Assembly (NCBI GenBank): GCA_016872725.1
Contig: VGZC01000002.1
Coordinates: forward strand, 124,001 to 188,000
Source of the DNA: Planctomycetota bacterium
GTDB lineage: Bacteria > Planctomycetota > Planctomycetia > Pirellulales > Pirellulaceae
Direction: 5' to 3'
Length of the DNA: 64,000 nucleotides
Both the position numbers and the translations under genes were made by a program. This document shows positions 1-64,000 of the stretch, one piece after another. Below the pieces are notes generated by a model. It did not search any database, was not told the origin of the DNA, and saw only the letters and a list, made by a program, of their open reading frames with translations. Numbering within the stretch: position 1 is the stretch's first letter; every line of letters begins with the position of its first letter.

Positions 1-77
1 CCCGTGGGCTGAGCCGCCGTGGTGTCGGCCGAGACGTCGATTCGGAAGATGGGAGGAACCTGTTGCGGATCGTGCAT
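1..77 (-). CDS. 5' end of an unidentified protein (partial, runs off the left edge)
   Basis: A reading frame opens with ATG at 77 and stays open to the edge of the window (25 codons, beginning MHDPQQVPPIF). A ribosome binding site (GGAG) lies 6 nt upstream of the ATG, and a sigma70-type promoter lies just before that, so the start is well supported although too little protein is present to name it. The third-codon-position bias is GC-rich, like the other genes here. The function cannot be told. It is divergent from the conserved unknown gene at 479. Confidence 0.55.
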   Translation of the reverse strand, partial: MHDPQQVPPIFRIDVSADTTAAQPT

Positions 78-109
78 CGTGGACTCCAGTACGGCGTGCC
101 GGAGCCCTC

Positions 110-137
110 AGTATAGACAAACGCAGTGCCTTGTCGA
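110..137 (-). promoter_or_regulatory. sigma70-type promoter for the left-edge minus-strand gene
   Basis: Read on the minus strand: TCGACA (137-132, one mismatch to TTGACA), a 16-nt spacer, then TATACT (115-110). Predicted transcription would start near 103, giving a leader of about 26 nt before the ATG at 77 with its GGAG site. Confidence 0.5.
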
Positions 138-210
138 GCAATTCCACCGGTCGCGGCGAGACCTCACCGACCAACGGCCGTTCGAACGGGCCGCCCGTAC
201 CGATTCTCGC

Positions 211-293
211 GGCAAGCCGGAAAGAAGGCGAGCATCTTGCTTGCCTCTCCAAAGGTCCGAGATAAGGCGGCAAGCTGGACGCTAGCCCCACGG
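211..293. repeat. GCAAGC-type interspersed repeat in the 78-478 intergenic region
   Basis: The 400-nt gap between the left-edge gene and the gene at 479 carries an inverted pair GGCAAGC (211-217) / GCTTGCC (239-245), followed by GGCAAGCTGG...GCCCCACGG (266-293). The latter resembles the better-preserved palindrome in front of mnmG (5431-5460). I see no convincing gene in this gap. Confidence 0.4.
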
Positions 294-478
294 CACGCGA
301 ACCTCGCGGCTTCGCCGAGCTCTCCCAGTCGCGCCACTTTCGCAGACCTTCGAGCAAGGTCGGTAAAGGTGCTAAAGTCCAGCATCGGCCCGACCCGATC
401 ATTGCACGGTCCACACGCGGGCGACCCGCCCGCTCGATTCGCGATTCGCAAACCGTGCGGGGAGGTTGCAGCGGCCTG

Positions 479-1120
479 ATGAGCGGACCAAGCCCTTCGA
501 GCGGAGCGGGAACCGGAGGACCGCCGACAGTCGGGTTCGTGACGGTTGTCGCGGGCGGCGACGCGACGTGGATCGGCGGCTATCTCGTGCTCAACACGCT
601 CGGCCGACCGATCGAATTCCACTGTACGGCTCCGGTGCGAGCCAGCCGCGCCCAGGAGATTCTCTACGGTCCGACCCTTCAACCGTTCTTGTTCGGCGAA
701 CAGATCGCCCAGGCGCTCGTCCGCAAATCGAGCGCGAAACCGCTCTTCGTCTGCACCGATCTCGATCCCGTTCTGGCCGTCCGGGGAACCCTGGATACGC
801 CCGTCGCGCGCATTGTCGTCTCCGATCCCGGTTCCAACTCGGTCGGCGAAGATCGATCGCGTGCCGGACCCGGCCTAACGGCATCCCGGACATCGTTCGG
901 CGGCGAGTCGCAAGAGAGCGACGGCCGGTCCCCAAGGAGGGCCTGCGCCGTTCCGACGCCGTTCGAGCTTGGCGCGCGCCGGTTGGAAGTGGCGAACCGA
1001 TTCGAGTCGGACGGTCCGCGGATCGTCGAGTTATGGCGGGCGCACGCGAACGAGTTGGACTTGGCCGAGCCGTTCGAGCGGATTCGGGAAGCGATCGGCG
1101 AGGCGAGAAAGGCCGCCTGA
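479..1120 (+). CDS. conserved unknown protein paired with a SNF2 helicase
   Basis: 213 residues, family not named. The N-terminal half is compact and hydrophobic (residues 15-110: [20 protein letters not shown], then a stretch ending [14 protein letters not shown]); the middle is low-complexity and charged; the C-terminus is helical. There is no signal peptide or membrane segment. The ATG at 479 was chosen over a GTG at 455 because a GGAGG (461-465) precedes it, though the spacing (13 nt) is long. It ends 49 nt before the helicase gene on the same strand, so the two are probably co-transcribed. The layout suggests a partner of the helicase, but nothing in the sequence shows its role. Confidence 0.75.
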
Positions 1121-1169
1121 CCGCGGGGATCGAGCGGCGATCGGAGCCCATTCGCACGACGAGGACGGC

Positions 1170-2963
<1,794 letters not shown>

Positions 2964-3026
2964 GCGCGATTCGAACGCGTCCCGTCCGCCGAGCGCTTTG
3001 CCGTCGAGTTACGGCTCACCGCGTCG

Positions 3027-3048
3027 GCGGAAGTTCCGCGACTTCCGC
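3027..3048. terminator. hairpin between convergent genes
   Basis: Perfect inverted repeat GCGGAAGT (3027-3034), loop TCCGCG, ACTTCCGC (3041-3048), between the 3' ends of the SNF2 gene (+) and the FG-GAP/esterase gene (-). There is no clear T-run, so termination is inferred from position. Confidence 0.3.
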
Positions 3049-5315
3049 TACGGGGCGCCGAGCGCGGCGTCGAGCCATTCGTAGCACGCCTCGCGCGTCT
3101 CGGGCGGGAAATCGTGGCCGCATTCGGGATAGACGTACCGGACACGGCCCTCGGCGCGCAGCAGCGCATAGACCCTCGCCGACTCGGCCTCCACCTCGCG
3201 CACGCCCTCGACCGCGAAGTTCGAGTCGCCGGTCGGCGCGTTGACGAACACCGATCGAGGCGCGATCGCGCCGAGCACCTCGAAGAAGTCGAACGGTACC
3301 CGGTTCGGATCGTTGCCGAACCGATCCCGGATGCGCGGCATGTATCGGTCACTTGTCCAGCCCGCGAGGTTGCCCTCGTAATAGTGGTGGAACGCCGTGA
3401 AACCGCAGCTCGTCACGACCGCCCGCAAACGCTGGTCGAACGCCGCGGTGAACAGCGCGTTGTGCCCGCCGAGCGAATGGCCGATGACTCCGATCCGATC
3501 GGGATCGACCTCCGGCATCGCCTCGAGCAGGTCGACCGCCCGCATGTTGTTCCAGATCGCCTTCATCGATCCGCTCGCGTACCGGTCGCGCGCGGCCGCG
3601 AAGTCGTACGGATAATCACCGAACGACGGATAGTCGGGAACCAGACAGACATATCCCCGTTTCGCGAGCTCGTCGGCGTAGTGGAGATTCGCGAGTCCGC
3701 CGAGTCCGGCCGGTTCGCCCTTTCCGATGCCTGTGGTCTGGTGCAGGCAGAGCATGGCGGGGCCGGGAGAACGTTGGTTCTTCGGAACGAGCAAGAACGC
3801 GGGAACGGAATCGCCGGGTTCCGGAGTGAACCGGATCTGTTTGCGGAGATAGGTCCCCGCGTCGGCCGTATCGAGGATGCGCGCGTCGAGCGGCACGCGG
3901 CGCGACGCATCGGGCTCGACGCCCATCGCCTCGCGCATCCCATCGAGGATCGCCGCGCGGCGGACACCCCACGCGAACGGATCGTCAATCACTCCGGATG
4001 CGCCCGATCGAAGGAGATCGCGATGGTTGAACAGGGGCAAGTCCGCGGATTCGGCGTTCGGTCGCTCCTCACCGGAGAGGTTCACCGCGAGATACAGGCC
4101 GCTTCGATCGGCGACGACCAGATCCAGGTCGCCGTCGCCGTCGAGGTCGGCCGTTTTGGGATCGAGTCCGAATGCGACACGTCCTCCGCGATGGATCGTC
4201 CCGCGGGACCACGTATGCGACGCCGTTTCGTACGCGTAGGCATACAGCGCGAGCGGATCGTACTCACCAAGATCGCGGCCCTCGTGGCCCAAGTACCTCG
4301 GTCCCGTGATCAACTCGGGCCGATCGTCGCCGTCGAGATCGGCCACGAGCAGGCTGTGCGCTTGAGACCAACTCGAATCGATCGTGTGCTGCCTCCATTC
4401 CGCCGCCCCGCCCGCCTGAATCCGCTCCATCCAATAGAGGCCGACATGATGGCCCCGTCCCCAAATCAGATCGGCGTCTCCATCGGCATCGACGTCGTGG
4501 ACGAGGACCGGGATGCTCGCGTCGCGGTGGAGCCGAAACTCGGGTCGCGGAATCCACGAACCGTCCCCGCCCGCCTCGAACCAACCGGACGGCCCCACCA
4601 GATCGATCCGTCCATCCCCGTTCAGATCGCCGGCTCCGATGCCGTGACCGGCGAGCCCGGCGGGAAGAACGTGGCGAGTCCAAAGCGCGGATGCGGCCCC
4701 GGTCGTCGCCGCGCCGGACGGCAATTCCCACCATGCGGCGAAATCGGAACCGTTCGGCAGCAGGTCGACCCGCCCGTCGGCATTCAGGTCGACGAGCCGC
4801 GCGGTCTCCATGGGACCCGGTGTGTCCACGACATGCTTGGACCACGGATGGTCCGCCGAACCGGGATTGCGGACCCAATAGATCGATTGGCTGCGATAGT
4901 TCGCGCTGATCACGTCGGTCCACCCGTCCCCGTCCACGTCGTACGGCAAGTTGGAATAGTCGTCGAATCGCCCTCGAATGACCTCGACGTCCCGCACGAA
5001 ATGCCTCGCGCGCTGTTCGAATGCGGCGCGTGACGGGGACGCGCCGGACGCGGACGTCCGCGTGAACTCGTACCACGCGCCTCCCGAGAAAACGTCGAGC
5101 GTTCCGTCCCGATTGACGTCGAAGACCGCGCACGCGGGATACTCGGCCGCCGCCTCGATCGAGACGATTCGGAACGGAGGGATTTTGGCCCATACCGATC
5201 CCGACGCCGGAATCCCGATCGAAGCGATCGCGACGAGTCTTCCGATCCAATCGAACACACGCGATGGAACCGATGCGCCGAACGGCGCCGCGCCGAATCG
5301 AAACATGCCGAACAC
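3048..5315 (-). CDS. secreted FG-GAP/VCBS repeat protein fused to an alpha/beta-hydrolase (acetyl-xylan-esterase-like)
   Basis: 755 residues. A hydrophobic N-terminus (about 1-45) looks like a signal or anchor. Residues ~60-400 hold about seven FG-GAP/VCBS units with Ca-binding-like cores such as DVNRDGTLDV, DVDGDGWTDV, DLNADGRVDL, DLNGDGRIDL, DVDADGDADL and DLDGDGDLDL; these form a beta-propeller in the family. The C-terminal ~320 residues are a dienelactone-hydrolase/acetyl-esterase fold, with nucleophile motif GHSLGGH and a late CGHDFP histidine. A role in extracellular polysaccharide ester cleavage is inferred. The start is the ATG at 5315, divergent from mnmG. Confidence 0.85.
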   Translation of the reverse strand: MFGMFRFGAAPFGASVPSRVFDWIGRLVAIASIGIPASGSVWAKIPPFRIVSIEAAAEYPACAVFDVNRDGTLDVFSGGAWYEFTRTSASGASPSRAAFEQRARHFVRDVEVIRGRFDDYSNLPYDVDGDGWTDVISANYRSQSIYWVRNPGSADHPWSKHVVDTPGPMETARLVDLNADGRVDLLPNGSDFAAWWELPSGAATTGAASALWTRHVLPAGLAGHGIGAGDLNGDGRIDLVGPSGWFEAGGDGSWIPRPEFRLHRDASIPVLVHDVDADGDADLIWGRGHHVGLYWMERIQAGGAAEWRQHTIDSSWSQAHSLLVADLDGDDRPELITGPRYLGHEGRDLGEYDPLALYAYAYETASHTWSRGTIHRGGRVAFGLDPKTADLDGDGDLDLVVADRSGLYLAVNLSGEERPNAESADLPLFNHRDLLRSGASGVIDDPFAWGVRRAAILDGMREAMGVEPDASRRVPLDARILDTADAGTYLRKQIRFTPEPGDSVPAFLLVPKNQRSPGPAMLCLHQTTGIGKGEPAGLGGLANLHYADELAKRGYVCLVPDYPSFGDYPYDFAAARDRYASGSMKAIWNNMRAVDLLEAMPEVDPDRIGVIGHSLGGHNALFTAAFDQRLRAVVTSCGFTAFHHYYEGNLAGWTSDRYMPRIRDRFGNDPNRVPFDFFEVLGAIAPRSVFVNAPTGDSNFAVEGVREVEAESARVYALLRAEGRVRYVYPECGHDFPPETREACYEWLDAALGAP

Positions 5316-5405
5316 TCCCCGGATTGCGCGATGACCCGTCGCCTTGCAAGAGTGAATCTACCGGTCCGAAGGCGTCTCGGATACCCTGAAGGCGGATTCG
5401 AGCGT

Positions 5406-5451
5406 GGCAAGCTTCCGGCTTGCCTGAGGCGGGCAAGCTGGGAGCTTGCCC
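5406..5451. repeat. double palindrome (GCAAGC repeat) upstream of mnmG
   Basis: Two adjacent hairpins: GGCAAGC (5406-5412), TTCCG, GCTTGCC (5418-5424); and GGGCAAGCT (5431-5439), GGG, AGCTTGCCC (5443-5451). Both lie in the divergent spacer between the FG-GAP gene and mnmG. Because neither flanking gene ends here they are not terminators; they look like REP-type interspersed palindromes. Confidence 0.6.
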
Positions 5452-5472
5452 CACGGTTGGAGTTCCTGCGCG

Positions 5473-7326
5473 GTGGGCCGATCGACATACACATTCGATG
5501 TCCTGGTGGTCGGCGCCGGGCACGCCGGCACCGAAGCGGCGCTCGCGGCCGCCCGCGCCGGCGCATCGGTCGCGCTGCTCACCTCGAATCTCGACACCGT
5601 GGCGCAGATGAGCTGCAACCCGGCGATCGGCGGGGTCGCGAAAGGGCAACTCGTCCGCGAAATCGACGCGCTCGGCGGCGCCATGGGCCGCGCGATCGAC
5701 GCCGCGGGCATCCAATTCCGCATGCTCAATGTGCGCAAGGGGCCCGCGATGCACGGCCCGCGCGCCCAAGCCGACAAGAGGGCCTATCAACAGGAAGTGA
5801 AGCGCGTCGTCGAGTCCCAGCCGGGGCTCGCCCTGCGCCAGGAAACGGTCGAGGACCTCTTGACCGAATCGCGCCGAGGAGAGCGTCGCGCGCGGGGCGT
5901 CCGTGTCCGGGGAGACGCCGAATACCTCGCGCCGTGCGTCGTCCTGACGACCGGCACTTTCCTTCAGGCCGTGATGCACACGGGCGAACAGACGACGCCG
6001 GGCGGCCGAGCCGGTGAGGGGACGACGGCGGGAATCAGCGAGGCACTGCGCCGGCTCGGGTTCGTCGTCTCCCGGTTCAAGACGGGCACTCCGCCGCGAC
6101 TGAACGGCCGAACCATCGATTACGATAGGGCCGAGCGCCAACCGGGCGACGATACACCGCGTCCGTTTTCCTTCTTGCGGGATCGTCTGGAGGTGGAGCA
6201 AATCCCGTGCTGGACCGTCCACACGAACGAGTCGGTCCACGCCTTGATCCGGGAAAACCTGCATCGCGCGCCCATGTACTCTGGGCAGATCCGTTCGAGT
6301 GGACCGCGGTATTGCCCGTCGATCGAAGACAAGGTCGTTCGTTTCGCGGAGAAGGCCCGCCATCAGTTGTTCCTGGAACCCGAGGGGCGCCGGACGCACG
6401 AAGTGTATGTGAACGGGCTTTCGACGAGCCTTCCGCGCGACGTGCAGGATGCGGTGATCCAGCGGATCCCCGCGCTCGAACGGGCCCAAATCGTGCGATA
6501 CGGCTACGCCGTCGAATACGATTATTGCCCGCCCGACCAGCTTTGGCCGTGGCTCGAAACCAAACGGATCCGCGGCCTCTTCTTCGCGGGCCAACTGAAC
6601 GGAACGACGGGCTACGAGGAAGCCGGAGCGCAGGGCCTTGTCGCGGGCATCAACGCGGCCTTGCGCCTTCGAGACGCGCCGCCCCTGGTGCTCGGCCGCG
6701 ATCAAGCGTACATCGGCGTCATGATCGACGATTTGGTGACGCGCGGCGTGGATGAGCCGTACCGGATGTTCACGAGCCGAGCCGAACATCGCATGGTCCT
6801 CAGGCACGACAACGCCGACCGAAGGCTCACCCCGCTCGGACGCCGCCTCGGACTGGTCGACGAGCCGCGCGGCCGGATCCTCGAGGAGAAAGTCGGACGC
6901 ATCGAGGAAACGCTGAGCCGTATCCGCTCGACACGGATCGGCCAATCGACCCTCGAAGAGATCCTGCGCAGGCCCGAATCCACTTGGGAAACGCTCGTCG
7001 CCATGTTCCCTCCGCTCGCCGAAGTCCCCGACCCGGTCCTGGAACAGGTCGTCCACGACGTGAAATACGCGGGCTATGTTTTCCGCCAGCGACAGCAGGT
7101 CGATCGCATGGCCCGACTCGCCGAACGATCGATCCCGCCCGACCTCGACTACGACGCGATCCCTCACCTTCGATCGGAAGCCCGCGAAAAACTCGGCCGT
7201 ATCCGCCCTCTATCGCTGGCGCAAGCGAGCCGGATCAGCGGCATCACGCCCGCCGATCTCGCCGTACTCCTCCTCCGACTCGAAGGCCGCCGTCCTCGGC
7301 CCTCTCCCGCCAACGACGAACCTTGA
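5473..7326 (+). CDS. mnmG: tRNA uridine 5-carboxymethylaminomethyl modification enzyme MnmG (GidA)
   Basis: 617 residues, the usual length. MnmG works with MnmE to build the cmnm5 group on U34 of certain tRNAs, using FAD and folate. Visible are the FAD fold GAGHAGTEAALAAARAG at the N-terminus, CNPAIGGVAKGQLVREIDALGG just after, the first family signature SGPRYCPSIEDK, and the second GTTGYEEAGAQGLVAGINAA. A GTG at 5473 was taken as start: GGAG at 5459-5462 sits 10 nt before it, and the protein then begins MGRSTYTFDVLVVG, like its relatives. An upstream TTG at 5446 lies within a palindromic repeat and is less likely. mnmE and rsmG are not adjacent. Confidence 0.96.
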   Translation: MGRSTYTFDVLVVGAGHAGTEAALAAARAGASVALLTSNLDTVAQMSCNPAIGGVAKGQLVREIDALGGAMGRAIDAAGIQFRMLNVRKGPAMHGPRAQADKRAYQQEVKRVVESQPGLALRQETVEDLLTESRRGERRARGVRVRGDAEYLAPCVVLTTGTFLQAVMHTGEQTTPGGRAGEGTTAGISEALRRLGFVVSRFKTGTPPRLNGRTIDYDRAERQPGDDTPRPFSFLRDRLEVEQIPCWTVHTNESVHALIRENLHRAPMYSGQIRSSGPRYCPSIEDKVVRFAEKARHQLFLEPEGRRTHEVYVNGLSTSLPRDVQDAVIQRIPALERAQIVRYGYAVEYDYCPPDQLWPWLETKRIRGLFFAGQLNGTTGYEEAGAQGLVAGINAALRLRDAPPLVLGRDQAYIGVMIDDLVTRGVDEPYRMFTSRAEHRMVLRHDNADRRLTPLGRRLGLVDEPRGRILEEKVGRIEETLSRIRSTRIGQSTLEEILRRPESTWETLVAMFPPLAEVPDPVLEQVVHDVKYAGYVFRQRQQVDRMARLAERSIPPDLDYDAIPHLRSEAREKLGRIRPLSLAQASRISGITPADLAVLLLRLEGRRPRPSPANDEP

Positions 7327-7978
7327 TCGGGCCGCACGCCAGCTTTTCCGCCCGAGCGGGGTGGCGTTCGACGGCCTGCCTCGCGTCCTCAAACGCCCCC
7401 TTGACATTCCTTCCGCTCGAACGCCGACACAACCACGCGGAACTCGGCCCAAAATGGTCGCCTTGGCGTAAAACGTTTTCCATTCGGGACTTGCGGCTTC
7501 CAGATCGATATTGACTCGATTTGGTACCCGTATATAATCTGCGCGATTGGCAAACTCGGTAAAACTGGGAGATCCGGTGGAGCTTGCCGATTGCGTCGGT
7601 TGCAAGTCATGGCGTTGCCGGAGAAAGGCTGGAAGTCGGGAAACCTGCGATCGACTGCGTCGCACGGGAAGCCTGGACACGGGAAGCCTGGACACGGGAA
7701 GCCTGGAAGCGTGCGAACCGGGCGGCGGCATCGAGCGATGCCGGGAACCTGTGGCGGCCGGGGATGTTTGGGTGAGAAAGGGAGTCGCGAAGGCGCGGAA
7801 CGCGCGTCGAGCGGAAGTCAGGTGTGCCTCATGGGGCACCCAGGTATGTACGAGGGAGCTCGAGGGCCAGCGACAACGTGGTGTTCACGGAGGTTTGGGG
7901 GAATCGGGAATCGGCCACGCGCCGAGCGTCGGTTTTCGCAGGCTGGCCCGACCATCGTCCAGGAAGGGTGGTTCAATA
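7327..7978 (+). other. intergenic region: promoter and ~430-nt untranslated leader
   Basis: The 652 nt between mnmG and the HTH-receiver gene hold a strong promoter (7511-7538) and then about 430 transcribed nt before the next start codon. No frame in the leader has a good ribosome site or coding bias. It contains a 15-bp direct repeat (ACGGGAAGCCTGGAC at 7664-7678 and 7679-7693, with a partial third copy to 7706) and a small hairpin GTGCCTCATGGGGCAC near 7823-7838. It lacks the conserved cores of RNase P RNA, tmRNA and SRP RNA that I could look for. It could be a structured 5' leader or a separate small RNA. Confidence 0.45.
7511..7538 (+). promoter_or_regulatory. strong sigma70-type promoter
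   Basis: TTGACT (7511-7516), a 16-nt spacer, TATAAT (7533-7538): 5/6 and 6/6 matches to consensus, the best promoter seen in the window. The predicted start is near 7545. The first gene downstream is the HTH-receiver gene at 7979. Confidence 0.65.
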
Positions 7979-8569
7979 ATGTCCACGACGAAGACTGTTT
8001 TCACGACCGGTGAAGCGGCCAAGATCTGCAAGGTGAGCCAACAGACGATCATCCGTTGTTTCGACAACGGGACGCTGAAGGGCTTCCGCGTGCCGGGCAG
8101 CCGGTTCCGCCGGATTCCGCGCGATCAGTTGTTTTCCTTCATGAAGGACAACGGCATCCCGACCGATGCGCTCGAAAGCGGAAAACGCAAGCTCTTGATC
8201 GTCGACGACGATCAGGAACTCGTCGAATTGATGGTGGACGTGTTCGAGCGGGACGGACGATACGAGATCCGTACCGCCAACAACGGATTCGACGCGGGCA
8301 TGCTCGTCAAGGAATTCCGGCCCGACGTCGTGGTGCTCGACGTCATGCTCCCCGACATCAACGGCAAAGAGGTTTGCCAGCGGGTGCGGAGCGACGACAG
8401 CCTCGAAGCGGTCAAGATCATCTGCATCTCGGGGATGGTCGAGCACGACAAGATCGCCGAGTTGCGTGCGGCGGGCGCGAACGACTTCCTGCAGAAACCG
8501 TTCGTGATCGATCGGTTGTTGGATCGGGTTTGCGAGTTGCTCGACATGGAACGTCCTTTGCGCGTGTAG
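7979..8569 (+). CDS. HTH (excisionase/MerR-like) plus receiver domain fusion response regulator
   Basis: 196 residues. Residues ~7-60 form an excisionase/MerR-like winged helix (TTGEAAKICKVSQQTIIRCF, then VPGSRFRRIPRDQL). Residues ~72-190 form a complete CheY-like receiver: acidic pair at D76-D78, phospho-acceptor D121 in VVLDVMLP, conserved Ser151, and K173 in LQKPF. The order is the reverse of the usual response regulator, which has the receiver first. The ATG follows AGGAAGG. The histidine kinase at 8757 is the likely partner, so phosphorylation probably tunes DNA binding by the N-terminal domain; the targets are unknown. Confidence 0.88.
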   Translation: MSTTKTVFTTGEAAKICKVSQQTIIRCFDNGTLKGFRVPGSRFRRIPRDQLFSFMKDNGIPTDALESGKRKLLIVDDDQELVELMVDVFERDGRYEIRTANNGFDAGMLVKEFRPDVVVLDVMLPDINGKEVCQRVRSDDSLEAVKIICISGMVEHDKIAELRAAGANDFLQKPFVIDRLLDRVCELLDMERPLRV

Positions 8570-8578
8570 CGCGTCCGT

Positions 8579-8699
8579 GTGGATTGATCGCCGTGGATTG
8601 ATCGCCGTGGATTGATCGCCGTGGATTGATCGCCGTGGATTGATCGCCGTGGATTGATCGCCGTGGATTGATCGCCGTGGATTGATCGCCGTGGATTGA
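8579..8699. repeat. 14-bp tandem repeat, eight full copies
   Basis: The unit GTGGATTGATCGCC is repeated eight times without mismatch from 8579 to 8690, followed by a 9-nt partial copy (8691-8699). It fills the spacer between the response regulator and the kinase. Perfect identity suggests recent expansion or homogenisation. Read on the minus strand it gives a repeated peptide, but no start signal or ribosome site supports that. Confidence 0.95.
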
Positions 8700-8756
8700 G
8701 GAATACGGGTCGCGGAGGCCGCGGCGCTTCCGCGAACTGTTGCGGAAGGCATTCGC

Positions 8757-10325
8757 ATGCACGTCCTCCCGCTACGCATGGAATGCGGCGAGACGCATGG
8801 ACTGCCCTTGCATGACGGGGCGGCCGCCGAACTGGCCGATCTTTGGTTGACCGAGCCCGACGACGGCGTCCGCGGGCGCCTGCAGTCGTTGCTTTGCCGT
8901 GAACCGACGCTCGTTGTCTGGGCCGCGTGTCGGTTTCGACTCGCATCGGGCCGGCCCGTCGCGGGCCTGTCGGACTTGGCGCATTGGTTGGACGCGATGC
9001 GAAGCCGCGTCTGGGAATCGTCGCCCGACCCCGAGCTGGCCGGCTGGATACCGGCCGACGATCGCACGATCGGGGCCTGGTCCGAGCAGGCGGCCCTTTC
9101 GGTCGCCGTCGCGGACCTCGCATCGGCCCGCGCGGCCGAAGCGATGCGCGACCGAGCGCGTCTCGTCGGTCTTTTTTTCGGGTCCGATGCGTGGCGCCCA
9201 CCCTCCGGGAGCGAACGAGGCCATGGGGCGGAGCGGCTGGGCGGATGGGCCGCATGGGCGTTGGAAACCGGACCGAACGACATCCGGTCGAACGGACACG
9301 ACCTCGTTGGGTTGGTCGAAGGAGCGGCGCGGGATTGCGAAGCCGATCGTCGGACCGTGCTCGAATCCCCAGGCGCGAAGCGGATTCAGGCCGCGTGGCG
9401 AGGCTCCACCCGCGATTGGCTCCGAGGCCTCGATCGGATCGCCCGCATGGCGCGGCGGCTCGAGCAATGGGAAGAGCGGTTCACCGAGTCGGTAGAACGG
9501 GAGAAGCTCGAGGCCATCAAGGAGTTCGCGTACGGCGCCGGGCACGAGATCAACAACCCGCTCGCGAACATCGCCACGCGCGCCCAGGCGCTGCTCCGCG
9601 ATGAACACGATCCCGAACGGCGCAGGAAGCTCGCGACGATCAATAGCCAGGCGTTTCGGGCGCACGAGATGATCGCCGACGTGATGCTGTTCGCGCGCCC
9701 TCCGTTGATCGAGCCGCGCCACGTCTCCGCCCACTCGCTCGTCGACGGCGTACTGAAGGAGCTCGTCGCCGTCGCAGCGATTCAGGAGACCCGCCTCGTT
9801 CGCGTCGGGACCGATGCCGATTTCGAGATCGCCGCCGACCCCCGCCAGCTCGCCGTCGCCCTCAAGTCGCTCTGCGTGAACGCGCTCGAAGCGGTCGGAA
9901 CCGGTGGTTGGGTCGAGGTCGACGCTCGGTCGGCCTGGAGCGCGGGCTCGGAGGCGGACGACGCGGGGAGCGACGCGGACGGCGACGCGGGGAGCGGGCC
10001 GGTTCGCGGAGGTTTGGAAGGGCCGAGCAACGCGCGCCGTTCGCCCGCATGCGACACGATCGTGGTTCGGGATAACGGACCGGGTATTCCCGATTGGATC
10101 CGACCACGCGTCTTCGATCCGTATTTCTCCGGACGCGAAGCGGGACGCGGGCTGGGACTCGGTCTGACCAAGTGCTGGCGGATCGTCACGCTGCACGGCG
10201 GCCGGATGCGCGTGGATCGGCCTGAATCGGGAGCCTCGATCGCGATCGAGATCCCCGCGATCCCGCGACAAGGCGCCGGCCCGGAGCGCGACCAAGGTCT
10301 GGCGACCGCCGCCGACCTGTATTGA
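8757..10325 (+). CDS. soluble sensor histidine kinase
   Basis: 522 residues. The N-terminal ~240 residues are an unnamed helical region without membrane segments. Residues ~250-320 are the dimerisation domain with the phospho-acceptor His263 in GAGHEINNPLANI, followed by an HATPase_c domain: N box around CVNALEAV, G1 RDNGPGIP, F box FDPYFSG, G2 GRGLGLGL. A ~45-residue Gly/Ala/Asp-rich insert separates the N and G1 boxes. GGAAGG 7 nt upstream supports the ATG. The gene follows the HTH-receiver gene, so the two likely form a cytoplasmic two-component system; the signal is unknown. Confidence 0.92.
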   Translation: MHVLPLRMECGETHGLPLHDGAAAELADLWLTEPDDGVRGRLQSLLCREPTLVVWAACRFRLASGRPVAGLSDLAHWLDAMRSRVWESSPDPELAGWIPADDRTIGAWSEQAALSVAVADLASARAAEAMRDRARLVGLFFGSDAWRPPSGSERGHGAERLGGWAAWALETGPNDIRSNGHDLVGLVEGAARDCEADRRTVLESPGAKRIQAAWRGSTRDWLRGLDRIARMARRLEQWEERFTESVEREKLEAIKEFAYGAGHEINNPLANIATRAQALLRDEHDPERRRKLATINSQAFRAHEMIADVMLFARPPLIEPRHVSAHSLVDGVLKELVAVAAIQETRLVRVGTDADFEIAADPRQLAVALKSLCVNALEAVGTGGWVEVDARSAWSAGSEADDAGSDADGDAGSGPVRGGLEGPSNARRSPACDTIVVRDNGPGIPDWIRPRVFDPYFSGREAGRGLGLGLTKCWRIVTLHGGRMRVDRPESGASIAIEIPAIPRQGAGPERDQGLATAADLY

Positions 10326-10469
10326 ATCGCGACGCAAAGGTTGTGCCAGGCCTTCTTCCCCGGTGCCCCTGGATTCCTCTTCGTGGGACGCGTGGTCCAC
10401 GTGGTCGACGGATCCGATCGGTGACCCCGACGCGCGGGCCCGACCCGTGGAGAACGCGTCCGCGGTACG

Positions 10470-11846
10470 TCACGGACGGCCTGCGACGGCCGGCTCGGAA
10501 CGCGCTCCCACCGTGTTCATCGCGAAGATCCTGTAGACGTGCTTGCCTCCGGGTTCCGGCTTCGGATCGGTCCATCGCATCGCGGCGAGCGGCTGTGTGG
10601 GCGTATCGCTGTATTGGAGGTTCTGAAAAACGGGTCGACCGAACGGATGGTTCGCCTTATCGGGAAGCCGTGCGACGATTTGCCCGTCCCGTTCGATCAC
10701 GAATCCGCCCAATCCGCTCTCCGGATCGGCATCGGCGTCCCAAGTCAGCTCGTCACCCTGTTTGCGGACATTGCGGGGCGCCGGCGGCGGAGTCGGATCC
10801 GATACCGACGTATCGCGCACGTAGGTCATCCAGGCCTTGGCCATCACCTCGTTCGGCAACCAACCGGCGTCGGATGGATTGCCGGCGAAACGCGCGGCGG
10901 GCGCGGCATCACCTCCCGTGATCGGAGCCAGCCAGGCATCGTCCGCCGGAATCGCGCGAAGGGGCTCGCCGGCGTTTGTCGGCAACCGGAGCGCAAGGCA
11001 CGCATCGAGCCAGGCGATCGCAAGATAGCGCTGGTTACCGCACTCGTGGCTCGTCAATGGGTCCACGGCCACGCCGATCGTCGCGCCGCGCGAGCGCATG
11101 GCCTTGAAAAACCGTTTGTTCGCATCCCAAACCCCGGCGAATCGGCCGTCGGTGACGGTCACGCCCTCCTGCGTTCCGAGGTTGCAGAGGATGGGAACGC
11201 GCAGCGCCGCGTCGGTGAGCTCGTGGGCCCGGATCGTCGGCCGAGCCGGATCGGATTCGAGGAGGGGTACGCCCGATCGCAGCCAAGCGGCGGCGACGCG
11301 CTCGGGATGCAGCAGGACCATGCCTCCCGCCCAGTGCCCTCCGCCGCTATGTCCCCAAAGGGCCCACGGCGCGTTCGCCAACTCGGGGTGCCCCGATGCG
11401 CGGCCCAGGTCGTCGAGACTTTTTTGGAATGCGGCGTCCGATCCGTTGCGCGGGTCGCACCACTTCTGGCAATCGGCGCCTTCCGGTTGCTCGTAGGCGG
11501 GCGCCAACAGCGCGCAGGCATGCCGCCGCGCGAGGGCCCGCCAGTGCAGATCGTACGCGCCGGTGAGTCCCGACTTGCAGGAACCCTCGCCGCACCCATG
11601 CTGATGGACGATCACGCCGCGGACCGTGCGGACTTCGGGCGGAATCCAGATCGTGTAGTTCACGCCGAAGATCAACGCGCCCGGTTGGTCGGACGGTTCG
11701 TAGCGAACGCGGTAAACGGGCGGTTCGGCGGGCGGAAACTGATCGTAGGGAGCCGGTTGCCCCGCCGCGAACGGCGCCGACGCGAGTGCGAGCAGACCAC
11801 CGACGATGCCCATCGTTCGTTTCCTGATCGATGATCGACTCAACAT
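10470..11846 (-). CDS. secreted alpha/beta hydrolase (PHB-depolymerase/esterase-like) with a C-terminal Fn3-like domain
   Basis: 458 residues. The ATG at 11846 has GGGAG 7 nt upstream; a signal peptide follows ([19 protein letters not shown]). Residues ~60-340 are an alpha/beta hydrolase: [11 protein letters not shown] in the oxyanion region, nucleophile motif GHSGGGHW, and a late SHECGN histidine candidate. Several cysteines ([16 protein letters not shown]) suggest disulfides. The last ~100 residues ([18 protein letters not shown] to [11 protein letters not shown]) look like a fibronectin-type-III domain. The substrate is not evident. It lies 82 nt downstream of gluQ on the same strand. Confidence 0.82.
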
Positions 11847-11928
11847 GGCGTTGCTCCCGAGATGCGTACCGACGGCTTCGTCCGCCGCTCCGCGCGGCAT
11901 CCGACCGTACCATTGGCCGCGCCGCCGT

Positions 11929-12921
11929 TCAAGGCGTGCGGACCGTTCCGCCGCCCAACCACCGCCGGGCCGATTCATCAAAGCACCACGCCGTTCGCGG
12001 AACGGATGACCAGCGGAATCGGGGTATCAGGTCGCGCGGCGCGATCGGTTCAGGCCGATCCAGCCAGCCGCACGACCAGGCAAGGAGGCCGACCAATCGG
12101 TCGCTCGATACGCCCAGATTCCGGAAGGTCGCGAGCCGCGTATCGCCGTGCCGTTTGGCCAGCCGTCGGCCGTCGGGGCCGACGACGAGCGGAACGTGGG
12201 CGTAACGGGGCGCGGGCCATCCGAGGCAATCGAGAATGCCGCGCTGCCGGAACGTGCTTGGAACGAGATCGTCGCCGCGAACGACCTCGTTGACGCCCAT
12301 CGCGCGGTCATCGACCACGACCGCCAGTTGATACGCGGGACGCTCATCGGATCTCGCGATCACGAAGTCGCCCAGTTCGCGCGCGGCGTCGCACGCGACC
12401 GGGCCGGCGAGATCATCGACGAACGTCGACGGTCCTCGTGCGACGCGAAACCGCCAGCAATACGCGCGGCCTTCAAGCGAATGCGCGTCGCGCGCGTCGC
12501 GCGACGCGCATGTACCCGGATAGACCGGCGGCTCGTGGCCCGCGTGCGGAGCGCTCGCCGCGTCGGCCACATCGGACCGCGAGCAAGTGCACGGGTAGAT
12601 CCGTTCGGCGTCCCGCAGTGCGTCGAGTATCTCGGAATACGCGGCGAGCCGCTGTGTCTGGTAATAGGGCCCGACCGATCCCGGCCGATCGGGACCTTCA
12701 TCCCAATCGAGTCCGAGCCAAGCCAAGTCGTCGATCGCCTGCTGATCCGCGCCCCGTTTGACGCGCGGCGAGTCGATGTCCTCGATGCGCAGGATCAGGC
12801 GTCCGCCCCGCGACCGAACGGAGAGCCACGCGGCGAGGAACGTGCGCGCGTTGCCGACATGTTGGGCACCGGTTGGAGAAGGAGCCAGCCGGCCGACGAC
12901 CCCGCCCGACGGAATCGCCAT
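11929..12921 (-). CDS. gluQ: glutamyl-Q tRNA(Asp) synthetase (GluRS-like paralog)
   Basis: 330 residues, about the length of E. coli GluQ (YadB). It glutamylates the queuosine base in the wobble position of tRNA(Asp). The catalytic core has a HIGH-type segment [24 protein letters not shown], a zinc site (CTC, Tyr, then Cys in YPGTC) and the KMSKS-type RLAKRHGD. It lacks the anticodon-binding C-terminal half of a full GluRS. The ATG at 12921 fits the family start ([18 protein letters not shown]) better than the one at 12993. Its substrate needs queuosine, and tgt lies in this same window. Confidence 0.93.
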
Positions 12922-13064
12922 GATCTCGCTCCGTGCGCCGAGCGTCGAACTCGACGAGGGCCCCGAGTCGGAATCGCGGCTCGAACCGTTCATCCGGCGA
13001 CGCTCCGCATCGATGCCTCCCGGTTCCGTCCTCGCACCCGTTCCGCGTGACGCGCGGTCACCGT

Positions 13065-15167
13065 CTAAAGCTTCTTGAATTCCACCGCGCGCGCGGGTTT
13101 GGCGGGTTCAACGGGTCGGTTCGGGCCGGGTGGCGACGCGCTGTTGGGCGGCGGATTCGAAGGAGACGGCGGCCCCGCCGGCGGCGCGGGGCGCGGCGAC
13201 CGATCGGTGAACGATTCGACCCATTTCCAACCGAACGGCGATTCGAGTTCCTGGTTCGCGAGGTGGGCCCATGGCGTATCGGGATGTTGATCGATGACCC
13301 GCCGCAAGTAGAACCGCGCGCGTTCGGCCTGCGCGTCGAGTGGCCCTCCGCCCGCGTCGGCGAGGCTTTCGGCAGGCTCCATCACCCATGTGTTGTCGCG
13401 CGGATTGGAAAACGACATGCCTCGGCGAGCTCGGGCGAGCATCGCGTTGTACGCCTCGGTACGAACCTTGACCGCAAGCAAGCGGCCCATGGCGAGGTCG
13501 TATCCCGCTTGCCAGCGCGGCGACGCTTCCTGATCGCGGGCCGATTCGCCCTTCCTCAGGATCTCATGAAGTTGTTGCAACGACGGTTCGAGCAGCGCGG
13601 CGGTCTTCTGCGCTTCGGACAACAGGGCGGCGAACTGCGCCGCGTCGTTCGGCACGAACCGCAGGACGGGACGTTCGGCGGCGCGGATCCACGAGAGTTG
13701 GGATGCGGCGACCAGCGCGGACCGCATCGCGTTCGCCTTCACCCGCCGCTCGTATTCCTCCTGGGGCACATAATCGGGCCGATACCTCCGCATCGCGTCG
13801 GAGTCGAAGAAGTGCTCGATGTGGGCCGCGTACGCGTCGGTTTCCCCCCGCGAGACGGATCGTCCCGATCGGCGGTTGGGATGCACGCTGTAAAACGTGC
13901 CGCCCGTTTCGACGCAGAGCCGGGTGAGCGCGTACGGGCCGAAACCGGAATCGATCGGCACTTCCTCCTCGGGCGGATCGGGGAACGCGATCCGGAGCCG
14001 TTCGGGATATAGCGATTCGGGACCTTGATCCACGACAAACCACCGCACCGATTGATCGAATGCCCCGTCGGGATCGGTGTATTTGAAGAACGTCTCCTTG
14101 CGGCCGAACGGCGCCGGAGCGCCGACGACACTCACCGAAACGCCGTCCTTGCGGCACACCTTCACGGTCGACTCGAGGCCATCCTGATCCTCGCCCGCCT
14201 CATCGGTGAACACGATGATCATCACGTTCCGTTCGGGTTCGCCCGTCTCCGGATCGATGTCGCGAAAGCGGGAGGCGTCGCGCGCGGCGAGATAGACGGC
14301 CGAAAAAACCCGCTCAATGCCCGACGGATCCACGGGGATGTTCGAGACCGCCTTCTTGATCGTCTCGATGTTGTCGGTGGGGTCCTTGAGCGCGGCCCGC
14401 ACGTGTTCGCCGAACCAATAGACGCGCGTGAGCAGCGGCTTGTCCGCCCGCGCGGCGAACGCGCTGTTGCCGCTCGCCTCGAGCACTCCAAGCTCTTCGT
14501 AGATCCGATCGAGTCGATCGTGGATCAGGCGGTGCTGTCTCGAGAGGCTCGGCGATTGATCGAGAAGCCAGATGACAAGCGTCTTGCGTTCCTCGAGCGA
14601 CGCGAGGATCTCCTCGGTCAATCGATCGATGGCTCCTTCCGCGCCCTGAAGGCCTTCGCCCGCCGCCCCCTTGATCGCCAGATTCGCGTTGAATTTCGGA
14701 CCTGTCGTCCATTCGATCGCGCGGCTCAGTTGAATCGACCCGACCTTCGACTCGAGTAGTTCGAGCGGGCTTTCCAGATCCGAAAGGTCCGAAACGTCGG
14801 GTGCCATCGCGCGGAGCGCGTCGGCACCGTCGACCCCGTTCGAACCGATCGCCTCGTCCGGAAACTCCGACGAGACCCATTGGTGAGGCAGTTCGAACTC
14901 GGGTTCCGTTTCGTGGCGGACCGCTTGGAGGATAAGCTGCGCGCGGCTCGGCGCGTGGATCGGGATGAGCCCGAAGACGACGATCGCGGCCAGATGCGCG
15001 ATCAGACTCACCAAGAAGGCGATCGCGTCGTGCGGCACGTACGACGACTCGGCCGGTTGGGAGCCGGCCATGCGCCACACGCCTGACAAGCTGTTCACGT
15101 CGACACTCCTCTTCGCGCCCTCGGACCCCGACCGTCCGCGCCTTCCGTGCCGGCCTCCCAGTGCCAT
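13065..15167 (-). CDS. membrane-anchored von Willebrand factor A-like protein
   Basis: 700 residues. One membrane segment near residues 50-75 (AIAFLVSLIAHLAAIVVFGL). From ~190 the protein follows a vWA pattern: LVIWLLDQSPSLSRQ is the MIDAS-like start (DxSxS), with IIVFTDEAGEDQDG further on. A long helical region follows, then a Pro-rich tail (residues ~660-695: PAPPAGPPSPSNPPPN). Such proteins are common in Planctomycetota; the role is not known. The ATG at 15167 follows a GGGGGAGG site at short spacing. Its neighbour gluQ downstream is not functionally related. Confidence 0.82.
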   Translation of the reverse strand: MALGGRHGRRGRSGSEGAKRSVDVNSLSGVWRMAGSQPAESSYVPHDAIAFLVSLIAHLAAIVVFGLIPIHAPSRAQLILQAVRHETEPEFELPHQWVSSEFPDEAIGSNGVDGADALRAMAPDVSDLSDLESPLELLESKVGSIQLSRAIEWTTGPKFNANLAIKGAAGEGLQGAEGAIDRLTEEILASLEERKTLVIWLLDQSPSLSRQHRLIHDRLDRIYEELGVLEASGNSAFAARADKPLLTRVYWFGEHVRAALKDPTDNIETIKKAVSNIPVDPSGIERVFSAVYLAARDASRFRDIDPETGEPERNVMIIVFTDEAGEDQDGLESTVKVCRKDGVSVSVVGAPAPFGRKETFFKYTDPDGAFDQSVRWFVVDQGPESLYPERLRIAFPDPPEEEVPIDSGFGPYALTRLCVETGGTFYSVHPNRRSGRSVSRGETDAYAAHIEHFFDSDAMRRYRPDYVPQEEYERRVKANAMRSALVAASQLSWIRAAERPVLRFVPNDAAQFAALLSEAQKTAALLEPSLQQLHEILRKGESARDQEASPRWQAGYDLAMGRLLAVKVRTEAYNAMLARARRGMSFSNPRDNTWVMEPAESLADAGGGPLDAQAERARFYLRRVIDQHPDTPWAHLANQELESPFGWKWVESFTDRSPRPAPPAGPPSPSNPPPNSASPPGPNRPVEPAKPARAVEFKKL

Positions 15168-15289
15168 CGCCTCCCCCGTTTCATTGTGCCCCAATCCCGC
15201 GTCCGACGCAAGATTTCGCTTTTGTTGACCGCCGCATCGGAACGGCCTACGATGTACCGCACGTGGTCGCGGATAGGACACCGAATCGA

Positions 15290-15336
15290 GACCCGAAGCG
15301 TCAGCGAGGGACATCGGAGTCAGCGAGGGACATCGC
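15290..15336. repeat. GCGTCAGCGAGGGA-type interspersed repeat
   Basis: In the divergent spacer between the vWA gene and the hydrolase-like gene: ACCCGAAGCGTCAGCGAGGG (15291-15310) followed by a second GTCAGCGAGGGACATCG (15320-15336), 20 nt apart. I recall this word as a common intergenic repeat in planctomycete genomes (established knowledge, not checked here). Confidence 0.6.
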
Positions 15337-15349
15337 GGTAGTCAGGAGA

Positions 15350-16393
15350 ATGGACGTGAAGATCCGAGGTCGGGACCGAGCGTGGCGGGGCTCGTTTGTC
15401 AGCGCCGGCGTTTTGCGAGCGGTGTGCCTTGTCTTGATTGCCGCCGGACCTGGATCGGCCCAGGCACCCAAGTCGGCGACGCCTTCGAAGGCGGCCGCCA
15501 AGTCGGCGGATCCCAAGGAACCGCTCAAGATCCCCGACCGCGAACGCCTGTCCTTTTCGACCAAGGACGGCGTCGCCCTTTCCTGCAGCTATTACCCGGG
15601 TGGATTCGTCAAACGGGGCGACGTGGTCGAGAAACTGGACGGCAAGTCGGTCGTTCCGATCATCCTGTTGCACGGATGGGGCGGGCGGGGAGCGGAGTTC
15701 GACGGATTCGCATCGGCCCTGCAAATGTACGGATACGCGGTGATCGTGCCCGACCTGCGCGGTCATGGACAAAGCACGACGATGCGGGGCGCGGCGAGTA
15801 CCGAGGAGCTGGACCCGTCCAAGATGAACGCGCGCGAGGTCCAGGCGCTGCTGGCCGGAATGATCGAGGATGTCGAGACGGTCAAGCGGTTCCTGCTCCA
15901 AAAGAACAACGAACAGTCGTTGAACATCGAACTGCTGGGGATTGTGGGCAGCGAACTGGGCGCGCTCATCGCCATGAATTGGGCGACCCATGATTGGTCG
16001 AAGCCGCAACTTCCCGCGTACAAACAAGGTCGCGATGTGAAGGTCGCCGTCTACCTTTCGCCGCCCCAATCGTTCCGAGGATACACGAACAAGGCGGCCA
16101 TCAACCATGTGGTGGTCGCGGGACGAATGCCCACGCTGATCGCGGCGGGTTCCAACGACTCAGCGGCCTCGCGCGACGCCGACCGGCTCTTCCGGTTCCT
16201 CGAACGCAAGCATCCCAAACCCGAGGAAACGCTCGTGCGGCTCGACCTCCCGACGACCCTGCAAGGCACGCAATTGCTTCAGGCGCGCGGCCTGCCGACG
16301 GGAAACGAGGTTCTCAAGTTCCTCTATGGCCAGCTCAACGAACGGTCGAACCGATTCCCATGGACCGATCGGACCAACCCTCTGTCGAACTGA
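15350..16393 (+). CDS. secreted alpha/beta-hydrolase-fold protein lacking the catalytic serine
   Basis: 347 residues. AGGAG (15344-15348) precedes the ATG; a signal peptide spans ~15-40 (VCLVLIAAGPGSAQA). The fold is clear: ILLHGWGGRGAEFDGF (oxyanion region) and VIVPDLRGHGQS. At the nucleophile elbow the sequence is GIVGSELGALIAMNWA: aligned to GxSxG, the nucleophile position holds Glu (G-S-E-L-G) rather than Ser. No histidine is seen at the usual late position (LPTTLQGTQLL). It may be a non-enzymatic binding protein or use different chemistry. The upstream spacer holds a repeat. Confidence 0.82.
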   Translation: MDVKIRGRDRAWRGSFVSAGVLRAVCLVLIAAGPGSAQAPKSATPSKAAAKSADPKEPLKIPDRERLSFSTKDGVALSCSYYPGGFVKRGDVVEKLDGKSVVPIILLHGWGGRGAEFDGFASALQMYGYAVIVPDLRGHGQSTTMRGAASTEELDPSKMNAREVQALLAGMIEDVETVKRFLLQKNNEQSLNIELLGIVGSELGALIAMNWATHDWSKPQLPAYKQGRDVKVAVYLSPPQSFRGYTNKAAINHVVVAGRMPTLIAAGSNDSAASRDADRLFRFLERKHPKPEETLVRLDLPTTLQGTQLLQARGLPTGNEVLKFLYGQLNERSNRFPWTDRTNPLSN

Positions 16394-16661
16394 CCGGTCC
16401 CTCGCTTCAATCGGTTCCATCCAGAGGCGACCGGCGCCTTCCGGCCGACCGCGATCGCGCCATCCGCGACAACCGGGGTTTCCCATCGTTCACCGGAGTC
16501 CCTGTGCGCGGCGGTCACCGTGTACCGATAGAAGAGGCGCGGCGCGGCACCGCGAGCTCACCATCCCATGCGGCGCCCGCACCCGGGCTCGGCAAGATCA
16601 CCCCGAATCGCCGAGTCCCCGCAATCCGATTCCGTTCGCCCACCGCCACGAGCAGCCGACG

Positions 16662-17675
16662 ATGGCTTCCAAGAGCGCGAAAAAAGCCCGAAACCGTGGC
16701 CGCGCGCCGCGGCGCGCCGGTACGATTGCAAAGGCCCCGCCTCGCCATCGTGCTTCGCGCGGCGGTGGCCGGAACGCTCGGAACGGGAGCCGGGACATGG
16801 AACGGGGAGGCGGACATTGGCGTGCGGCGGTCGGCGTGATCGCCGTCGGTTTCGCATCGGCCATGTTCTTTCACGAACCCGAGCCGGGCGTATTCCAAAC
16901 GAATGGCCACGCGTCCGGGCCGGCCGACACGGCCGTTCAGTGGATGGGCGGCGAACGGCCCTCGCTCCAGGTTCCGGCCGAGTCGCCCGGTCCCGCCGCG
17001 CCCTCGACCGATCCGCGCCCCCGCACGCAGCTCAGCAAGACGCCCGAGCGGTCCGCGGCTCCCGAGATCCAAGGCGAATACGGCGGCCTTCTTCAGGACT
17101 ACGCGCGCCGACAAGGCTCGGCGTCCGGACGAGGTCCGATCCCCGCGACGTCCGGCGACGCGACTCGGCTCGCGATCCCGGCGAGCGTTTCGGATGCGCC
17201 GCGCGCCGCGACGACGGCGCGCCGATTGGATCCTCGCGTCGCCGAACCCGCGCCGCGCGCGGCCGAACCGCCCGCGATCCGCGGCGGTGATCGCGCGTCG
17301 ACCGTCGAGACGCGGCCCGTGAAGCGGCACCATCCGCTGCGCGACGGCGATACACTCGCCGCGATCGCCCTGCGCTATTACGGGGACGCCGCGTGGGCGA
17401 GCCGGATCTTCGCCGCGAATCGCGACCTGCTGACCGATCCCGAGATCTTGCCCGTCGGCAAACGGCTCGTGCTGCCCGATTTCGATGAACGGGTCGGCGA
17501 CCAGCCGCTCGTTCCCCTCGATGTGCCCGCCGCATCGACGCCGCCTATCCCAAGCTCCGATGCGCCGACCGAACCGCTCGCGCCCGAAGCGAAGGCCGCG
17601 TCGAACAAGACAAACGGCGACCCGGTCGCGCCGCGATCGTCGCGAACGCGTCTCGAACCGATCGGCGGCAAATGA
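16662..17675 (+). CDS. LysM-domain protein with one membrane segment
   Basis: 337 residues. Order: a very basic N-terminus (~1-45, KSAKKARNRGRAPRR), one hydrophobic segment (~52-70, WRAAVGVIAVGFASAMFF), a long Pro/Ala-rich linker, and a LysM domain (~230-285: HHPLRDGDTLAAIALRYYGD to ILPVGKRLVLPD). LysM domains bind peptidoglycan or related glycans, so the protein probably tethers the inner membrane to the wall from the periplasmic side. The ATG at 16662 was taken because upstream codons have no coding bias. It is convergent with secDF, 17 nt apart. The 268-nt gap before it holds nothing recognisable. Confidence 0.8.
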   Translation: MASKSAKKARNRGRAPRRAGTIAKAPPRHRASRGGGRNARNGSRDMERGGGHWRAAVGVIAVGFASAMFFHEPEPGVFQTNGHASGPADTAVQWMGGERPSLQVPAESPGPAAPSTDPRPRTQLSKTPERSAAPEIQGEYGGLLQDYARRQGSASGRGPIPATSGDATRLAIPASVSDAPRAATTARRLDPRVAEPAPRAAEPPAIRGGDRASTVETRPVKRHHPLRDGDTLAAIALRYYGDAAWASRIFAANRDLLTDPEILPVGKRLVLPDFDERVGDQPLVPLDVPAASTPPIPSSDAPTEPLAPEAKAASNKTNGDPVAPRSSRTRLEPIGGK

Positions 17676-17692
17676 CCGCGCACCATGGCCGC

Positions 17693-20600
17693 TCAGCTCT
17701 TGCCGGCGGCGAGTCGATTCGAGCGGGCTTCCCACTTCGCCATCCAAAGCAGAGCGGGCGAGGCGATGTAGATCGAGCTGTACGTCCCGACCGTGATGCC
17801 GACGAGCAGCGTGAATGCGAACGCGTGGACGCCGTCGCCGCCCAGGAAGTACAAGATCACGATCACGAGCAGCGTCGTGCCCGACGTGAGTAATGTGCGG
17901 CTCAGCGTCTGATTGATGCTGAGATTGAGCATGTCCCGGGTCAGGTTCGGGTTCTTGCCGCGGACCTCGCGGATCCGATCAAATACGACGATCGTGTCGT
18001 TGATCGAATACCCGACGAGCGTCAGGAACGCCGCGACGACCGGCAAGCTGATCTTGAACTCGTCGATCAACAGGATCGAGCCGATTCCGAACAGGTAGTG
18101 GCTGATGCCGATCGCGCTGAGCGTAATGAGCACATCGTGGATCAAGGCGAGGACGGCGGCGAGCCCGAACACGACGCGTTGGAATCGGATCCAGACATAA
18201 GCGACGATGCCGATCATGCTGAAGATCATGGCCGCGATCGCCTTCTCCCGCGTATCGCCGGCGACCTGCCCCCCAATCACGCTCGCCGACACCCAAACGG
18301 GCATCGCTTCGATCTGCTGCCGCACTTGCTCCAGCACGGCCCGCATCGAATCGACAGGCACATCCATGACGATGTCCCACGCCTCGCTCGCGTGCCGTCC
18401 CGATTCGTCAACCGTCTTGGGCGTCAATTGGATCGTGACCGCTCCCATTTGCCTGGACGCGATGACATCGTCGAGCAACCGCCTGAGCGTATCCTCTTCG
18501 ATCACACGGCCGAATTGCACGGTGGTCTTCGCGGCCGGACGCGCGGCGACGGGCGTGGGCTCACCTTGCGCGTTCGCCGCTCCTTGTGAAGGCTCGGCCG
18601 CGTTCGGCCGCGGCGCGGGGGTTTCGGTCGGCTTCGGCGCTTCCGCGGGCGGCTGACCTTCCGCCGGTTTGGGCGCTTCGGTGGGCGGCTGACCCTCCGC
18701 AGACTTCGGCGCGTCGGCGGGCGGTTGACCTTCCGCAGGCTTCGGCGCGTCGGCGGGCGGCGGGCCTTCCGCCGGTTTGGGCGCTTCGGCGGGCGGCTGA
18801 TTCCCCGTCGCGGTTGCATCCGCCGCGTCTTCGGTTTCCTGGCAGAGCGTATCGGCGCCGATCGAGCCGATTCGGTCGTCGAATCGGCCGGAATCGCTCG
18901 ACGTCGGCCCTTTCGACGGCTCGGTGGGATTCGTCGCGGGCGGCGATTCGCCGGTGGGCGAGGAACCGGACGGATTATCCGCTGGCGACGACTCGGTCTC
19001 GACGAATGCGGTCGGCGAGCCCAGGTCCATGGTGTAGGTGACGAGATCGAATTGTCTCGCCAGCTCCTCCTTCAACGGGTCGACGTCTTGGAACGACGAA
19101 TCGACCTTCCAGATGGTGCCCGCCGGCTCGCCCTCGACGACCATTTGGTTGAGCGTGAACTCCGCTTGGGACGCGTCGACCTTCAAATCGCGGAACGCTT
19201 CCTCGAGCTTCTTTCGCACATTCGCGTCGGTATCCGCTTTTTCCAATTGCATGACGACCGACACGCCGCCGTTGATGTCGACATCGAAGAGCCGGCTGCC
19301 GCGCGATACGGCGGCGATCAACCCCACGATGATCAGGATCAGGGATCCGGCGGCGCAGAGCCGCTCCTTCCCCATGAAATCCAACGTTGGATGGCCCACG
19401 AAATTCCGCATGCGCAAGTCGCGCAGCCACCGGGTCCGCTCGCCGATCTCGAAGACGGGCCGCGAGCAGTAGATCGCCGTGAACATGCACATAAGGATGC
19501 CGAGGATCAGCGTGACGGCGAATCCCTTGACCTGATCGGTCCCGATGGCATAGAGCACGATCCCGGTGAGCAGGGTCGTCAGGTTCGAGTCGATGATGGT
19601 GGTCATGGCCCGCGCAAAGCCGTTTCGGATCGCCATGCGCAGCGCGGCGCCCTTTTCCTTCTCCTCGCGGATCCGCTCGAAAATCAGCACGTTCGCGTCG
19701 ACCGACATGCCGACGGTCAGCACGAGGCCGGCGAGGCCCGGCAGCGTGAGCGAGGCGCTCAGCAGGATCATGAGCGACACGGTGAGCAGCAGGTTCAGCA
19801 GGAGCGACGCGCAGGCGACAAGGCCCGCGAACCGGTAGTAGAACCAGGTGAATGCGAGTACGGCGACGAGCGAGAGGACCATCGACATGCTGCCCTGGCG
19901 GATTGTCTGCGCGCCGAGCATCGGGCCGATCTGATTTTCGCTGATCGGCGTCTTGTGGAGCACGGCGGGGAGTTTTCCGGCTCGGAGGATGCGCACGAGG
20001 AAATCGACTTCCTCCTGGGTGAACCGGCCGCTGATCTCGCCGCGGTCCGCGATCGTCGACATGATGCGGGGCGCGGACAGGAGTTCGTTGTCGAGCACAA
20101 TCCCCAGGTGCCGGTAGAACTCGGTGTCCTTGTCGGGCAGATTCAGGCCCGTCAACGCCGACATGCGGCTCGAACCGACGCTGGTCATCGTGAAATTGAC
20201 GCATGGCCGGAGCTGCTCGTCGAAGTCGGACCGCACGAAATGCAGATCGCTCCCCATCACGTCGACCGCGTTCGACGCCGGTTCGACCATGAGGATTTCG
20301 ACCGACTCGATCCCCTTCTCCCGGATCCATCGTTCGAAAGCCGTCGGATCGGTCTCCGAATACATGGCCTCGCGCGGAATATCGATGATCCGCTCGCCCG
20401 TCCGCTTGTCGCGAATGATGTCGCCCGACGGGTTGTACTTGAACGGACGGATTCCGTTCACTTCGTCATCGCGACCGACGCCCATCCAGCGCGCGACGAT
20501 GGTGTTCCCGTCGCGGACCTCGCGCGCCGTCTTGCGGAGCGGATCGGCCGTCTGCGCGTCGGCGGCGGCGATCTGGGAACCATGGTCCTTGCGGTTCGCC

Positions 20601-21148
20601 ACGATGCGGAACATGAGCACGCCGGCGGTCGCCACGTCCCGCTTGATCTTCTCGATCGCCGCGCCTTCCGCCTGCGGCACGATGATCTCGACCTGCTGGG
20701 GTCCGAACGGACGAATCACCATTTCCTTGAGGCCGTCCGGATTGAGACGCCGCTTGAGCACTTCGACGAGCAGCCCCATGTTGACGTCGGGCCCCCCGCT
20801 CGTCGCCCCGTTTGACGCGTCCACCCCCTTGCTCGCCCGTGTCGATTCGAGGTCGACCTGATAGACGAGGATCACGCCTCCCTTCAGATCGACGCCCAGA
20901 TTGGGATAATGCTGGGGATCGCCGACGATGATGAGCAGGGCGGCGATGATCGAGAAGAAGATCACGCCGATGCGCAGTTGATAATCGCGCGATCGGAACG
21001 CGTTCGCCAAGAACCGGCTCAGCAGGAACGGGACCCCGAACAGGGCGACAAGCGAGAGGATGACGTAGAGGCTTTTTTGGTAGCCCGTCACGGCCGCCAC
21101 GATCGGGAATATGCTCATATCGGTCAACACCATCGTCGTCATCGGCAT
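17693..21148 (-). CDS. secDF: SecD-SecF fusion, protein translocase accessory subunit
   Basis: 1151 residues: SecD then SecF in one chain. SecD part: N-terminal membrane segments, the NLGVDLKGGVILVYQV region, a periplasmic domain and a six-helix RND core (GMSVDANVLIFERIREE). SecF part: FDVDINGGVSVVMQL, a periplasmic region, then YSINDTIVVFDRIREV. Between them is a Pro/Ala linker with 12-residue repeats. The complex uses the proton gradient to help export after SecYEG. Start uncertain: ATG at 21148 or one of the next in-frame ATGs; no strong ribosome site precedes any. It lies 73 nt after yajC, in the usual tgt-yajC-secDF order. Confidence 0.94.
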   Translation of the reverse strand: MPMTTMVLTDMSIFPIVAAVTGYQKSLYVILSLVALFGVPFLLSRFLANAFRSRDYQLRIGVIFFSIIAALLIIVGDPQHYPNLGVDLKGGVILVYQVDLESTRASKGVDASNGATSGGPDVNMGLLVEVLKRRLNPDGLKEMVIRPFGPQQVEIIVPQAEGAAIEKIKRDVATAGVLMFRIVANRKDHGSQIAAADAQTADPLRKTAREVRDGNTIVARWMGVGRDDEVNGIRPFKYNPSGDIIRDKRTGERIIDIPREAMYSETDPTAFERWIREKGIESVEILMVEPASNAVDVMGSDLHFVRSDFDEQLRPCVNFTMTSVGSSRMSALTGLNLPDKDTEFYRHLGIVLDNELLSAPRIMSTIADRGEISGRFTQEEVDFLVRILRAGKLPAVLHKTPISENQIGPMLGAQTIRQGSMSMVLSLVAVLAFTWFYYRFAGLVACASLLLNLLLTVSLMILLSASLTLPGLAGLVLTVGMSVDANVLIFERIREEKEKGAALRMAIRNGFARAMTTIIDSNLTTLLTGIVLYAIGTDQVKGFAVTLILGILMCMFTAIYCSRPVFEIGERTRWLRDLRMRNFVGHPTLDFMGKERLCAAGSLILIIVGLIAAVSRGSRLFDVDINGGVSVVMQLEKADTDANVRKKLEEAFRDLKVDASQAEFTLNQMVVEGEPAGTIWKVDSSFQDVDPLKEELARQFDLVTYTMDLGSPTAFVETESSPADNPSGSSPTGESPPATNPTEPSKGPTSSDSGRFDDRIGSIGADTLCQETEDAADATATGNQPPAEAPKPAEGPPPADAPKPAEGQPPADAPKSAEGQPPTEAPKPAEGQPPAEAPKPTETPAPRPNAAEPSQGAANAQGEPTPVAARPAAKTTVQFGRVIEEDTLRRLLDDVIASRQMGAVTIQLTPKTVDESGRHASEAWDIVMDVPVDSMRAVLEQVRQQIEAMPVWVSASVIGGQVAGDTREKAIAAMIFSMIGIVAYVWIRFQRVVFGLAAVLALIHDVLITLSAIGISHYLFGIGSILLIDEFKISLPVVAAFLTLVGYSINDTIVVFDRIREVRGKNPNLTRDMLNLSINQTLSRTLLTSGTTLLVIVILYFLGGDGVHAFAFTLLVGITVGTYSSIYIASPALLWMAKWEARSNRLAAGKS
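18620..18799 (-). repeat. 36-bp coding repeats in the secDF linker
   Basis: Five copies of a 36-bp (12-codon) unit encoding QPPAEAPKPAEG with small variations (PPPADAPKPAEG, QPPADAPKSAEG, QPPTEAPKPAEG, QPPAEAPKPTET). The segment sits in a low-complexity part of the SecF periplasmic region. Confidence 0.85.
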
Positions 21149-21221
21149 GGCCAATTTACGGGAATGAAAATAGGTTCCAGCCGCCCTCGGCCCCGTTCCG
21201 CGCAAGGACCGCGCGGGTGAA

Positions 21222-21596
21222 TCACTTCGCCTCGTCGCGGTTCTCCGAGATCACCCGCGCCACCGCGCTCCGCAGGATGCGGGCCCGCGCGTCGTCCTCG
21301 AGGCGGATCACGATCGATTCCTTGTCCAGACTCACGACCCGGCCGTACACTCCGCCGATCGTCACGATATGGTCGTTCAGCGCGAGGTTTTCGAGCAACT
21401 TGTCCTGCTCGGCGCGCTTTCGCCGCTCGGGTCGGATGAGCATGAAGTAGAACAGGACGGCGACACCCGCGAGCGGCACATAGAATGGAATCGGCGGCTT
21501 AGCCGGTCCATTGGCCGCCTTTTCCGCACCCTCTTGCGCCAGCAGGACCGCGCCGGGGGCCCACGCGCTGATCCATGATTCGAGCCAATGCGTCAT
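21222..21596 (-). CDS. yajC: YajC, preprotein translocase subunit
   Basis: 124 residues. One membrane helix (~36-54, FYVPLAGVAVLFYFMLIRP) followed by the family signature RPERRKRAEQDKLLENLALNDHIVTIGGVYGRV and a small cytoplasmic domain. YajC binds SecDF at the translocon. The ATG at 21596 is directly preceded by an in-frame GTG at 21599; either could start. It is co-directional with secDF. Confidence 0.93.
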   Translation of the reverse strand: MTHWLESWISAWAPGAVLLAQEGAEKAANGPAKPPIPFYVPLAGVAVLFYFMLIRPERRKRAEQDKLLENLALNDHIVTIGGVYGRVVSLDKESIVIRLEDDARARILRSAVARVISENRDEAK

Positions 21597-21810
21597 CACA
21601 CGTCGCCCATGCCCGCTTCGTTCGTTCGGTCCCCAAAGGGCCCCAACATCTATCCGGCCTCGTCAAAGCACGTCGCGCCACCGACGGACCGCCTCGATCC
21701 CGCGCCCGATCGGACCTCGCCGAACGCGTCTCGAGGGCCCGCCGCGAAGCCAACCCGGCGAGGTCCGCGCGCACACGAACGGGACGACTTGCGTCGGCCG
21801 TTGGGGGCCT

Positions 21811-21839
21811 ATCATAGGACGTGTTCCATCGACGGACAA
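21811..21839 (-). promoter_or_regulatory. promoter for yajC-secDF in the 21597-21949 spacer
   Basis: Minus-strand TTGTCC (21839-21834), a 17-nt spacer, TATGAT (21816-21811). The predicted start near 21804 gives a leader of about 200 nt to yajC. The rest of the 353-nt spacer between tgt and yajC shows no gene. Confidence 0.45.
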
Positions 21840-21949
21840 GGCGGGGCCGAGCCCCCGCCCGTCGCCACGCTCGCCAGAACGATGGAGGCGCCCGAACGCG
21901 CATCGGCCCCCGTCTGGCGACGAGGGCTACGGGATACGGGTGACGGAGG

Positions 21950-23080
21950 CTACGAACCGCGTCGCGTCCAGCCTTCGCGCTTCGCGCGATGAAACTCGGC
22001 GAACGAACCACCCGCGATCGCTCGCCGCGCATCGGCCATGAGTCGCTGGTAGTACGCGAGGTTGTGGCACGTCAGGAGGATCGGGCCTAGCATTTCGCCC
22101 GCCAGAAACAGGTGCCGTAAGTACGCTCGACTCAAGCCGCTCGCCGCGGACGGCGTGTCCGGATCGAGGGGCCCCGGGTCATCCTGGTGTTTCGCGTTGC
22201 GGACTTTGAGCGGACCTCGGTCGGTAAACGCCATCCCATTGCGTCCATTGCGGGTCGGAAGGACGCAGTCGAACAGGTCGATGCCCCGCGCGATGCCGTC
22301 GAGCAGGTCCTCGGGAGTCCCGACCCCCATCAGGTATCTCGGCCGGTGGGCGGGGAGCACGGGGCACGTCACGTCGAGCACTCGGCGCATGTCCTCCGCC
22401 GATTCCCCGACGCTGAGCCCGCCGATGGCGAAGCCGTCGAACGGCATTGCGGCGAGCCGCCGGGCACAATCGACACGCAGATCGGCGTCCAAACCGCCCT
22501 GCACGATGGCAAAAAGTCCTTGGTCCGAACGGGACCGCGCGGCGAGGCACCGCTCGGCCCAGCGGATCGAACGTTCGCATGCGTCGCGCACCTGTTCGAT
22601 CGGCGCGGGAAGGCCGACGACATGGTCGAGCACCATCGCGATATCGCTTCCCAGATCCTCCTGGATGGCGATCGCCCGCTCGGGGGAAAAACGGATCGAC
22701 CGGCCGTCGAGATGCGAGCGGAACTCGACTTCGCATTCGGTCACCCGCGCGCGGTCGGCAAGACTGAAGATCTGGAATCCGCCGCTGTCGGTGAGGATGG
22801 GATGGTTCCAACCCATGAAAGCGTGGAGACCACCCAAAGCGCGCACCCGCTCGGCGCCCGGGCGCAGCGCAAGGTGATACGTGTTCCCGAGGATCATCCG
22901 GGAACCGGTCGCGCGCACCTGATCGGGGGCGAGCCCCTTGACGCAGGCCTGCGTACCGACCGGCATGAAGGTCGGCGTTTCCACGACGCCGTGCGCCGTG
23001 GTCAATCGACCCAGTCGAGGACCCGCCACGGCGACCGGCTCGACGGCCGATTCAAACGAGCAACGCGGGGGAGTCACCAT
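21950..23080 (-). CDS. tgt: queuine/preQ1 tRNA-ribosyltransferase (TGT) without the usual zinc cysteines
   Basis: 376 residues. Exchanges G34 of tRNAs with GUN anticodons for preQ1. The catalytic elements are present: [10 protein letters not shown] with its preceding Asp, VQGG, GGLSVGE, and the nucleophile region [14 protein letters not shown]. However the zinc site, normally C-x-C-x2-C after GPLDP, reads [15 protein letters not shown] here, so all three Cys are gone; the His ([10 protein letters not shown]) remains. The ATG at 23080 was preferred over a GTG at 23086. It starts 12 nt after the upstream TPR gene, so likely in its operon. gluQ at 11929, which acts on queuosine, argues the pathway is live. 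Confidence 0.94.
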
Positions 23081-23092
23081 CGCCACAGACGG

Positions 23093-24442
23093 TCAATCAC
23101 CACGGAGCTTGATGCCCAACTGAGTCAGCTTTTCGCGCACCTCGTTCAAGCTCGTCACGCCGAAGTTCTTGCATTCGAGCAGATCGTCGCCCGTTTTTCG
23201 GATGAGATCACCGAGCGTGACGAGTTGAAGGCGGCCCATGCACTTGCGGGCCCGCACCGACAGATTCAGGTCGGCGATAGGCCGGTCGAGGAGGGCCTGT
23301 TCGTCGGGCGACATCGACCCGGCATCGTACACCGGCTCGAATTCGCGTTTCTCGTGGGCGAATTGGCCGAGCTGGAGTCCGCGCTGGGCGAGCATATCGC
23401 GGATTTCGCCGAGCGACGTTTCGCCGAAGTTCTTGCTGGCGAGGAGTTCCTGTTCCGACGTGCGCGTCAGATCGCCAAGCGTGCGGATGCCCATGCGTTG
23501 CAGGCAATTCCGGCTGCGCTGGGACAACTCGAAGTCGGTGACCGCGATATTGAGGACCTGGCTGAGCCGATCGCTGCGTTTCTGCGCTTCCTCGTCAACA
23601 AACATGTCGCTCGACGCGGCGGCATCCTTGAAGAACAGGCGCGCCCGATCGTGATCGGGGAAGATATCGAGGATGCGCTGGTAGCATTGCTTGGCCCGCT
23701 CGTATTGCTGCCGGTCCTCGTACAGCACGCCGAGATTGAGCAGCGCGCCGACATGGGTGGGAAAGCATGCGACGGCCCGCTTGTACAGCTCGATCGCGTC
23801 GAAATCGTTACCGTGCCGGTCGTTTTCGAGCGCCAGCCCGAAAAGGGCTCCGGGATGCTCTTCATGCGTTTGCACGGCCCGCTCGTAGAGGGCGATGACT
23901 TCGGGGGGATTCTTGCCGAGCTGGGCGAGGGTCGCGGCGCGCTGGTAGAGGTATTCGGCCGACTGGCCGATCGGTCCGTGCATGTCATCGACGATCGCCA
24001 ATGCCTCGGCGGCGCGGCCGCTGCAACGGAGCGTCTCGGCGACGCCGAGCGCGCAATAGTCGGCATCGTAACCCGCCTTGCGCGCGGCCTGATACGCGCC
24101 GGTCGCCTCGGCGTATCGTTGCATGGCGAAATACGCCTTCGCGATATAGAACTGGGCCAGCGCGCCTCCATCGGCCTTCTGAAGGACGTCGATCGCCCGA
24201 TCGTTGCGTCCCATGAGGTAATAGCAGACGCCAAGCCGCACCGACGTGGCGGGCGACCGGTCCTCGCGCACTTCAAGCTCGGACACCGCGTCGCGCAGCG
24301 CCGCGAAGCGCGCGAAGTCCTCCGAAACGGCCCGGACAATCTGTCGGATCTCGCTCGGACCGAAGCTCGAATTCGACAACACGATTTCCTTCAAATCGAC
24401 CATCGCGCCCTGAACCGCGCCTTGAACCGTGCCCTGTGTCAT
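23093..24442 (-). CDS. TPR protein with two RNA polymerase alpha-CTD-like modules
   Basis: 449 residues. Residues ~20-290 are tetratricopeptide repeats (for example ALAQFYIAKAYFAMQRYAEA and GALLNLGVLYEDRQQYERA). Two helix-hairpin-helix modules resembling the RNA polymerase alpha C-terminal domain follow: ~315-375 (FELSQRSRNCLQRMGIRTLG, NFGETSLGEI) and ~390-449 (DLNLSVRARKCMGRLQLVTL, NFGVTSLNEV). Of the E. coli DNA-contact residues, Arg265 is kept in both, Asn268 only in the first. There is no alpha N-terminal domain, so it is not the polymerase subunit itself. The ATG at 24442 follows GAGGCGG. A role in transcription is inferred only. Confidence 0.9.
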   Translation of the reverse strand: MTQGTVQGAVQGAMVDLKEIVLSNSSFGPSEIRQIVRAVSEDFARFAALRDAVSELEVREDRSPATSVRLGVCYYLMGRNDRAIDVLQKADGGALAQFYIAKAYFAMQRYAEATGAYQAARKAGYDADYCALGVAETLRCSGRAAEALAIVDDMHGPIGQSAEYLYQRAATLAQLGKNPPEVIALYERAVQTHEEHPGALFGLALENDRHGNDFDAIELYKRAVACFPTHVGALLNLGVLYEDRQQYERAKQCYQRILDIFPDHDRARLFFKDAAASSDMFVDEEAQKRSDRLSQVLNIAVTDFELSQRSRNCLQRMGIRTLGDLTRTSEQELLASKNFGETSLGEIRDMLAQRGLQLGQFAHEKREFEPVYDAGSMSPDEQALLDRPIADLNLSVRARKCMGRLQLVTLGDLIRKTGDDLLECKNFGVTSLNEVREKLTQLGIKLRGD

Positions 24443-24566
24443 GCCACCGCCTCTCCCATGAACGGACATTCCGAGGCGACCGCGCCGAGGGGCGGGCATC
24501 CGCACGCGCCGACCCATCGACCCCGCCGTCCCATGCCGACAATCCACCCTGGTCTTTTCCAACGAG

Positions 24567-24640
24567 AGCCAGCGGCGGGAATCGAACCCGCAACCCCCGC
24601 ATTACGAATGCGGTGCTCTGCCGATTGAAGCTACGCTGGC
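24567..24640 (-). tRNA. tRNA-Thr(CGT)
   Basis: 74 nt on the minus strand. Acceptor arms GCCAGCG (5', 24640-24634) and CGCTGGC (3', 24574-24568) with discriminator base T; anticodon arm CCGCA / TTCGTAA / TGCGG gives anticodon CGT (codon ACG, Thr); T arm GCGGG-TTCGATT-CCCGC. The D stem has one T-G pair. CCA is not encoded. Confidence 0.95.
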
Positions 24641-24814
24641 CGAACCCGGAACCACCCGCCGGCGCGCGAACCCTTCGCGCGGCCGCCCTCGCGAATCGGA
24701 CATCCAGGAAAGGCGGGCCCCGCGACGGCTTGGCGCAACCGAACGTCCGATGGCAAAAGCCCGCTTCGGCGCGCGGGACTTGCCACCTCGCGATCGACGG
24801 AGGATAAACGACGT

Positions 24815-24843
24815 AATCTAAGCGACCTTCCTTCCCTTGGCAA
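24815..24843 (-). promoter_or_regulatory. possible promoter upstream of tRNA-Thr
   Basis: Minus-strand TTGCCA (24843-24838), a 17-nt spacer, TAGATT (24820-24815), about 165 nt before the tRNA 5' end. The match is moderate, and the rest of 24641-24902 shows no gene. Confidence 0.3.
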
Positions 24844-24902
24844 GGAGACTTTTCCACCTGCCAAGACGCCGCGGCACCCGGGTTAGAGGATGGATTCGGG
24901 TT

Positions 24903-25841
24903 ATGGTTCGATTCCAACCCTCCGATATCGAGACGGTCGATCCCCGCCGGCGCCATGTGCTCATCTTGCGGAACCCGAAAGCCGGCGCGCGGGACGCGGG
25001 CGCGCGAACGGCGGACGTCCGCGACTTGCTGGAATCGCGGGGATTCCCGACCGCCGAACATACGTCGCTGGACGCGTTCACCGAGGCGGCCCGCCAAATG
25101 ATGCGCGACGCCGTCCTGCGGGCGGTCGTCTCCGCCGGCGGAGACGGAACGCTGGCGACCGTCGTCGATCGGGTCCCGCCCGGCACGCCGATCGGCGTTT
25201 TTCCGCTTGGGACCGAGAACCTGATGAGCCGCTACGTCGGCCATCCCGCCGATCCCGAGGCCCTTTCCAGGCGCATCGAGGGCGGCCGCTGCGCCTGGCT
25301 CGACGCGGGACTCGCCAACGGACGCCCGTTTCTCATCATGCTCGGATGCGGTTTCGACGCCGAGGTCGTCCGCCGCGTGCATGAGCGACGGTCGGGGCAT
25401 ATCGGCCGATCGACCTATTTGGAACCGATCGTCCGCGCGATCCGTAGTTATGATTATCCGGAGCTCCGAGTATACTGCGAGGGCGGGAAAACGACGCCGG
25501 CGCAGTGGGCCTGCCGATGGGCGTTCGTGGTCAACGCGCCACGCTACGCGCTCGGCGTCAATTTCGCGCCCGCGGCGCGGTGCGATGATGGGAGGCTCGA
25601 TGTCCGCACATTCCGCCGAGGTTCCCTGTTTCGCGGATTGGCCTATCTCGCCGCCGTCGCGATCCGCCGTCACGAACGCCTCCGGGATGTGGTTTGCGAG
25701 TCGGCCACGTCGGTTCGAATCGAGGCGGACCGCCCCGTTCCGTTCCAGCTCGATGGCGACCCGGGCGGCGAGACGCCCGTCGACGTCCGCGTCGCGCCGC
25801 GCCACTGGTTGCTGCTGGTCGATCCCGATCCGCCCCATTGA
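24903..25841 (+). CDS. lipid kinase of the diacylglycerol kinase family
   Basis: 312 residues. DAGK catalytic domain at ~15-150: ILRNPKAGA (first loop), the GGDGT motif in SAGGDGTLATVVDRV, and FPLGTENLMSRYVG, followed by the C-terminal beta domain (LDAGLANGRPFLIMLGCGFD). Related to YegS/DgkB/sphingosine kinases, which phosphorylate lipid alcohols with ATP at the inner membrane; the exact lipid is unknown. The ATG at 24903 has AGAGGA about 12 nt upstream. kdsA starts 84 nt downstream. Confidence 0.88.
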   Translation: MVRFQPSDIETVDPRRRHVLILRNPKAGARDAGARTADVRDLLESRGFPTAEHTSLDAFTEAARQMMRDAVLRAVVSAGGDGTLATVVDRVPPGTPIGVFPLGTENLMSRYVGHPADPEALSRRIEGGRCAWLDAGLANGRPFLIMLGCGFDAEVVRRVHERRSGHIGRSTYLEPIVRAIRSYDYPELRVYCEGGKTTPAQWACRWAFVVNAPRYALGVNFAPAARCDDGRLDVRTFRRGSLFRGLAYLAAVAIRRHERLRDVVCESATSVRIEADRPVPFQLDGDPGGETPVDVRVAPRHWLLLVDPDPPH

Positions 25842-25925
25842 ACCCCGTTTCGAGTGACCCCGTTTGGCAGCGGTCGAACGACGCTTAGGTCCGCTCCGAT
25901 GCGCTCCGCACAGGATACCCGCCCC

Positions 25926-26786
25926 ATGAACCAGCGACCGATCGAGACGCCGCCGATCGAGACGCCGCCGATCGCGCGGATCGGACCGTATACGTGTGGA
26001 GCCGGTGAGCGTCTCGTGCTGATCGCGGGCCCGTGCGTGCTCGAATCGCGCGATCTCGCGTGGGAAATCGCCGAGCGGCTCTTCGGGATCACCCGCGACT
26101 ACCCGGTCCAGTGGATTTTCAAGGGCTCGTTCGACAAGGCCAATCGCACGAGCGGCGCGGCGTTCCGAGGCCTGGGTATGGACGAGGGACTCCGAATCCT
26201 CGACGCTGTCCGCGAAGGCATCGGTGTCCCCGTCACGACCGACATCCATGAGTCCTGGCAGGCGGAACCGGTCGGCCGCGTTTGCGCGCTGCTGCAGGTC
26301 CCCGCGTTCCTTTGCCGCCAGACCGATTTGCTCTTGGCCGCCGCCGCGACGGGGCGAGCCGTCCACGTCAAGAAGGGCCAATTCGTCGGGCCGTCCGACA
26401 TGCGGCACGTGGTCGCGAAATTGCGCGGAGCATCGTGCCGGAATGTGCTCGTCGGTGAACGCGGCACGTTTTTCGGCTACGGACGGCTCGTCAACGACTT
26501 TCGATCACTGCCGACCATGCGGGCCTTTGCTCCGGTCGTGTTCGACGCGACGCACAGCGTTCAGGAACCGGGCGGGCTCGACGGAGCCACGGGCGGCCGT
26601 CGCGAGTTCGTCGAACCGCTGGCGCGGGCGGCGGTCGCCGTCGGAGTCGACGGTCTGTTCTTCGAGACCCACCCGAACCCCGAATCGTCGCCGAGCGACG
26701 GACCGAACATGATTCCGTTGTCCGAGTTCCGCGGTGTGATCGAACGGATCCTCCGGATCCGCGAGGCGGTCTCCCGTTTCCCCTAA
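25926..26786 (+). CDS. kdsA: 3-deoxy-8-phosphooctulonate synthase (KdsA)
   Basis: 286 residues. Condenses arabinose 5-phosphate with PEP to give Kdo 8-phosphate for lipopolysaccharide. Motifs: [10 protein letters not shown] near residue 37, [30 protein letters not shown] and [16 protein letters not shown]. The Cys in AGPC, with the His, Glu and Asp that follow, marks the metal-dependent class (as in Aquifex) rather than the E. coli type, which has Asn there. AGGAT precedes the ATG. The first ~20 residues repeat IETPP. Its stop overlaps the next start (TAATG). Kdo use is supported by the waaA end at the right edge. Confidence 0.95.
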
Positions 26787-28672
26787 TGCCGATCCTCCGA
26801 TCGCGGCGAGTATCCACTGCCATGTCTGGTCCTCATCGAATCGCGTCGATCCGCGCCGCGGCCCGCCGGAGTGGGTTCGCATTGCTCGTGATGGCCGCCG
26901 CGGCGTGCCGCGACGATCGCGCGATGAACGGCGAATTCCACCGGGTCCATACGGAACCCACATCGGCCGAGCATTTTGAAAAGGCCTGGTATCTGCTCCG
27001 GCAACTCGAGGAGTTCGAGCCGGAACAGACGATGGCCCAAATCACCTACCATCTGAACCGATGGCTTGCGGACCAGACCGAGCCGGACGATTGGGTCCGC
27101 GACCCGATGATGGACGACGCGTCCCTCGATTACCTGCGCGGCCTCCACTCGCTCGTTCACCTTGATACGCTCGAATTTTCCACCAGGGACACGGCCTACC
27201 TTCGGGAGAGCCGATGGCTGCGCGACATCGCGACCTGGGTCGCCGCGAGCCCGCCGCCGATCGAACTGGCCGATTGGCTGGCCGCCGCGCCCGAACGGCA
27301 TGGCGCCGATTCGGCTCGCAGGCTCGGGATCGCCGCCCGGTGTTTCGACTGGACCATCCGCAATATCCAGCTCGACGCCTTCCCGACCCTTCCCGATGCG
27401 GCCGGCGCGGCGGGAAAAAAGGTCCGGTCCGAGCGTCCGGCGGCCGAGGCGATCCCCGGACCGGGCTACACGATGCCTCCCTGGCAAGCCCTCCTGCTCG
27501 GGCACGGCGACGCGTTGCAGCGGGCGAGGATCTTCCTCCTGCTCTTGCGCCAGCACGGCATCGAAGGCGCCGTGCTGGCGAGCGCGCCTCAGGATTCCGC
27601 CACCCCGGTTCCGTGGGCGGTCGGCGTGTTGATCGGTTCGGACCTGTTTCTTTTCGAGCCCGAACTGGGCTGGCCGATTCCCGGTCCGTCGGACACGGGC
27701 ATCGCGACCTTGTCGGAGCTCGTCGAATCCCCCGCCCTCCTTCGCCAACTCGACGCCGGCGAGGGCGTCGCGTACCGCGTTCAGGAATCCGAACTCTCCC
27801 GTATCGTCGCGCTGCTCGATGTGTCGAGCGAGTCGGTCGCGCGGCGGATGCGGCTCATCGAGTCGGGGCTCGCCGGCGACCACCGCATGACGCTCGCGAC
27901 GCGTCCGAGCGATACGCGAAGCGCGCTTTCGGGACTGCGCGGGATCTCGGCGGTCGCCGTGTGGCGCGTGCCCCTCGAAACGGAGTTGTTCGAGTTGGCG
28001 TTGACGGAAGCGCGTCGCCGCGACAGCCGTCTCGATGCGGCCTATCAATGGCAAATGGCCTTGTTCCAAGGTCTGTCCCCGCTCCCCCAAGCCAGACAAC
28101 TCCACTTCCGCCGCCAATTCGATCGGGAAGACGAGAAGGCCGGCGCCATCGTGAAGTACATGGACTTGCGGGCGTCCGAAGCCGACATCGAACGGCTCGC
28201 GACCGACCCCGATCAGCAAATGGCCCACGGGCTCCGTCGCGCCGCGGCCGAACCCGAGGAAGCCTGGCGCGAACGCGTCTCGCGCGGCCAGCTCCTCCTG
28301 CGCACCGGCAAACAGCACGCCAGCTACTGGCTCGGCATCGCGCACTACGAACAAGGCGAATACGAAACGGCGGTCAACTGGTTCGCGAAACGCACGCTCG
28401 ATGAGTCCCCGAACAGCCCTTGGGCGCCCGGCGCGCGGTACCATGTCGGCCGGTGCTTCGAGATGCTCGGAAAATTCGCCGAAGCGCGAGCCCAATACCT
28501 GCTCGACGAGAGCCCCCAGCGCCACGGGAACCTGCTCCGTTCCCGCTGGATCCGGCTGCACAAACTCACCGACGCGCCTCCGGCCGGCGATTCGGCCGGC
28601 GATTCGGCCGGCGCATCGTCTGCCGGGCGGGCTTCCACCGATCCTATTTCCACGGAAAGCCGGTTCCGGTAA
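26786..28672 (+). CDS. putative lipoprotein with TPR-like and transglutaminase-like regions, unknown function
   Basis: 628 residues. Starts in the TAATG overlap with kdsA (ATG 26786); an ATG at 26822 is the alternative. A hydrophobic N-terminus ending [13 protein letters not shown] looks like a lipobox, with the Cys as lipid site. Around residue 230-260 a transglutaminase-like segment occurs ([20 protein letters not shown], then [10 protein letters not shown]) without the catalytic Cys. The last ~150 residues hold TPR-like helices ([40 protein letters not shown]). The tail is a GDSAGDSAG repeat. Its 3' end overlaps the convergent purC by 29 nt. Confidence 0.75.
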
Positions 28673-29594
28673 GCCGTTCGTAGGCTTCGATGTACTTTTC
28701 GCGCGTCTTGAGCACGATGTCGTCGGGGAGCGCGGGGGGCGGACTGTTCTTGTCCCACGGCGTGGCCGACAACCAGTCGCGCGTGAATTGTTTGTCGAAC
28801 GACGGTTGCCCCGCGCCCGGCGCGTAGCGGTCAGCCGGCCAATAGCGCGAACTGTCCGGCGTCAGGACCTCGTCGATCAGGATCAGTTCGCCGTCAACCT
28901 GCCCCCATTCGAACTTCGTGTCGGCGATGATCAGACCGCGCTGGCGAGCGAGCGCGGCGCCGCGCCGGTAGAGGTCGAGGCTTCGCGAGCGGAGTTCGCG
29001 GGCGAGTTCCGTTCCGACGCGGTCGGACATCACGTCGAACGAAATGTTGATGTCATGGCCCGACTCTTCCTTCGTCGCCGGAGTGAAGATCGGCTCGGCG
29101 AGCTCCGCGCATTGCGAAAGGCCGGCGGGGATCGCGAGCCCGCAGACCGTGCCGTCCTTTTGGTATTCCCGCCAGCCCGATCCGTCCAAGTATCCCCGCA
29201 CCACGCACTCGATCGGCACGACCTCGGCCTTCCGCACGATCATGCTTCGGCCTCGAAGCGACTCGATGTCGGTCCCCTCCGGGAACAACGCGGGATCGAG
29301 TTCGAGGGTGAGCAGGTGGTTGGGGACGCCGAGCTTCTCGAACCAGAACGCGCTCACCATCGTCAAGACGCGGCCCTTGTCGGGGATGCCCGTCGGCAGG
29401 ACCCAATCGAACGCGCTGATGCGGTCGGTGCTCACCATCAAGAGCCGATCGCCGAGGTCGTAGATGTCGCGGACCTTGCCGCGCCGCACCGGGTAGGGAT
29501 CGCCCGGCAGCGAACTCGATACGAGCGGCCCTGATGCGAGCGGCCCTGATGCGAGCGGCCCTGATGCGAGCGGCCTTGGAATGGTTCCGGGCAT
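28644..29594 (-). CDS. purC: phosphoribosylaminoimidazole-succinocarboxamide synthase (SAICAR synthetase)
   Basis: 316 residues. Purine synthesis step joining CAIR and aspartate with ATP. Motifs: [27 protein letters not shown] near residue 40, [60 protein letters not shown]. The ATG at 29594 has AGGAG 7 nt upstream. The first ~30 residues are an LASGP pentapeptide repeat with no counterpart in the family, followed by normal sequence. No other pur genes are near. Confidence 0.96.
29518..29577 (-). repeat. 15-bp coding tandem repeat at the purC 5' end
   Basis: Four copies of GATGCGAGCGGCCCT (plus-strand reading; 29518-29532 has one change, 29563-29577 another) encode the repeated pentapeptide ASGPL directly after the purC start. 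A multiple of three, it can expand without breaking the frame. Confidence 0.9.
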
Positions 29595-29833
29595 GAAACG
29601 GCTCCTGTGAGGAAAGACCGATCGGTCCTCTCCAGAGGCGGCCACCCCTTGGAGAATCCGACCGCTCGCGGAGTATAGCCGCGTCCCGCTCGATCCTCCA
29701 GCGGCCGACTGTCGGCGGACTCGCGCGTGGATTAGAATGGGGCGGCCGGCGGCCGCCGCCGGAGAAGGAGAAATAGGGGCGTCCCGCGACTCACGAACAG
29801 CCTGTGGGTTCCATCGAGACGAGGCCGACGAGC

Positions 29834-31315
29834 ATGGGCCAAATGCGGTTCTGGGCTTCGGTCGGCTCCCACCTTCCCGGATACGCGGCGGACCGCGCGT
29901 ACATCGCGGGGATGGACGGGATCCCCTGGCGCGGCCGCAACCGATTGGATGACGGAATCCTGTCACTCGATCGGAACACGCACGAGTCGGGATGCCTCGT
30001 CATTCCCTGGCGGTCGTCGAGCGGGATCGGCGCGCTTTCGACCGGCAGCCTCATGGAGCGGGAACGCCCCTACCATCTCGCCGTCGAGCTCGCGCGCGGC
30101 ACGTTGAACCGCGTGCTCGACGATCTTGGCGAATTCGAACAGGCCGGGTTCCGGGCGAGCGGCGAGCTGGAGGGGGCGATCGCCGAGGCGCGCGGCGCGT
30201 TCATCCGGGCCGCGTCGTCGCGGGGAACGCCCGAGGAAGTCACCGAATGCGCCGCGTCGAGCATCGAATCATCGCTCGCGTGCGTCGATCGGCTGTGCGA
30301 CGAACGAATCGGCGCGCTCATCGCGTTCCGCCGGAAACAGTCGCCCCGATTGCCCACGCTGCTCGCCGGCTCGCTCGCGAGGCGTCCGCCCGCCCCGCAC
30401 GAAGGCGCGTTCCTCGCCGCCTTCAACGCGGCGTCGGTCCCCGTCGTTTGGCGCGATCTCGAAGCGGACGCGGGGCGGATCGACTGGGCCGAACTCGATC
30501 AACGCGTCGCATGGTGTGAACGCGCGGGACTGCGCGTCTGCATGGGACCGCTCGTCCAATTCGACCGAGCCACGGTCCCCGACTGGCTGTACCTGTGGGA
30601 GGATGATTTCGACCAGCTCGTCGGCTGCGTCGGTGACTTCATCCGCGCGGTGGTGTCCCGGTACGCCGGCCGAGTCCATGTCTGGCAGGCGATCGGCCGC
30701 ATCAATGTCGGCGGCGAATTGGCGCTGATCGAGGAACACCGGCTCGGGCTGGCCGTCGCGAGCCTGCAGTCGGTGCGCAAGGAGGACCCGCGCACTCCCG
30801 CCGTCATCGGATTGGATCAGCCGTGGGGCGAGTATCTCGCGAGCGAGCCGCACGACCTGTCGCCGTTCCATTTCGCCGACGCGCTCTCCCGTTCCGACCT
30901 CGGCCTCTCGGGGATCGGCATCGAAATCAATCTGCCCTATTGGCCCGACGGCACCTACCCGCGTGACCCGCTCGATGTCGGAAGGCACCTCGATCGCTGG
31001 GGAACGCTCGGACTTCCCCTGTTGGTGTCGTTGGTGTCGCCGAGTTCGGACGGGGCCGACCCCCGATCGTGGCGCCGTCACTGCGGGGTGATCGCCGACC
31101 CGGGCCGCACGACGCCCGAATCGCAGCGCGATCTGGTGGCGAGGCTCGTCACGCTGCTGATCGCGAAACCGGCCGTTCACGCGGTTGTCTGGAACCAAAC
31201 GACCGACGCCATCCCGCACGACTTTCCGCACGGCGGACTTTGGGATGCCGAGGACTGTCCCAAACCGATCCTCGAGACGCTCGCCGACATCCGCCGGGAA
31301 CTCCTTGCATATTAG
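29834..31315 (+). CDS. glycoside hydrolase family 10-like protein with degenerate active site
   Basis: 493 residues. The C-terminal ~330 residues read as a GH10-type TIM barrel: [64 protein letters not shown] with [13 protein letters not shown] at the end. GH10 xylanases have an acid/base Glu in a WDVVNE-type motif and a nucleophile Glu in ITELD; here those segments read WQAIGRIN and SLVSPSS, so xylanase activity is doubtful. The first ~150 residues are a helical region seen with such planctomycete proteins. Start uncertain (ATG 29834, or GTG 29804). A weak -10 (TAGAAT, 29733-29738) lies upstream. Divergent from purC. Confidence 0.75.
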
Positions 31316-31333
31316 GCGTCCAAGAGACCGCCT

Positions 31334-31501
31334 TTCGTGAAACCCGAAGCCGAGCGTCACGAGCCGCAAGGCTCCCGACGCGGAGGCGAGGGGGCGCCGT
31401 CCCAAGACGTCCCGCGCCGAACGTTCGCGCGCGAAGGAAGACCCCGCCTCCGGGCATCCGCGGCTCGCGACGTGGAGGCCGTCGGCTTCGGGTTTCACGA
31501 A
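31334..31501. repeat. 168-bp element bounded by 20-bp perfect inverted repeats
   Basis: TTCGTGAAACCCGAAGCCGA (31334-31353) and its exact reverse complement (31482-31501) bound a 128-nt interior with no open gene. It lies in the 328-nt spacer 31316-31643. It resembles a MITE or a large REP-type repeat; I did not detect a target-site duplication. Confidence 0.7.
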
Positions 31502-31548
31502 CCGGGAGACACGACGATCGACCGGCGTTTCCCCGAATAATCGCTCAA

Positions 31549-31584
31549 TTCCCTAGAACCGGAACGCCGATGCCATCTAGGGAA
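31549..31584. promoter_or_regulatory. 9-bp inverted repeat, possible operator upstream of the small secreted protein
   Basis: TTCCCTAGA (31549-31557), an 18-nt spacer, TCTAGGGAA (31576-31584), exact. It sits 60 nt before the gene at 31644 and its AT content stands out locally. Could be an operator half-site pair or an RNA hairpin. Confidence 0.4.
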
Positions 31585-31643
31585 CGCCCGCAAGACCGTT
31601 CCATTCCTCGGTCCTTTCCCCGAACCCTCGGAAGGATACGCCC

Positions 31644-31973
31644 ATGCTTCGTCGAGCGACCTGGGTTCTGTCCGTCGCGATGCTGCTCGTCGCGCTCGGC
31701 GGAACCAACCTATCCGCGCAGGAACCGCACGCCTACGGGCGCGTATGGGGAGGCTCCTATTCGTCGCACGATTGGGAGCGGTTCTACCATTATCCGTACG
31801 TCTTCTACCCGCAGAACTTCTGGGGAAACGAATACTATCGAAGCGCCGAGTCACTGTACTTCCGGTATCCGCCCGAGATGCGGATCCCTGTGTACAACAA
31901 GAAATGGCACAATCCGTACCCCGCCGGCCGCGCTTACCATACGGGACATCACTTCGTCCTGGACGTGTTTTGA
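31644..31973 (+). CDS. small secreted aromatic-rich protein, unknown function
   Basis: 109 residues. Signal peptide (~1-25, LSVAMLLVALGGTNLSAQE), then a mature part rich in Tyr, Trp and Phe (HDWERFYHYPYVFYPQNFWG, YRSAESLYFRYPPEMRIPVY). GGAAGGA precedes the ATG at good spacing. Similar planctomycete proteins are sometimes labelled calmodulin-binding in databases; nothing here supports that label. Probably exported to the periplasm or cell surface. An exact inverted repeat lies upstream and a triple hairpin repeat downstream. Confidence 0.78.
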   Translation: MLRRATWVLSVAMLLVALGGTNLSAQEPHAYGRVWGGSYSSHDWERFYHYPYVFYPQNFWGNEYYRSAESLYFRYPPEMRIPVYNKKWHNPYPAGRAYHTGHHFVLDVF

Positions 31974-31979
31974 AGTGCG

Positions 31980-32070
31980 CCGCGTGGGCGGAAGCCCACG
32001 CGGCGGGAGATTGGCGTGGGCGGAGGCCACGCGGCGGGAGATTGGCGTGGGCGGAAGCCCACGCGGCGGA
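31980..32070. repeat. three tandem GNRA-capped hairpins after the secreted protein
   Basis: CCGCGTGGGC (31980-31989), GGAA, GCCCACGCGG (31994-32003) is a perfect 10-bp stem with a tetraloop. The unit recurs at about 32014 (one base shorter arm) and 32045, period 31-32 bp, linked by CGGGAGATTGG. They follow the stop codon (31971-31973) and may cap its mRNA. The remaining spacer to nuoA holds the nuo promoter. Confidence 0.75.
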
Positions 32071-32114
32071 ACGTGCGCGCGATACCGCGCGGCGATGGCG
32101 GACGTCGCGTCCGG

Positions 32115-32143
32115 TTGACCGGTCGTCGAGCCCTCGATAGGAT
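32115..32143 (+). promoter_or_regulatory. promoter of the nuo operon
   Basis: TTGACC (32115-32120), a 17-nt spacer, TAGGAT (32138-32143). Predicted start near 32150, about 100 nt before nuoA. It is the only good candidate between the hairpin repeat and nuoA. Confidence 0.5.
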
Positions 32144-32248
32144 GCACGGCACTCGACATGCCCGAGCGGGCGTGTTTTCTTTGGCGTCGCCTTGCGGCTT
32201 TTTCCGCAAGGCTGATGCGTGCCGTAAGCGCCGGACTCGACTTCGATC

Positions 32249-32644
32249 ATGTCGCCCATTCTCGGACCCATCCTCCTGTTCGCCCTGCTCGCCGCCGCCT
32301 TGGCGGTCGGCATGTTGGCCGTCGGCAGCCTGGTCGGGCCTCGGCGCAATACGCCCGTCAAGGAAATGCCCTATGAAAGCGGCATGGACCCCGTCCACGA
32401 CGCGCGGCGCCGGTTCGACGTCCGGTTCCATCTCGTGGCGATCGCCTTCCTGTTGTTCGATGTCGAGCTGGTGTTCCTATACCCGTGGGCCGTCTCGAAC
32501 AAGGCGGTCGACGGCATCGGGGCCGCCGCGCCGGACCTTCCCTTCTTTCCGCTGATTATCTTCGCCGAGCTGCTCGTCTTTGTCGGCATGTTGGGGCTGG
32601 GTTTCGTCTATGCCTGGCGGAAAGGACTCTTTCGATGGCCCTAG
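32249..32644 (+). CDS. nuoA: NADH-quinone oxidoreductase subunit A
   Basis: 131 residues, three membrane helices (~4-30, ~62-85, ~100-125). Contains the family pattern YESGMDP and [21 protein letters not shown]. First gene of the complex I operon; its last bases overlap nuoB by 10 nt. The ATG at 32249 has only a weak ribosome site. Member of the membrane arm at the junction with the quinone site. Confidence 0.95.
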
Positions 32645-33249
32645 AGGTGCCCGAAAACGTCTTGCTCGGCAAGCTCGACGCGCTCGCCGGCTGGTGCCGC
32701 AAGAATAGCCTTTGGCCCATGCCGTTCGCGACGGCGTGCTGCGGGATCGAGCTGATGGCGACGGGAGCGAGCCGCCACGACCTGGCTCGGTTCGGCGCCG
32801 AGGTATTCCGCTTTAGTCCGAGGCAATGTGACCTGATGATCGTGGCGGGGCGCGTCGTGATGAAGATGCTCCCCGTCCTGCAGCGGATCTGGCAGCAGAT
32901 GCACGAGCCCAAGTGGTGCATTTCGATGGGAGCCTGCGCGTCGACGGGCGGCGTTTTCGATACCTATTGCGTCGTCCAGGGAGTCGATCGGTTCATCCCG
33001 GTCGACATGTATGTGCCCGGGTGCCCGCCGCGTCCCGAGCAGCTCATGCAGGCGATCATCGATTTGCAGGACAAGATCCAGCGCGAGAGCGCCGTGTTTG
33101 GCACGCGCCCGGGTGCCGAAGACCCGGGCGCCGACGGCCGAGGCGGCCCGCCGCGCGCGCTGCGCGAGCTGCCGATTCTCGGGCAAGCGGCCGAGTTCCG
33201 GGGCCCGCTCGCGGAACAAGGAAAGACTCGGGGGGAGCGCGCGTCATGA
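32635..33249 (+). CDS. nuoB: NADH-quinone oxidoreductase subunit B
   Basis: 204 residues. Carries cluster N2, next to the quinone. The tandem cysteines in ATACCGIE, then GACASTGG and VPGCPPRP supply the four ligands. The C-terminal ~50 residues are a charged extension ([14 protein letters not shown]) beyond the core. Overlaps nuoA at its start and nuoC (ATGA) at its end. Confidence 0.96.
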
Positions 33250-33746
33250 CGGCATGCGACGAAGTGGTCGAGGCTCTGCGGAGCGAATGGTCCGGCCTAT
33301 CGGTGAGCGCATTCCGGGACCAGGTCCGCATCACGGTCCCGCGCGACGCGCTCTACGGCGTTCTCGCACGGCTCAAACACTCGCACGGCTTCGATTTCCT
33401 CACCGACATCACGTGCGTCGACTACCTGCGGTACGCCGGGGCCTCCGACCGGTTCATGGTCGTCTACATGTTGACCGACACGCGCGGCAACCGGCGGATC
33501 ACCGTCAAGGTCCCGCTCAACGAACCCGACCTCGCGCTGCCCACGGTCGTGCCGTTGTGGGAGGCGGCCAATTGGCTTGAACGCGAAGTATGGGACATGA
33601 TGGGCATTGTGTTCCGAGGGCATCCCGACTTGCGGAGGATTTTGTTGCCCGAGGCGTTCACGGCGCATCCGCAGCGCAAGGACTATCCGCTCCAGGGTCG
33701 GGGCGAGCGTCACCACTTCCCGGTCATCCAGCGGGGAGAGGCATAG
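33246..33746 (+). CDS. nuoC: NADH-quinone oxidoreductase subunit C
   Basis: 166 residues, the 30-kDa subunit, separate from NuoD (unlike the E. coli fusion). Family features: [12 protein letters not shown] and the C-terminal signature [29 protein letters not shown]. Starts in an ATGA overlap with the nuoB stop. Confidence 0.95.
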
Positions 33747-33772
33747 GCATCCGCCACCGAAGGACGTCCCGC

Positions 33773-34996
33773 ATGGCATCGACCGCGTACGAATCCGATC
33801 CCGCCGCCGGGGAAACCGAGCGGGACTTTGTTTGGACGCTGAACTTCGGGCCGCAGCATCCCGCGACGCACACGACGCTGCGGATCCTGCTGAAGCTCGA
33901 CGGCGAACGGGTCGTCGGCGCCGACCCGGACATCGGATACCTCCATTCGGGATTCGAGAAGATCGGCGAGCATCTCGACTACAACCAATACGTCGCCGTG
34001 ACCGACCGGATGAATTACATTTCGCCGATGGCCAACAACGTCGCGTGGCACCACGCGGTCGAAACCCTGCTGGGGATCGATTTGACGCCGCGGTGCAAGT
34101 ACATCCGCGTGATCGTCTCCGAGCTGGCTCGGATCAGCGACCACCTGCTGGCGACCGGCGCCACGGCGCTCGACGTCGGAGCGTTCACGTTCTTCCTCTA
34201 CGCCTTCCACGCGCGCGAACGGATCTACGACATCTTCGAATCGCTTTGCGGGGCCCGGTTCACGACGAGCTACACGCGGGTCGGCGGCCTGATGCACGAC
34301 ATCACGCCGGTCACCATCGAGAAGATCCGCGCGTTCCTCGCCGGATTCCCCGAGACGCTCGCCGACATGGAACGGCTGCTCAACCGGAACCGCATCTTCG
34401 TGGAGCGGACGCGGGGGATCGGCGTGTTGTCGAAAGCGGAGGCCGTGAACCGCGGAGCGAGCGGACCGGTCGCGCGGGCGAGCGGCGTGACGCGGGACCT
34501 GCGCAAGGACGAACCGTATCTCGCTTACGCCGATTTGGATTTCCGCGTCTGCTGCGCGACGGCCGGCGACTGCTTCGCGCGGTACCTGGTCCGCATGGCC
34601 GAGATGCGCGAGAGCCTCCGGATCGTGGCGCAGGCCGTCGAGAACATCCCGGCGGGACCGATCAACGCGGGTCCCGGAGCGAGGATCGCGCTGCCTGACA
34701 AGGAACAGGTCCATCAGTCGATCGAAGGCTTGATCACGCACTTCGAACTGCTCATGGGGAACCGCGGATTCACAGGGCCCTGCGACGAGGCGTACGGCGC
34801 GGTCGAATCGCCCAACGGCGAACTCGGGTTCTACCTTGTCGGCGACGGAAGCCATGTCGCCTACCGGGCGCGGTGCCGGCCTCCGTCATTCATCCACTTC
34901 GCCCTCTTTCCCCACCTGATCGTGGGGCACACGCTGAGCGACCTTGTGGCCGTCTTGGGTAGCCTCAACATCATCGCCGCCGAACTCGACCGATAG
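33773..34996 (+). CDS. nuoD: NADH-quinone oxidoreductase subunit D
   Basis: 407 residues, the 49-kDa subunit that forms most of the quinone pocket with NuoB. N-terminal NFGPQHPATHTTLRILLKLD with GPQHP, EKIGEHLDYNQYV, and a C-terminus ending VLGSLNIIAAELDR. The ATG at 33773 follows AAGGA. Derived from a NiFe-hydrogenase large subunit but without the metal ligands. Confidence 0.96.
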   Translation: MASTAYESDPAAGETERDFVWTLNFGPQHPATHTTLRILLKLDGERVVGADPDIGYLHSGFEKIGEHLDYNQYVAVTDRMNYISPMANNVAWHHAVETLLGIDLTPRCKYIRVIVSELARISDHLLATGATALDVGAFTFFLYAFHARERIYDIFESLCGARFTTSYTRVGGLMHDITPVTIEKIRAFLAGFPETLADMERLLNRNRIFVERTRGIGVLSKAEAVNRGASGPVARASGVTRDLRKDEPYLAYADLDFRVCCATAGDCFARYLVRMAEMRESLRIVAQAVENIPAGPINAGPGARIALPDKEQVHQSIEGLITHFELLMGNRGFTGPCDEAYGAVESPNGELGFYLVGDGSHVAYRARCRPPSFIHFALFPHLIVGHTLSDLVAVLGSLNIIAAELDR

Positions 34997-35026
34997 GCTT
35001 CGCGAAACCGAACGGAATCCGAATCG

Positions 35027-35515
35027 ATGTCCCAGCCAAGCGATCGCATCCTGACCGACGCCATGATCGCCGAGATCCGCGATTATTTCCCGCGTTATCC
35101 GACGCGGCAGGCCGTCACGCTGCCCGCGCTGCACGTCGTCAACCGGTACTTGCGCCATGTGCCTCGACGGGCGGTCGTCGAAATCGCCGAACTGCTCGAA
35201 CTGGCTCCCGCGCAGGTCGAGGACACGCTGACGTTCTACGCGTTCTTTCCCCAGGAAAGGCCGCACGGCAAGACGAGGGCCTGGGTGTGCCGCTCGATCA
35301 GTTGCCACCTGCGCGGCGCCGAGGAACTCATGGATCACCTGTGCCGGCAAGCGAAGGTCCAGCCGGGCGGAACGACCTCCGACGGCCGATTGACGCTCGA
35401 ACACGCCGAATGCCTCGGCGCGTGCGAGCACGCCCCCTGCGTGCTCGCAGGCGACCAACTGCTCAAGACGGTAACGGCCGATGACGCCGACCGGTTCCTC
35501 CGCTCGCTCCGATAA
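35027..35515 (+). CDS. nuoE: NADH-quinone oxidoreductase subunit E
   Basis: 162 residues, thioredoxin-like [2Fe-2S] subunit holding cluster N1a. Ligands: C-x4-C in WVCRSISCHLRG and C-x3-C in ECLGACEHAPC. Followed by a 182-nt gap before nuoF with no gene, the largest gap inside the operon. Confidence 0.94.
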   Translation: MSQPSDRILTDAMIAEIRDYFPRYPTRQAVTLPALHVVNRYLRHVPRRAVVEIAELLELAPAQVEDTLTFYAFFPQERPHGKTRAWVCRSISCHLRGAEELMDHLCRQAKVQPGGTTSDGRLTLEHAECLGACEHAPCVLAGDQLLKTVTADDADRFLRSLR

Positions 35516-35697
35516 TCCAAACGGCCGCGCCCGACGACGGCGCGGGAACCCGATGCGAACCAGACAATACGACACAAGAAGAAACGGGGCGCACGCGGCA
35601 AGGGGAACGGAACGATGCTAAGGCGCACGGATCGGATGGCGGGAACGAACAGTGGTCGGAACACAGTGGCGGGACCGGTTTGTTGAGGGAGCTCGCG

Positions 35698-37044
35698 GTG
35701 GGAGAATACGAGCCGGTCCTACTGGCGAACGTCGGGGTTGCCGGGAGCCATACGCGGGCCGTGTATGAATCGCGGGGCGGGTATGAAGGTCTGCGCCGCG
35801 CGCTTTGCGACATGTCGCCGGCGGACGTGACCGAACGGGTGAAGGCGAGCGGCCTGCGGGGGCGGGGCGGCGCCGGGTTCCCCACGGGACTCAAATGGAC
35901 GTTCCTCGACAAGAAAGCGACGCCCGTCTATTTCTGCTTGAACGCCGATGAGAGCGAGCCGGGCACGTTCAACAATCGGATCCTGATGGAGGAGGATCCG
36001 CACCAGGTACTCGAAGGCCTGATCCTCAGTTGCTACGCCACAGGCGCCCGGACGGCGTACTACTACATGCGTTACGAATATCCGCTCGCGTGGGAGCGGA
36101 CGCGCGCGGCGATCGACGAATGTTACGCGGCCGGATTGCTCGGCTCCAATCTGCTCGGCACCGGCTACGCGCTCGACGTCGTCCTCCATCGGGGCGCCGC
36201 CGCCTACATCTGCGGCGAGGAAACGGGCCTGATCGAGAGCCTCGAAGGGAAGCGGGCCTGGCCGAGGATCAAGCCTCCTTTTCCGGCGATCGAGGGCGCT
36301 TTCCGCAAGCCGACGGTGGTCAACAACGTCGAAACCGTTTCGTGCGTAAGGCAGATCATCGACCGGGGCGTCGATTGGTTCCGGTCGTTGGGCGTGCCGC
36401 CCGACCCGAAGAATCCGCGGGACGCGGGCAGTTTCGGACCCAAGTTGTATTGCCTGAGCGGTCACGTCGAACGGCCCGGTTGCTATGAAGGGCCGCTCGG
36501 ATTGACCGTCCGCGAACTCATCGACCGGTTCGGAGGCGGCGTATGGAAGGGCCGTCGAGGCAAGGCGGCGATTCCCGGCGGGATCAGCATGGGCCTTTTG
36601 CGCGAGGACGAGTTCGATTGCCCGCTCGACTTCAACGGGCCCGGCCGCTACGGTTGCCTCGGCCTCGGAACGGCCGCCGTCGTCGTGATGGACGAGACGG
36701 TGTCGATCGTGGACGTCCTGCACAACAGTTGCCGATTCTTCGCCCACGAGAGCTGCGGCCAGTGCACGCCGTGCCGCGAGGGAACGGCGTGGGCCTACAA
36801 GATCCTCCAGCGGATCCGCGCCGGGCACGGACGACTGCTCGATATCGAATTGCTGCGCGGAATCGGCGACACGATCGGCATCATGCCCGGGACGACGATC
36901 TGCGGACTGGCCGACGGCGCGGCATGGCCGATCAAGAACGCGATCGCGAAATTCCGCGATGAGATCGAGACCCATATCAAGACGACGAACCCAGGGCACT
37001 ACGGCGCGACGCGCCCCGTGCCGGAACGGCATTCAGCGCATTAG
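35698..37044 (+). CDS. nuoF: NADH-quinone oxidoreductase subunit F (NADH-binding)
   Basis: 448 residues. Binds NADH and FMN and carries cluster N3. Nucleotide motif RGRGGAGFPTGLKW, a Gly-rich region around GEETGLIESLEGK, and the cluster ligands ESCGQCTPCREG with a later Cys in TTICGLADG. GTG at 35698 was chosen because GAGGGAG lies 6 nt before it; tandem TTGs at 35680-35685 are the alternative. Confidence 0.95.
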   Translation: MGEYEPVLLANVGVAGSHTRAVYESRGGYEGLRRALCDMSPADVTERVKASGLRGRGGAGFPTGLKWTFLDKKATPVYFCLNADESEPGTFNNRILMEEDPHQVLEGLILSCYATGARTAYYYMRYEYPLAWERTRAAIDECYAAGLLGSNLLGTGYALDVVLHRGAAAYICGEETGLIESLEGKRAWPRIKPPFPAIEGAFRKPTVVNNVETVSCVRQIIDRGVDWFRSLGVPPDPKNPRDAGSFGPKLYCLSGHVERPGCYEGPLGLTVRELIDRFGGGVWKGRRGKAAIPGGISMGLLREDEFDCPLDFNGPGRYGCLGLGTAAVVVMDETVSIVDVLHNSCRFFAHESCGQCTPCREGTAWAYKILQRIRAGHGRLLDIELLRGIGDTIGIMPGTTICGLADGAAWPIKNAIAKFRDEIETHIKTTNPGHYGATRPVPERHSAH

Positions 37045-37062
37045 TCCAGGAAGCGCGAGCTC

Positions 37063-38736
37063 ATGGCGATTGTGGTCGTTGACGGCGTGGAAGTGGAAAT
37101 CGGCGACGGCGAGCGGCTGAACGGCGTTCAGGCCGCGCGGCGCGCGGGGATCGAAATCCCCCATTACTGCTGGCATCCGGGCCTCTCGGTCGTCGCGAGC
37201 TGCCGCATGTGCCTCGTCGAGTCGGGCAAGCGCGATCCGGCGACCGGACAAGTCACCTTGCTGCCGAAACTCGTCCCCGCGTGCCAGACTCCCGCTACCG
37301 ACGGTACGGTGTTCGTCACGCAAAGCGATACGGTGCGGCAGGCGCGGGCTATGGTCGAAGAGGACCTGCTGATCCGCCATCCGATCGACTGTCCGATCTG
37401 CGACAAGGCGGGCGAGTGCTCACTCCAGGACTATCATTTTCGATACGGTCGGGCCGAGCGCCGCGCCGACCTGCGGCCGTTCACGAGCCGCCGCCGTACG
37501 CTCGGCGATACGGTTTCGCTCTTCGTCGACCGGTGCGTGATGTGCTCGCGATGCGTGCGGTTCTGCCGCGAGGTCGCGGGAACGAGCGAGCTGATGGTCG
37601 CCCATCGGGGCGCTCACGAGGAGATCGACGTCTTTCCCGGCTTCCCGCTCGCCAATCGACTCTCCGGTAACGTCGTCGACCTTTGCCCCGTCGGCGCGCT
37701 GGCCGATCGCGACTTCCTTTACCAACAACGCGTCTGGTTCATGCGGTCGCACAAGCACGTCTGCGCGGGATGCTCGACCGGCTGTTCGATCCGCATCGAC
37801 ACGAACCAGGACCGGATCCACCGGCTGAAACCTCGAGCGAACGCCGCCGTCAACCAGTGGTGGATGTGCGACGAGGGACGATACGCATTCAAGCATGTCC
37901 ACGACGCGTCGCGCATCGTCGAGCCTCGGGCGCGCGTCGGGAACCGGTGGGAGGCGCGGGACTGGCCGAGCATCCTCGACGCGCTGCGCGGGCGGCTCGC
38001 CGACGCCCCCTCGATCACCGTCGTCCTCTCGCCGCATCAGACCGTCGAAGAAGCCTATCTGCTCGCCGCGCTCGCGCGCCGCCACGACCCGAGCGCGCGG
38101 ATCGTGGTCGGCGAAACGCCCATGCGAGGCGCGGACGAGTCGTTTCCGACCGGGTTCACGATCCGCGCCGAAAAATGTCCGAACCGGCGCGGCGTGGAAC
38201 GGATCGCGGAGGGCTGGAACGAGGCCGCGGGCGGATCGGAATCGTCGGACGATTTCGGGTGGTCCGCGTTCCTCGCGGAACTCGATCGCGGCGCGCGGCC
38301 CGGCGCCGTGTGGATCGCGGGCGGCGGCCCCGACGGCGCGGTCGATCCGGAAACCGCGCTCCGGTTGCGCCGGACGCCCCTGCTGATCGTCCAATCGCTC
38401 TTCCACAACCCGCTCTGCGACCAGGCCGATTTCGTCTTGCCCGCGACGGCGTTCGCCGAACGCGAAGGATCGTACGTCAACGCGACCGATCGCCTGCAAT
38501 CCTTCGCATGGGCCCTTCGGCCACCGATCGGCGTCGAACCCGACGGACCGCTCTACTGGAAACTGCTCGACCGGTCCGGCCTGTATCGCGGGCCGGTTGT
38601 CTTGAAGGAAATCGCCGAACGCTGGGAGTCGTTCGCCGCCGCGCGCGGTTCGATACCGGAGACGGGCCTGGATCTGGGCGGAGCCGTCCGGCCGCAATCG
38701 ACCCGCCGACCCGCGGCGCCGGTGTCAACGACGTAG
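37063..38736 (+). CDS. nuoG: NADH-quinone oxidoreductase subunit G
   Basis: 557 residues; shorter than E. coli NuoG (~900), so the molybdopterin-oxidoreductase-like part is reduced. N-terminal [2Fe-2S] (N1b: HYCWHPGLSVVASCRMC, then PACQTP), N5 in HPIDCPICDKAGEC (H-x3-C-x2-C-x5-C), N4 in CVMCSRCVRFC with a later Cys. Also present is C-x2-C-x3-C-x27-C (CAGCSTGC ... WWMC), the pattern of the off-path cluster N7 found in only some lineages. Confidence 0.94.
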   Translation: MAIVVVDGVEVEIGDGERLNGVQAARRAGIEIPHYCWHPGLSVVASCRMCLVESGKRDPATGQVTLLPKLVPACQTPATDGTVFVTQSDTVRQARAMVEEDLLIRHPIDCPICDKAGECSLQDYHFRYGRAERRADLRPFTSRRRTLGDTVSLFVDRCVMCSRCVRFCREVAGTSELMVAHRGAHEEIDVFPGFPLANRLSGNVVDLCPVGALADRDFLYQQRVWFMRSHKHVCAGCSTGCSIRIDTNQDRIHRLKPRANAAVNQWWMCDEGRYAFKHVHDASRIVEPRARVGNRWEARDWPSILDALRGRLADAPSITVVLSPHQTVEEAYLLAALARRHDPSARIVVGETPMRGADESFPTGFTIRAEKCPNRRGVERIAEGWNEAAGGSESSDDFGWSAFLAELDRGARPGAVWIAGGGPDGAVDPETALRLRRTPLLIVQSLFHNPLCDQADFVLPATAFAEREGSYVNATDRLQSFAWALRPPIGVEPDGPLYWKLLDRSGLYRGPVVLKEIAERWESFAAARGSIPETGLDLGGAVRPQSTRRPAAPVSTT

Positions 38737-38750
38737 GAGGATATGCGGGC

Positions 38751-39977
38751 ATGACGGAAGCACTGGTCAAAGTCGCGTTCGCGATCGGCGGGCTGATGAC
38801 CGCGGCCGCCTATCTTGTGCTGCTCGAACGGCGCATGGCCGCGTGGTTCCAGGACCGCATCGGTCCGAACCGAGTCGGCATTCCCCTGACAAGAATCCGG
38901 CTTTGGGGATTGGGGCAACCGCTCGCGGACGGCGGCAAGTTCATCTTGAAGGAAGAGTACACGCCCGCGCATGTCGACCGGACGATGTACGTGCTGGCGC
39001 CGATCAGCATTCTGACCGCCGCGCTCGCCGTGTTCGCCGTGATTCCGTTCGGCGGCGCGCTTCCGTCGCTCGATGTCGGAGGCCTTGGGTGGGAACATCC
39101 CGTTCCGCTCGTCGTCGCGCCCGGCGCCGACATCGGCTTGGTCTACGTCTTCGCGCTCAACAGCATCGCCGTCTACGGCGTGATCCTGGGCGGCTGGGCG
39201 TCGAACAATAAATACAGTCTTCTTGGAGGACTGAGGTCGAGCGCCCAGTTGATCGCCTATGAATTGCCGCTCGGACTCGCCATCCTCGGCGTCGTGCTCG
39301 CCTCCGGATCGCTCAACCTCGACGCGATCATCCTCTCCCAAGCCTCGACGGGAACCTGGCTCGCGTTTTCACAGCCGCTTGGATTCGTGATCTTCGTGGT
39401 CGCGGCGTTCGCGGAGGCGGCCCGGCTTCCGTTCGATCTTCCCGAGTGCGAACAGGAACTGATCGGAGGCTACCATACCGAGTATTCGGGCATCAAGCTG
39501 CTGCTGTTTCTGGTCGCCGAGTTCCTTCACATGATCACGGCGGCGTTCCTGATCGTGATCCTGTTCCTGGGCGGATGGCATCTTTGGGGTCTGACCGGCG
39601 CGACGGCCGAAACGAACTGGCTCACCGCCCTCCTGCGAACGGCCGTACTGCTCGGCAAGACGCTGCTGGTGATCCTGTTCTTCATGTGGGTGCGATGGAG
39701 TTGGCCGCGATTCCGATTCGATCAGCTCATGGCGTTCGCGTGGAAGCTCCTGCTTCCTCTGGGACTCGCGCATTTCCTCGTGATCGCCGTGCTCGATCAG
39801 ATTCGAACGTACGTCTTGGCGCCGAGGCTCGGCGAGACGCTCTCCGCGTGGTTGTTGGTGATTCCGGGCGTCGGCGTCTGCATCGCGGCGTGGATCGTTG
39901 TCGGCCTGACCGGCCCGCGCGACTCGACGCGTCCACGACGACCGGGAAGCGCCGCGCGCGGCGTGTCCACCGCGTGA
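38751..39977 (+). CDS. nuoH: NADH-quinone oxidoreductase subunit H
   Basis: 408 residues, about eight membrane helices. Conserved family loops: RIGPNRVGIP and EYTPAHVD, then ASNNKYSLLGGLRSSAQLIAYE, AEAARLPFDLPECEQELIGG. Membrane subunit next to the quinone site. AGGAGG at 38735-38740 overlaps the nuoG stop and precedes the ATG. The last ~20 residues are a basic tail. Confidence 0.96.
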   Translation: MTEALVKVAFAIGGLMTAAAYLVLLERRMAAWFQDRIGPNRVGIPLTRIRLWGLGQPLADGGKFILKEEYTPAHVDRTMYVLAPISILTAALAVFAVIPFGGALPSLDVGGLGWEHPVPLVVAPGADIGLVYVFALNSIAVYGVILGGWASNNKYSLLGGLRSSAQLIAYELPLGLAILGVVLASGSLNLDAIILSQASTGTWLAFSQPLGFVIFVVAAFAEAARLPFDLPECEQELIGGYHTEYSGIKLLLFLVAEFLHMITAAFLIVILFLGGWHLWGLTGATAETNWLTALLRTAVLLGKTLLVILFFMWVRWSWPRFRFDQLMAFAWKLLLPLGLAHFLVIAVLDQIRTYVLAPRLGETLSAWLLVIPGVGVCIAAWIVVGLTGPRDSTRPRRPGSAARGVSTA

Positions 39978-40053
39978 ACCTCGGACCCGCGTTCCCATGA
40001 CCGCGCCGATCGAATCGGCATGCTCGATACGCCGTGAACGAGATCCTCGAACG

Positions 40054-40623
40054 ATGAGACCTTCGCCGATGCCCTCCGACGATTCATCGATCCATTGGGT
40101 GGAAGAGCCCGATTTGGGCCTGAGCGGCCGGATGTGCCTGCCGATGTTCGCGCAGGGCTTGACCACGACCTTGCGCCATCTTCGTCGCGCGATATCGGGA
40201 CATCCGGTCACCGTGAGCTATCCCGACGAGGAGCCGGAGATCGCCAATCCCCGGATCTATCGGGGTGTGCACCGCTTGAACCGCGACGCCGAGGGGCGTG
40301 TGAAGTGCGTCGCCTGTTTTCTGTGCGCGACGGCCTGCCCGGCGCATTGCATCGACATCGTCGCGGCGCCGAGCCCGTGGCCCGACCGCGAGAAATATCC
40401 GCAGTCGTTCACGATCGACGAACTCCGGTGCATCTACTGCGGAATGTGCGAGGAAGCGTGCCCGGTCGACGCGATCGAACTGACCAGCCTGTACAATCTG
40501 ACCGGTCGGAACCGCGAGGAAATGCACTTCGACAAGGAGAAGCTCTTGAGCGTCCACGATGCGACGAAGGACGGCGAACCGTGCCGGACCTTGAGGCCGG
40601 CGGATCCGGGAGGCGATCCATGA
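40054..40623 (+). CDS. nuoI: NADH-quinone oxidoreductase subunit I
   Basis: 189 residues, 8Fe ferredoxin-like subunit carrying clusters N6a and N6b: CVACFLCATACPAHCID and CIYCGMCEEACPVDAIE, each C-x2-C-x2-C-x3-CP. Start uncertain: 40054, 40069 or 39997; the first codons of the longest form lack coding bias. It overlaps nuoJ by ATGA. Confidence 0.93.
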   Translation: MRPSPMPSDDSSIHWVEEPDLGLSGRMCLPMFAQGLTTTLRHLRRAISGHPVTVSYPDEEPEIANPRIYRGVHRLNRDAEGRVKCVACFLCATACPAHCIDIVAAPSPWPDREKYPQSFTIDELRCIYCGMCEEACPVDAIELTSLYNLTGRNREEMHFDKEKLLSVHDATKDGEPCRTLRPADPGGDP

Positions 40624-41576
40624 TCGCATGGGATCAACCCGCGACGTGGGCGGTCGTTCTGTTCGCGATCGGGCTCGGCCTGATGGTGCCGAACGGGTCG
40701 ATGCGGCGAAGGGCCATTGGCGCGGTCGTTGGCCTGGCGAGCCTCGCCTGCTTTTCGGCGGCGTTTCCCGTTTCCGGCCCGTGGCTCGACCGCGCCGTTT
40801 TCCGGATCCTGGCGCTGATCGCCGTGGGGAGCGCGGCGGCGAGCGTTTCGATGCGGAACGCCGTGTACGCCGCGGTTTGGTTCGCCATCTGTTTGCTCGG
40901 AGTCGCCGGGCTCTTCCTGTATCAGGGCGCCCAGTTCCTCGGCGTTGTCACGGTCGTCGTGTACGCCGGCGCGATCGTCGTCACGTTCCTGTTCGTGATC
41001 ATGCTCGCCCAACCGACCGGCCAGATGGTCTATGACCGGATCACCTGGGGCGGCGAGGCGAAGATCCTGGGGGTGGGAGCGGGCGCCCTGCTCGTCGCGA
41101 TCGTCACCGGACTGCTCACGACCGACCGACCGCCGGACGATCGGGATCGAGTGGCGAGCGCCATCGCTGCGTGGGACGCGCGGACCGCGCCGAGCCGCTC
41201 GGATGGAATCGCGGGGGCCGAATGGTATCTGGTCGACGCGCGCGCGGACGACGGCGGTCTGCGTGTGGTCCTGCGGAACGACCTGCCTCCCGTCCTCCTC
41301 GATCGATTGAGGGCGGCCCTTCCGCACGAACTGGAATCGGGCGACGCGCCGCTCGCCGCCGCCGCCCGCAAACAGCTCGACATCGAGTTCCTTTCGATCG
41401 AGGACAACGTGTTGCATCCGAACCACGTGGCCCTGCTCGGACGCAACCTGTACGGCCGACACCTGATCTCGGTCGAAATCGCGGGAACCGTCCTGCTCGC
41501 CGCGCTGGTCGGCGCGATCGCCGTCGCGATGCGGGCGAGGCGCGCGGAGCGGCCTTATGAAGGAGAAGCCGCGTGA
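40620..41576 (+). CDS. nuoJ: NADH-quinone oxidoreductase subunit J with a large hydrophilic insert
   Basis: 318 residues, against ~170-200 for the family. Five membrane helices including the conserved FLYQGAQFLGVVTVVVYAGAIVVTFLFVIML. Between the fourth and last helix is an extra ~110-residue hydrophilic region (about residues 165-275: RPPDDRDRVASA to AAARKQLDIEFLS). Starts in an ATGA overlap with nuoI and ends in a GTGA overlap with nuoK. Confidence 0.93.
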   Translation: MIAWDQPATWAVVLFAIGLGLMVPNGSMRRRAIGAVVGLASLACFSAAFPVSGPWLDRAVFRILALIAVGSAAASVSMRNAVYAAVWFAICLLGVAGLFLYQGAQFLGVVTVVVYAGAIVVTFLFVIMLAQPTGQMVYDRITWGGEAKILGVGAGALLVAIVTGLLTTDRPPDDRDRVASAIAAWDARTAPSRSDGIAGAEWYLVDARADDGGLRVVLRNDLPPVLLDRLRAALPHELESGDAPLAAAARKQLDIEFLSIEDNVLHPNHVALLGRNLYGRHLISVEIAGTVLLAALVGAIAVAMRARRAERPYEGEAA

Positions 41577-42022
41577 ACGAACGGGAACTGCTCGACGGCT
41601 ATCTCCTGCTCGGAGGCCTGCTCTTCGCGATCGGACTCGTCGGTTTCCTCGTCCGCAGGAATCTCATCGTGATGTTCCTCTGCGCGGAGATGATGTTGCA
41701 AGGGGTCGCCGTGTCGCTCGTCGCCTGGAGCCGGTTCCGCCACAATTGGGACGGCCAGTCGATGGTGCTGTTCATCATCGCGATCGCGGCGTGCGAAGCG
41801 GCGGTCGGGCTCGCGCTGATCCTCGCCCTTTTCCAACGCTCGCGGACGCTCGACGTCGCGTATTGGCAGGACTTGCGGGAACCGGGACAATCTCGACGCG
41901 TCGACCGCGGGGTCCCCGAGGAGCGCCGCGAGGAACGGATATGGCCGCGATTGACACCGGCCGGAGTCATGCCGCGCGAGGATCAGGACAAGAACAAGGA
42001 AACGCACCGCGCGCGTGTTTGA
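41573..42022 (+). CDS. nuoK: NADH-quinone oxidoreductase subunit K
   Basis: 149 residues; three helices with the family core RRNLIVMFLCAEMMLQGV and the Glu of helix 3 (IIAIAACEAAVGLAL). The last ~55 residues are an extra charged tail. GTG start at 41573 with AAGGAG just upstream, overlapping the nuoJ stop. Confidence 0.93.
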   Translation: MNERELLDGYLLLGGLLFAIGLVGFLVRRNLIVMFLCAEMMLQGVAVSLVAWSRFRHNWDGQSMVLFIIAIAACEAAVGLALILALFQRSRTLDVAYWQDLREPGQSRRVDRGVPEERREERIWPRLTPAGVMPREDQDKNKETHRARV

Positions 42023-42118
42023 CGGCGAGCCGGGCGTCCGGAGCGGAACGGAGTCGACCGGTCGGATCATTGCGGTTTTTTGGATGGACAGGAAGGCAAA
42101 CGCGTAGGCACAACCGGT

Positions 42119-44617
42119 ATGGATCGAATCGGCCCATTGCTCGTGGTGATTCCCGCCGCGCCGCTCATCAGCGCGGTCGCGATCGCCCTGCTCGCGCCGC
42201 GCCTGCTGCGCGGGATCCGGGAGTTTCCGGCGTTCCTGACGATCGCCGCGTTCGGCGTGTCGCTGATCGCGAGCCTTCTCCTGCTGCGCGAGGTCACCTA
42301 CCATCACGACCATGTCGGCCCCGGCTCGCCGTCGTTCGAGCGCGTCGTCCGGCTCTGGACATGGGCCGACGCGCGCGACGCCTACTGGCAACGGCCCGCG
42401 CTTCCTTCCGACGATCCACGCGCCGAGTCGCCGATCGAGGGCGGCTCGCGCGACTTCACGATCGATATCGCGCTTCGGGCCGACGCGCTCACCGCGACGA
42501 TGCTCGTCATGGTCACCTTCATCTCCACGCTCGTCGCCGTCTTCGGCATGGGTTACATGCAAGGCGACCGGGGGTTTTGGCGGTTCTTCGCCTACGTCTC
42601 GCTCTTCGTCTTCTCGATGACCATGCTCGTTTCGGCGAGCAATTTCCTGTTGCTCTTCGTTTTTTGGGAAGCCGTCGGTCTTTGCAGTTACCTGCTGATC
42701 GGGTTCTGGTACGGGAAACCGTCGGCGGCGTCGGCGGGCAAGAAGGCGTTCCTGGTCAACCGCGTCGGCGATTTCGGTTTCGCGCTCGGCCTGTTCCTGA
42801 TCTGGACCACCTACGGCACGCTCGACTTCCATTCGTCCGCCCGCGTCCGGTCGGACGACGGCGGATCGGAACGGCGGATCCTGGATTCCCTCACGACAGT
42901 TCCGGCGGGCGCGACGGGCGTGGCGTGGGGCGTACTGAGCCGCGACGCCGAGTCGTACCGACACGGCGCGATCGGGTTGGCCATCTGCCTGCTGCTGCTC
43001 GTCGGCGCGTGCGGCAAGAGCGCCCAGTTCCCACTGCACGTTTGGCTCCCCGACGCGATGGAAGGCCCGACGCCCGTCAGCGCGCTCATTCACGCGGCGA
43101 CGATGGTGACCGCCGGAATCTACATGATCGCGCGGTGCACGCCGCTCTTCACCGCCTCGCCCGAGGCGCAGGTCGTGGTCGCGTGCGTGGGCGGATTCAC
43201 CGCGCTGCTCGCCGCGCTCATCGCGCTCACCCAATTCGATCTCAAGAGGGTCCTCGCCTATTCGACCGTCAGCCAGCTCGGCTACATGTTCCTCGCGCTC
43301 GGGGCGGGCACATTCGCGGGCGTGACGTCCGGCATGTTCCACTTGTTCACGCACGCCTTCTTCAAGGCCCTGTTGTTCCTGGGTTCGGGCAGTGTCATGC
43401 ACGCGATGGGCAACGTGATCGACATGCGGCGGTTCGGCGGATTGCGAAAGGTCATGCCGATCACGCACTGGACGTTCCTGATCGGATGCCTCGCGCTCGC
43501 CGGACTTCCGCCATTCGCCGGGTTCTGGAGCAAGGACGCGATCCTGGGCGCGGTCCACGACCGAGCGCATGCGCTGTCGGGCGCGCACGCCGCGCATGAC
43601 GCGACGAACCTCGCGGCGCACGGGCGAGAACGGGCGGACGACGGCGGAACGCGGGTCGTGGAGCCGGGCGAAGGGGTGTGGACGTTGTGGACACCCGAGC
43701 AGGCGGCGGGCGTCTATCAATGGCTGTATTGCGCGGCGCTGCTCACCGCCGGCTTGACCGCCCTGTACACGTTCCGCGCGTTCTTCATGACATTCTACGG
43801 CGCGCGACAAATCCCTCCCGAAGCGGGAGGGCACGCGCATGAATCGCCCGCCGTCATGACCGCGCCGCTCGTCGTCCTCGCCGTCTGCGCCGTTTCGGTC
43901 GGCTGGTTCCTCGATCATTCCTACCAGAGCGATCCGTCGTACCTGCCGGGCGGCCGCGCGAGTTCCGGCAACGTGCTCGGCGACTTCCTCGGCTATGCCC
44001 CGCAACTCGCGGGCGGGGCGATCGCGGCGACGCGGACGCCGGGCCGCTTCCATTTCGATGTCGCGGCGATCAGCGCGCTGATCGCGCTAGGCGGCATCGC
44101 GTTCGCGGCCTTTTTGTACCTCGAGGATCGGCGCGAGGCCGACATGGCATCGGCCTTCCTGCGTTTCCATTGGTATCGTCGGATGCTGGACGCCGACTCG
44201 ATCGCCCGGATCCGCCGATGGAAATCGGTGGACGCGGTGAATCGCTGGGCGGATCGCCTGCGCCTCGGTTGGCTTGCGCGGATCGTTGGACGCGGGGTTC
44301 TGGTCGTTGTCTGGGTCGTCACCGTGCCGCTCATCCTCACACAGTTCGCGTCACCCTACCGGCTGTCGCAGGACAAATTCTATTTCGACGAGATCTACGA
44401 CTGGACGATGGTGCGCCCGCTGAGATGGATCGCCGACCTTTGCGCTGCGCTCGACCGATGGGTGATCGACGGAACGGTGAACATGGTCGGCCGGATCCCG
44501 GTTGTCACGGGCAACCTGATGCGGTCGTTGCATATCGGCCTGCTTCCGTTTTACGCGGTTTCGATGGCGCTCGGCGTCCTCGTGCTCGTTCTGGCGCGAA
44601 CACTTTGGGGATCCTAG
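42119..44617 (+). CDS. nuoL: NADH-quinone oxidoreductase subunit L (antiporter-like)
   Basis: 832 residues, longer than the usual 610-660. Proton-pumping antiporter-like core of ~14 helices: FVFWEAVGLCSYLLIGFWY, GKSAQFPLHVWLPDAMEGPTPVSALIHAATMVTAGIY, LAYSTVSQLGYM. Extra hydrophilic loops occur after helix 2 (~60-115) and near residues 480-530 (DRAHALSGAHAAHDATNL), plus a long C-terminal part with the lateral helix and final helices. ATG at 42119, weak ribosome site. Confidence 0.94.
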   Translation: MDRIGPLLVVIPAAPLISAVAIALLAPRLLRGIREFPAFLTIAAFGVSLIASLLLLREVTYHHDHVGPGSPSFERVVRLWTWADARDAYWQRPALPSDDPRAESPIEGGSRDFTIDIALRADALTATMLVMVTFISTLVAVFGMGYMQGDRGFWRFFAYVSLFVFSMTMLVSASNFLLLFVFWEAVGLCSYLLIGFWYGKPSAASAGKKAFLVNRVGDFGFALGLFLIWTTYGTLDFHSSARVRSDDGGSERRILDSLTTVPAGATGVAWGVLSRDAESYRHGAIGLAICLLLLVGACGKSAQFPLHVWLPDAMEGPTPVSALIHAATMVTAGIYMIARCTPLFTASPEAQVVVACVGGFTALLAALIALTQFDLKRVLAYSTVSQLGYMFLALGAGTFAGVTSGMFHLFTHAFFKALLFLGSGSVMHAMGNVIDMRRFGGLRKVMPITHWTFLIGCLALAGLPPFAGFWSKDAILGAVHDRAHALSGAHAAHDATNLAAHGRERADDGGTRVVEPGEGVWTLWTPEQAAGVYQWLYCAALLTAGLTALYTFRAFFMTFYGARQIPPEAGGHAHESPAVMTAPLVVLAVCAVSVGWFLDHSYQSDPSYLPGGRASSGNVLGDFLGYAPQLAGGAIAATRTPGRFHFDVAAISALIALGGIAFAAFLYLEDRREADMASAFLRFHWYRRMLDADSIARIRRWKSVDAVNRWADRLRLGWLARIVGRGVLVVVWVVTVPLILTQFASPYRLSQDKFYFDEIYDWTMVRPLRWIADLCAALDRWVIDGTVNMVGRIPVVTGNLMRSLHIGLLPFYAVSMALGVLVLVLARTLWGS

Positions 44618-44626
44618 GAACAAGGC

Positions 44627-46297
44627 ATGTTGGACGGACTTTTGTTGGCGAGCATCCTGCTTCCGATGCTCGGCGCGCTCGCGATGGGCTTGCTGGCGCC
44701 GCTGGGCGATGAGGCCGTTCGTCGCGGAGCGCTCGCCGTCGCCCTCGCGACACTCGCCGCGTCGACGACGCTCGTGGCGAACTATCCGGCGAACGGGGCT
44801 GAGGCCGGCGCGTTCGCGACCGTGGTTCGATTGAGCGGCGAAGGGGCGCCGATCGACGTCCGGTTCCACGTCGCGCTCGACGGCCTCGGCCTGTGGATGT
44901 TCGCGCTCGCGCCGGTGTTGCTCGTGACGTCGATTCTGGCGAGCTGGCGGGCGATCGCCGATCGAACGGCCATGTTCCACGGCATGCTGCTCCTGCTCAC
45001 GGGAGGATGCCTCGGCGTATTCACGGCCCGCGACATCATGCTGTTCTATGTCTTCTTCGAATTCACGCTCATTCCGCTCTTTTTTCTGATCGGCATCTGG
45101 GGGAGCGAGGAGCGTCGCTACGCGGCGATCAAGTTCTTCCTGTTCACGCTCGCCGGCAGTCTCCTGACGTTCCTTGGCCTGCTCGCGATCGTCGTCTGGG
45201 ACTTCCGCGAATCGGGCGGGCCGACGATGCAGTTTTCGTTGGACGCGTTGAATACGGGCCTTCGATCCCACCCGCTGCCCGAGCATTGGCAGACGTGGAT
45301 CTTCCTGGCGCTCTTCGCGGGGTTCGCGGTGAAGGTGCCCCTCTTCCCGCTCCATACGTGGTTGCCCCTCGCGCATGTGCAGGCGCCGACGGCGGGAAGC
45401 GTTTTCCTGGCCGGCATTCTGCTGAAGATCGGAACATACGGTTTCCTTCGATTCTGTTTGCCGATGCTTCCGGCCGCGGCGGCGGCCTTGATGCCCGCCA
45501 TGCTGTGGCTCGCCCTGCTCGGCGTCGTGTACGGCGCGCTCGTCGCCCTCGCGCAGCGCGACATCAAGCGGCTGATCGCCTATTCGAGCGTCAGCCACAT
45601 GGGTTTTTGCGTGATGGGCATCTTCGCGCTGAATCCGCTCGGCATCCAAGGCGGCGTCCTCCAGATGCTCAACCACGGGATATCGACCGGCGCCCTGTTC
45701 GCCCTCGTCGGTATGCTCTACGAACGATACCACACGCGGCGGATCGAGGATCTGAGCGGACTGTGCCGTCGCGTGCCCTGGCTGGCGTTCTTCATGGTGC
45801 TGTTCACGCTCTCGAGCATCGGGCTGCCCGGACTCAACGGATTCGCGGGTGAGTTCCTGATCCTGATCGGCATGTTCCAGCGCGCGTTCGGCGAATCGGC
45901 GAGCGATTCGACGGCATCGCTCAAGATCGTCTCCGTGTTGGCGGTCTCCGGGGTCGTGCTGGGCGCCTGGTACATGTTGTGGATGGTGCAGCGCGTCTTC
46001 TTCGGGCCGCTCCGCGAACCCGAGTCCGGCAAGGACGCGGAACAGGGCGCGATCGCCGACCTTTCGTGGCGCGAACGGTGGGCCCTGATGCCGCTCGCGG
46101 CGCTCGCCTTGTGGATCGGCCTGTATCCGGCGTATTTCCTGAACCGCATGGCGCCCGATCTGGAACGCGTTTCGGCGGAAGCCGAGGACGTGGCGCGGTC
46201 GCGATACGCGCCGATCGAATACCGGGCCGAGCGCCCGGGCCTCGATCGGCGCCCTACGGAGGAATCCTCTTGGGAGACCCTTACTCGTGTTGACTGA
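44627..46297 (+). CDS. nuoM: NADH-quinone oxidoreductase subunit M (antiporter-like)
   Basis: 556 residues, multi-helix antiporter-like subunit. Motifs: FFEFTLIPLFFLIGIWG, KVPLFPLHTWLPLAHVQAPTAGSVFLAGILLKIGTYG, LIAYSSVSHMGFC. The C-terminal ~55 residues are hydrophilic. AGGAAC precedes the ATG. Overlaps nuoN by 11 nt. Confidence 0.95.
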   Translation: MLDGLLLASILLPMLGALAMGLLAPLGDEAVRRGALAVALATLAASTTLVANYPANGAEAGAFATVVRLSGEGAPIDVRFHVALDGLGLWMFALAPVLLVTSILASWRAIADRTAMFHGMLLLLTGGCLGVFTARDIMLFYVFFEFTLIPLFFLIGIWGSEERRYAAIKFFLFTLAGSLLTFLGLLAIVVWDFRESGGPTMQFSLDALNTGLRSHPLPEHWQTWIFLALFAGFAVKVPLFPLHTWLPLAHVQAPTAGSVFLAGILLKIGTYGFLRFCLPMLPAAAAALMPAMLWLALLGVVYGALVALAQRDIKRLIAYSSVSHMGFCVMGIFALNPLGIQGGVLQMLNHGISTGALFALVGMLYERYHTRRIEDLSGLCRRVPWLAFFMVLFTLSSIGLPGLNGFAGEFLILIGMFQRAFGESASDSTASLKIVSVLAVSGVVLGAWYMLWMVQRVFFGPLREPESGKDAEQGAIADLSWRERWALMPLAALALWIGLYPAYFLNRMAPDLERVSAEAEDVARSRYAPIEYRAERPGLDRRPTEESSWETLTRVD

Positions 46298-47921
46298 TCC
46301 GCGCACGATCGCCTGGCTTGGACCCGAGATCGTCTTGATCGCAGCCGCCACGGGAATCGTGGTCGCCGGCGCGTTCCTGCGCGGGAGCGCGTTCGCGACG
46401 ATGCGGATCATCGCCGCCGTTTCGATCCTCGCCGCCGGCGCGGCGCTCCGCGTTGGCGAGGCGAACCACTGGATGACCACGGAAACGGGCGAGTGGACGG
46501 GACCGCTTGTCTGCGATCCGCTCGGATTCCTCGTTCGCCATCTCGCGCTGTTCGCCGGCCTTCTGCTCACGCTCATGCTGTCGCGCGGCGCCGACGAACG
46601 AGACGGCACGGAGACGTTGGGCCTGATCCTGTTCCTGACGGTCGGCGCGATGATCGCCGCGCGGGCGAACGAACTGGTCCTCGTCTTCCTGGGCCTCGAA
46701 CTCGTCTCGATCCCGACCTACGCGCTGCTCTACTTGGGAAGAAACGACCGGGATGGGAGCGAGGCGTCGGCCAAGTACTTCTTCCTGAGCATTTTGTCCT
46801 CGGCGTTTTTCCTCTACGGCGCGAGCTTCCTCTACGGTATCGCCGGAACGACATGGATCACGGCGCCCGAGGGCATCGCATCGATCCGCGATGCCGTCTC
46901 GCGCGACCCGCAACCGTTCGCCATGCTCGGTTTGGCGCTGGTGGTCGCCGGCCTCGGATTCAAACTGGCCGCCGTTCCGTTCCATTTCTACGCGCCAGAC
47001 GTCTATCAGGGCACGAATCACCGGAACGCGGCGATCCTCGCGGTGATGCCCAAGGTCGCCGGACTGGCCGTGCTGATCCGGCTGGTCGTCATGGGATTGC
47101 CGGGTGTGCGGAACGAGGTATGGCAGTTGGCCCTCGTTCTCTCGGTGCTCACGATGACGGTCGGCAATGTCTGCGCGCTTTGGCAGACCGACCTGCGCCG
47201 GATGATGGCGTATTCCTCGATCGCCCACGCGGGTTACCTGTTGATCGGGATCGCCGTGGGCGCCGCGGCGGTCGGCGATCCTTTGCCCTATGGCGGCGTG
47301 GCGGCGTCCGTCTATTACTTGTGCGTGTACAGCGTGGCGACGATCGGCCTTTTCGCGGCGCTGCAGAGCCTCGGCGACGGATCGCGCCGCGTCGATTCGC
47401 TCGACCACGTCGCCGGCCTGGGTGTTACCGATCCTTGGAAAGCGGCGGCGCTCGCCGTATTCCTGTTCTCGTTGGCCGGCATTCCTCCACTCGCCGGATT
47501 CTGGGGCAAGCTCACCCTGTTCACGACGGCCATCGGCCAGGCGCTGCGCGGCGAAAGCTCGATGACGCCTTGGTTCCTGGGCCTGGCGCTGATCGCCGTG
47601 GCGAACGCAACGATCGCCGCGGCCTATTACCTGCGCGTCGTCGGATACCTCTATTTCCGAACTCCTCCCGCGACGTCGGCGGATCTTCCGTCGCAATCGG
47701 GGCCGGCCGGCGGACTCGCCGCGTTCCTCGCCGCGTTCCTCGCCGCGTTCCTCGTCCTGGCGATCGGCCTCCACCAAGGACCGCTCGCCGAATGGGCCGA
47801 TCGAGGCGAACGCGGCCTGCGCGCGCTCGAACCGCCGCCAGCCGCGGCCGTTCGCGCCACGGGCCCCCAACACGCCGACATCGCCGATCGTCGTGGTTCG
47901 CTCCGCGAACCACCGGAATAG
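46287..47921 (+). CDS. nuoN: NADH-quinone oxidoreductase subunit N
   Basis: 544 residues, third antiporter-like subunit. Motifs: LGLELVSIPTYALLYLGR, KLAAVPFHFYAPDVYQGTNHRNAAILAVMPKVAG, MMAYSSIAHAGYLLIGI. GTG start at 46287 inside the end of nuoM. A 12-bp repeat gives AAFLAAFLAAFL late in the protein. The last residues (IADRRGSLREPPE) are encoded by a palindromic intergenic repeat, so the gene's end has been extended into it. Confidence 0.94.
   Translation: MLTDPRTIAWLGPEIVLIAAATGIVVAGAFLRGSAFATMRIIAAVSILAAGAALRVGEANHWMTTETGEWTGPLVCDPLGFLVRHLALFAGLLLTLMLSRGADERDGTETLGLILFLTVGAMIAARANELVLVFLGLELVSIPTYALLYLGRNDRDGSEASAKYFFLSILSSAFFLYGASFLYGIAGTTWITAPEGIASIRDAVSRDPQPFAMLGLALVVAGLGFKLAAVPFHFYAPDVYQGTNHRNAAILAVMPKVAGLAVLIRLVVMGLPGVRNEVWQLALVLSVLTMTVGNVCALWQTDLRRMMAYSSIAHAGYLLIGIAVGAAAVGDPLPYGGVAASVYYLCVYSVATIGLFAALQSLGDGSRRVDSLDHVAGLGVTDPWKAAALAVFLFSLAGIPPLAGFWGKLTLFTTAIGQALRGESSMTPWFLGLALIAVANATIAAAYYLRVVGYLYFRTPPATSADLPSQSGPAGGLAAFLAAFLAAFLVLAIGLHQGPLAEWADRGERGLRALEPPPAAAVRATGPQHADIADRRGSLREPPE
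47893..47913. repeat. GTGGTTCGC palindrome, copy 1 (inside the nuoN 3' end)
   Basis: GTGGTTCGC, TCC, GCGAACCAC: perfect 9-bp arms with a 3-nt loop. It is preceded by GATCGTC and followed by CGGAATAG, whose TAG is the nuoN stop. Same 21-mer as 47977-47997 and 50239-50259. Confidence 0.85.
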
Positions 47922-47947
47922 TGTCCGGTTCGGATGAAGGCGACAAG

Positions 47948-47966
47948 TTGATCGCGGAGCGATCAA
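47948..47966. repeat. TTGATCGC palindrome
   Basis: TTGATCGC (47948-47955), GGA, GCGATCAA (47959-47966), exact 8-bp arms with a 3-nt loop; located between copies 1 and 2 of the GTGGTTCGC repeat. Confidence 0.7.
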
Positions 47967-47976
47967 CGACAATGTC

Positions 47977-47997
47977 GTGGTTCGCTCCGCGAACCAC
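47977..47997. repeat. GTGGTTCGC palindrome, copy 2
   Basis: Identical 21-mer to copy 1, with flanks GTC before and CGGAAT after. Between nuoN and the next gene. Confidence 0.85.
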
Positions 47998-48392
47998 CGG
48001 AATGATTGAGAACGGCCGCTGAGTCCGCGAAGCGTCGGGAAGCCGATCGCCGACGAGGCATTGCAAACCGGTAGCCAGGCGGGCAATCACCGCGAGTGCG
48101 CCGCGATTGGGAATCCAAACTTCCTTCCGTCATCGCGGACCAGCGGTCCGTCTCGACCCGTCGTCCGACGACGGATGCTACTGAGAGGATCACCGTTCGG
48201 ACGCGGAGCCCATCACGCGGCGGCATCTTTTCCCGTCGCGCAGGATGTCGCGCGGGGGATGGAGGGTCCGAGTCGCCGCGGCGCCGGATCGACGCTCGGA
48301 AGGCCGGCTGTACGTGAAGGCCGTCGGCCATTAGTCTGATCGTGGAGATTGATCGGGTCGATCTCGCCCTTCTTGGGACGGCGGATCCGCGC

Positions 48393-49787
48393 ATGGTCAA
48401 GAAGCAACGGTCGCCGATCGGCATGCTTCGCAAGCACGTGGGCGACTCGTCCCATCCGGTGCTGGTTTTCGACGCGGACCGCGTCATCGATTACTGCAAT
48501 GAGGCGTGCGGACGGTGGATGGGGGTGGCCGCTTCGGCCCTGCTGGGCCAGACGGCCGCGTATCACTTCGAAACGGTTCGCGGGGGCGCGCCGATCGCGT
48601 CGGACGTCGCGCCGCCGCCCGACGTTTTTGAGGGTCATCGCGTCGAGCGGCGCATCCAGCCGATCGGGCCGGGCGCGGGTGGCCCTCGCCTCGCCACGTT
48701 CCTGCCGCTCACCACCGACGGCGTGATCCGCGGCGCTCTGATGATCGCCGATCCAGTCGACGCGCCGCCGGTCCGCGATCGCGGGGAGGACGTGGAGGAG
48801 CCCGAGTCGGCGCGGCTGCATCGCGCGTTGGCCGAATTCCGCCGAAGGCTTGGAAAATTCTACGACCTGCCGTCGCTCGTCGGCCGCGATCCGGCGATCG
48901 AACGCGTGCGAGCTCAAGTGGTCGCCTCGGCCGCGACGGCCGCGCGCACGCTCATCCACGGCCCGGCCGGCAGCGGCCGCGAACAGGTCGCGCGGACTAT
49001 CCACTACCATCGAAACGGTTCCGAGCCGGGTGTCCTGGTTCCCCTCGCGTGCTCGTTGGTCGACGCTGAACTCCTTCACACGACGATCACGGCCCACGCG
49101 TACGCCGATCCCGAATTCGACACGTCACGCCCCCTCACGCTCCTGCTGCTCGACGTCGATCGACTGAGCCCCGACGGGCAGCGCGCGCTGGTGGACATCA
49201 CGCACGACCGCGAGCTTCGGATCCACACGCTGGCGACGGCCGGGCAATCGGTATTGCGCTCGGCGTCGGACGGCGGTTTCCGCGAGGATCTCGCGCATTA
49301 TCTCTCGACGATCGAAATCGAGATGCCGCCGCTTCGCGATCGTCCCCGCGACATCCCCCTCCTCGCGCAGCGATTCGTCGAGATGCGCAACGCCGAGGGG
49401 CTGAAGTCGTTGAGCGGCTTCGACGAGGACGCCCTTGATCAGCTCGTCCAATACGTCTGGCCGGGCAACCTCGACGAACTGCGCGAGGTGACGCGCGAGG
49501 CATACGAGCGGGCGGCCGGGCCGTACATCCGCCGGACCGACCTTCCGTCCTCCTTCGCGGCGGCCGACCGGGCCCGAAAACACCCGCCTCGACCGATCGA
49601 ACCGATCCGGCTCGATGCCGTTCTCGAACGGTTCGAACGCGAGATCCTCGAGCGCGCGCTCGAACTGGCGAAAGGCAATCGGGCCCGCGCGGCGAGACTG
49701 CTCGGCGTCTCCCGACCGCGCCTGCTCCGCCGAATCGGCCAACTGGCCTTGGACGGCTCGAAGTCCGATCCTCCGGAGCCGACGTGA
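48393..49787 (+). CDS. degenerate sigma54-activator-like AAA+ regulator with a PAS-like domain
   Basis: 464 residues. PAS-like domain at ~20-125 (HPVLVFDADRVIDYCNEACG). AAA+ domain from ~165: Walker A reads GPAGSGRE, with the essential Lys replaced by Arg; Walker B reads LLLLDVDRL, with DE replaced by DV; the GAFTGA loop that contacts sigma54 is absent because that region is shortened; FREDLAHYL lacks the second Arg of the usual FRxDLYYRL. The C-terminus is a Fis-type HTH (ALELAKGNRARAARLLGVSR). Likely a DNA-binding protein that no longer hydrolyses ATP or works with sigma54. Start uncertain: ATG 48393 or GTG 48342. Confidence 0.85.
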   Translation: MVKKQRSPIGMLRKHVGDSSHPVLVFDADRVIDYCNEACGRWMGVAASALLGQTAAYHFETVRGGAPIASDVAPPPDVFEGHRVERRIQPIGPGAGGPRLATFLPLTTDGVIRGALMIADPVDAPPVRDRGEDVEEPESARLHRALAEFRRRLGKFYDLPSLVGRDPAIERVRAQVVASAATAARTLIHGPAGSGREQVARTIHYHRNGSEPGVLVPLACSLVDAELLHTTITAHAYADPEFDTSRPLTLLLLDVDRLSPDGQRALVDITHDRELRIHTLATAGQSVLRSASDGGFREDLAHYLSTIEIEMPPLRDRPRDIPLLAQRFVEMRNAEGLKSLSGFDEDALDQLVQYVWPGNLDELREVTREAYERAAGPYIRRTDLPSSFAAADRARKHPPRPIEPIRLDAVLERFEREILERALELAKGNRARAARLLGVSRPRLLRRIGQLALDGSKSDPPEPT

Positions 49788-50236
49788 TGCGCGACGCGCT
49801 GATCCTGTGCGAACCGGCGTCCGAGTGGGTTTCGAGCCTTCGGGCGCATCTCGACGCGGCGGGTATCCGCGTCATCGAGACGCGGTCGCCGAGGGACGCG
49901 TGGGGGGAATTGCGCGCGAGGCCGACGAGCATCGTGTGCTGGTCGCTCGCGTTCACGTCGCCCGAGCGCGTCGCGGAACGCATTTTCGCGCAGCGGATCG
50001 AGTATCCCCGATCTCGTCCGGTCGCCCTCGCGCGGCGCGGGATGTGGCGAGGCTGGATCGAATGGGCCCGCGAGGCGGGCGCCGTCGACGTGCTCGGTTC
50101 GACCCGCGATCTTCGCCGCGCGGCCGCGTGGTTCGTCGATCATGTCGCCCGAAGCGCGCCGAAGGTCGACCCGCGCCCCTCGCACGTTCTCATCGACCCG
50201 TCATGGCGATTGCCGTGGGATGTCCCGGCGACCTAG
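49787..50236 (+). CDS. receiver-like protein coupled to the degenerate AAA+ regulator
   Basis: 149 residues. ATG shares an A with the previous stop (TGATG), so translation is coupled. The pattern is that of a CheY-like fold (ALILCEPASEWVSSLRAHLDAAGIRVI, ending in an amphipathic helix), but the phospho-acceptor region (TSIVCWSLAF) has no Asp and the late Lys is not evident. Probably a pseudo-receiver that regulates or binds its partner. The stop (TAG at 50234) is directly followed by a GTGGTTCGC palindrome. Confidence 0.68.
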   Translation: MRDALILCEPASEWVSSLRAHLDAAGIRVIETRSPRDAWGELRARPTSIVCWSLAFTSPERVAERIFAQRIEYPRSRPVALARRGMWRGWIEWAREAGAVDVLGSTRDLRRAAAWFVDHVARSAPKVDPRPSHVLIDPSWRLPWDVPAT

Positions 50237-50238
50237 TC

Positions 50239-50259
50239 GTGGTTCGCTCCGCGAACCAC
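50239..50259. repeat. GTGGTTCGC palindrome, copy 3
   Basis: Same 21-mer as at 47893 and 47977, starting 3 nt after the stop codon of the receiver-like gene; again preceded by GTC and followed by CGG. It sits in the 231-nt spacer before mrp. Confidence 0.85.
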
Positions 50260-50467
50260 CGGCATCGCGGACTTCATCGCGCGGGACAATCCAGAAGCAG
50301 CTCGCCAATGGATTCAGAGTAGCCGTCCGTTGCGCGACGAAACCGGCGAGAACGGACCGCGACTCGCGCACGGTTTGGATGCGGGGGCCGAATTCGAGCT
50401 CCCTTTCCGAATCGGGGGGTGCGTGCTAGAAATAGAATACGACCCGATTTCCGTCCGGAGGCCTCCC

Positions 50468-51559
50468 ATGCCCGAGCCGTTGCTCGATGTCGAATCGGTC
50501 CGCGAGGCGCTTGCCGACTTTCCCGATCCCGAGACGGGTCGCGGCGCATTGGCCATGGATCAGATCCGCGACGTGCGCGTCACGGGGTCGGATCTGCGCA
50601 TGACCGTCGCCCTGACGTCGCATTCCCGCATCCTGTGGCCCGATGTCGAACACGCGATCGAGGCGCGTCTGCGCGGACACTTCGCCGATTTGGGACGCCT
50701 GACGATCGACCGCGCCGATCACGCGCGTCCTCCGATGAAGCTCGGCGAAATCGGTCTGGCCGCGAAGTCGGTCATCGCCGTCGGATCCGGAAAGGGCGGC
50801 GTCGGGAAGAGCACGATCTCCGTATCGCTCGCCTACGCGCTGCTCGACGCCGGTTCCCGAGTCGGCTTGATGGACGCGGACGTGTACGGTCCGAGCGTTC
50901 CCCAATTGACGGGCACGTCCGACGTGCGGGGCGTCTCGGGGACGGGCGGGAACCGAATGGAACCCGTGGTTCGCAACGGCATGCCGATCATGTCGGTCGG
51001 TTATTTGGTTCCTCCGGACCAAGCGGTCATCTGGCGCGGTCCGATGCTGCACGGCGCCGTGATGCAGTTCCTGCGCGATACGGAGTGGGGCGAACTGGAT
51101 TACCTGATCGTCGACATGCCGCCCGGCACGGGGGACGTGGCGATCACGATTTCCCAAGCCATTCCGCTCACCGGCGCCGTGGTCGTGTGCACGCCGCAGG
51201 AAGTCGCCTTGCTCGACGCGGTCAAGGCGATCGCCATGTTCCGCAAAGTGAACATCCCCGTGCTGGGAATGGTCGAGAACATGAGCGGGTTCATCTGCCC
51301 CGACACGGGGAAGCGGTACGACATTTTTGGACGGGGCGGAGCTCGGGCGAAGGCCGAGGAACTCGGGATTGCCTTCTTAGGCGAGGCGCCGATCCACATC
51401 GCGCTTCGGGAACGGGGTGATGACGGCGCGACGATCGACAACATCCACGATCCGGTGGTGGGCCCCTATCTGCGTTCGATCGCGCACACGCTCGTGAAAA
51501 ACCTCGCGACCGCCGCGGCGGCACGTCCCGCTCGACCCGCGCTGCCCGTGCTCGGCTAA
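50468..51559 (+). CDS. mrp: Mrp/ApbC-type iron-sulfur cluster carrier ATPase
   Basis: 363 residues. N-terminal MIP18/DUF59-like domain (~1-90), then a P-loop ATPase with deviant Walker A GSGKGGVGKST near residue 110, DADVYGPSVPQL, and VDMPPGTGD. Family members carry [4Fe-4S] clusters to targets. The usual C-x2-C pair near the end of the ATPase (CPHC-like) reads CPDTGKRYDIFG here, so the second Cys is missing. GGAGG (50457-50461) precedes the ATG. Confidence 0.93.
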   Translation: MPEPLLDVESVREALADFPDPETGRGALAMDQIRDVRVTGSDLRMTVALTSHSRILWPDVEHAIEARLRGHFADLGRLTIDRADHARPPMKLGEIGLAAKSVIAVGSGKGGVGKSTISVSLAYALLDAGSRVGLMDADVYGPSVPQLTGTSDVRGVSGTGGNRMEPVVRNGMPIMSVGYLVPPDQAVIWRGPMLHGAVMQFLRDTEWGELDYLIVDMPPGTGDVAITISQAIPLTGAVVVCTPQEVALLDAVKAIAMFRKVNIPVLGMVENMSGFICPDTGKRYDIFGRGGARAKAEELGIAFLGEAPIHIALRERGDDGATIDNIHDPVVGPYLRSIAHTLVKNLATAAAARPARPALPVLG

Positions 51560-52000
51560 TCGCGCCCATTCGGCGACGACCGGACGGCGTTCGTCGGAGA
51601 TGACGCCGATATCCGGCGGTGGACGTCGTGCCCTCCCCTGTGGGATACCGATGGAGAGGACATTCAGGCGTTTGGATCGCCTCACCGGATCGGTCCGGAT
51701 TTCGCGATGCGCGACGGATCGGTGCGCACGGTGGGTTTCGAGGTCGAACGAACGCCATTCAGTGGACTCGGCAATCGACAGGACGGCCGCGTCGGTGACG
51801 CGTTGATCCGATCGACGTCGGATCGACGGGGCGCCCTTGCGGCGTCAAGAAAAGGAATAGGGCCGCCCGATGGCGGCCCTGTCTCGTTGTTGTCGGATCA
51901 TGCGAGCCTGCGCCTCAGCCGCCTAGCGTCGAGCGCTTCCGATCGCGGGAGGACCCGATCGATCGGAAGACCCGGGCGGAAAGCCGCGACCCCGAAAAGG
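51560..52000. other. intergenic region 3' of mrp and of the histone-like gene
   Basis: 441 nt between convergent genes. Beyond the hairpin at 51858-51879 I see no gene, promoter or repeat; the open frames lack start signals. Confidence 0.5.
51858..51879 (-). terminator. intrinsic terminator of the histone-like gene (possibly bidirectional)
   Basis: AGGGCCGCC (51858-51866), CGAT, GGCGGCCCT (51871-51879): a perfect 9-bp GC-rich stem with tetraloop. On the minus strand it is followed by ATTCCTTTTCTT, a T-rich tract. It lies about 120 nt after the stop of the histone-like gene. Confidence 0.6.
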
Positions 52001-52105
52001 CTAGCACGCCTTCTTCTTGGTCGCCTTCTTGGCGCCCTTCTTCGCGCCCTTCGCCTTCTTGGCGGCCTTCTTCGTTGCCTTCTTGGCGGCTTTCTTCTTG
52101 GCCAC
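52001..52105 (-). CDS. 34-residue Lys/Ala-rich histone H1-like peptide
   Basis: GTG start at 52105 with GGAGGAC ending 5 nt upstream, then 34 codons to TAG (52003-52001). The product starts MAKKKAAKKATKKAAKKAKG and continues with the same AKK pattern, ending KKKAC. This resembles the C-terminal tail of histone H1-like bacterial proteins, which bind DNA through lysines. It is under-called by length filters. A terminator hairpin lies downstream. Confidence 0.72.
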   Translation of the reverse strand: MAKKKAAKKATKKAAKKAKGAKKGAKKATKKKAC

Positions 52106-52567
52106 AGTACGTCCTCCAAAAAAAGTTTGGCGAGTTCCTTCCCGCGGGCATCCAGTTGCCTGTCGCCGACGAGTCGCTCTCACCGACATCCAATACCACG
52201 CACCCGTCGGCACGCCGCCTTCGGGTTTCCCGCCCCGTTCGCCCGAAGAGGCGAATCGGAACGAGCGTGGTGACCACTCCCAAATCTCCGCGAGTCGAAT
52301 CGTCGGTCCGGATCGTTGGCCTCGATCGTTCGTTTCGATTCCGCGTCGCGTGTCGCATCCGTCCGTGATCGTCCGCTCGATTCGCGTCGCATGGTCCCGC
52401 TTCTCCGATCGGCGTGTCACGAATTGTTTGAAATCTTCGCAATTGTCATTCGCGCGTCAAGAGCAAATCGGATTTTGCGCGGAATTTTTTTCGCGCGCGC
52501 CGCGCTCGACGGCCGCCCCTCGACCCCGCGCCGCGCGCCCGCGACGCGCGAATGTGACACGATCGTG
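52106..52567. other. intergenic region upstream of the histone-like gene, with a weak promoter
   Basis: 462 nt between the histone-like gene and the M50 protease (both minus). A candidate minus promoter is TTGACG (52460-52455), 17-nt spacer, AAGATT (52437-52432); the -10 is poor. The stretch near 52430-52500 is AT-richer than its surroundings. No gene seen. Confidence 0.35.
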
Positions 52568-53359
52568 TCACCATCCCCGACCGCGCCCCTCGATCCGCTG
52601 CAGCGCCGTGAAGCTGCCGTAGGCGAGCATGCCGAAGAGGATTCCGAGGAACAGGTCGTGGTACTTGAGCGCCAGCGCGACCATCGCGATCCCCGCCGCG
52701 ACCGAGAGCCACAGCGAGAAGACGAGTCCGCGCCATGGATTCCGCCAGACGAAAATCTCCCGCGCGATCTGGCCTCCATCGAGCGGTTGGACGGGCACGA
52801 GGTTCATCAAACCCCACAGCACGTTCGCCGTGAGCACCATGTGCAGCAGTTCGTAGAGCGCCCGGTGCGTTTGGATCGTTCCGACCGCCAACGAGAAACT
52901 CCAGAAGGTCGGGAACGACGCGTGGAACCGCACGTCGCCGCCCGTCAGGCGGATGCCGAGCAGCGTGAGGGCGGCGAGCAGGAACCCGGCGCCGGGGCCC
53001 GCCGCGAGGATCAGGACCCGCCGCCAAGGACCCTCGCGGCGCTTGTGCGCCGGTTCATACGGTCGGAACGACTGGAATCCGTACGCCGATTGCCGGTCGG
53101 CCGTCGCGAAACCGCCCATCGCGTAGAGCACGATCCGGGGCATCTCCCCGAAACGCCGCATCGTCAACGCATGACCCAGTTCGTGGACCAGGATCGAGAT
53201 GAACACGACGCCGACCCACATCACGAGCGTCGCCGGATGGCGGTCGAGGTGTCCGAGCAGGACGGCGGTGAGCCAAAAGAACGGATGGACGCGGACGGGA
53301 ATCCCCGCGACTTGGAAGTGCAGGTCGTACGAGGTCGGCGGCGGATCGAGCAGGAACAA
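52568..53359 (-). CDS. M50-family (site-2 protease-like) zinc metalloprotease
   Basis: 263 residues, about five to six membrane segments. Zinc motif HELGH in VFISILVHELGHALTMRRFG near residue 60 and the third ligand Asp in NLVPVQPLDGGQ near residue 190. Family members cut membrane proteins within the bilayer. TTG start at 53359 with GGGAG 8 nt upstream. It follows lpxB on the same strand by 19 nt, so is probably co-transcribed. No PDZ domain is seen, unlike RseP. Confidence 0.9.
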   Translation of the reverse strand: MFLLDPPPTSYDLHFQVAGIPVRVHPFFWLTAVLLGHLDRHPATLVMWVGVVFISILVHELGHALTMRRFGEMPRIVLYAMGGFATADRQSAYGFQSFRPYEPAHKRREGPWRRVLILAAGPGAGFLLAALTLLGIRLTGGDVRFHASFPTFWSFSLAVGTIQTHRALYELLHMVLTANVLWGLMNLVPVQPLDGGQIAREIFVWRNPWRGLVFSLWLSVAAGIAMVALALKYHDLFLGILFGMLAYGSFTALQRIEGRGRGW

Positions 53360-53378
53360 GGATCGGTCTCCCAGTGGA

Positions 53379-54587
53379 TCAGGCGGCCGCGCGCCGGCGA
53401 GCCGACTCGCCCGCCAACCGATGGATCATCTCCGCGGCGACCGACGATGCGCCCGGGCGCGCGAAACGGGTTTTGAGTGCGCGGAGCATGGCGACGGTCC
53501 GGTCGCGGGCCGCGGGATCGAGCAGCCATGCGCGCGCATGCTCCGCGAGCTCCGCCGACTTGTCCTCGCACGTCGGATACTCCGGAAACGGAACCGAAGC
53601 CGACGACGGGTCGCGCGGGTCGTACGGACGGAGCCCTTCGGCGAACGGATCCTCGCAGGCGAGCAGGTTCACCAGCGTGACGTACGGAACGCGGATCAGG
53701 AACGTGCGCACGAGCCAATACTGGAGGCGGGGCACCCAGTAGAGTATGGCGGACGGCTTCTCGTGGTAAAGCAGTTCGAGCGAGACGCTGCCCGAGCAGG
53801 CCCAGCAGGCGTCCGCCAACTCGATCAGCTCGGGCGTTCGCCCCGCGTGGATCTCGAACGGCACCGACGATTCGGCCGCGATGCGCGTCGCCAATTCGGC
53901 TTGCCGCGCGTTGAAGCTCGCGACGACGAAGCGGACTTCGGGAACGTCCTGACGGAGTCGTTCGGCCGCCCGCACGAACCAGGCGAGGTTGTTTTGCACT
54001 TCGAGCGTCCGGGATCCGGGCAGGATCGTCACGATCGGCTTCGAGTCCCGCCGCATGGCGGCGAGGAACGGGGCGTCCAAGGTCCGTTCGGCGAGTTCAT
54101 CGAAATAGGGGTGCCCGACGAACGCGGCTCGGCATCCCCGCTTCGCGTACCAATCGGCTTCGAACGGCAATTTGCAGAGCACGTGATCGACGAGCCTTCG
54201 CATCTTGGCGACGCGCCACGCGCCCCAGGCCCAGAGCTGGGGAGCGCCGTAGTAGAAGACGGGAATCCCATGCCGCTTGGCCGCGCGGGCGATCCACCAA
54301 TTGAATCCCGGATAGTCGATCAGCACGACGGCATCGGGTCGGTCGCATCGGAAGATGGCGTCGGCCCGCCGATACAACGACCGGAATCGCGACAGATTCG
54401 CGAACGCGCCGCGGAACCACATCACGGCCGTTTCGGTCAGATCGGCGTGGAGCGCGCAGCCGGCCGCCGCCATCCTCGGGCCGCCGTATCCGACGCACTC
54501 GACGCCGCCTGTTCGTCCGAGCGCGCGGACCAGATTCGCGCCGTGCAAATCGCCGCTCGGCTCCCCGACCGAAAAGAAGACCTTCAT
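53379..54587 (-). CDS. lpxB: lipid-A-disaccharide synthase
   Basis: 402 residues. Transfers GlcN from UDP-diacylglucosamine to lipid X, making the lipid A disaccharide at the inner membrane. Family features: VFFSVGEPSGDLHGANLVRAL at the N-terminus, VVLIDYPGFNWWIARAAKRHGIPVFYYGAPQLWAWG, FVGHP, TILPGSR, and CSGSVSLELLYHEKPS (in place of ASGTATLE). GGAG precedes the ATG at 54587. The other lpx genes are not in the window; waaA and kdsA are. Confidence 0.96.
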   Translation of the reverse strand: MKVFFSVGEPSGDLHGANLVRALGRTGGVECVGYGGPRMAAAGCALHADLTETAVMWFRGAFANLSRFRSLYRRADAIFRCDRPDAVVLIDYPGFNWWIARAAKRHGIPVFYYGAPQLWAWGAWRVAKMRRLVDHVLCKLPFEADWYAKRGCRAAFVGHPYFDELAERTLDAPFLAAMRRDSKPIVTILPGSRTLEVQNNLAWFVRAAERLRQDVPEVRFVVASFNARQAELATRIAAESSVPFEIHAGRTPELIELADACWACSGSVSLELLYHEKPSAILYWVPRLQYWLVRTFLIRVPYVTLVNLLACEDPFAEGLRPYDPRDPSSASVPFPEYPTCEDKSAELAEHARAWLLDPAARDRTVAMLRALKTRFARPGASSVAAEMIHRLAGESARRRAAA

Positions 54588-55313
54588 GATCGACTCCGTT
54601 CCGATACCCGGACATCCGCTCCCCGCCCACGCCCGTTCCGCCATGATTCCCCCGCCATGATTCCCCAGAGTATCGCACCTTCCCAGGCGCGCCACCAGAT
54701 CAATCGGCCGTCAAGTCGTCGAGCCGGGTGCGGACACCCGGAAAACCGGACGCCCCATGGCGCGCGGAACCACCCGTCCATTGCGCCGAGGCCCCGCGCC
54801 GAGTCGCCGAGACGCGGCGATGCGAGACCGCTGAGCGCAAACAGCGAATACAACAAGACCTGCCTCCTCACCAGAGTCTATGGGTGAATTCTGGTTCGTG
54901 TCATTCGTGTCATTCGTGTCATTCGTGTGATTCGTGGTTGGTTCCCATGCGCGTCGCCGGGCGCGAATCAACCACGAATGACACGTCCTTCGTGTCTTCG
55001 GTGACCGGTCACTCGTTCGGAACGGCCCGTTCACCGCGTAGTTCGACATGCCGCACGTTGAGCCGATCGGCTTTGTCGATGGCCCGAATACGTTGTTTCG
55101 GAGCGCGCGTGAATCAACCTCCTGGCCTTTTCCGCGCGATTCTCATCAACGCGGCCGGATGGTAAGCTCGACGCGTCGCGGTCGCCTCGAACCGGAAATC
55201 GCCGGCACCCGATAGGGGACACGGGGATCGTTTCGTTCGTCGGCGGATTCGTAACCGGCATTCGTACCCGGGAACTCGGCGCTCCAACTGGAATTCGAAA
55301 CGGGAATTCGGAC
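54588..55313. other. 726-nt intergenic region, direct and inverted repeats, no gene
   Basis: Between lpxB (-) and the GH127 gene (+). Open frames occur on both strands but all pass through the 9-bp repeat and lack start signals. Contains the TCATTCGTG repeat at 54895. This divergent spacer should hold promoters for both sides; none was clear. Confidence 0.5.
54895..54985. repeat. TCATTCGTG tandem repeat with an inverted copy
   Basis: TTCGTG, then TCATTCGTG three times (54901-54927) and TGATTCGTG (54928-54936), followed by GTTGGTT. About 30 nt later AATCAACCACGAATGACAC (54967-54985) is close to the reverse complement, so the block can form a hairpin. Confidence 0.75.
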
Positions 55314-57785
55314 ATGCACGCAACCTGGCTCCACGCTCGGAACCGACTCATGACGGCCGCCTTCGCCGCCCGGATGTTCGCTCTCGGAATGTGCGGTTCG
55401 TTGACGGTCGCCGCGGAACACGACTATCCGGTCCGGCCGGTGCCCTTCACGGACGTCACCGTCGAAGGCGGTCTTTGGGCGTCGCGCATGCAAACGAACC
55501 GTGACGTGACGGTCGGCTATGATTTCCGCAAGTGCGAGGAGACGGGCCGCATCGACAACTTCGAGGTCGCCGGCGGATTGAAGCCCGGCAAGTTCCAGGG
55601 CATTTTTTTTAACGACTCGGACGTGTTCAAGGTCATCGAGGGCGCGTCGTATTGCCTGGCCGGCAAGCCCGACCCCCAACTCGACCAATACCTCGATGTG
55701 CTCATCGCGAAGATCGCCGCCGCTCAGGAGGGCGACGGCTATCTGTATACGGCGAGAACGATCAACGATCCGAACTACGATTTCCCGGGCCGCGCCGCGC
55801 GCTGGTCGGAACTCGCGTCGAGCCACGAGCTGTACAACGTCGGCCATCTCTATGAGGCGGCCGTCGCCCATTGGCAGGCGACCGGCAAACGGAATCTGCT
55901 CGACGTGGCGCTCAAGAACGCCGACCTGATCTGCCGCGAGTTCGGTCCGGCCGGACAGCGCGTCGACGTGCCCGGCCATCAGGAAATCGAGATGGGGCTC
56001 GTGAAACTCCACCGTGCCACGGGCGATGCGAAATATCTGCGCCAAGCCAAGTTCTTCATCGACATGCGGGGCCGATCCGATCTGCGGAAGACCTACGGCG
56101 AGTACTGCCAGGACCATGTGCCCGTCGTTCGGCAATCCGAGGCGGTCGGCCACGCGGTGCGCGCGGGCTATCTCTACGCCGGAATGACCGACGTCGCCGC
56201 GCTCACCGACGACGCCGCCTACCGGGAAACGCTCGACCGGATCTGGGAGAACATCGTCTCGCGCAAGATGTACCTGACCGGAGGCGTCGGTTCGTCGGGG
56301 CACGGCGAGGCGTTCGGCGGGAACTACGACATGCCGAACGAAACGGCGTACAACGAGACGTGCGCGGCCATCGCGCAGGCCTACTTCAATCACCGCATGT
56401 TCCTGCTCCACGGCGACGGCAAGTACATCGATGTGCTCGAACGGATCCTCTACAACGGATTCCTTTCGGGTGTCGCCCTCGAAGGGGACCGTTTCTTCTA
56501 TCCCAATCCGCTCGCATGCGACGGGCGCCAACGATTCAATCAAGGCGTGCTCGGCCGAAGCCCCTGGTTCGGCTGTTCCTGCTGTCCGGTCAACGTCGTG
56601 CGATTCGTTCCGTCCGTCGCGGGCTACGCCTACGCCTCGCGCGATCGCGATGTCCACGTCAATCTGTTCATCGAAGGCTCGGGCAAACTGCGTGTCGGTG
56701 AGACGGTCATCACGCTCCGCCAACACACGAACTACCCTTGGGACGGAAGAGTCCGCATTGAGATCGCGGCCGATCGGGAAGCCGAGTTCACTCTGCGCGT
56801 CCGGATCCCCGGTTGGGCGGAAGGTCGTCCGATTCCGAGCGACCTGTACCGTTACGAGCCCGCGGACGTTTCCACGGGGTGGACGATTGCCGTCAACGGC
56901 CAAACGATGCCGCGCGATTCGGTCGCGCCGCGCGACGGTTTCGCGAGCGTAACGCGACGATGGCGCGCCGGCGATATCGTGGAACTCGACTTGCCGACGC
57001 CCGTCCGCGCGGTGATCGCGCACGACGACGTGGTCGCGGACCGAGGTCGCGTCGCGTTCGAACGAGGACCACTCGTCTACTGTCTGGAGGCGGTCGACAA
57101 CGGCGGCTCGGTGCACGACCTGGTCGCCGCGACCGATCCCAAGTGGCGCGCCGAGCATCGCGAAGGACTGCTCGGCGACGTTACCGTGCTCACCGGAACC
57201 GCGCAGCGCGCCGAGCGCGGACCGGACGGTTCCGTCACGTTCGCGCCCGCGACGATCACCGCCGTTCCCTATTACGCATGGGCACACCGGGACTTGGGCG
57301 AGATGGCGGTCTGGGTCGCGCGCGATCCCTCGCTTGCGCGTGTGAAGGCGGTACCCACGATCGCGTCGCGGAGCCGCGCGACCGCGTCGCATGTCTGGCA
57401 CCTGGACACGGCGGAGGCCGTGAATGATCAGAACGCCCCCCGCGCGTCGAACGACCATGCGCTGCCGCGACTCACCTGGTGGGATCACCGCGGAACGAGC
57501 GAATGGGTCCAGCTCGACCTTCCTTCAAGGATCGACGTCCATCAGGCCGAGGTCTATTGGTTCGACGACACGGGGCACGGCGGATGCCGCGTTCCGGCGT
57601 CGTGGCGGATCACCTACCGCGACGGCGACGCGTGGAAGCCGGTCGAAGCGCTCGACGAATACACGATCGCCAAGGATCGATTCAATCGAGTCCGCTGGAC
57701 GCCCGTCGAAGCGAGCGCCCTGCGGATCGAGGTGCAACTCCGCGAGTCGTACAGCGGAGGCGTCTTGGAATGGCGCGTCGAATGA
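55314..57785 (+). CDS. secreted GH127-family beta-L-arabinofuranosidase
   Basis: 823 residues with an N-terminal signal (~1-35). The family's Zn-thiolate active site is present: Glu and Cys in YNETCAAI and the paired Cys in FGCSCCPVNVVR, the latter giving the nucleophile in characterised enzymes. An (alpha/alpha)6 barrel covers ~40-480, beta domains follow, and the extra C-terminal ~150 residues (LTWWDHRGTSEWVQLDLPSR) look like a discoidin/CBM-type domain. It likely removes arabinofuranose from extracellular glycans. Downstream, after 108 nt, the CYTH gene is convergent. Confidence 0.92.
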   Translation: MHATWLHARNRLMTAAFAARMFALGMCGSLTVAAEHDYPVRPVPFTDVTVEGGLWASRMQTNRDVTVGYDFRKCEETGRIDNFEVAGGLKPGKFQGIFFNDSDVFKVIEGASYCLAGKPDPQLDQYLDVLIAKIAAAQEGDGYLYTARTINDPNYDFPGRAARWSELASSHELYNVGHLYEAAVAHWQATGKRNLLDVALKNADLICREFGPAGQRVDVPGHQEIEMGLVKLHRATGDAKYLRQAKFFIDMRGRSDLRKTYGEYCQDHVPVVRQSEAVGHAVRAGYLYAGMTDVAALTDDAAYRETLDRIWENIVSRKMYLTGGVGSSGHGEAFGGNYDMPNETAYNETCAAIAQAYFNHRMFLLHGDGKYIDVLERILYNGFLSGVALEGDRFFYPNPLACDGRQRFNQGVLGRSPWFGCSCCPVNVVRFVPSVAGYAYASRDRDVHVNLFIEGSGKLRVGETVITLRQHTNYPWDGRVRIEIAADREAEFTLRVRIPGWAEGRPIPSDLYRYEPADVSTGWTIAVNGQTMPRDSVAPRDGFASVTRRWRAGDIVELDLPTPVRAVIAHDDVVADRGRVAFERGPLVYCLEAVDNGGSVHDLVAATDPKWRAEHREGLLGDVTVLTGTAQRAERGPDGSVTFAPATITAVPYYAWAHRDLGEMAVWVARDPSLARVKAVPTIASRSRATASHVWHLDTAEAVNDQNAPRASNDHALPRLTWWDHRGTSEWVQLDLPSRIDVHQAEVYWFDDTGHGGCRVPASWRITYRDGDAWKPVEALDEYTIAKDRFNRVRWTPVEASALRIEVQLRESYSGGVLEWRVE

Positions 57786-57893
57786 CGTCGGCGATTCGCG
57801 CCTTGCGATCACGGTGTAAAACCCGGAAACGAGGTCGAGGTTCCGTTCACGACGAAAGAAAACGCCGCAAACGGCGGAACGGACGGTCCCGGA

Positions 57894-58616
57894 TTACGGA
57901 TCTCGTGAGCCCACCACGATTTCGAGATAGCTGCGCCGTTCGAGCGCGTCGGCGACGAGCCCCAATTCGCGGGCGAACTCGCGGACTTGGAACCGCGCCG
58001 CGTCGAGGTCGCCCACCCCCGCGGCCATCGTTTCGACTTCGACGAAATGGGAGGGCGCGCCGGCCCGCTCCACGGATTCGAGACGGCCATCCGCATCCGA
58101 CCCCCAGATGCTTCGGCCGTCGACCGGCGGCGGTCCGGCGCGCGACGCGGCCCGGTCGAGCGTATCGAGGGCGATCGTGAACCGGGTGTTCGCTCGAAGG
58201 AGCACGGCTTCACGCCGCCGTTTCCGAACCAGGGCGACGGGTCGGAAGCCGAGCGATTCGAAGATCCGCCGGAGGCTCTCGGCGGCGGCGGGATCGGCGA
58301 GCGGCAATTCGAGTTCCTTCCGCGTCTTGGTGGCTCGATCGAGCTTCGGGCCTTTGTAGGTCAACCGGAACGCGTCGCCATCCTGTCGGATCCGCAGGGC
58401 TTCGTCGGTCCGCGCGAAGTCGCGCGCGGGATGGGCCAAGTAGAGGTCGCACTGCGCACGGACGGGTCCCCATGCGCCTCCCAAGCCGCGTACCGCCTCC
58501 ATGACGGGCTCCCATCGCGCGACGCGGAATTTCGCCTCGACCTCGAACGGCGTCGGGTCCGGATTGGTTCGCATCGATACGTGCTCGTTTTCCATCGATC
58601 GCTTCCCATTCCCCAT
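57894..58616 (-). CDS. CYTH-domain protein (adenylate cyclase class IV/thiamine triphosphatase family)
   Basis: 240 residues. ExExK signature FEVEAKFR, then LTYKGPK and RKELELPL, charged strands of a triphosphate tunnel enzyme. Such enzymes act on triphosphate compounds with metal ions; cyclase versus phosphatase activity cannot be told apart here. ATG at 58616 shares bases with the stop of the DAHP synthase gene (TAATG), so translation is coupled; in-frame ATGs at 58595 and 58574 are alternatives. Confidence 0.88.
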   Translation of the reverse strand: MGNGKRSMENEHVSMRTNPDPTPFEVEAKFRVARWEPVMEAVRGLGGAWGPVRAQCDLYLAHPARDFARTDEALRIRQDGDAFRLTYKGPKLDRATKTRKELELPLADPAAAESLRRIFESLGFRPVALVRKRRREAVLLRANTRFTIALDTLDRAASRAGPPPVDGRSIWGSDADGRLESVERAGAPSHFVEVETMAAGVGDLDAARFQVREFARELGLVADALERRSYLEIVVGSRDP

Positions 58617-59632
58617 TACGCGATCGGTCGTCCGAGCGCGTCGGCGAGCGTGCGCAGTTCACCCCAGAGTTTTTGGAATTCGCCAAAGTCGAGCGACTGC
58701 GCGCCGTCCGACAGCGCGCGGGCCGGATCGGGATGGACCTCGATCATCAGCCCGTGGGCGCCCGCCGCGAGGGCCGCTTTCGCCATCGCGCCGACATACG
58801 CGCGGTGCCCCGTGCCGTGGCTCGGGTCGACCACGATCGGCAAATGGGAAAGAGCTTGGAGCGGCGGGATCACCGACAAGTCGAGCGTATTGCGGGAATG
58901 ATCGGCGAACGTGCGGACGCCCCGCTCGCACATGGCCACACGCGCATTCCCGCCCGACAAGATGTACTCGGCGGCCATCAGCCATTCCTCGAGCGTCGCG
59001 CTGATGCCCCGCTTGAGCAGAACCGGGCGATCGGAACGGGAGACGGCCTTGAGCAACGTGAAGTTCTGCATGTTGCGGGCGCCGATCTGGAGCATGTCGG
59101 CGATCGGCGCGATCTCGGCGAGCTGCGACGCGTCCATGATCTCGGTGACGATGCCGATGCCCGTGCGCTCGCGCGCCTTCGCGAGCAATTCGAGGCCGTC
59201 GGCCCCGAGCCCCTGGAACGCGTACGGGCTTGTACGCGGCTTGTACGCGCCGCCGCGGAGCAACCGGACGCCCAAGCCCCGAAGGAACTCGGCCGTGCGC
59301 AGGATCATCGTTTCGTTTTCGACCGAACACGGGCCCGCGATCACCGTGAACGCGTTCTTGCCGATCGTGGCGTCCGCGACATCGACATACGTATCGTCGA
59401 CCTTCATTTCGCGGCTGGCGAGCTTATACGGTTTCGTGACGCGGATGCACTCCTTGACCCCTTCAAGACCCTCAAAATGTGTCGGGTCGATGGCCGACAC
59501 GTTCCCCGTGATGCCGATCGCCGTGCGCGTCTTGCCGGGGATCGGGTGCGGTTCGAGACCGAAATCGCGGATTTGCCGCAAGACGGCGTCGACCTGTTCG
59601 GAAGAAGCCTGTTGGTGCATCACGATGAGCAT
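58616..59632 (-). CDS. aroF: 3-deoxy-7-phosphoheptulonate (DAHP) synthase, with N-terminal regulatory domain
   Basis: 338 residues. First step of the shikimate pathway. Residues ~1-70 form a small ferredoxin-like regulatory domain (MLIVMHQQASSEQVDAVLRQ), as in Thermotoga-type enzymes; the barrel follows with AGPCSVEN (metal Cys), LRGGAYKPRTSPYAFQG, RGISATLEEWLMAAEYI, VDPSHGTGHR and MIEVHPDP. ATG at 59632 follows GGAACC; an ATG at 59686 would add non-homologous sequence. Coupled to the CYTH gene; 28 nt after ruvX. Confidence 0.95.
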   Translation of the reverse strand: MLIVMHQQASSEQVDAVLRQIRDFGLEPHPIPGKTRTAIGITGNVSAIDPTHFEGLEGVKECIRVTKPYKLASREMKVDDTYVDVADATIGKNAFTVIAGPCSVENETMILRTAEFLRGLGVRLLRGGAYKPRTSPYAFQGLGADGLELLAKARERTGIGIVTEIMDASQLAEIAPIADMLQIGARNMQNFTLLKAVSRSDRPVLLKRGISATLEEWLMAAEYILSGGNARVAMCERGVRTFADHSRNTLDLSVIPPLQALSHLPIVVDPSHGTGHRAYVGAMAKAALAAGAHGLMIEVHPDPARALSDGAQSLDFGEFQKLWGELRTLADALGRPIA

Positions 59633-59660
59633 GCGTAGGGTTCCGTAATGGCGGGGCCGT

Positions 59661-60131
59661 TCATGGGGTCGACGGAGGATCGTCAATCGGTTCCCCCATG
59701 GCGTCGGCGAGCCGAGGGGATTCGAGGAATGTCGAGAGGATGATCTGGGCGGCGAGCATGTCGCGCCGTTTCTTGCGCTGCGCGGCGGTCATCGACGTTT
59801 CGCGAAGCAACGCGTCGGCGTGGCGGCTCGAATAACGTTCGTCGATCAACCCGATCGGGAGTCCGGTGATTCCGCGAAGCCAATCGACGAACGACCGAAC
59901 CTCGCGCGACTTCGCGCTCTCGCGGCCGTCCGCGTGGATCGGCAATCCGACCACGAATCCGACGAGCGATTCGTCGCGCGCCAGCGCGCGGAAAAACGCC
60001 CCGTCCTCGGCCGGCCCGCGCCGTTCGTAGTTCCGGTACGGGCTCGCGAATCGGCGAGTCGGATCGCAAACGGCGACTCCGATCCGCCGTTCCCCGTAGT
60101 CGATCCCGGCGAGTCGTCCTGGCGGAAACAT
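59661..60131 (-). CDS. ruvX: RuvX/YqgF-type putative Holliday junction resolvase
   Basis: 156 residues, RNase H-like fold. First catalytic Asp in GIDYGERRIGVAVCDPTRR, VVGLPIHADGRES, and late acidic residues in LIDERYSSRHAD. Essential in many bacteria; family members act in rRNA processing and junction resolution. ATG at 60131. Lies 31 nt after manC. Confidence 0.92.
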   Translation of the reverse strand: MFPPGRLAGIDYGERRIGVAVCDPTRRFASPYRNYERRGPAEDGAFFRALARDESLVGFVVGLPIHADGRESAKSREVRSFVDWLRGITGLPIGLIDERYSSRHADALLRETSMTAAQRKKRRDMLAAQIILSTFLESPRLADAMGEPIDDPPSTP

Positions 60132-60162
60132 GGTCTTTCGGCCGCCAATCAGGGAGCGTCCG

Positions 60163-61245
60163 CTAAAGGTATTCGGTCCATCCGAGCTTGCGGAGCCGGT
60201 CGACGACCTGCCGCATCGCCTCCTCGTCGCGCCGGTCGGCGACCAGCGTCGCATCGGGCGTATGGACGATGACGCAATCGCGCAGCCCCACCGTGACGAC
60301 GACGTGGCGGTCGTCCGAACAGACGATCGCATCGCGCGTATCGATGCCGACGTGCCGTCCGATGATCGTGTTTCCCTGGTCATCGGCGCCCCGGGTTCTC
60401 GCGAGCGAACCCCAATTGCCGACGTCGTCCCAGGAGAACTCGGGTTCGATCACCACGACGCGCGGATGCCGTTCGAGCACCGCGTAGTCGATCGACTTCC
60501 CTTGAATGGCCTCGAATTGTTCCTCGAACCGTTCCTGAAAACGGGCGTCCGAGCCGCCCTCGAAGATCTTCGCGAGCCGACCGTACATTTCAGGCTCGAA
60601 TGACTTGATCGCGTCGAGGATCGTGCGGGCGCGCCAGACAAAGATGCCCGCGTTCCAATAGAAGCGGCCGGTCGCGAGAAACTGTTCGGCGACGTCCTTC
60701 GCCGGTTTCTCCCGGAACCGCGCGACGCGATGCGCGGCGATCGTTCCGCCCGCTCCTTCCCACGGCTCACCCCGTTCGATGTATCCGTAATGGGTCGCCG
60801 GATAGGTCGGCCGGATTCCGAACGTCACGAGCGGATCGGAGCACGCATCGACCAGCCGAACCGCGTCGCCGATCGCTTGTTGGAACGCCTCGCGGGGCTC
60901 GATGACGTGATCGGCGGGCATGACGACGAGCACGGCGTCGGGGTCGCGCCGGGCGATCCACATCGCGGAAAGCCCCACGCACGGCGCGGTGTCCCGCTTG
61001 CACGGCTCGCCGACGATCGCGGAAGGCGGCACGTCGGGGAGCTGTTCGCCGATCGCCCGCGTGAGGTTCGCGTTCGTGACGACCAGGATGCGGTCGGGTT
61101 CGACCAAACCGGCGAGCCGATCGCATGTGGCCTGGATCATGGTGCGTTCCCCGGCGAGCGGCAGGAGCTGCTTCGGCCGGTTGACGCGGCTGGCGGGCCA
61201 GAAACGGGTTCCCGCCCCGCCGGCCATGATGACGGCATGCAACAT
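60163..61245 (-). CDS. manC: mannose-1-phosphate guanylyltransferase
   Basis: 360 residues. Forms GDP-mannose from GTP and mannose 1-phosphate. Nucleotidyltransferase signature HAVIMAGGAGTRFWPASRVNRPKQLLPL at the N-terminus and the region FYWNAGIFVWRA, with FSWDDVGNWGSLA. Length matches the monofunctional class, with no isomerase domain. GDP-mannose feeds surface glycans. Confidence 0.95.
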   Translation of the reverse strand: MLHAVIMAGGAGTRFWPASRVNRPKQLLPLAGERTMIQATCDRLAGLVEPDRILVVTNANLTRAIGEQLPDVPPSAIVGEPCKRDTAPCVGLSAMWIARRDPDAVLVVMPADHVIEPREAFQQAIGDAVRLVDACSDPLVTFGIRPTYPATHYGYIERGEPWEGAGGTIAAHRVARFREKPAKDVAEQFLATGRFYWNAGIFVWRARTILDAIKSFEPEMYGRLAKIFEGGSDARFQERFEEQFEAIQGKSIDYAVLERHPRVVVIEPEFSWDDVGNWGSLARTRGADDQGNTIIGRHVGIDTRDAIVCSDDRHVVVTVGLRDCVIVHTPDATLVADRRDEEAMRQVVDRLRKLGWTEYL

Positions 61246-61302
61246 CGAAATCCAACACTCCCGCCCTCGCTTGGCGGTCGACGCCCGCGAAGGATGCTAT
61301 GC

Positions 61303-61422
61303 CTAGCGAAAGAACCCGCCCCGGACGTACGCGTAGGCCAACCAGCAAAGCAGCGGAAACACGACGAAGATCGTCGCATACGTGAAAACCGTGGTCCAGC
61401 GGCTGTAAGGCCATCGCGCCAT
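61303..61422 (-). CDS. 39-residue single-span membrane protein
   Basis: ATG at 61422 to TAG at 61303, preceded by GGGGA. Product starts MARWPYSRWTTVFTY and contains one hydrophobic helix (ATIFVVFPLLCWLAYAYVRG, residues ~16-35). Between the 289-residue membrane protein and manC, all on the minus strand with short gaps, so plausibly co-transcribed. Too small for most gene callers. Confidence 0.5.
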   Translation of the reverse strand: MARWPYSRWTTVFTYATIFVVFPLLCWLAYAYVRGGFFR

Positions 61423-61464
61423 GCGTGGTTTCCCCAACCCATACGATCGTGTGTTCGTCCTCGA

Positions 61465-62334
61465 TCAGGTCGCCGCAACGGGAGCCCGCGCGATGACGCG
61501 TACGGCGACATCCCGTTCGCGCGTCGTGTCCGATCCGGTCCGCAGGTCCAACCGCGCGCCGAAAGGCTCAAGCTGCGTGGTTTGAATCTCGACGGTCGGT
61601 CCGTGAATCGGCTCGATGTGCAACTCGGGAGTCGCCGCGAACGGCGGACAAAAGGCGACATGGATCACCTGCGTCCGCTCGCGTTCCGCGAACCTGCATC
61701 GAAACTCGCCGCAAAACGTCTCCCATCCGTCCTCCATCGACCGCACGATCCGCTGGACGATTCCCCGTTCATCCGACGTTCCTCCGCAAAACCCATCCGA
61801 CTCGTCCGATTCATCCATCGGGTCGGCATCGCGGCCTTTGGCGCCCGTCGGTTCCCCAATCGACTCCGCCCGGCGCTCGGTGATCGGTTCCCTGATCGGC
61901 TCCACGAGGATTTCGGAAACGGGTTCCGCCGAGAATCCGCGGGTTGGATCCAAACGATGACGGCGGGACTCCCAGGCAAGGGCGGCCACCGCGCCGATCG
62001 GAATCGCCCAAAGGAGGACAAGGCCGAGGGCCGGTGAGCCGGGAAGGCTGACCGCGAGCGCGAGGGCGGCTCCGACGGCCCATGCCGAGCGCAGGATCGG
62101 GACCGATGCCGGATGGCCGAGCGTCAACGCGCGAATCGCGATCACCGCGCCGGTGATCGCCAAACCGACGGCGACGAGCTCGGGGGCGGAGATCGGTTCG
62201 AGCCGTCCGGCGAACCGGCGCGCGAACACGAGCATCGTGCAGAGGCCGGCCGGCATCACGACGGACCCGGCGACCGCGGACCGAACGACCACCGCGCATC
62301 GTCTTGCGCGCTCCAACAACTCATCTCCCGTCAC
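61465..62334 (-). CDS. membrane protein of unknown function
   Basis: 289 residues. GTG at 62334 follows GAGGG at ~9 nt. Three to four membrane segments in ~10-125 (SAVAGSVVMPAGLCTMLVFA, LVAVGLAITGAVIAIRALTL, LALAVSLPGSPALGLVLLWA), then a hydrophilic, Glu-rich cytoplasmic part and a C-terminal ~120-residue globular domain (ERERTQVIHVAFCPPFAATP). No family recognised. Follows metK by 77 nt. Confidence 0.7.
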   Translation of the reverse strand: MTGDELLERARRCAVVVRSAVAGSVVMPAGLCTMLVFARRFAGRLEPISAPELVAVGLAITGAVIAIRALTLGHPASVPILRSAWAVGAALALAVSLPGSPALGLVLLWAIPIGAVAALAWESRRHRLDPTRGFSAEPVSEILVEPIREPITERRAESIGEPTGAKGRDADPMDESDESDGFCGGTSDERGIVQRIVRSMEDGWETFCGEFRCRFAERERTQVIHVAFCPPFAATPELHIEPIHGPTVEIQTTQLEPFGARLDLRTGSDTTRERDVAVRVIARAPVAAT

Positions 62335-62411
62335 CCGCACGGGCCCTCGATCCTCGTGGATCGTCCATCGATCCGGAATGCAACGAGCTCGGCGCCTCGC
62401 CGATCCCGCGT

Positions 62412-63596
62412 TCAGCGCGCGGCCATCCCGACGCCCGCGGCCTCGGCGAGCTCCTCCGCGCGGTGCGTTTTCTCCCAAGTGAATTCGGGCTCGTTCCTGC
62501 CAAAATGCCCGCCGGACGCCGTCTTGCGGTAGATCGGTCGGCGCAGGTCGAGGTAGTCGATGATTCCGCCCGGAGTCAACGGAAAGGTCTTGACGATCAG
62601 GTTGCGGATTGTCGCGTCGTCGACGCGTCCGGTTCCTTGCGAATCGACATGGACGCTGACGGGCTGCGAAACGCCGATCGCGTACGCCAACTGGACTTCG
62701 CACCGGTCGGCGATGCCCGACGCGACGACGTTCTTGGCGACATGCCGCGCCATGTAGGCCGCGCTGCGGTCGACCTTGGTCGGGTCCTTGCCGCTGAACG
62801 CGCCGCCGCCGTGCCGGCCCCATCCGCCGTACGTGTCGACGATGATCTTGCGCCCGGTCAATCCGCAGTCGCCATGCGGGCCGCCGACGACGAACCGACC
62901 CGTCGGATTGACGTGGTAGATCGGCTCGCCCGACACCAAGTCCTCCGGCAAGATCGGCCGCACGATCTGGTTCCGGACAAATTCGTCGATCTCGCCGTGC
63001 GAAACCGATTCGTCGTGCTGCGTGGACACGACAACCGTATGCACGCGCACCGGCCGATGGTGGTCGTACTCGATCGTCACCTGGCTCTTCGCATCGGGAC
63101 GCAACCACGATACCTCGTTGCGTCGGCGCGCCTCGGTCAGCCGATTCAGGATGCGATGCGCAAGGGCGATCGGCAGCGGCATCAGTTCCTCGGTGTCATC
63201 GCACGCGAATCCGAACATGAGACCCTGATCGCCGGCTCCGATCTCCTTGCCCTTCGCCTCGTCCTCGTCGACGCCCAGGGCGATGTCGGGACTTTGCCGG
63301 CCGAGGGCGACGAGCACACCGCACGTGTCGCCGCAGATTCCCATGCGATCGTCGGTGTAACCCACGTCATTGATGACTCGGCGGACCACGTCCGCGTAGT
63401 TGACCGTCGCGCGGGTCGTGATTTCCCCGGCGACCATGGCGAGCCCCGTGGTGACGATCGTCTCGCATGCCACGCGGCTGGTCGGGTCCTGGGCGAGGCA
63501 CGCGTCGAGAATACCGTCGGAAATCCCGTCGGCCAGCTTATCGGGGTGCCCCATGCTGACCGACTCGCTTGTGAACAAATACCTGCCTGATGCCAC
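62412..63596 (-). CDS. metK: S-adenosylmethionine synthetase
   Basis: 394 residues. Makes S-adenosylmethionine from ATP and methionine. Motifs: [57 protein letters not shown]. The usual SVSEGHPDK Glu is Met, which I recall as common in Planctomycetota. The GTG at 63596 has GGGAG at 7 nt; a longer GTG start at 63677 adds unrelated residues. I saw no SAM riboswitch in the 147-nt leader. Confidence 0.96.
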
Positions 63597-63743
63597 GTGC
63601 TTGCTCCCGGCAAAGAATGAGGAACCCGAACGACCTCCGTGCCCTACCGGCGACTCCTCGGGTTGTTCGCCGGACACCGGCCCATTATAGGCGGAACCCT
63701 GGCGGATCGGGAGGGCGGCGTTCAGCGAGGCGGACCCGGCGGG

Positions 63744-64000
63744 TCAGGCGACGTCGCGCAGCGGGACCCGGCTCCAGCCGAGCCGTTGGGAGAGAAAGGC
63801 GAGCGTTCGGTCGGCGGCGCCCTGATGGTCGAGGACCAGGCGCCGGGCCCGTTCCCCCAGCCCGCTCGCGAATGCGGGGTCGTCGAGACACCGCGTGAGG
63901 AACCGTTCCAACTCGTCGCCGTCGCGGACGACGCGGGCCGCGTCCCTTTCGAGCATGAGCCGCACGATGTCGCGGAAATTCGCGGTATTCGGGCCGAACG
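63744..64000 (-). CDS. waaA: 3' part of a Kdo transferase (WaaA/KdtA), partial
   Basis: The last ~85 residues of a glycosyltransferase; the 5' part lies beyond the right edge. The visible part begins FGPNTANFRDIVRLML, the late GT30 region (compare FGPHTFNF), then ends LAFLSQRLGWSRVPLRDVA. With kdsA and lpxB this completes the picture of Kdo-lipid A synthesis. Confidence 0.78.
   Translation of the reverse strand, partial: FGPNTANFRDIVRLMLERDAARVVRDGDELERFLTRCLDDPAFASGLGERARRLVLDHQGAADRTLAFLSQRLGWSRVPLRDVA

Follow-up and report, generated by a model that had tools for sequence, protein, structure and literature searches.

A planctomycete regulator family with the domains of a sigma54 activator, a degenerate AAA+ domain and a receiver-fold partner

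Does a protein that is built like a sigma54-dependent activator still work as one after most of its ATPase motifs have been lost, and if not, what kind of regulator may it have become? The question is raised by a Pirellulaceae gene in the window (the whole stretch of 64,000 nucleotides that was analyzed), which lies where the earlier note had placed it and whose ATG matches the start in relatives (Table 1). The encoded protein has an AAA+ fold with a lid and a Fis-type HTH, a feature of sigma54-dependent enhancer-binding proteins. PAS_4, Sigma54_activat, Sigma54_activ_2, AAA_lid_14 and HTH_8 all exceed the Pfam cut-offs, which bears out the PAS-like and Fis-type HTH domains described before, and NCBIfam activator models match the protein, none of them at cut-off. 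For the AF2 model (pLDDT 89.4) the top AAA+ match is FleQ (Z 22.9 over 222 residues), and the structural matches, together with an ungapped alignment to ZraR, support the proposed descent from a sigma54 activator. Matches to the RtcR-type CARF_AAA_HTH of PADLOC were set aside, as only the common AAA+ and HTH region is matched.

Table 1. Features of the regulator gene and of the gene behind it, in positions of the window
Feature	Position	Strand	Basis
Regulator gene, PAS - pseudo-AAA+ - lid - Fis-type HTH, 464 aa	48393..49787	+	ORF, Pfam
PAS_4 domain	48447..48749	+	Pfam PF08448, E 2.8e-06
Degenerate sigma54-activator AAA+ domain	48876..49334	+	Pfam PF00158 / PF14532; structural matches ZraR, FleQ, NtrX, VpsR
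Walker A loop GPAGSGR, Lys to Arg	48960..48980	+	motif reading
Former Walker B strand TLLLLDVDRL, DE pair lost	49137..49166	+	alignment
Tyr at second Arg of FRxDLYYRL, first Arg present	49299..49301	+	alignment
AAA+ lid domain	49335..49580	+	Pfam PF25601, E 2.2e-16
Asp at sensor II Arg (WPGN-x-REL to WPGNLDEL)	49473..49475	+	alignment
Fis-type HTH (HTH_8)	49623..49742	+	Pfam PF02954, E 1.1e-10
Partner gene, 150 aa when read from GTG (an ATG lies at 49787); receiver fold lacking the phospho-acceptor Asp	49784..50236	+	

Six of the seven scored ATPase residues are lost from the protein, and the only intact one is the first Arg of FRxDL. The losses comprise the Walker A Lys, Walker B, the GAFTGA loop, the sensor I Asn, the second Arg of FRxDLYYRL and the sensor II Arg. 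As had been read from the sequence, the P-loop has Arg in place of Lys (GPAGSGRE), the GAFTGA loop is absent (the loop is also shorter), and an Arg is gone from FRxDLYYRL, which here reads FREDLAHYL; the missing residue is the second Arg, which we take to be the arginine finger by PspF numbering. For Walker B the loss stands, but the change of DE to DV given by the earlier note is one of two possible registers, and in the ungapped alignment to ZraR it is rather D to L and E to D (TLFLDEIGDI vs TLLLLDVDRL); the catalytic Glu is absent in both. Beyond these changes, sensor I has gone from AATN/H to ATAG (Asn/His to Gly), the sensor II Arg is lost, the second loop ahead of sensor I is shorter, and a receiver-like gene lies directly behind the regulator gene. 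By comparison, the seven paralogs read in the host genome each have all seven residues, as do the 16 comparison activators, nine of which were assigned to that group after their motifs had been seen. GAFTGA, the Walker A Lys, the Walker B DE, the complete pair of FRxDLYYRL arginines and the sensor II Arg, all features of functional sigma54 activators, are lacking, and judged from its motifs the protein is without the standard parts for sigma54 remodelling. The sigma54 system itself has not been lost from the host, since the genome encodes rpoN and intact activators; 11 other places in it match the protein, and the seven of these that were read are canonical.

The loss of six of seven residues could be the mark of a pseudogene, or of a copy that decays fast in the host genome only. 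The related genomes make this explanation extremely improbable. A degenerate member of the family was found in 51 of 59 (47 by tblastn, four by a later profile search), so that the motif changes are conserved in relatives, the point on which the earlier note had proposed a family check. The tblastn matches run from the PAS region on in 42 of the 47 genomes and do not span this region in the other five. Twelve genomes without a tblastn family match were re-searched with the profile, and these yielded the four further degenerate members (L232-L235), which are outside both the main alignment and the count of partner genes below. In eight of the 59 relatives no degenerate member was seen among the best matches, and the matches read there are canonical. 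Close homologs with intact motifs, which would have pointed to simple decay, were not found; the intact relatives seen are paralogs that lie beyond a supported branch. With the same losses throughout the family, open reading frames and low dN/dS among relatives, local decay of a single copy is rejected and this explanation as a whole is largely refuted.

The selection on the family was estimated from pairs of relatives, all outside the host's own genus. For the whole gene, 19 of 21 pairs from two genera give a dN/dS of 0.02-0.11, with dS saturated in the other two and above 1 in many of the rest. For the AAA+ domain, dN/dS in five pairs is 0.02-0.05, the lowest or near-lowest of the domains. 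These ratios indicate that the family protein is maintained under purifying selection. The mean frequency of the top residue in the order set is 0.63 for the HTH, 0.52 for the lid, 0.48 for the AAA+ domain and 0.40 for the PAS domain. Degenerate as it is, the AAA+ domain is still one of the most strongly constrained regions of the gene.

How far the losses extend was read from an alignment of 152 sequences, of which 111 are mostly from the order, 25 from other families of the class and 16 are the comparison activators; the order label is approximate for L134-L192, in which L180 duplicates L108 from another family. Two rows of the alignment have no P-loop. GAFTGA is absent from all 111 order-level and all 25 other-family sequences (0/136), and the same holds for the Walker B DE in register (0/111 and 0/25; 0/136), a count that leaves out 14 family members with a DE further along (mostly VDEL). 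Both motifs are also absent in L232-L235. The Walker A Lys is present in 16 of the 111 order-level sequences vs 18 of the 25 from other families, and 75 of the 111 have Arg in its place. For the sensor II Arg the counts are 3/111 and 12/25, with Asp at this position in 67 of the order-level sequences. The first finger Arg is found in 37/111 and 9/25 and the second in 28/111 and 6/25, so the loss of finger arginines is common but not universal in the family. Altogether, zero to three of the seven ATPase residues are intact in the order set and zero to five in the other families, against seven in every comparison activator. The loops have become shorter as well: the median of loop 1 (the spacing from the Walker A Lys to Walker B) is 56-57 in the family vs 64 aa in the comparison activators, and that of loop 2 is 28-29 vs 39 aa. 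The first and last P-loop glycines, on the other hand, are found in 103 and 99 of the 111 sequences.

These counts bear on the alternative that the protein is a sigma54 activator with an unusual loop, which borrows its ATPase activity by forming a mixed ring with an intact paralog. Although the host has such paralogs as well as rpoN, and one or the other finger-region Arg is present in part of the family, GAFTGA is absent from 136 of 136 sequences, the median length of both loops is reduced and 108 of 111 have lost the sensor II Arg, and we regard a mixed ring as very unlikely.

As other families of the class often still carry the Walker A Lys, the erosion looks stepwise: the loops and Walker B would have been lost first, and the Lys and the sensor II Arg later, within this taxonomic order. 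The four members found by the later search, from Pirellulaceae or related genomes, have a P-loop that is eroded further, with the last glycine lost in all four, and may represent a final stage of ATP-site decay.

A quick tree of 94 rows (midpoint root, 40 of 91 inner branches without support) separates the 16 comparison activators from all other rows by a branch whose support is 100. That no family member has GAFTGA is partly circular, because nine of these activators were placed by their motifs; the tree branch is a separate support. A horizontally acquired oddity is not favored, as the family rows in the tree cluster largely by taxon. Of 33 hand-picked loci of the class that were read (L100-L132, with L129 taken from the tblastn list), 30 are family members. 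At E <= 1e-60, 169 of 198 class genomes have a match, which is not a count of the family since canonical activators also reach this score. In the search of the phylum, the four top-scoring loci outside the class (L225-L228) are canonical activators; by profile score alone they cannot be told apart from the weakest family members. A sequence labelled as a Bacillota MAG (L190:4388-5692) also came up with the family query and has the motifs of an ordinary sigma54 activator.

Which known regulators does this family resemble? Kinship with sigma54 activators and the loss of GAFTGA are shared with the sigma54-independent kind that includes TyrR, DhaR and VpsR, and from its motifs the closest known kind is that of the GAFTGA-less activators, E. 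coli DhaR in particular. DhaR likewise has a Fis HTH behind a GAFTGA-less AAA+ domain, and is without the Walker B pair (LEKI), the finger arginines (FSRQLYYAL) and the sensor II Arg; unlike the window protein, it retains the Walker A Lys and has a loop 2 of full length, and its partners are kinase subunits vs a receiver-fold protein here. VpsR of Vibrio cholerae has a receiver-type N-terminus in the same chain, whereas the N-terminus here is a PAS domain and the receiver-fold protein is separate. Its AAA+ domain matches our model with Z 21.2, so that the likeness is one of fold and of published description. E. coli TyrR, in which the HTH sits at the protein end, is without GAFTGA too, but has the Walker A Lys, the Walker B DE, both finger arginines and the sensor II Arg, and of these the window protein shares only the first finger arginine.

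TyrR is described as not sigma54-dependent in the accessible part of one source (PMC3162934). In the available text of another, VpsR is a GAFTGA-less protein that works at sigma70 promoters with no need for ATP, and the NtrC proteins of Caulobacter and Rhodobacter capsulatus, in which the L1 loop with GAFTGA is deleted, also work at sigma70 promoters; Caulobacter NtrC needs its Walker A and B residues and R. capsulatus NtrC needs ATP binding (PMC10274813). As the known GAFTGA-less relatives act there according to these parts of the two sources, a promoter of the sigma70 type is likely for the planctomycete regulator as well.

The earlier note called the protein ATP-independent, which goes further than the sequence does: since the P-loop glycines are largely kept, nucleotide binding without hydrolysis is possible. 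A related explanation is that the altered P-loop binds a nucleotide or cyclic dinucleotide without hydrolysis, and that this ligand, instead of the PAS domain, sets the active state, the part that c-di-GMP plays for VpsR and FleQ. VpsR structures are described as c-di-GMP bound, G190, G193 and G195 are invariant in an alignment of 51 rows, and both the frequent exchange of Lys for Arg and the retention of the Lys in most sequences from other families would agree with a pocket still in use. The conservation of the glycines may, however, be structural, and the frequent Asp at sensor II, the loss of the Walker B pair and the loss of the last glycine in L232-L235 argue against a ligand at this site. 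Neither was the ExxxR feature of FleQ, as named in the accessible portion of PMC10714721, seen by eye in the window protein. We regard a P-loop ligand as possible but less likely than not.

The gene behind the regulator may be part of the answer. Its start overlaps the last bases of the regulator stop codon, and its product has no Pfam match. The alignment-based AF2 model (pLDDT 88.7) has a receiver fold, with a match to 2qxy (VIA-align Z 17.3, rmsd 2.5, 119 residues). At the position of the phospho-acceptor Asp, 25 of 28 sequences have Glu and the window protein has Ser, and at the Lys position 23 of 28 have Ser, both positions being located by strand ends and not by superposition. The atypical or pseudo-receivers TadZ/CpaE and HP1043, which are among the best fold matches, also have a receiver fold without this Asp; the partner differs from these in having no Pfam match and in being tied by gene order to one regulator. 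In the profile search it was found downstream of the regulator in 30 of 47 relatives, with no partner detected in the other 17, and at 37 of 60 scanned loci (60 of at least 80 found, two of the 60 canonical). Among the 33 class loci seven have it, four of these from other families, where it is present at only four of 25 loci. A fusion of partner and regulator was considered and set aside: the partner profile matched four of the 152 regulators, of which L006, L227 and L129 are canonical activators, and the fourth, L076, is a family member with a weak match (E 2.8e-4).

We consider it probable that the protein is a sigma54-independent, hydrolysis-free regulator derived from a sigma54 activator, in which the AAA+ domain is a scaffold under the control of the PAS domain and the pseudo-receiver. 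The earlier note had called it a DNA-binding sensor, a reading suggested by the Fis HTH and the PAS domain. The HTH would bind DNA as a dimer or higher oligomer, with the AAA+ body as the scaffold for assembly, and the PAS domain and the partner would set the active state; the partner may dock onto the regulator as the receiver domain within NtrC does, though in trans and phosphate-free. The regulator could be a repressor, or an activator of a sigma70-type promoter. A wider proposal, which we put forward as rather doubtful, is that of a class-wide split relative of NtrC whose two signaling parts are both dead. Its receiver, with a phosphomimetic Glu, would serve in trans as an invariable allosteric subunit, and the AAA+ body would use its largely conserved, Lys-less P-loop as a sensor pocket. 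The pair would control a core regulon of planctomycetes with no need for phosphate transfer, ATP hydrolysis or sigma54.

Gene order offers a candidate for the target. All 27 relatives with an Mrp gene (at least 40% identity, less than 1 kb downstream, same strand) also have the partner, and the Mrp protein matches a Pfam model described as a NUBPL iron-transfer P-loop NTPase. NuoN lies less than 1 kb upstream in only 11 of 47 relatives, a raw count with respect to contig ends. Because the gene of a NUBPL-type ATPase adjoins repeatedly and nuoN lies ahead in some genomes, respiratory complex I or its iron-sulfur supply is a candidate target, on synteny alone. In the window (42080-51559, and on to 54695) the genes run nuoL, nuoM, nuoN, regulator, partner and the NUBPL/Mrp ATPase; beyond them, an M50 peptidase and LpxB are encoded on the opposite strand. 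This arrangement is seen partly or wholly in some of the 47 relatives. At L100-L103 (family f21), lpxB adjoins the regulator instead of nuo and mrp, so the neighborhood differs between families.

A search of the literature, with most subscription journals outside its scope, gave no description of this regulator family. A 2004 study reportedly dealt with activators of Pirellula. The only paper found with both 'planctomycet' and 'GAFTGA' retains, according to its accessible text, only sequences that bear GAFTGA (PMC12316311), and the family would therefore be dropped there. Its motifs place the family on a known path (TyrR, DhaR), but further along, and its partner is of another type. ATP motifs are retained in TyrR and in NtrC of Caulobacter and R. 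capsulatus, and DhaR has lost several, whereas the planctomycete family has lost more, and class-wide. With members that have the Walker A Lys and members that do not, the loss of the motor can be traced stage by stage. The family also adds a candidate conserved regulator to the Planctomycetia, and calls for caution in annotation, as the dead domain passes the Pfam cut-offs for sigma54 activators while no NCBIfam model matches at cut-off.

No DNA site, target or ligand of the regulator was found in this analysis, and no palindrome could be spotted when the upstream regions of two genera were aligned and inspected. The alignment upstream of the regulator (L214-L223) has a conserved TATAAT-like block, which reads GCGTCTATAAT in one genus and GTTTATAATNCGAAGTTTG in a second; the regulator gene may itself be transcribed from it as a sigma70-type promoter. 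The palindrome TGGTTCGCTCCGCGAACCA around the gene was rejected as specific evidence for a binding site, as it has 31 sites genome-wide and the look of a REP element. Such REP-like palindromes lie at 47894-47912, 47947-47967, 47978-47996 and 50240-50258, sharing the core CGCTCCGCG/CGCGGAGCG and differing in their complementary arms. The pattern TGGTTCGCNNNGCGAACCA has 31 sites in the genome vs none for a control pattern, with three pairs 84-86 bases apart. Y1_Tnp proteins are linked to REP elements, and the host genome has three Y1_Tnp matches.
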